Virus record (IMG/VR): IMGVR_UViG_3300017917_000802
Location: 1-21,580 of that record
Length of the DNA stretch: 21,580 nucleotides
Source: a virus
Strand: one strand, 5' to 3'
In this document: positions 1-21,580 of the stretch, piece by piece
Layout: every line of letters starts with the position of its first letter
Numbering within the stretch: the first letter of the stretch is position 1
Notes under the pieces: generated by a model
The model's input: only the letters and a program-made list of their open reading frames with translations
Databases searched by the model: none
What the model was told of the DNA's origin: nothing
Made by a program: the position numbers and the translations under genes

Positions 1-1440
1 CAATAAACGACGAACGTTTACTCTATCTAATGATGTAGCTTTACGTTGTAATGTCTTTTGACCAAATACTACAACACCTTCACCAGGGAATGTAGCTAAT
101 GGGTTAACATTTGCATTGTATAAAGAATCACGATCTGCATGAGATAATTTTCTTTCAGCTCTTAATACTGAAGGAACACCACCACGGTTTAAACCTGCTG
201 GAGCAAACCATTCAGCACCAACTTGATCGTTGAATGCTAATACACCACCCATAATAGTTGATGCAGGAGCCCAAATATTCTTACCTAAGTTAGAGTTATA
301 TAATTGAATCCAAGGATAGTATGTAGCGGCATAGTTGCTAGATTGACCAGCAGCTGTGTTTGTAGCAGCTGAAATTGAAGTACCATATACACCTGAGTGG
401 ATAGGAGCAAAAGCATCACCTCTAGCTTCAGCAACTGAAATTACTGTTGCAGCAGCAGCGCTATCTAAACCTACAGCTGGAGCTAACAATACGTTAAATT
501 TATATTCATCTTTATTTGTTAATAAAGCTAATGCTGTGTTATAATCAGCTACGCTAAATCCTTCCATGTTAGCTGCAGTCATATTTTCGTTCATTAATTG
601 AACTGTTGTTGTTGCAGCAACACCACCTGCAAATGAACCACCATAAGAACCACTACCTATAGCTGGTAAACTACCGCTATATGAAGCTGCTTTGAAATTA
701 CCGTTATTATCGATAGAGTCTACTTGTGGAGTTGTAACAGATGCTACACGTACATATTGAGAAGCATTAGCATAAGATCCTGTAATTGCTACGAATGCAT
801 TACCATCACTATCTACAGCATATACTGGTTTTGAATCACCAATTACACGAGAGATATAGTTAGGTAAAGCTGGATCTAATGATAAGTTAGCCCATGTTTC
901 AAGATAATTCTTTTGAGAATCGTTGTCGTCACCACGACGAACAACAATATTAAATGTACCACTACCAGTGTTTACAGTTGTAACTTCCCAACGAACGTTA
1001 GTTGCAGTACCATTTGACAAAGCGCCATTTGATAAGCTACCTGTGTTGTTCATGATATTACCCCAAGCTAATGTTTCAAGTTGGAATGAAGACGTTGCAG
1101 GAGTAAGAGCTCCATAAGCAGTTACATTTGCTGTAGCATATGTTTGTGCATTTGTTGAACCGCTAACAACGCGAGTTACTAACAATGTGTTACCACCGTT
1201 TTGGAAAAACTCTCTGGCAGCAATAGAAGTTAAGTACTCATAATAATAGCTACCACTTTTGAAAGTAGAGCCGAATTTTGATAAGAATTCAGAATAAGAA
1301 GTTACATAGGTAGGAACAAAAGGACGACCTAATACTGTAGGACCTACAATAGCTGTCGCAGTACCCTCAATACCTCTCTGCACTAAACTTTGATCTGATT
1401 CATTCTGGAATACACCAGGAGAAATGATTTTTTCGCTCAT
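1..1440 (-). CDS. Contractile tail sheath protein, T4 gp18 type (3' end cut by window)
   Basis: Forms the contractile sheath around the tail tube. I translated the minus strand from the ATG at 1438-1440: 480 codons are visible and open to base 1, so the C-terminus is missing. The N-terminus begins MSEKIISPGVFQNES, the usual sheath start (xxSPGV.xxE). Further on come REFFQNGGNTLLVTRV (about residues 76-91), a variable inserted domain (about 100-340), and the conserved C-terminal part: WAPASTIMGG, WFAPAGLNRGG (about 405-415), VVVFGQKTLQ and LDRVNVRRLL at the window edge. In this family only the last tens of residues normally follow that motif. No Shine-Dalgarno is seen; the 5' flank is A-rich (AACATAAAAA before ATG). 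It is the last gene of the block here. Family assignment is firm; the exact phage group is not. Confidence 0.94.
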   Translation of the reverse strand, partial: MSEKIISPGVFQNESDQSLVQRGIEGTATAIVGPTVLGRPFVPTYVTSYSEFLSKFGSTFKSGSYYYEYLTSIAAREFFQNGGNTLLVTRVVSGSTNAQTYATANVTAYGALTPATSSFQLETLAWGNIMNNTGSLSNGALSNGTATNVRWEVTTVNTGSGTFNIVVRRGDDNDSQKNYLETWANLSLDPALPNYISRVIGDSKPVYAVDSDGNAFVAITGSYANASQYVRVASVTTPQVDSIDNNGNFKAASYSGSLPAIGSGSYGGSFAGGVAATTTVQLMNENMTAANMEGFSVADYNTALALLTNKDEYKFNVLLAPAVGLDSAAAATVISVAEARGDAFAPIHSGVYGTSISAATNTAAGQSSNYAATYYPWIQLYNSNLGKNIWAPASTIMGGVLAFNDQVGAEWFAPAGLNRGGVPSVLRAERKLSHADRDSLYNANVNPLATFPGEGVVVFGQKTLQRKATSLDRVNVRRLL

Positions 1441-1482
1441 TTTTTATGTTATTTTTTGGAATTTTAATAGGATTGACCTAAT

Positions 1483-1490
1483 AATAAATA
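1483..1490 (+). promoter_or_regulatory. NATAAATA-like octamer in the 75-bp gap before the sheath gene
   Basis: The 1441-1515 gap holds no ORF. It contains AATAAATA on the plus strand (TATTTATT on the coding strand). This is 7/8 identical to octamers in four other intergenic gaps of the window. A transcription role is inferred only; AT-rich DNA makes chance matches easy. Confidence 0.2.
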
Positions 1491-1515
1491 TCCAAAAACC
1501 ATCATAAAACGCGAA

Positions 1516-1785
1516 TTACTGTTGAACAGGGGTAATGTCTCCAGTTTCAGGATTGATTGCGCCGTTTCCGTATTTTTCTTGCAATGATTTAACTAGTTCC
1601 GTTTCTTTCTGTTCAATTGTTTTTAAATCAGATACTAAACCTTTTTTCTCTTCTTGTAATTTTTCAATTGATTCTTGAAATGTTAAAATTTGTGTCTCAG
1701 CAACACCCATTTCAAATACGATTTGGTTGTATTTTGATTGTAAATCTTTAACGGACTGTAATTCTTCAGGAGTTAATTGTGCCAT
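1516..1785 (-). CDS. Small coiled-coil protein, function unknown
   Basis: 89 residues from ATG 1783-1785 to TAA 1516-1518. Residues about 5-70 have heptad-like spacing of Leu/Ile/Val with many Glu, Lys and Gln (for example LQSKYNQIVFEMGV, then SIEKLQEEKKGLVSDLKTI), predicting one long helix or coiled coil. The end is a short Gly/Pro-rich tail (NPETGDITPVQQ). There are no Cys residues and no signal peptide. It lies between the zinc-motif gene and the sheath gene, with gaps of 14 and 75 bp, and has an A-rich 5' flank (TAAAATAAATAAACGTT before ATG). Small helical proteins are common in structural blocks of aquatic phages; it could be a tail accessory or chaperone-like protein, but nothing identifies the job. 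Confidence 0.75.
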   Translation of the reverse strand: MAQLTPEELQSVKDLQSKYNQIVFEMGVAETQILTFQESIEKLQEEKKGLVSDLKTIEQKETELVKSLQEKYGNGAINPETGDITPVQQ

Positions 1786-1799
1786 AACGTTTATTTATT

Positions 1800-2030
1800 T
1801 TATTGTAACCATTTTTTACCAGGACATGCATTAGGTCCTGCGGGGCTAAACACTTTTTTTCCAAGTGGACAACCACACAAACCGCATGTATCTATATTTA
1901 GTACTTTGATGAAATCTCTATGTTCACAACTATCGCATACATTCATGCGTTGTTCAGCTAACAGTTTTTGTTCAGGCGTAGGATTTTCTGCACGAACCCA
2001 CGCCTGAAATATTTCTGTAAGTTTATTCAT
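1800..2030 (-). CDS. Small Cys-rich putative zinc-binding protein
   Basis: 76 residues using the ATG at 2028-2030; a TTG one codon upstream (2033) is an alternative. The N-terminal 30 residues look helical (MNKLTEIFQAWVRAENPTPEQKLLAEQRMNV, split here as about 18 plus 13 residues by the Pro pair). Then come CDSC (Cys32, Cys35), CGLCGC (Cys49, Cys52, Cys54) and a final ACPGKKW (Cys69). Two CxxC knuckles about 14 residues apart fit a zinc ribbon, with the extra Cys as spare ligands. Its start overlaps the end of the 153-residue gene by 8 bp, suggesting translational coupling. It is one of the few Cys-containing proteins in a block otherwise almost free of Cys. A regulator, nucleic-acid binder or assembly factor is possible; no function can be assigned. 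Confidence 0.75.
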   Translation of the reverse strand: MNKLTEIFQAWVRAENPTPEQKLLAEQRMNVCDSCEHRDFIKVLNIDTCGLCGCPLGKKVFSPAGPNACPGKKWLQ

Positions 2031-2484
2031 CAACTTTGATTAGTTTGAAGAATACAGGATAGTTGTCAGATGACTCTATACTTTCTAATTCTTCAAGTTT
2101 AAAACCTTTGTGCTCGATTTCGCGAGTTTCATCTAATAATGAATTAAATTCATTTTGAAATTCAACCATTTTAGGATTTAATTCTTGCGAAACTGTATTG
2201 CCTTCTTCGTCTTTAACTATATTGATATAAAAAGGAATACTAATATTACCTTGTTCATCAGTTTCACCATATTTTTTAATTAAATCGTTTTTAACTAATT
2301 CAATGGCTTCTTTTTCAGTAGTTACTTTTTTAGACAAATCGGTTAACCAATACTTAGTTGTAAGTTTAACTTTTTCACTTAACAAACCATTAGATAGTTT
2401 TTCACCTGTTGATTGGTTAATAGCACCATTCAATTCAGTATCTAACTGATAGAATTCAGATAGTTTTAAAGTGATTTTTTCCAT
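2023..2484 (-). CDS. Conserved-type hypothetical protein, possibly DUF1617-like
   Basis: 153 residues, ATG at 2482-2484, TAA at 2023-2025. Mostly charged, predicted helical, with no Cys or membrane segment. Recognisable pattern: KLSEFYQLDTELNG near the start, KYWLTDLSKKV (about 44-54), then NDLIKKYGETDEQGNISIP (about 66-84), EFQNEFNSLLDE (about 108-119) and FKLEELESIE. The sequence order (ligand-free helix, DLIKKYGE..GNI.IP, then EF..E...LL..E) reminds me of DUF1617-type phage proteins of unknown function; this is recalled, not searched. It follows the membrane-protein gene after 3 bp and overlaps the zinc-motif gene. Confidence 0.78.
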   Translation of the reverse strand: MEKITLKLSEFYQLDTELNGAINQSTGEKLSNGLLSEKVKLTTKYWLTDLSKKVTTEKEAIELVKNDLIKKYGETDEQGNISIPFYINIVKDEEGNTVSQELNPKMVEFQNEFNSLLDETREIEHKGFKLEELESIESSDNYPVFFKLIKVDE

Positions 2485-2487
2485 AAA

Positions 2488-2724
2488 TTACTTCTTAGTT
2501 TTTTTAGGAGCGTTTGTTTTTGCTTTTGGAGCTGTAGTTTTTTTAGCTTTAGGAGCTTTAGCAACTTCAGTTTCAACTTTAGCAACTACTTCTTTAACTT
2601 CTTCAACTACTGGTGCAATTGTTGTTTCAACTTTCTCAATAGTTTCAGAGATTTGTTTCTTGTTGTTGTTAATAATAAGAGCAATACCTGCTGCTACTAA
2701 TACAACGATAATTAATAATAACAT
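2488..2724 (-). CDS. Small single-pass membrane protein with Lys/Ala/Pro-rich tail
   Basis: 78 residues if started at ATG 2722-2724, chosen because it puts the hydrophobic segment at the very N-terminus; an in-frame upstream start near 2781 would add 19 residues encoded in what looks like leader DNA. Residues about 1-18 (MLLLIIVVLVAAGIALII) form a transmembrane helix without a cleavage site. Residues about 19-55 form an amphipathic Glu/Val/Lys helix (EEVKEVVAKVETEV). The last 25 residues are a basic histone H1-like tail of Lys, Ala, Pro and Thr (APKAKKTTAPKAK). It could be a membrane-anchored accessory or lysis-associated protein, but it lacks clear holin or spanin signs. The basic tail could contact DNA or the cell envelope. 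Confidence 0.72.
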   Translation of the reverse strand: MLLLIIVVLVAAGIALIINNNKKQISETIEKVETTIAPVVEEVKEVVAKVETEVAKAPKAKKTTAPKAKTNAPKKTKK

Positions 2725-2748
2725 ATTTTGATTTATTTGTTTACTGTA

Positions 2749-2756
2749 TATAAATA
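2749..2756 (+). promoter_or_regulatory. TATAAATA octamer in the gap before the membrane-protein gene
   Basis: The plus strand reads TATATAAATATATA around this site; the coding strand reads ATATATTTATATA, about 25-35 bp upstream of the ATG at 2724. It is the same core as in gaps at 6386, 8792 and 20692. TATAAATA is the T4 late-promoter octamer, but it is antisense to the genes here, so any promoter role is speculative. Confidence 0.25.
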
Positions 2757-2788
2757 TATAACAGAAATAGGAGACAACCAAATTTCTA

Positions 2789-2983
2789 TTAATAGGTTAC
2801 TCCATCTTCTTCCTGTGATGCTTTATATTGGCGTCCCGTTGTGTCTGCTGCTTGCAATTCTGCTGCTTTAGCTACGCATTCACTATACACATCAAATTCA
2901 TAAATTGGATCTGTTGGGTGTAAACGAGCTACCCATATTTGGTCAAGGCCAGGGATAAATTGCATCAATACTATATATTTCAT
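2789..2983 (-). CDS. Small hypothetical protein
   Basis: 64 residues, ATG 2981-2983, TAA 2789-2791. It starts MKYIVLMQFIPG, a beta strand, followed by WVARLHPTDPIYEFDVYSEC and an Ala-rich helix (VAKAAELQAAD). One Cys, no membrane segment or signal. It lies 5 bp downstream of the DUF7936-like gene, so it is probably co-transcribed with it. Start flank TTTGAAAACTAAATAAT is A-rich with no Shine-Dalgarno. A function is not recognisable; it is kept because it is tightly packed between two supported genes and has ordinary protein composition. Confidence 0.68.
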   Translation of the reverse strand: MKYIVLMQFIPGLDQIWVARLHPTDPIYEFDVYSECVAKAAELQAADTTGRQYKASQEEDGVTY

Positions 2984-2988
2984 ATTAT

Positions 2989-3306
2989 TTAGTTTTCAAA
3001 AGGTAAAGCAAGATTGATTGTTGGATGTAAAGCTTCATCTATTTCTTCAGATAATTCACTTTTTACTGCATCAAAATCAACTGATCCTGTTAACCAACTT
3101 AATACTTGGTCTTTAGTAAGATTTTCAAAAGCTGTAAAATCAGTGTCAGATGCTGCTGGTAAAACGTGACCTCCTGTTTTGTAATAGTATTTACCTTCAT
3201 GTAAACAATCTACTTTCCAATAAACTTTTTTTACGGCATTGGTTAAACCATCTTTTGATGGATATATATCCATGTGTGTTATCAAAATGTTAAATGTTTT
3301 TTCCAT
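2989..3306 (-). CDS. DUF7936-like phage hypothetical protein
   Basis: 105 residues, ATG 3304-3306. It shows the order of features I recall for a small protein found near fibre genes in many aquatic phages (DUF7936 type): an early beta strand with ITHMDIYPSKDGLTNAV, a strand with VYWKVDCLHEGKYYY, the LPAASDTDFTAFENLTKDQV segment (about 49-68) leading to LSWLTG, an acidic helix (SELSEEIDEAL) and a C-terminal P..NLALPFE close to the usual PP.....PLPW ending. Its biochemical role is unknown. It sits directly after the last fibre gene with a 32-bp AT-rich gap (3307-3338). Family naming is from memory. Confidence 0.78.
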   Translation of the reverse strand: MEKTFNILITHMDIYPSKDGLTNAVKKVYWKVDCLHEGKYYYKTGGHVLPAASDTDFTAFENLTKDQVLSWLTGSVDFDAVKSELSEEIDEALHPTINLALPFEN

Positions 3307-3338
3307 TATTTTGTTTTTTATTTAGTTTTTAAATTTTA

Positions 3339-4247
3339 TTAGTTCATTCTATTCAGTTTAAGTACTCTAATATTAATATTATTTTGAGAATACCCTGAAT
3401 TGTTTGTAAAGACTATATTAAAGGCTCCACTATTATTTGAGTTAGAACTTACTGACCACCCTGTAGATGTAGAAGTAGACACATTATTATCATTTGTTGA
3501 TCCGTCTGAAAAGAAGTGAGCAAATCCAGTAGCAAAAGCCCTTACGTTTGTACCAGAAGGGGCATATAAACCAACAATATCATATAGATAAGAACTCATA
3601 TATTCATATAATACTTGAGATATTGAAAGTGAGACTGAGGCGCCATTACTTACACCTCCACTATAAGTATAAAATGAATAAAGTGTATTACCCTGAGTGT
3701 CTATATAACCATTTCTTCCATTTTGGTTTAAAACCATTATATTGTTAAATCCAGTTGCGGCTCCGGCGGTTACAGAAGCATTTCTAAATGTCATATTTCC
3801 AGAACCATCAAAAAACATTTGTTGGGCAAATGATGTTGTAGTACCTATCCAGTTAGTTCCATTGTAATAAACATTGTTTCCTAAAAACATTGAATTATCA
3901 TCAGTTCTACCGGTTATGAATACTCCATAAGAACCCATTTGTACAGGTCGCCAACTACTACCCCATCCACTTGGAGTGGTCCCTACTCCAACAATTCCAC
4001 TACCACTAACAAATAATGAGTTTGATCCTACTTGGAGTTGTGTTGAATTTGATGAGCTAATGTAAGTACTACCTGTAATGTTAGTATTACCATTAATGTT
4101 AGTAGTACCTACAATACTACCACTTACAGCTAAACTACCTGTAACAGTAGTGTTACCTGTAAAGCTAGTAATGCCTATAATAGTATTAGGTGTACTACCA
4201 CTTAATACCATTGATCCTGTTACGTTTAAATTCTGTAATAACTTCAT
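3339..4247 (-). CDS. Tail fibre protein without S74 chaperone
   Basis: 302 residues, ATG 4245-4247. Residues 1-85 are the fibre shaft vocabulary: repeated TGS/SGS turns (NVTGSMVLSGS, TVTGSLAVSGSIVG), then ITGSTYISSSNSTQLQVG, which matches the start of the 345-residue neighbour closely. Residues about 86-190 carry Gly/Asn/Trp-rich beta segments (WGSSWRPVQMGSYGVFITG). Residues about 200-302 form a distinct C-terminal domain (SLSISQVLYEYMSSYLYDI, later FATGFAHFF and ending NINIRVLKLNRMN) that could be a receptor-binding head. Unlike its three upstream neighbours it ends without an S/D-x-R-x-K chaperone motif. No Cys. It starts 5 bp after the previous stop and so belongs to the same operon. Structural role is well supported; receptor binding is inference. 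Confidence 0.85.
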   Translation of the reverse strand: MKLLQNLNVTGSMVLSGSTPNTIIGITSFTGNTTVTGSLAVSGSIVGTTNINGNTNITGSTYISSSNSTQLQVGSNSLFVSGSGIVGVGTTPSGWGSSWRPVQMGSYGVFITGRTDDNSMFLGNNVYYNGTNWIGTTTSFAQQMFFDGSGNMTFRNASVTAGAATGFNNIMVLNQNGRNGYIDTQGNTLYSFYTYSGGVSNGASVSLSISQVLYEYMSSYLYDIVGLYAPSGTNVRAFATGFAHFFSDGSTNDNNVSTSTSTGWSVSSNSNNSGAFNIVFTNNSGYSQNNINIRVLKLNRMN

Positions 4248-4252
4248 TTTAA

Positions 4253-5290
4253 TTATTTATTTTCTAGTTCTTGCACACGTGCTGTTAATTCTTGAATTGC
4301 TTTTACTAAGTAAGGTACTAAGTAATCAGAATAGTATGATTTTACATCACCTAATTCTTCATCTTGCCAAGAATTAAATACAGCGTCTGGTATTGCTTCT
4401 TCAATATTTTGTGCTGTAAATCCTGTTACCGTTATACTATTTTCTAATTCTCTTGTCCACTTAAATTTAATTGGGTTCAATTTCATTATAGCTTCTACAC
4501 CATTTTCAACATCTGCTACTTTTGTTTTAAGACGAGCATCTGAAGAATAAGCTGCCCAAGCGTTTGTTCCGTGTACTAATTGAACCCCACCACCAACTGA
4601 TGGGCCTCCCCTCCAGGTAAAATATACTGTTCTTCCAGTTCCACTAGCAGAATCAGTAGTTCTACCATTTTCAAACAATATTTGATTTGATGTATCGGCA
4701 TACCATACAGTTCTTGTATATGTTCCCTCTCCTGTTGCAAGATTATTTATAGTTCCAATCAATCCAATAGCTCCACCTGATTGTAAATTACCAGTTGACT
4801 TATCTGTTGAGGTTCCTGCTAATAGTGTTTGGCTTACTGTAACAATACCATTTTGATCAATCTTCATTCTTTCTGTTAAAGAACCATTACCTACGTTTGT
4901 TTTAAATGATAGACCACCACTATCTCCATAGTTAGTAGAAGCTCTTATAAAGTCAATAGATGCAGCATTACCTGCTAACGTTGTTGATCCATAACCTCCT
5001 CTAAGTCTACCATAATATTCACCAGCATTTTGAGGAGTATACATCATGTATAAAGAAGAACTATACATTTTCATATCAGCACCATAAATCTCTAAAGAAG
5101 CATATGGGGTGGTTGTTTTTATACCTATATCACCACTACTACTTACAAATAAAATATTTGAACCTACTTGAAATTGAGTATTATTAGATGAACTAATATA
5201 AGTGCTACCTGTAATACTAGTATTACCTACATATGATGTAGAACCTGATAGTAATAGTGATCCTGATATTATTGGTGAATCTATAATCAT
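4253..5290 (-). CDS. Tail fibre protein with C-terminal peptidase S74 chaperone (345 aa)
   Basis: ATG 5288-5290, one base after the stop of the 361-residue gene. Residues 1-60 are TGS/SGS shaft turns, including ITGSTYISSSNNTQFQVGSN, shared with the 302-residue gene. Residues about 60-245 are Gly-rich beta structure with LTERMKID (about 138-145), the ERM(R/K)I motif common just upstream of S74 domains. Residues about 249-345 are the S74 intramolecular chaperone: SSDARLKTKV with Ser250 and Lys255 as the expected catalytic dyad, LNPIKFKWT, FTAQNIEEAIPDAV, and a closing coiled coil (LVPYLVKAIQELTARVQELENK, positions 324-345). In this family the domain trimerises, assists folding and then cuts itself off in front of the Ser. 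No Cys. Confidence 0.9.
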   Translation of the reverse strand: MIIDSPIISGSLLLSGSTSYVGNTSITGSTYISSSNNTQFQVGSNILFVSSSGDIGIKTTTPYASLEIYGADMKMYSSSLYMMYTPQNAGEYYGRLRGGYGSTTLAGNAASIDFIRASTNYGDSGGLSFKTNVGNGSLTERMKIDQNGIVTVSQTLLAGTSTDKSTGNLQSGGAIGLIGTINNLATGEGTYTRTVWYADTSNQILFENGRTTDSASGTGRTVYFTWRGGPSVGGGVQLVHGTNAWAAYSSDARLKTKVADVENGVEAIMKLNPIKFKWTRELENSITVTGFTAQNIEEAIPDAVFNSWQDEELGDVKSYYSDYLVPYLVKAIQELTARVQELENK

Positions 5291-5291
5291 T

Positions 5292-6377
5292 TTATTTGTT
5301 TTTTAACTCGTCTATTTCTGCTTTTAATTCTTGGATTGCTTTTACTAATATTGCCATTACTGCTCTATCTTGAACAGTTAATGTACCATCTGCCATTTTA
5401 CCTACTGCCTCTGGAAAATCTTTTTCAATTGACTGAGCAATAGTAGATATATAAACATTTTCTTTGTCTAAATCAGTTTTTTCATTCCATTTAAAATAAA
5501 CAGGTTCAAAATTCATTATTTTATCCAATGCATTTTCTACTGGCTTAATAACATTTTTTAATATTCTATCTGACGAAGCCGTTATGTTACCACTTGCATC
5601 AGTTGTTAAAGTACCTGATCCATAACCTGATAATCTTGCTAAATAGTTTATTGACCAACGAGAACCATTTACTGCCATATTCCAAGTAACATAACCGCCA
5701 CTCCCGTCATTAAGTCTATATCCATTAGAATATATACTACCATTAGCTTGTATAACTCCCGTTCCCGCATCTGTCGTGGTCCCTATTAATACATTACCCC
5801 CACTTGTAATACGCATTCTTTCAGTAAGTGTACCTCCGGTTGCTGTTTGGAATACCATATTAGCTCCATCAGCATTTCCATCTAAATAGGTTCCAATTCC
5901 TGATACATTTACACCCTGATTAACTCCATATACTCCAGTAACTCTAGCTGTTGACGCACCAGTATTAGATTCTAGTAATAGGTTACCAGTACCAACCCCA
6001 GATGTGGTGGCTTTTACTCTTATATGGGCATCATTGTTTGCTACCTGTACATCTAAAGGATAAATTGGATTTGTTGTTCCTATACCTACTTTACTACTAC
6101 TGCTTATAAAAAAAGCACCACTATTAACATTCAAAGCAGTTGATGAACCACTAATCAATACAGAACCTGTAAATTGTTGAGTGTTAGAAGATAAGTTTCC
6201 GAATATATTAGATCCTGAATTATAGCTGATAGATGAAGTTACAGTTTGTACAACTAATGTTTGTGCAGTAATAGTACTGTTAGTAGTTATTGATCCACTC
6301 ATAGTCAAACTACCAGACAATATAGAACTACCTACAACTGTTAGCGAACCTGTGATATTTGCGTTATTGATTAACAT
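5292..6377 (-). CDS. Tail fibre protein with C-terminal peptidase S74 chaperone (361 aa)
   Basis: ATG 6375-6377, preceded by TATTTATATATAACTT with no Shine-Dalgarno. Residues 1-35 are short TGS/SGS turns; residues 36-78 are the recurrent module with ITAQTLVVQTVTSS, SGSNIFGN and FTGSVLISGS. Residues about 90-250 include VGIGTTNP and LTERMRIT (about 184-191), typical of proteins ending in S74. The chaperone domain is residues about 267-361: SSDRILKNVI with Ser269 and Lys274 as the likely dyad, NFEPVYFKWN, STIAQSIEKDFPEAV and a C-terminal coiled coil (LVKAIQELKAEIDELKNK). The mature product would be about 268 residues if cleavage happens as in other S74 proteins. One of three consecutive S74 genes, each with a different central region. 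Confidence 0.9.
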   Translation of the reverse strand: MLINNANITGSLTVVGSSILSGSLTMSGSITTNSTITAQTLVVQTVTSSISYNSGSNIFGNLSSNTQQFTGSVLISGSSTALNVNSGAFFISSSSKVGIGTTNPIYPLDVQVANNDAHIRVKATTSGVGTGNLLLESNTGASTARVTGVYGVNQGVNVSGIGTYLDGNADGANMVFQTATGGTLTERMRITSGGNVLIGTTTDAGTGVIQANGSIYSNGYRLNDGSGGYVTWNMAVNGSRWSINYLARLSGYGSGTLTTDASGNITASSDRILKNVIKPVENALDKIMNFEPVYFKWNEKTDLDKENVYISTIAQSIEKDFPEAVGKMADGTLTVQDRAVMAILVKAIQELKAEIDELKNK

Positions 6378-6385
6378 AAGTTATA

Positions 6386-6393
6386 TATAAATA
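6386..6393 (+). promoter_or_regulatory. TATAAATA octamer in the 16-bp gap before the 361-aa fibre gene
   Basis: The gap 6378-6393 reads AAGTTATATATAAATA on the plus strand. The octamer core matches those at 2749, 8792 and 20692. It lies only 8 bp from the ATG, which argues against a promoter for this gene and may simply reflect AT-rich initiation DNA. Confidence 0.18.
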
Positions 6394-8748
6394 TTATTTT
6401 TGTTCTAGGGTTTCAACACGTGATTTTAATGAATCATTTTCAGATTTTAATTCTTTTACAGCAGCTACTAATAAAGGAATTACATCAGTGTATGTTATAC
6501 CCAAATATCCTGTTTCATCATCTTCATGTACAGCTTCAGGTAATACTTTTTGTAAATCTTGAGCAATTAAAAATGATCTTCTTTTTGTTTCTTCATCAGT
6601 AAGAAATCTACCAGTTACTGCTCTTAAAGAAGATACTTTATTTGATGCATCTGTAATTTCAGTTAAATCTGTTTTTAATCTTTCATCTGAAACACCACCC
6701 CATGAAGTACCTCCAAATGGTATATAAACACCTGTACCGTCTGATACTCTTTGGATATAGAAGTTACCGTTACCTGCATTATTTTTTACTTGCATATTAT
6801 ATGCATATGAACCACCATAAGGAGAAGTATCCATGAATATCACAGCACTACCTGGTACTGACATATATATGTTACCATAAACTCCTAGTTTTTGTCCTAA
6901 ATCAGATGTAGTACCTATCATTAAGTTATTACTACTATTTATTCGCATTGCTTCTGCGTTGTTAGTATCAAATGTGATAGTATTTGATGCCTCTCTTAAA
7001 GCAATGTTATTATTTCTTGTTGATGCATAAGCACTTAACCACAAACCACCAGAACCACCTTGAACGTACATGTAACCATTTGAATTATAATGTATTGATG
7101 AGTTTGTTCCTAATAAAGCAGATCCAGCAGAGTAAACTGAACCTGTTGTGAAAGTTACCCAACCATTACTTGTAACACGCATTCTTTCAATATCGTTAGT
7201 ACCAAATGCTAAAGGATGGTTTGATACAGCTCTTAATCTCCATTCAGCAGTAGGGGTATCATATCCTAAAATAGCAGTTGGATTAGGAGATGTTGTTGTT
7301 TCAACTAATCTAATTTGTGGATAAGTACTTTTTGATATTGTTACAGAATCTGCAGATGAGACTGATCCTATTTGTACAAGACCGTTACTGATATTTAATG
7401 CAGTGCTTGAACCACTAATCAACACAGAACCAGTAAAGGTTTGGGTATTAGAAGTTGCGTTACCAAATATGTTGGATCCTGAAGAATATGTAATTGAAGA
7501 AGTAACTGTTTGTACAACTAATGTTTGTGCAGTTATTGTACCTGTACTTGTTAAGCTACCTGTTACAAACACACTACCTGTAAAGTTAGCAGGACCTACA
7601 TTATTAAAAGTACCTGAACCACTTACGGTTAAAGAGCCTGTTATCAATAAACTGCCTGTAAATGAAGTTACACTACCTGTAGTTGTAAAAGGGCCTCCTA
7701 TAATGTTTGACCACAAAGTAGAACCACTAACAATACTTCCTGCTTTAGAAACATTAGCCCAACCTTTTACAGGAGAGGTAAATGTTACTAAAATTGATCC
7801 TGAATTTATTGAAGTAACTGTATCTGGTTGTAAAATTTGATTGGATCCACTTTCCCAAAGTGTTACTAAAGGATATGGTTCCCCTAAAAAGTGGTTTAAA
7901 GACCAAGTTGCTGAAGAAGAAGGTATTGTAATTACAGTACCCGAATTTACAGCAACACCACCACCTAAAGTAGCTGTTACTTTACCTGTAGCAGGATAAG
8001 CAAATGTAATAGTAGCATTATTAATATCTACTGCTTGAATATTAGATGGGATTAATACATTATCATTACTATCAAATACTTGGAAGTTTGGATACTTATC
8101 TCCTATACCATGGTTAAATGACCATGTTGCTGCTGGAGAGGTTATACTAAGTTGTCTAGTAGTACCACCATTTGTTACTGTATATCCACCACCCACAGCG
8201 GCTGTTGCATATCCTGCTCGAGCTGTTGAAAAATATATATTAATAAGATTTGATCCTGATGGAGTAATATTTAAAGGTTGTATTACAGAGTTTGATCCAC
8301 TATCATATACTGTTATTACAGGATATTGTGTTCCTAAATTATGTGTAAATGACCAAGTAGTAGCAGCTGTTGTTTGTGTTAACAAAGCATTACCTCCTAG
8401 CCCACCACCTGAACCACCATTAGCGGCGTAAGATGCTGTTAAAGCATAAGATGCTGATACTACAGATGCTATATAAGATGCTGTAAAAGCAAAAGAGGAA
8501 GTTGAAGCAAAAGATGCTGAAGTAGCAATAGATGCTGTAGCGGCGTATGAGGCACTAATTGATGAAGCACCACTTACATACGATGCTGTTAATGCTAGAT
8601 TTGAATAAGATGCAGTTCCTGTTAAGTTACCAATAAATGATCCTGTAAATATAGAACCACTTACACTGTTAGTTACAGATAAAGAACCACTTACTGTTGA
8701 GTTAGCAAGCGCAATGACGCCATTGCGAGCAATAAATTCATTAGCCAT
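6394..8748 (-). CDS. Large tail fibre with three tandem beta modules and S74 chaperone (784 aa)
   Basis: ATG 8746-8748 with a GAGG element nine bases upstream. Residues 1-110: NGVIALANSTVSGSLSV, then ASYA/TASxx heptads and a GGSGGG linker. Residues about 124-337: three tandem copies of a roughly 65-residue beta module, each with W-S-[FL]-x-H-x-[IL]-G followed by YP..xV(Y/F/W) and ITF..P..G (Trp132, Trp209, Trp282). Residues about 355-450: TGS/SGS turns and the SGSNIFGN module. Residues about 450-680: Gly-rich tip region with IERMRVTS and AEAMRINS. Residues about 685-784: S74 chaperone, GVSDERLKTD with Ser687 and Lys692, FLIAQDLQKVLPEAV, then a coiled-coil end (LKSENDSLKSRVETLEQK). Probably a trimeric fibre matured by self-cleavage before Ser687. 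No Cys seen. Confidence 0.92.
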   Translation of the reverse strand: MANEFIARNGVIALANSTVSGSLSVTNSVSGSIFTGSFIGNLTGTASYSNLALTASYVSGASSISASYAATASIATSASFASTSSFAFTASYIASVVSASYALTASYAANGGSGGGLGGNALLTQTTAATTWSFTHNLGTQYPVITVYDSGSNSVIQPLNITPSGSNLINIYFSTARAGYATAAVGGGYTVTNGGTTRQLSITSPAATWSFNHGIGDKYPNFQVFDSNDNVLIPSNIQAVDINNATITFAYPATGKVTATLGGGVAVNSGTVITIPSSSATWSLNHFLGEPYPLVTLWESGSNQILQPDTVTSINSGSILVTFTSPVKGWANVSKAGSIVSGSTLWSNIIGGPFTTTGSVTSFTGSLLITGSLTVSGSGTFNNVGPANFTGSVFVTGSLTSTGTITAQTLVVQTVTSSITYSSGSNIFGNATSNTQTFTGSVLISGSSTALNISNGLVQIGSVSSADSVTISKSTYPQIRLVETTTSPNPTAILGYDTPTAEWRLRAVSNHPLAFGTNDIERMRVTSNGWVTFTTGSVYSAGSALLGTNSSIHYNSNGYMYVQGGSGGLWLSAYASTRNNNIALREASNTITFDTNNAEAMRINSSNNLMIGTTSDLGQKLGVYGNIYMSVPGSAVIFMDTSPYGGSYAYNMQVKNNAGNGNFYIQRVSDGTGVYIPFGGTSWGGVSDERLKTDLTEITDASNKVSSLRAVTGRFLTDEETKRRSFLIAQDLQKVLPEAVHEDDETGYLGITYTDVIPLLVAAVKELKSENDSLKSRVETLEQK
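7735..8382 (-). repeat. Three tandem W-S-x-x-H-x-x-G beta modules in the 784-aa fibre
   Basis: Residues about 124-337 of the encoded protein. The anchor motif occurs as WSFTHNLG (Trp132), WSFNHGIG (Trp209) and WSLNHFLG (Trp282), spaced 77 and 73 residues. Each copy continues with a YP-x-(V/F)-x-V-x-(D/E)S segment, a P-x-x-(I/V) turn and an ITF-x-x-P-x-x-G strand. Copies are diverged at the DNA level, so the duplication is old. I recall the same module as a single copy in fibre proteins of many aquatic phages; its function there is not established. Confidence 0.78.
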
Positions 8749-8791
8749 ATATTAGTACCTCAGTTCACTTTCCCTAAGGTGCGGGTTTATA

Positions 8792-8799
8792 TATAAATA
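8792..8799 (+). promoter_or_regulatory. TATAAATA octamer in the gap before the 784-aa fibre gene
   Basis: The gap 8749-8805 separates the giant fibre from the S74 array. On the coding strand it reads ATAATATTTATATATAAACC, then a more GC-rich stretch and a GAGG ribosome-binding element. The octamer is about 44-51 bp from the ATG. It could mark a promoter for the S74 fibre array, but it is antisense relative to the T4 late consensus. Confidence 0.25.
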
Positions 8800-8805
8800 T
8801 TATCA

Positions 8806-11800
8806 CTACATGTAAGTAGCAATTGCTTTAAGTAACCATCCTGATGTGTTAGTTTGGATGTTAAATTGAGCTTGGTTTGTTACAATAGCTACTGATGCAG
8901 TTACTGCATTTGTGTTTCCTATATCTGTTGTAGATATGTCAGTGTATGTTACACTTCCACCATTCCAAACAGCCATTACTTCACCTGTTCTTGCATTAGT
9001 TCCGTTAGATACTGTGTATTTGTAGAAACCAGATGTATAAGAACCTGTTGTTTGAGTAAATAAGTTATTTGAGCCATTTGCTGAAGCTGCTACAGAGTAG
9101 TAATCAGTTAATGTTTGATCAAATGTAAGAGTACCATTAGTTCCTATTACAAAATCTTTAGAATATGAAGAGGTTGTAGCATAAGATGCTGATGTAGCAA
9201 TTAAAGCATATGATGATGTTAATGCGTTAGTAGCATAAGATGCTGTACCATTTAAAGTAGCTGTTATGCTTTGAGATACTATTAATGATCCTGTTATTAC
9301 AACACTTCCATTAACATCTAAAGTAGCATTTAATGAACCCGATTTTTGAAGACCCATTCTAGATCCTGTAATAACTACATCGGCTTGTCCTGATGGGTTA
9401 GCAAACAAGAATAATGACTGTGAAGGGCTAGTACTATTAGCATTACCAACAATTAAGTTACCTCCTACATTATATAGATAAGCGTCTAACGCCTTACCAA
9501 GAACAGTACCTGCATATGCATACGCACCAGCACCACTATTATTGATACCCATATCAATATAATTAGTTGTTGGTGTACCATTATCTGCATAAACGGCAAC
9601 ATCACCTGATGCTGATACTCCTGTACTGATATTTCTAACACTAAATTCTACATATCCGTTTTGGTTACCAACAAACTGACCCAATGTTGGTGCTGATGAA
9701 GTAACATATAATGAACCTGTTACTAATTGGTCTCCTTTAAATGTATTAGATCCAGTAGTTGCAAATGATCCTGTTTTAGCATTTATAGATGCTGTGTAAC
9801 TTAATAAAGATGTTGTTACAGCATATATTGAAGTAATACTTGCATTATTGGATGCAGTATAGTTTAATAGTGAAGCTGTTTGTGCATTAATTGAAATTAT
9901 GTTTGCATTATTAGATGCTGTATAATTCAATAACGATGCTGTTTGAGTGTATATTGAAGTAATACTTGCATTGTTAGATGCCGTGTAGTTCAACAACGAT
10001 GCTGTTTGGGCATTAATTGAAGTAATATTTGCATTGTTGCTTGCAGTATAACTTAATAATGATGCACTAAAGCTATATAAAGATGAGGTAATATTTCCAA
10101 TAGAAGTATTATTACTTGCTGTATAACTTAAAATGCTAGCGCTAAATAAATTTAATGAACTAGTATAGTTTTGGAATGAACCTGTTTGAGTAAACTGAGT
10201 TGAGTCTAATCCATCCAACAAATCAGTATTTGAAGCATATGAAGCAGTTAAAGTGTTAACTACACTTCCACTAACAGATATACTACCTGTTACTAATGTT
10301 GTTCCTATAAGTATAGTAGAACCAGTTACAATTAAACTACCTGATACCTCTAAAGTATCTGAATTAAATCCAACAATAGTTCCTGAACCTGATATTAATA
10401 AGCTACCTGAAATTGTTTCAGTTCCTATAAATGTGTTAGATCCAGTAGTAGCAAAGCTACCTGTTTTAGCATTTATAGATGCTGTATAGCTTAAAATACT
10501 AGCACTAAATAGATTTAATGAGCTTGTATAAGTTGTAAATGAACTTGTTAATGTAAATTGAGTTGAATCTAAACCATCTAACAAATCAGCATTTGCCGCG
10601 TATGAAGCACTTGTAACATTAAATGCATAAGATGAACTTATTGCTTGTGAAGATGATATAGCGTAGGATGCAGTTAAATTGTTTATTACACTTCCACTTA
10701 CAGTTATTGAACCTGATACTAATACAGATCCTGTAAATTGTTGAGTATTAATAGCGGCATTACCAAATTTATTTGAACCTGTATTGTAAGTTATAGATGA
10801 ACTTACGTATTCTACTATTAATGTTTGTGCGGTAATTGTACCATTTACTACTTGGTTGCCTGTAAAGGTATTTGAACCTGTAGTTGCAAAGCTACCTGTT
10901 TTAGCATTTATAGATGCTGTATAACTTAATAAAGATGCTGTTTGGGCATTTAATGAACTTACATTTGCATTATTAGATGCAGTATAAGAATTTATAGATG
11001 CTGTAAAGAGATATAATGATGAAGTAGCATTACCAAAAGCAGTATTATTAGAAGCAGTATAGCTTAAAATTGAACTACTAAAGTTATAAATTGAACTACT
11101 AAAATTATAAATTGAACTTATACTTGCATTATTGGATGCAGTATAAGAATTTATAGATGCTGTAAATGCATTTAATGAACTAACACTAGTACCATTAGAT
11201 GCAGTATATGCGTTTATAGATGCAGTAAATAGATATAATGAGGCTGTAGTATTACCAAATACAGTATTATTAGATGCTGTATAGGATAAAACAGAGCTAC
11301 TGAAGTTATATATTGAGCTTATACTTGCATTATTGCTAGCTGTATAATTTAATAAACTTGATGTTGCTAAGTTTAATGAAGTTATGTTTGCATTGTTAGA
11401 TGCTGTATAATTTAATAAAGATGCCGTTTGAGCATTTATTGAAGTTATATTTGCATTGTTAGATGCTGTATAGCTATTAATTGAAGCTGTAAATAAGTAT
11501 AGTGAAGCTGTTGTATTACCAAACACAGTATTGTTGCTTGCTGTATAAGATAAAATCGAAGAGCTAAAACTGTATAAAGATGCTGTAGCAACAAGTATAC
11601 TAGCTGTTTGAGCATTTAATGCGCTTATATTAGCATTGTTTGACGCAGTATATGATAATATACTAGCGCTAAATGCATATAATGATGCTGTTGTGCTTTG
11701 TATGTTAGATTCAATTGCACTAATACTTGATGTAAAGCTGTATAAAGAAGCAGTTGCAGCATTTAATGAAGTTATATTAGCATCGTTTGACGCAGTATAT

Positions 11801-14340
11801 GATAATATACTAGCACTAAATAAATTTAATGAACTGGTGTAGTTTTGGAATGAACCTGTTTGTACAAATTGTGTACTATCTAAACCATCTAATAAATCAG
11901 AGTTTAAAGCATATGATGCAGTTCCTACTAATGAACCTGTAAAGGAAGGAGCAATAACACTACCACTAGTTAATGTTAAAACATAGTTTGTAGCATTATA
12001 GAATAAAGCACCACTTGGGTTTCCTCTAAGTGTTGAATAACCATTAGCAGCAACATTACCACTAAATACAGGATATAAAGTAGTATCAGTGTTATCTGTT
12101 AATAATGCTATATTTGAAGCATTAGTTGCTAAACTAGCATTTGATGCATTTGATGCATTTGCGGCATACGAAGAACTTAAAGTATAAGATGAACTTAAAG
12201 CATTTGATGAACTTAAAGCATAAGATGAACTTAATACAGACATTGAAGATGTCTGATTAGTTAAAATTACACTACTACCATTTACAGCTAAAGAACCTGT
12301 AATAGTTACTGAACCAGTAAATTGTTGAGTATTATTTAAATTATTACCAAATTTATTTGAGCCTGTATTATAAGTAATAGATGAACTTATGTATTCTACT
12401 ATTAATGATTGGGCAGTAATACTACCATTTATTACCTGATTGCCATTAAACGTGTTTGATCCTGTAGTTGCAAAAGTACCATTAGATACTTTTTGAGATG
12501 AGGTAAAGTTGTTTATTGAAGCACTAAATGCATTAAATGAAAGTACATTTGTAGTGCTAGATGCAGTATAGTTGTTAATTGATGCTGTAAACAAGTTAAT
12601 TGAAGCAGTAGTATTTAAAATACTAGCGCTAAAAGCATTCAATGATGCTGTATAATTTTGGAATGATCCTGTTTGTACAAATTGAGTACTATCTAATCCA
12701 TCAAATAAATCTGCATTAGATGCATAAGATGCACTTGTAGCAGTTAATGTATATGATGAAGTTAGTGCTTGAGAAGATGTTGCTGCATATGAAGCACTTA
12801 CTGTAGAAGATGCAATTGTAGCATATGAACTAGTTGAAGCATAAGATGCACTTACAGCATATGAAGATGAAGTAGCTGTATCTGCATTACCACGCAATGA
12901 GGCACTAATTGCTGATTGGTTAGTCCATTTACCTGCTGTTGTATCATAAGCAAATGGTTGATGATCTGTAGGACCTGATATTGATACATCTGACAATCCT
13001 GCTAGGGTTGATGTTATTATAGATCCTCCACCTCCAGAGCCTCCTATACTTCTAAATAAACCACTAGGAATAATTTTATATGAACCAGCAACAGTAAAAT
13101 CAGCGTTATTTCTTAAAATCAAAGCACCTACATAAATAGCTTGAGCTGCTGTGTTAGGGGCTTCTGTAAATGATTCTACACTTATGTTTGATATAGCATC
13201 TGAATCAGTTGCGTATTGGTTATTACCATAGTAAACATAAATACCTTTTGTAGCGCTATTAGGGAACCAATATACTCTTTGAATTGACCACCCTCTATTT
13301 GAACCACTACCTGTTACAGCTGATAATACACCATTATTTGAATATTGTGTTGGATCAATTACTGGATATCCAGCACCTCCATTAGTATCATACACCCAAT
13401 CAGATCCTGATTGACGGTATCTGAATATTTTAGATACACTAGTTCCTGCATCTGTAATATAAGATGGGTTATTTGGGTCAATTGAATAGTTTCTACCATC
13501 TGACCAAGCAGTACCTGATGCTACTACTAAGCTACCTGTTGAAGAACCACTAGGTGCTAAAGTAAATCCTGACAATTTTAATGGTCCAAAAGCTCTAATA
13601 AAATCGGATGATCTTTGTTTCCAACCATAAGCAAGAGATGCAAATGTTTGAGTAGCATTGATTGTAGAACGGTTTTGATGTAATACAACACCAATTGGAA
13701 TTACTGTATTAAATTGTCCATCACTATAAGGAGTACCTTGAACAAATATGTTTGAGGTATCATCAATTGCAACAAATGTTTGATCATAAGATGCACTTAA
13801 AGGAGCTATACTAGCTGTTAAATTAGGCCAGTTTAAATACTTAATTGTTGGATATGGGTTAGTATTAAATGAAGCATTTAAACTTACTAAAATACCACTA
13901 CCACTACTTACTTGATAATTAGTAGAAGATGATTGTGATATTATACCTCCATTTAATAAACCTGTGTATAAATTACCTTCTAACCATCTTAAACGAGTTG
14001 TGTTAGCATATCCATTTCCATTCTGAGTAAAGTATAAATCATTTGTTGAACCAGAAACATAAATATAAGATGCTGTTATTGTAGTATCTATACTTTCTAC
14101 TGATGGAAGGAATTTAATAACTCCATTTATGCTTGTGTCTCCGTATATGTTAATGTTTGTAGCAGTACCTGGTATTGATCCTGATACTGTTAAACTTCCA
14201 GATATTGTTGTATTACCTAATAAATTAGTATTACCAATTTGAGTAGTAGAACCACTTATTAAAACTGAACCTGTAAAGTTTGAACTACCTAACTGATTAG
14301 CAGTGCCTATAAATGTTTGAGAACCAGTTATAATAATACT
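8806..14340 (-). CDS. Giant tail fibre, 3' part (frame resumes after a single-base frameshift)
   Basis: I translated the minus strand from 14340: the frame is open to TAG at 8806-8808, 1,844 codons. The first start-like codon is TTG at 13573-13575, in the middle of LKLSGFTLAPSG, so this is not an independent gene but the continuation of the 17399-14328 frame. Order in restored numbering: TGS/SGS turns (1021-1090); globular domain (about 1100-1460) with YTGLLNGGIISQSS, IPIGVVLHQN and LAYGWKQRSSDFIR, ending at a GGSGGGG hinge; LAGLSDVSISGPTDHQPFAY; then four DLLDGLDSTQF cassettes, long heptad tracts and two SGSNKFGN modules; a YIDMGIN module (about 2563-2675); and a C-terminal head of about 110 residues (FYKYTVSNGTNARTGEVMAV, SGWLLKAIATYM). 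No S74 domain. No Cys seen. Probably the receptor-binding end of a long trimeric fibre. Confidence 0.87.
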   Translation of the reverse strand, partial: SIIITGSQTFIGTANQLGSSNFTGSVLISGSTTQIGNTNLLGNTTISGSLTVSGSIPGTATNINIYGDTSINGVIKFLPSVESIDTTITASYIYVSGSTNDLYFTQNGNGYANTTRLRWLEGNLYTGLLNGGIISQSSSTNYQVSSGSGILVSLNASFNTNPYPTIKYLNWPNLTASIAPLSASYDQTFVAIDDTSNIFVQGTPYSDGQFNTVIPIGVVLHQNRSTINATQTFASLAYGWKQRSSDFIRAFGPLKLSGFTLAPSGSSTGSLVVASGTAWSDGRNYSIDPNNPSYITDAGTSVSKIFRYRQSGSDWVYDTNGGAGYPVIDPTQYSNNGVLSAVTGSGSNRGWSIQRVYWFPNSATKGIYVYYGNNQYATDSDAISNISVESFTEAPNTAAQAIYVGALILRNNADFTVAGSYKIIPSGLFRSIGGSGGGGSIITSTLAGLSDVSISGPTDHQPFAYDTTAGKWTNQSAISASLRGNADTATSSSYAVSASYASTSSYATIASSTVSASYAATSSQALTSSYTLTATSASYASNADLFDGLDSTQFVQTGSFQNYTASLNAFSASILNTTASINLFTASINNYTASSTTNVLSFNAFSASINNFTSSQKVSNGTFATTGSNTFNGNQVINGSITAQSLIVEYISSSITYNTGSNKFGNNLNNTQQFTGSVTITGSLAVNGSSVILTNQTSSMSVLSSSYALSSSNALSSSYTLSSSYAANASNASNASLATNASNIALLTDNTDTTLYPVFSGNVAANGYSTLRGNPSGALFYNATNYVLTLTSGSVIAPSFTGSLVGTASYALNSDLLDGLDSTQFVQTGSFQNYTSSLNLFSASILSYTASNDANITSLNAATASLYSFTSSISAIESNIQSTTASLYAFSASILSYTASNNANISALNAQTASILVATASLYSFSSSILSYTASNNTVFGNTTASLYLFTASINSYTASNNANITSINAQTASLLNYTASNNANITSLNLATSSLLNYTASNNASISSIYNFSSSVLSYTASNNTVFGNTTASLYLFTASINAYTASNGTSVSSLNAFTASINSYTASNNASISSIYNFSSSIYNFSSSILSYTASNNTAFGNATSSLYLFTASINSYTASNNANVSSLNAQTASLLSYTASINAKTGSFATTGSNTFTGNQVVNGTITAQTLIVEYVSSSITYNTGSNKFGNAAINTQQFTGSVLVSGSITVSGSVINNLTASYAISSSQAISSSYAFNVTSASYAANADLLDGLDSTQFTLTSSFTTYTSSLNLFSASILSYTASINAKTGSFATTGSNTFIGTETISGSLLISGSGTIVGFNSDTLEVSGSLIVTGSTILIGTTLVTGSISVSGSVVNTLTASYASNTDLLDGLDSTQFTQTGSFQNYTSSLNLFSASILSYTASNNTSIGNITSSLYSFSASLLSYTASNNANITSINAQTASLLNYTASNNASITSIYTQTASLLNYTASNNANIISINAQTASLLNYTASNNASITSIYAVTTSLLSYTASINAKTGSFATTGSNTFKGDQLVTGSLYVTSSAPTLGQFVGNQNGYVEFSVRNISTGVSASGDVAVYADNGTPTTNYIDMGINNSGAGAYAYAGTVLGKALDAYLYNVGGNLIVGNANSTSPSQSLFLFANPSGQADVVITGSRMGLQKSGSLNATLDVNGSVVITGSLIVSQSITATLNGTASYATNALTSSYALIATSASYATTSSYSKDFVIGTNGTLTFDQTLTDYYSVAASANGSNNLFTQTTGSYTSGFYKYTVSNGTNARTGEVMAVWNGGSVTYTDISTTDIGNTNAVTASVAIVTNQAQFNIQTNTSGWLLKAIATYM
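9376..9714 (-). repeat. YIDMGIN/DAYLY module, copy in the giant fibre
   Basis: Encodes VRNISTGVSASGDVAVYADNG.. onward: SASGDVAVYADNG, YIDMGINNSG, KALDAYLYNVGGNLIVGNA and a following LFLFANPSG. The 1074-residue protein has the same order of motifs at 19915-20202. I recall similar (Y/F)ID(M/L)GIN...DAYLY..GG.L.IG segments in fibre proteins of marine phages. Located between the last heptad tract and the C-terminal head. Confidence 0.75.
9796..10047 (-). repeat. Four tandem 63-bp coding repeats (three heptads each)
   Basis: This 252-bp stretch is exactly four 63-bp units. Each encodes three heptads beginning TASNNAN or TASNNAS, then ITSINAQ or ITSIYTQ, then TASLLNY. Copies differ by scattered substitutions, some synonymous. 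The pattern, with small or polar core residues, suggests a trimeric stalk rather than a classic Leu-zipper coiled coil. Copy number could change by unequal recombination or polymerase slippage. Confidence 0.88.
10882..11820 (-). repeat. Long heptad-repeat stalk tract in the giant fibre
   Basis: About 313 codons built almost wholly of seven-residue units of the type (T/S)(A/S)S-x4, such as TASINSY, TASNNAN, FSASILS phases and NTTASLYLF blocks. The order of unit types is irregular, unlike the strict 63-bp array at 9796-10047, but larger blocks recur (for example SYTASNNTVFGNTTASLYLF twice, 60 bp each). Encodes an extended repetitive stalk. Repeat density makes this a likely site of assembly collapse or copy-number variation. 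Confidence 0.85.
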
Positions 14341-17300
14341 ACACTTAATACTGTATTTCCTATTAAAGTATTATTACCCTTTTGAGTGGTAGATCCAGAT
14401 ATTGTAAGCGAACCTGTAATATTTTGATCTCCTATATATTGAGCAGAGCCTGTAAAGTATTGAGAACCAGTTACAATGAATATTGAATTATGGAAGTTAG
14501 AACTACCACTTACATCAATACTACCACTCATTATTGTATTACCAATAATGTAGTTACTACCACTTAACGTATGAGTTCCTATTAATGTGCTTGAGCCTGA
14601 TACTGTTAAAGAACCAGTAATGCTAGTATTAGAGTTTACTCTGAATCCATAAGCAGGATCTACAGATGCTGTAACACTACCACTAGCGATTTGAGCTAAG
14701 TTTAATCCAACAATTCCTGAAGCAGGAATACTATATAATCCACTACCGTCACCTTTAAAGCTACCTGTAAATGAACCTGTAGCATAAGATGAAGTAAATA
14801 AGTTTATTGAAGCAGAAAATCTATTTAATGAAGCTGTAGTTGAATAAATAGATGATGTTGCTGCTTGTAATGATGCTGTTTCAACTAATAAATCTGCAAC
14901 TGTTAAATTTGTACTTGCAGTATATGAATTTATAGATGCACTAAAACTATAAATTGAACTTATACTTGCATTATTTGATGCAGTGTAAGAATTTATAGAG
15001 GCACTAAATAAATTTAATGAACTAGTGTAGTTTTGGAATGATCCTGTTTGCACAAACTGTGTGCTATCTAAACCATCTAATAAATCAGCATTAGCGGCAT
15101 AAGATCCACTTAATGAATAACTACCACTTAAAGCATATGATGAACTAAATGCAGCAGATGCAGATATTGCTTGTGAAGCAGACATCGCATAAGATGCAGT
15201 TAAATTATTTACTACACTTCCACTAACTGTAATGGAACCAGATATTAAAACTGAACCAGTAAATACTTGATTGTTAGAAGCTAAATTACCAAATACATTT
15301 GAACCTGAACTATATTCTTGAGAAGCAGTTATAGTTTGAACTATAATTCTATTAACTGTTAAGTTACCTTGTATTGTTTGGTCTGCTGTGAATATGTTTG
15401 AACCTGTAGTTGCAAACGATCCAGTTTTAGCATTTAATGATGAAGTATAACTTAATACTGAAGCGCTAAATGCATTAAATGAAGCTACATTTGCACTATT
15501 AGATGCAGTATAGCTATTAATTGAGGCAGTAAATAAGTTTAATGATGCTGTTGTTGATAATATAGAAGCACTAAATGCGTTAATTGATGAAGTATAGTTT
15601 TGGAATGAACCCGTTTGAGTAAATTGAGTTGAATCCAAACCATCTAATAAATCAGCATTATTAGCATAAGATGCAGTACCAAATATTGATCCTGTAATAC
15701 TACCACTTACAACTAATGATCCTGTAATTGTAGTAGAACCAGATACAATTAATGAACCTGTTAATACTAATGTATCTACATTTGCTGTAAATAAATTACC
15801 TGTACTTCCTGATACGTTAAGTGATCCTGTTATGTTTACTGAACCTAATATTGATTCGTTTCCTACAAAGCTATTTGAGCCTGTAGTTGCAAATGATCCA
15901 GTTTTAGCATTAATAGATGAAGTATAAGAAAATATGCTTGCTGTAAATGCTTGGTATGATGCTGTTTCAACTAATAAGTCAGCTACTGTTGCACTAATAC
16001 TTGATGTAAAGCTATACAATGAAGCAGTAGTAGATTGAATATTAGCTATTGTATTATTATTACTTGCAGTATAATTTAATAAAGATGCTGTTGTAGCATT
16101 TAATGAAGTTATATTTGCATTATTAGATGCAGTGTAACTATTAATAGATGCTGTAAATAAGTTTATAGAAGCTGTAGTACTTTGAATATTGGAAATAGTA
16201 CTATTATTACTTGCAGTATAACTGTTTATTGAAGCCGTAAATAAATTTAAAGATGCAGTTGTAGCATTTAATGAAGTTATATTTGCACTATTAGATGCAG
16301 TATAACTGTTTATTGAAGCCGTAAATAAATTTAAAGATGCAGTTGTGCTTTGAATATTAGAAATAGTAGCATTATTGCTTGCAGTATAATTGTATATTGA
16401 ACTACTAAAACTATATAAAGAAGAGGTAGCAGCATTTATGGATGCTGTTGTACTTTGAATATTAGATATAGTTGCATTGTTAGATGCAGTATATGAATTT
16501 ATAGAAGCACTAAATAAGTTTAATGATGCTGTATAAGCTTTAAAACTAGAGCTTAAATTATTTACATCAGTATCTGTAGCAAAAGTGGCATCTAAAGATG
16601 AACTAAAAGTTTCTAAAGCACCTATTCTACTATTAAATGATGATGAATTAGCTGTAGCAGATGCTGTAAAACTCAACATTGAAGCACTAAAAGCATTTAA
16701 CGATGCTGTAGCTAATAATATTGAAGCTGAAAACGCTTGGAATGAGGCTGAAAGTGCTCCTAAGTCTGTGTTTCCACTCATAGTATTAATCCTAGCATCA
16801 AAGGATCCACTATCAGTAACATAGTTAGTTAATTTTCTACCAACATATTGATAAGCAGTAATACTAACTACTTGACCTGCTGAAGGAGCTACGGCTGATG
16901 AACTAAACTGTAAAACACCTGTTTTATAGTCAAAAGCGTAGTTGTTAGTAGATTGTACAGTACCATCAATAAACACTTTAGCTAAATAACCTGGAGGGGT
17001 ATCTTCAGTAGTAGCATTTGCTAATGATGGGATTGAATATTTTGGAGAAATAAAGCTTGTTTGTTGGTTTGCATCAATCAATTGAGCACCAATACCTGAT
17101 GTTGAACCTGAAGGGTTTAAGAAAAACCAAACTTCATTGTTCAAATCTGATTTAGTCATATTTTGGCGATACCAATATTTCATTATTGGATTTCCACCAG
17201 AAGAATATGTAAGTCCGTTTTGGAAGCTAGCACTATAAGGTAAGCTAGATGATGGAATTAAAGCCTGGTCAGTATAAATTTCACTAGCATTAAGATCCAA

Positions 17301-17399
17301 TACGGATGTAAATGCTTCTTGGGCATCAGTAAAAGTATCGTGTGTATATCTTCTACTCTGGAGTAACCTTGAGGATTTTTTAGTACTGTCTATTGGCAT
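14328..17399 (-). CDS. Giant tail fibre, 5' part (N-terminal attachment domain and stalk)
   Basis: ATG 17397-17399, ten bases after the previous stop; the frame ends after 1,023 codons at TAA 14328-14330 with an out-of-character GNTVLSVVLL. Residues 1-210 are non-repetitive and Cys-free, with YWYRQNMTKSDLNNEVWFFL (about 75-94) and GYLAKVFIDGTVQSTNNYAF then GVLQFSSSAVAPSAGQVVSI; that last part resembles the V(F/Y)(I/V)(D/N)G...Y..D...G.I.F...P..G domain near the N-terminus of many phage fibres, so it probably anchors the fibre to the tail. Residues about 215-495 are heptads; 496-510 INAKTGSFATTGSN; 520-575 TGS/SGS turns; two DLLDGLDSTQF cassettes (581, 770); SGSNVFGN (698); GIVGLNLAQIASGS (about 895-908, shared with the 1074-residue protein); then more TGS/SGS turns up to the frameshift. 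The intended product is about 2,864 residues. Confidence 0.88.
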   Translation of the reverse strand: MPIDSTKKSSRLLQSRRYTHDTFTDAQEAFTSVLDLNASEIYTDQALIPSSSLPYSASFQNGLTYSSGGNPIMKYWYRQNMTKSDLNNEVWFFLNPSGSTSGIGAQLIDANQQTSFISPKYSIPSLANATTEDTPPGYLAKVFIDGTVQSTNNYAFDYKTGVLQFSSSAVAPSAGQVVSITAYQYVGRKLTNYVTDSGSFDARINTMSGNTDLGALSASFQAFSASILLATASLNAFSASMLSFTASATANSSSFNSRIGALETFSSSLDATFATDTDVNNLSSSFKAYTASLNLFSASINSYTASNNATISNIQSTTASINAATSSLYSFSSSIYNYTASNNATISNIQSTTASLNLFTASINSYTASNSANITSLNATTASLNLFTASINSYTASNNSTISNIQSTTASINLFTASINSYTASNNANITSLNATTASLLNYTASNNNTIANIQSTTASLYSFTSSISATVADLLVETASYQAFTASIFSYTSSINAKTGSFATTGSNSFVGNESILGSVNITGSLNVSGSTGNLFTANVDTLVLTGSLIVSGSTTITGSLVVSGSITGSIFGTASYANNADLLDGLDSTQFTQTGSFQNYTSSINAFSASILSTTASLNLFTASINSYTASNSANVASFNAFSASVLSYTSSLNAKTGSFATTGSNIFTADQTIQGNLTVNRIIVQTITASQEYSSGSNVFGNLASNNQVFTGSVLISGSITVSGSVVNNLTASYAMSASQAISASAAFSSSYALSGSYSLSGSYAANADLLDGLDSTQFVQTGSFQNYTSSLNLFSASINSYTASNNASISSIYSFSASINSYTASTNLTVADLLVETASLQAATSSIYSTTASLNRFSASINLFTSSYATGSFTGSFKGDGSGLYSIPASGIVGLNLAQIASGSVTASVDPAYGFRVNSNTSITGSLTVSGSSTLIGTHTLSGSNYIIGNTIMSGSIDVSGSSNFHNSIFIVTGSQYFTGSAQYIGDQNITGSLTISGSTTQKGNNTLIGNTVLSVVLL
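14338..14345 (-). other. Single-base frameshift site splitting the giant fibre gene
   Basis: Coding strand reads TTAAGTGTAGTATTATTATAA. In frame 0 this gives L-S-V-V-L-L-stop. Adding one base after AGTG (AGT GGT AGT ATT) gives L-S-G-S-I, restoring the SGS motif that recurs every few residues here, and the restored frame stays open for 1,844 codons. The missing base therefore lies at about 14341-14342, most simply one G of GG. No X-XXY-YYZ slippery heptamer is present, so programmed frameshifting is unlikely; mutation or a sequencing/assembly error is more likely. Confidence 0.88.
15906..16757 (-). repeat. First heptad-repeat stalk tract of the giant fibre
   Basis: Residues about 215-498 of the 5' part. 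Heptads of the TAS-x4 type alternate with blocks containing ISNIQST or IANIQST, giving a rough 21- to 42-residue supra-repeat (TASNNATISNIQSTTASLN, then TASINSYTASN). Polar Asn/Thr core positions suggest a flexible trimeric stalk directly after the N-terminal anchor. Smaller tracts of the same kind lie at about 14781-15023 and 12490-12672. Confidence 0.85.
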
Positions 17400-17409
17400 C
17401 TCTTTATTA

Positions 17410-20400
17410 TTAGCTAAATGTTACTGTTATTGATGAAACTGGTGTTGGGTCGCCTTTATATCTTACTATTACATAAATATCAGTGTATGTTGCGTTTAAG
17501 AACATACCATCTGCGTTTCTAATTGGCATAGTATAAGTAGTAGATGCTAAAGAACCACCTGTATTACCATATAATGATATTGTTGATCCAAATGGATTTT
17601 GTCCATCTGTATTTGCTGCTATATCACCTACATAGTTTGATGTTGTCTTTGTAGGATCATAAAATCTAGCAGGCGTATAAATTGAACTATTAGATGATTT
17701 AAATAATATTAAAGCACCAATTGAGTTATTAGTTGTAGCCTGCCAATCAACTAATGTTTGTCCTAAGTTTAAAGTCATGGATGTTTTTGAAGTACCATTT
17801 GTAATAAACCTACGAACATAATATTTGTATGTTTTAGTTGCATCTGGATCTGTAAGCCAGTATCCATAAGTACCTCCTGGTTTAACTAAATATCCAGGCT
17901 TTACTTGTAAATCATTTCCAGTTAAAGTATACAAACCATAGCTTGTATTCCAGGCAGTACCTGTAAATGACAAAATATTATCATTTAATACTATATGATT
18001 ACTTTCACCTGTAAATGGTTCAGAGTTTGAAGCACCACTATTAGTACCTGTATCTGTACCTTGAGTTCTTGTATAATAAGCTAAAGAACCACTTGTTGAA
18101 GGTTGACCAAAGGTTCCTGCTGTATGATAGTTACTAGAAGTTGAATAAGTAGTTGTTGAAGCAGCTTTATTAACACCAGCTATACTTACAGTAAATGTTG
18201 TAGGTGTAAATGATGTTTGAGCAATATTTGTAATATTAGCTGAACCAAAAGTATATAATCCGTTTAATTTAATTAAATCCGTTTCAAATGGAACTGTTGA
18301 TGTAGCTCTAACTGTTGTACCTGTAGAATCAAATACAGCACCTGCTGTTTGAATTGTACCTCCTGCTGTTGATACTGTAGTAACACCAGATGTTTGAGTC
18401 ATACCAGTAGAAACAGTACTTAAGGTAGCAATACCTGCGTTAGCAAAGTATAATGGATTAAACAAGTTAGTAAATGAACTTGATAGATTATATGTTGAAC
18501 CACTCAAATACGGAGCACCAGATAATGAACGAGATACTGCTGTTAAAGCAGTTACTGTTGTACTACCTGTTGTTGGGGTTTGAGATGGAACGTTTGTAGA
18601 AATTGTAGTTAAAGGGGCAAAGAATATTTCTGCATTGCTTACTATTGGTGTAGTATAAGCACTTGAACCACTTGCAATTTGAATTGAAGCTGAAATATGG
18701 TAATACCCACTTTGGCTTACTGCTGCAGCACTACCACTATATATTGTATTTGAGAATACAGAAGCATACTTACCATCTTGATAAGCAGCAGGAATAACTG
18801 CAGGGTTTGAAGTATTAATTTTAGCTAAACTAACACCATTTGTTGTACCAGCTCCTGTTTGAGTAATAAGTTGATTTGAAGAAGATGTTGCAGTATCTAC
18901 TTTAGATGAATTGTCTTTAAATCTAAATGTAAATGAACCACTAACTCTAAAGTTTGTAGGTGTACCACTACTTAATAAACCTAAACCAAATAACTGAGCG
19001 TCAGCTGATGAAGATACTACTGTAGTACCTGCAGCAACACTTGTATAAGTGTAACCATAGTTTCCTTGAGTATAGATTGGAGAAATACCACTAAAAAGTG
19101 TACCACCCGTACTTGCAAATCCTTTTGATGTTAAATAAGTAACAGTTGTGTTAGTAGAGCTTTGAGGAACACTACCTGCTATTACAGTACCTGTAGTTGT
19201 GTTTTGAGCATTTGCTGTGTAAGTACTATAAGTTTTTGTATTTGGAGCAGCATCTGGAGCTGAGGCTGATAATAACCCTGCTACAAATCTTAATATTTCA
19301 GATACATCTGTTTGAGATGTAAAGTTATTAAAATAAGAACCATTCAAACTATTTTGCCATTGGTTTGAAGTAGGAGTACCTACATTTATGTTGTAGGCAT
19401 TTATTGATTGAGAAACGTTTAATGCTCCTGAAATTGAAGTATTAACGTTAACATAAAGTCCTGTATTTGGGTCAATAGATGCTGTTGCACTACCACTAGC
19501 GATTTGAGATAAATTTAATCCAACAACTCCTGAAGCTAATACATAAGATGCAGTTATAGCTTGAGATGCAGATGTAGCAAAAGATGAACTTATTGCTCTA
19601 GAAGCTGATACAGCATATGAAGATGTTAATGTATTAATAACACTTCCTGATACTGTTATAGCTCCTTTTATTAAAACAGATCCAGTAAATATTTGGTTGT
19701 TATTTGCATTATTACCAAATGTGTTTGAACCTGAACTATAGATTATTGATGAACTTACTGTTTGAACTACTAATGTTCTAGCAGTAATGGTATTTGTAAC
19801 ATCTAAATTATTTGTAACTGAATTGTTACTTGCAGTAATATTATTTGAAGCTACTAAACTGCCACTAACACTTAATGAACCAGTCATTGAGTGTTGATTA
19901 TTAGAATTTAATTGAAGTTTTTTATTAGCTTCAACATTAGTACCACCAACAAATAAATTTAATGGTTGGTTTGCTGATGCGTTACCAATATTTAATTTTT
20001 GGCCTGTTGAATATAAATAAGCATCATTAGCGGATCCAATTCCATTTCCGTTATCAATGTAGTTTCCACCATTGATACCCATATCAATGAACTTATCAGT
20101 CTCAGAACCATTATTTGCTGTAGCAACTACATCTGAAGATGCTGAAGTTCCTGCATTAAGGTTTTGGATATTAAGTTGTAAATAGTTATCTAAGTTACCT
20201 TTACCACTAATTACATTAAATGAAGATGTACTTGCTTGGAAAACATATAATGCTTCTGGTGCTGCTGTACTAACACCATTTTGATTAATAGCAATACTAT
20301 AACCTTGATCAAGCCCATTATCGACTTGAAACATTGCGCTATCAGCCAATACTTGTGAAGCACTAAGATAAGGAATGTGACCTATTGTTACATTCTTTAA

Positions 20401-20634
20401 ACTATCTGAATATGAAGATGTTGCGGCGTAAGATGAAGATACTGCAAAAGATGCGCTTGATATTGAGCCGCTTGTTGAAGCTAATTCTACTATACGTGTA
20501 AGGGAACCTGACTGTTTGAAAAAAACTTTACCATCATAGGTGTTTATGGCTAACTCGCCTAAATCTATGGAGGAAGTGGTTGGGACTCTGCCCGGAACGG
20601 CACTGCGTTTTAATTCAATTTTGTTGACAGCCAT
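17410..20634 (-). CDS. Tail fibre/adhesin with large non-repetitive C-terminal half (1074 aa)
   Basis: ATG 20632-20634 with AAGGA about ten bases upstream, one of the few good ribosome-binding sites here. Residues 1-50 (KIELKRSAVPGRVPTTSSID, then LGELAINTYDGKVFFK) are the N-terminal signature of many phage fibres and probably attach the protein to the virion. Residues 55-100 are ASYA heptads. Residues about 137-240 are the module with ASSDVVATANNG, KFIDMGINGG and ANDAYLYSTGQKLNIGNAS, also in the giant fibre. Residues 250-330 carry TGS/SGS turns and SGSNTFGN. Residues about 365-405 match VGLNLSQIASGSATASIDP in the giant fibre. Residues about 425-1074 are non-repetitive: NGSYFNNFTSQTDVSEILRF (about 431-450), then Ser/Thr-rich beta structure, KYYVRRFITNG near residue 970, and a C-terminal YTDIYVIVRYKGDP. 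No S74, no Cys seen. Could be a whisker, short fibre or baseplate-associated adhesin. Confidence 0.9.
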   Translation of the reverse strand: MAVNKIELKRSAVPGRVPTTSSIDLGELAINTYDGKVFFKQSGSLTRIVELASTSGSISSASFAVSSSYAATSSYSDSLKNVTIGHIPYLSASQVLADSAMFQVDNGLDQGYSIAINQNGVSTAAPEALYVFQASTSSFNVISGKGNLDNYLQLNIQNLNAGTSASSDVVATANNGSETDKFIDMGINGGNYIDNGNGIGSANDAYLYSTGQKLNIGNASANQPLNLFVGGTNVEANKKLQLNSNNQHSMTGSLSVSGSLVASNNITASNNSVTNNLDVTNTITARTLVVQTVSSSIIYSSGSNTFGNNANNNQIFTGSVLIKGAITVSGSVINTLTSSYAVSASRAISSSFATSASQAITASYVLASGVVGLNLSQIASGSATASIDPNTGLYVNVNTSISGALNVSQSINAYNINVGTPTSNQWQNSLNGSYFNNFTSQTDVSEILRFVAGLLSASAPDAAPNTKTYSTYTANAQNTTTGTVIAGSVPQSSTNTTVTYLTSKGFASTGGTLFSGISPIYTQGNYGYTYTSVAAGTTVVSSSADAQLFGLGLLSSGTPTNFRVSGSFTFRFKDNSSKVDTATSSSNQLITQTGAGTTNGVSLAKINTSNPAVIPAAYQDGKYASVFSNTIYSGSAAAVSQSGYYHISASIQIASGSSAYTTPIVSNAEIFFAPLTTISTNVPSQTPTTGSTTVTALTAVSRSLSGAPYLSGSTYNLSSSFTNLFNPLYFANAGIATLSTVSTGMTQTSGVTTVSTAGGTIQTAGAVFDSTGTTVRATSTVPFETDLIKLNGLYTFGSANITNIAQTSFTPTTFTVSIAGVNKAASTTTYSTSSNYHTAGTFGQPSTSGSLAYYTRTQGTDTGTNSGASNSEPFTGESNHIVLNDNILSFTGTAWNTSYGLYTLTGNDLQVKPGYLVKPGGTYGYWLTDPDATKTYKYYVRRFITNGTSKTSMTLNLGQTLVDWQATTNNSIGALILFKSSNSSIYTPARFYDPTKTTSNYVGDIAANTDGQNPFGSTISLYGNTGGSLASTTYTMPIRNADGMFLNATYTDIYVIVRYKGDPTPVSSITVTFS
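19915..20202 (-). repeat. YIDMGIN/DAYLY module, copy in the 1074-aa fibre
   Basis: Second copy of the module at 9376-9714. Shared landmarks in order: ASSDVVATANNG, KFIDMGING, ANDAYLY, KLNIGNA, LNLFVGGTN. Here it lies near the N-terminus, whereas in the giant fibre it lies close to the C-terminal head, so the module is mobile between fibre positions. Confidence 0.75.
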
Positions 20635-20654
20635 ATTTATGGATCCTTTTTAAT

Positions 20655-20664
20655 GGTATATACC
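20655..20664. promoter_or_regulatory. 10-bp palindrome GGTATATACC upstream of the 1074-aa fibre gene
   Basis: Perfect inverted repeat, 8 bp from the 18-bp palindrome. Together they could form a paired site for a dimeric regulator, or just be AT-rich symmetry. It lies 21-30 bp upstream of the ATG, in leader RNA or promoter DNA. Confidence 0.3.
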
Positions 20665-20672
20665 TGGATATA

Positions 20673-20690
20673 GTAGCTTATATAAGCTAC
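20673..20690. promoter_or_regulatory. 18-bp perfect palindrome, candidate operator or RNA hairpin
   Basis: GTAGCTTATATAAGCTAC is its own reverse complement over all 18 bases. It lies 39-56 bp upstream of the start of the 1074-residue fibre gene, in the 70-bp gap 20635-20704, the longest gap in the upstream half. No T-run follows on the coding strand, so it is not a standard intrinsic terminator. A protein-binding site or an mRNA processing or stability hairpin is possible. Confidence 0.45.
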
Positions 20691-20691
20691 G

Positions 20692-20699
20692 TATAAATA
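20692..20699 (+). promoter_or_regulatory. TATAAATA octamer next to the 18-bp palindrome
   Basis: Same octamer as in the gaps at 2749, 6386 and 8792; coding strand reads ATATTTATAC immediately upstream of the palindrome. Placement just after the stop of the 56-residue ORF is suitable for a promoter that would read the fibre genes, but the T4-type orientation is opposite. Confidence 0.25.
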
Positions 20700-20704
20700 T
20701 ACTA

Positions 20705-20875
20705 TTAATAAGTTCCCCCGTCTATTATGTCGACATTTATTGAACCGCTTGTGTTAATAGAAGCACTAACTGGGTATGTAGTATTATCAACAATGGTTAA
20801 TGAACCAGATACAGCTAATGAGCCGCTTTCGTATGATAAGTTTGATTGTAATTGTTCTAATCGTAATCGTGCCAT
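20705..20875 (-). CDS. Short fibre-type protein (56 aa)
   Basis: ATG 20873-20875 starts one base after the stop of the preceding structural gene; TAA at 20705-20707. The product begins MARLRLEQLQSNLSYESGSL, a charged helix, and continues AVSGSLTIVDNTTYPVSASI with the same SGSL/SASI turns as the large fibres, ending VDIIDGGTY. It is too short for many gene callers, but the tight spacing and fibre vocabulary support it. It may be a small adaptor or the N-terminal remnant of a fibre gene whose distal part has been lost or replaced. No function is known. Confidence 0.68.
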   Translation of the reverse strand: MARLRLEQLQSNLSYESGSLAVSGSLTIVDNTTYPVSASINTSGSINVDIIDGGTY

Positions 20876-20876
20876 G

Positions 20877-21580
20877 TTATATAAATTTACCTACGGCTGC
20901 TACTTCATCAGTAGGTACTAATGAATATCCAATTGAGCCTGTGTTGAAAACTGCTAATACTTCTCCACCACCTTCTGTTAAAGAAGTTACGTATGATGAT
21001 GGTATATTTTGTCCGTTTACATAGAACACAAAATTCGAAACGGATGTTGGAGGTAATGTTGAACCACCTGCAAAATCTGGTTGTTTTAAAGAAGATGTTG
21101 TAAATGTTGCTGTATCTGCTGTTACTATAGCTGCTATTCTAGTGATATTAGTATTCAAATAATCAGAATCTACGGAAGCACCACCACCAATATAAGTGTT
21201 ATTATTAGTAATGTTAGTACCACCACCAATAAATGATGTAGATCCAGCTACTTGTGATGCAGCTACTTGAGAAGATGCATTAAATGTTTCATTAACGCCA
21301 CCATCTACAGTTTCTAAACCAAATATAATTTGAGCTGGAGAATAGAACATATCAGTATTAGCCATTTGTTTGTTAATAGTATCTGATACTAAATAACCAT
21401 TTAAAGTCATTGTAAAACTAGTTTTAGCTGCTCTATCTTGGTCTACTTCTATTATTGTAGTAGTAGCAAACGAATCAATTTTAGTTCTAAAATGCCATCT
21501 ATTAAAATCACCCCAATATGAATCAGAAGCAAATTCAATTGCTTCAATTAATTTATTATTTTGTTCTACAAAGTTTGTAA
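20877..21580 (-). CDS. Phage structural protein, C-terminal part (5' end outside window)
   Basis: The frame is open from the window edge, 233 codons, to TAA 20877-20879. An internal Met at 21408-21410 is not the start, since TNFVEQNNKLIEAIEFASDS, YWGDFNRWHFRTKIDSF and EVDQDRAAKTSFTM lie in frame upstream of it. First domain: LNGYLVSDTINKQMANTDMF then SPAQIIFGLETV, resembling a module in baseplate/neck-region structural proteins of aquatic phages (recalled only). Middle: Asn/Gly-rich VDGGVNETF, FIGGGTNITNNNTYIGGGAS. C-terminus: FVFYVNGQNIPSSYVTSL, VFNTGSIGYSLVPTDEVAAV, a beta domain also seen in fibre-associated proteins. It is followed after one base by the 56-residue ORF. Virion role is likely; exact place is unknown. 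Confidence 0.82.
   Translation of the reverse strand, partial: TNFVEQNNKLIEAIEFASDSYWGDFNRWHFRTKIDSFATTTIIEVDQDRAAKTSFTMTLNGYLVSDTINKQMANTDMFYSPAQIIFGLETVDGGVNETFNASSQVAASQVAGSTSFIGGGTNITNNNTYIGGGASVDSDYLNTNITRIAAIVTADTATFTTSSLKQPDFAGGSTLPPTSVSNFVFYVNGQNIPSSYVTSLTEGGGEVLAVFNTGSIGYSLVPTDEVAAVGKFI

Follow-up and report, generated by a model that had tools for sequence, protein, structure and literature searches.

The 21,580-base window analyzed in this work, which corresponds to the complete IMG/VR record IMGVR_UViG_3300017917_000802, very probably carries a single giant tail-fibre gene of about 2,864 codons at positions 17399-8806 of the minus strand, interrupted by a one-base slip near position 14340. 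That the two frames involved constitute one fibre gene is indicated by related phages, by an internal repeat copy and by codon usage. The broken frame itself is a genuine observation and chance is excluded as its source, because the frame lengths, the start positions and the switch in codon scores all agree; as for its origin, the slip is most likely a sequencing or assembly error, or else a recent loss mutation, rather than a new genetic mechanism. The explanation is an ordinary one, namely a broken frame in a giant gene of an otherwise known kind.

Genomic setting and phage relationships

All large genes of the window are encoded on the minus strand. The tail sheath gene (1-1440) and a series of fibre-like genes (3339-8748), with small proteins encoded between them, lie on this strand, and the presence of the tail sheath places the giant gene in the tail/baseplate block of a T4-like phage. 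In the nearest relative, an IMG/VR contig (3300032295_001565, hereafter L006), genes for the major head protein, PhoH and a head-tail adaptor are found upstream; at positions 2-2767 of that contig, phrog_138, a major head protein family, is matched by each of two neighbouring genes. The phage is a T4-related myophage and a distant kin of Flavobacterium phage immuto, its closest cultured relative, with 58% identity in the major capsid protein (that of L006) and 43% in the tail sheath; since capsid and sheath are nearest to this phage, the host is likely a member of the Bacteroidota. No relative of the middle domain of the giant fibre was found in the bacterial and archaeal genomes searched, so that no direct link to a host was obtained. 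Furthermore, no full-length relative of the giant fibre appeared among 50,697 phage records; for the database searches, each of the two frames served as a separate query.

The two reading frames and the break between them

The upstream frame (14328..17399, minus strand) constitutes the 5' part of the giant gene and comprises 1023 codons from its ATG to an out-of-frame stop, and the downstream frame (8806..14370, minus strand), which lacks its own start and stays open over 1854 codons, constitutes the 3' part. The two overlap by 43 nt (14328..14370, minus strand), and this overlap holds the break, with a change point at about 14340; the downstream frame is -1 relative to the upstream one. The initial annotation had proposed that the frames join if one base is added at about 14341, and this was borne out by frame-specific codon scores, built mainly on the other genes of the window and on the undisputed parts of both frames: the upstream frame is favored down to about 14,400, and from 14,310 onward it is the downstream frame that scores better, with the switch around 14340. 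The arithmetic behind the length of about 2,864 codons is likewise correct. In the downstream frame, the interval from 14340 to 13575 is free of ATG, GTG and TTG, and the first start-like codons are TTG 13575, GTG 13395 and ATG 12243, which gives a start-free run of 750-2,080 nt according to the start codon allowed. The lack of ATG in this interval, already pointed out in the initial annotation, thus stands, whereas the 750-bp hole anticipated there becomes one of about 2.1 kb if only ATG starts are considered. Over the 5.5 kb past the break, the frame displays no further decay.

Evidence from relatives and from the internal repeat

L006 carries, between the same flanking genes, one unbroken ORF of 2911 codons. 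At the homologous joint its protein reads '...GNTSLSGSIVISGS...' without interruption, in the place where the window frames read '...GNTVLS' and '...IIITGS...'. On both sides of the break, most mismatches between the two aligned genes are at third codon positions, and every gap in their alignment is a multiple of 3 (18, 18 and 21 nt). A comparison with related contigs had been suggested at the outset, and it showed, in addition to L006, that 27 of 28 distinct related ORFs keep at least 150 aa upstream of the domain just past the break in the same frame. The C-terminal head shares an ORF with the middle domain in 20 of the 28 distinct relatives, and in L107 the anchor domain of the window and this type of head are joined in one ORF of 1064 aa. 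Within the window, the break adjoins the boundary of a tandem duplication (14209..14482, minus strand; 143-bp unit, 1.9 copies), whose second copy shows no frame break at the corresponding point. The SGS motif, which the added base had been said to restore, is interrupted at the joint and stays in frame both in this tandem copy and in L006. Against the reading as one gene, the 143-bp unit is present only once in L006, whose middle domain also differs (35% identical), so that none of the relatives covers the joint at single-base level; IMG/VR was scanned with exact patterns spanning the joint or lying to either side of it, and no second copy of the contig emerged.

Domain organization of the expected fibre

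The expected protein is ordinary for its group, being composed of a virion-anchor domain, a TASN/SGS stalk, a middle domain, a further stalk and a beta-sandwich head; as in T4-like tail fibres, a repeat stalk is combined with a globular C-terminal domain matching fibre and tailspike folds. The N-terminal anchor domain (16770..17399, minus strand, about 210 aa) begins with MxIDSTKKSSRxLQSRRYTHDTFTDAQEAFTS..., and its relatives, 59-80% identical over 19 loci, occur as stand-alone proteins of 250-345 aa or as fibre N-termini. It is followed by a first stalk (14331..16769, minus strand) made of TASN- and SGS-type repeats, with tandem repeats of 42/84/168 bp, which is 60% identical to residues 429-1363 of the L006 giant fibre. 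The middle domain (12976..14160, minus strand, 395 aa) was delimited by alignment and is conserved in 25 related phage loci; it was modeled with a pLDDT of 73 and matches tail-fibre families in PHROGs as well as phage proteins in BFVD; its match in the PDB, to the major tropism determinant, is only weak. The second stalk (9175..12975, minus strand) consists of DLLDGLDSTQFxQTGSFQNYTSSLN / NYTASNNANITS-type repeats, with tandem repeats of 63/126 bp. The C-terminal head (8809..9174, minus strand, 122 aa), defined by alignment and structure modeling, was modeled as an eight-stranded beta-sandwich (pLDDT 83) whose nearest solved folds are T4 gp9 and tailspikes, the best Foldseek match being 1qex (T4 gp9; E 7e-4, TMq 0.63, 18% identity), so that a gp9-like fold is predicted. 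Sequence searches of the PDB gave no match, and the giant gene has no Pfam match and hence no C-terminal Peptidase_S74 domain, which three downstream fibres possess.

The head is a module reused among relatives. It is also found on short fibre genes (L048, L049, L050, L052, L054, L063 and L082) that start with MK/RIFQP... and follow immediately on a larger fibre whose last residues are TQIA, the junction being conserved.

Judging from position and fold, the domains may serve as anchor, stalk and receptor-binding head. The intact product would form a long trimeric fibre, docked on the virion by its N-terminal domain, extended outward by the two repeat stalks around the middle domain, and capped by the beta-sandwich head. 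From the contig as read, only the first 1,023 residues would be translatable, minus the middle domain and the head; judging from trimeric fibres in general, a stalk cut before the trimerising head would more likely be unable to fold than work as a short fibre. The expression of a truncated fibre in the phage population and its effect on host range, as envisaged in the initial annotation, would thus be hypothetical, in contrast to the single gene with a one-base break.

A tip/anchor cassette and the preceding fibre gene

The preceding fibre gene (17410..20634, minus strand) encodes 1074 aa, of which the first 400 or so match the start of the L006 giant fibre and the last 654 constitute a conserved tip domain. 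Compared with L006, the window has about 2.3 kb extra between 19427 and 16713, comprising the C-terminal two thirds of this gene up to and including its stop, followed after 10 nt by the anchor domain of about 210 aa. In each of the 17 relatives with a readable flank, the tip domain likewise lies immediately before the anchor domain. Tip domain, stop and anchor domain thus behave as a conserved cassette, which in the window makes one giant fibre gene into two, having been either gained by the window or lost by L006. The comparison with relatives thus depicts giant fibres as built from swappable cassettes.

Similar frame breaks in related contigs

In 1.69 Mb of related contigs scanned for the same signature, the window gave the strongest case, together with three others (L058, L030 and L031). 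In L058 (18300-18430), a fibre frame is broken by a near-perfect tandem copy of 60 bp that has the look of an assembly artefact; in L030 the signature probably reflects the ordinary start of a gene, and in L031 it is short and weak. Separately, at L035:15094-15166, a giant fibre gene of 2013 codons that includes the middle domain shifts frame just before the head, within a repeated domain, a break that the signature scan missed. From the inspection of these contigs, such frame breaks are rare but sporadic. Abutting stalk/head gene pairs in some relatives were also considered as a conserved frameshift and rejected, as the genes are separate in the usual way, with an ATG of their own and a conserved MK/RIFQPIISGS-like start.

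Cause of the frame slip

The likeliest cause of the slip is a consensus error in the metagenome contig, which we consider probable; the respective weights given here to error and mutation are a judgement on a single contig, not a measurement. The overlap lacks both an X XXY YYZ slippery heptamer and any homopolymer of at least four bases, and the window has no further occurrence of any k-mer of at least 15 from the break site; this makes programmed recoding, switching by slippage and collapse of a repeat unlikely. Slipped-strand phase variation was discarded because the site has no homopolymer run of at least 4 and is flanked only by the 143-bp unit, and repeat collapse in assembly because no k-mer of at least 15 is shared at the site. 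Programmed -1 frameshifting, by which an intact gene would yield products of 1,023 aa and about 2,864 aa, agrees with the -1 relation of the frames and with their 43-nt overlap; however, besides the missing heptamer, this overlap is made of repeat coding sequence and the shift is absent in the relatives, which read straight through, so that we hold this mechanism to be highly improbable. In the literature, no match was found for frameshifted fibre genes in metagenomes or for programmed frameshifts in receptor-binding proteins.

The long fibres of T4-like phages are often divided among several polypeptides, and in some relatives the head is encoded by a separate short gene that has an ATG of its own, both of which would suit two real genes, one encoding a 1,023-aa fibre and another starting at TTG 13575 or ATG 12243. 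We give this arrangement very little credence: the interval 14340-13575 is conserved coding sequence in the downstream frame, so that initiation at 13575 would truncate the middle domain, and the conserved MK/RIFQPIISGS-like stretch with which the separate head genes of relatives begin has no counterpart here. It is possible, on the other hand, that the sampled phage truly carries the slip in fixed form, a dispensable fibre having recently lost its function by mutation while other fibres ensure adsorption. The window indeed includes further fibre genes (17410-20634, 6394-8748, 5292-6377, 4253-5290 and 3339-4247), with at least four other fibre-like proteins encoded, three of them bearing Peptidase_S74 chaperones; moreover, the slip lies outside any homopolymer of at least 4, the window has no second such signature and these are rare in the related contigs, and the stf frameshift of laboratory lambda offers a precedent (PMC10721106, PMC3945230). 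Yet the 5.5 kb past the break are intact, which would require a very recent mutation, and the IMG/VR exact-pattern scans provided no independent copy in support. That the slip is real at an intermediate frequency, the population being a mixture of phages with and without the giant fibre, seems improbable. The case is mainly a matter of annotation, given that the largest fibre of the phage would be overlooked or wrongly split; the biological meaning of the broken frame hinges on read data.

Comparison with known systems

L006/L015 (3300032295_001565) resembles the window in gene order and in having one giant fibre ORF at the same place; at the DNA level, parts of the stalks and the head are 86-91% identical. 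It differs in that its ORF is unbroken, its middle domain is distinct (35% identity) and it lacks the tip/anchor cassette; the N-terminus of its giant fibre is the one that the window has on gene 17410-20634. In Flavobacterium phage vB_FspM_immuto (Immutovirus), none of the three domains of the giant gene (anchor, middle and head) has a match. T4 gp9 shares with the head of the window a beta-sandwich fold, predicted in the latter; nonetheless, at 18% identity, gp9 is a baseplate connector, whereas the head would cap a fibre.

Laboratory lambda is devoid of side tail fibres owing to a frameshift in stf (PMC10721106, PMC3945230). While that frameshift is established as real in a laboratory lineage and the slip of the window comes from a single contig only, in lambda PaPa as in the window a tail-fibre gene is split by a frameshift, which in lambda removes the fibre. 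If real, the slip would represent a natural fibre loss by frameshift, as in laboratory lambda, with several other fibres left to the phage; if kept at intermediate frequency, it would be a natural counterpart of lambda stf that could be tracked in time-series metagenomes.
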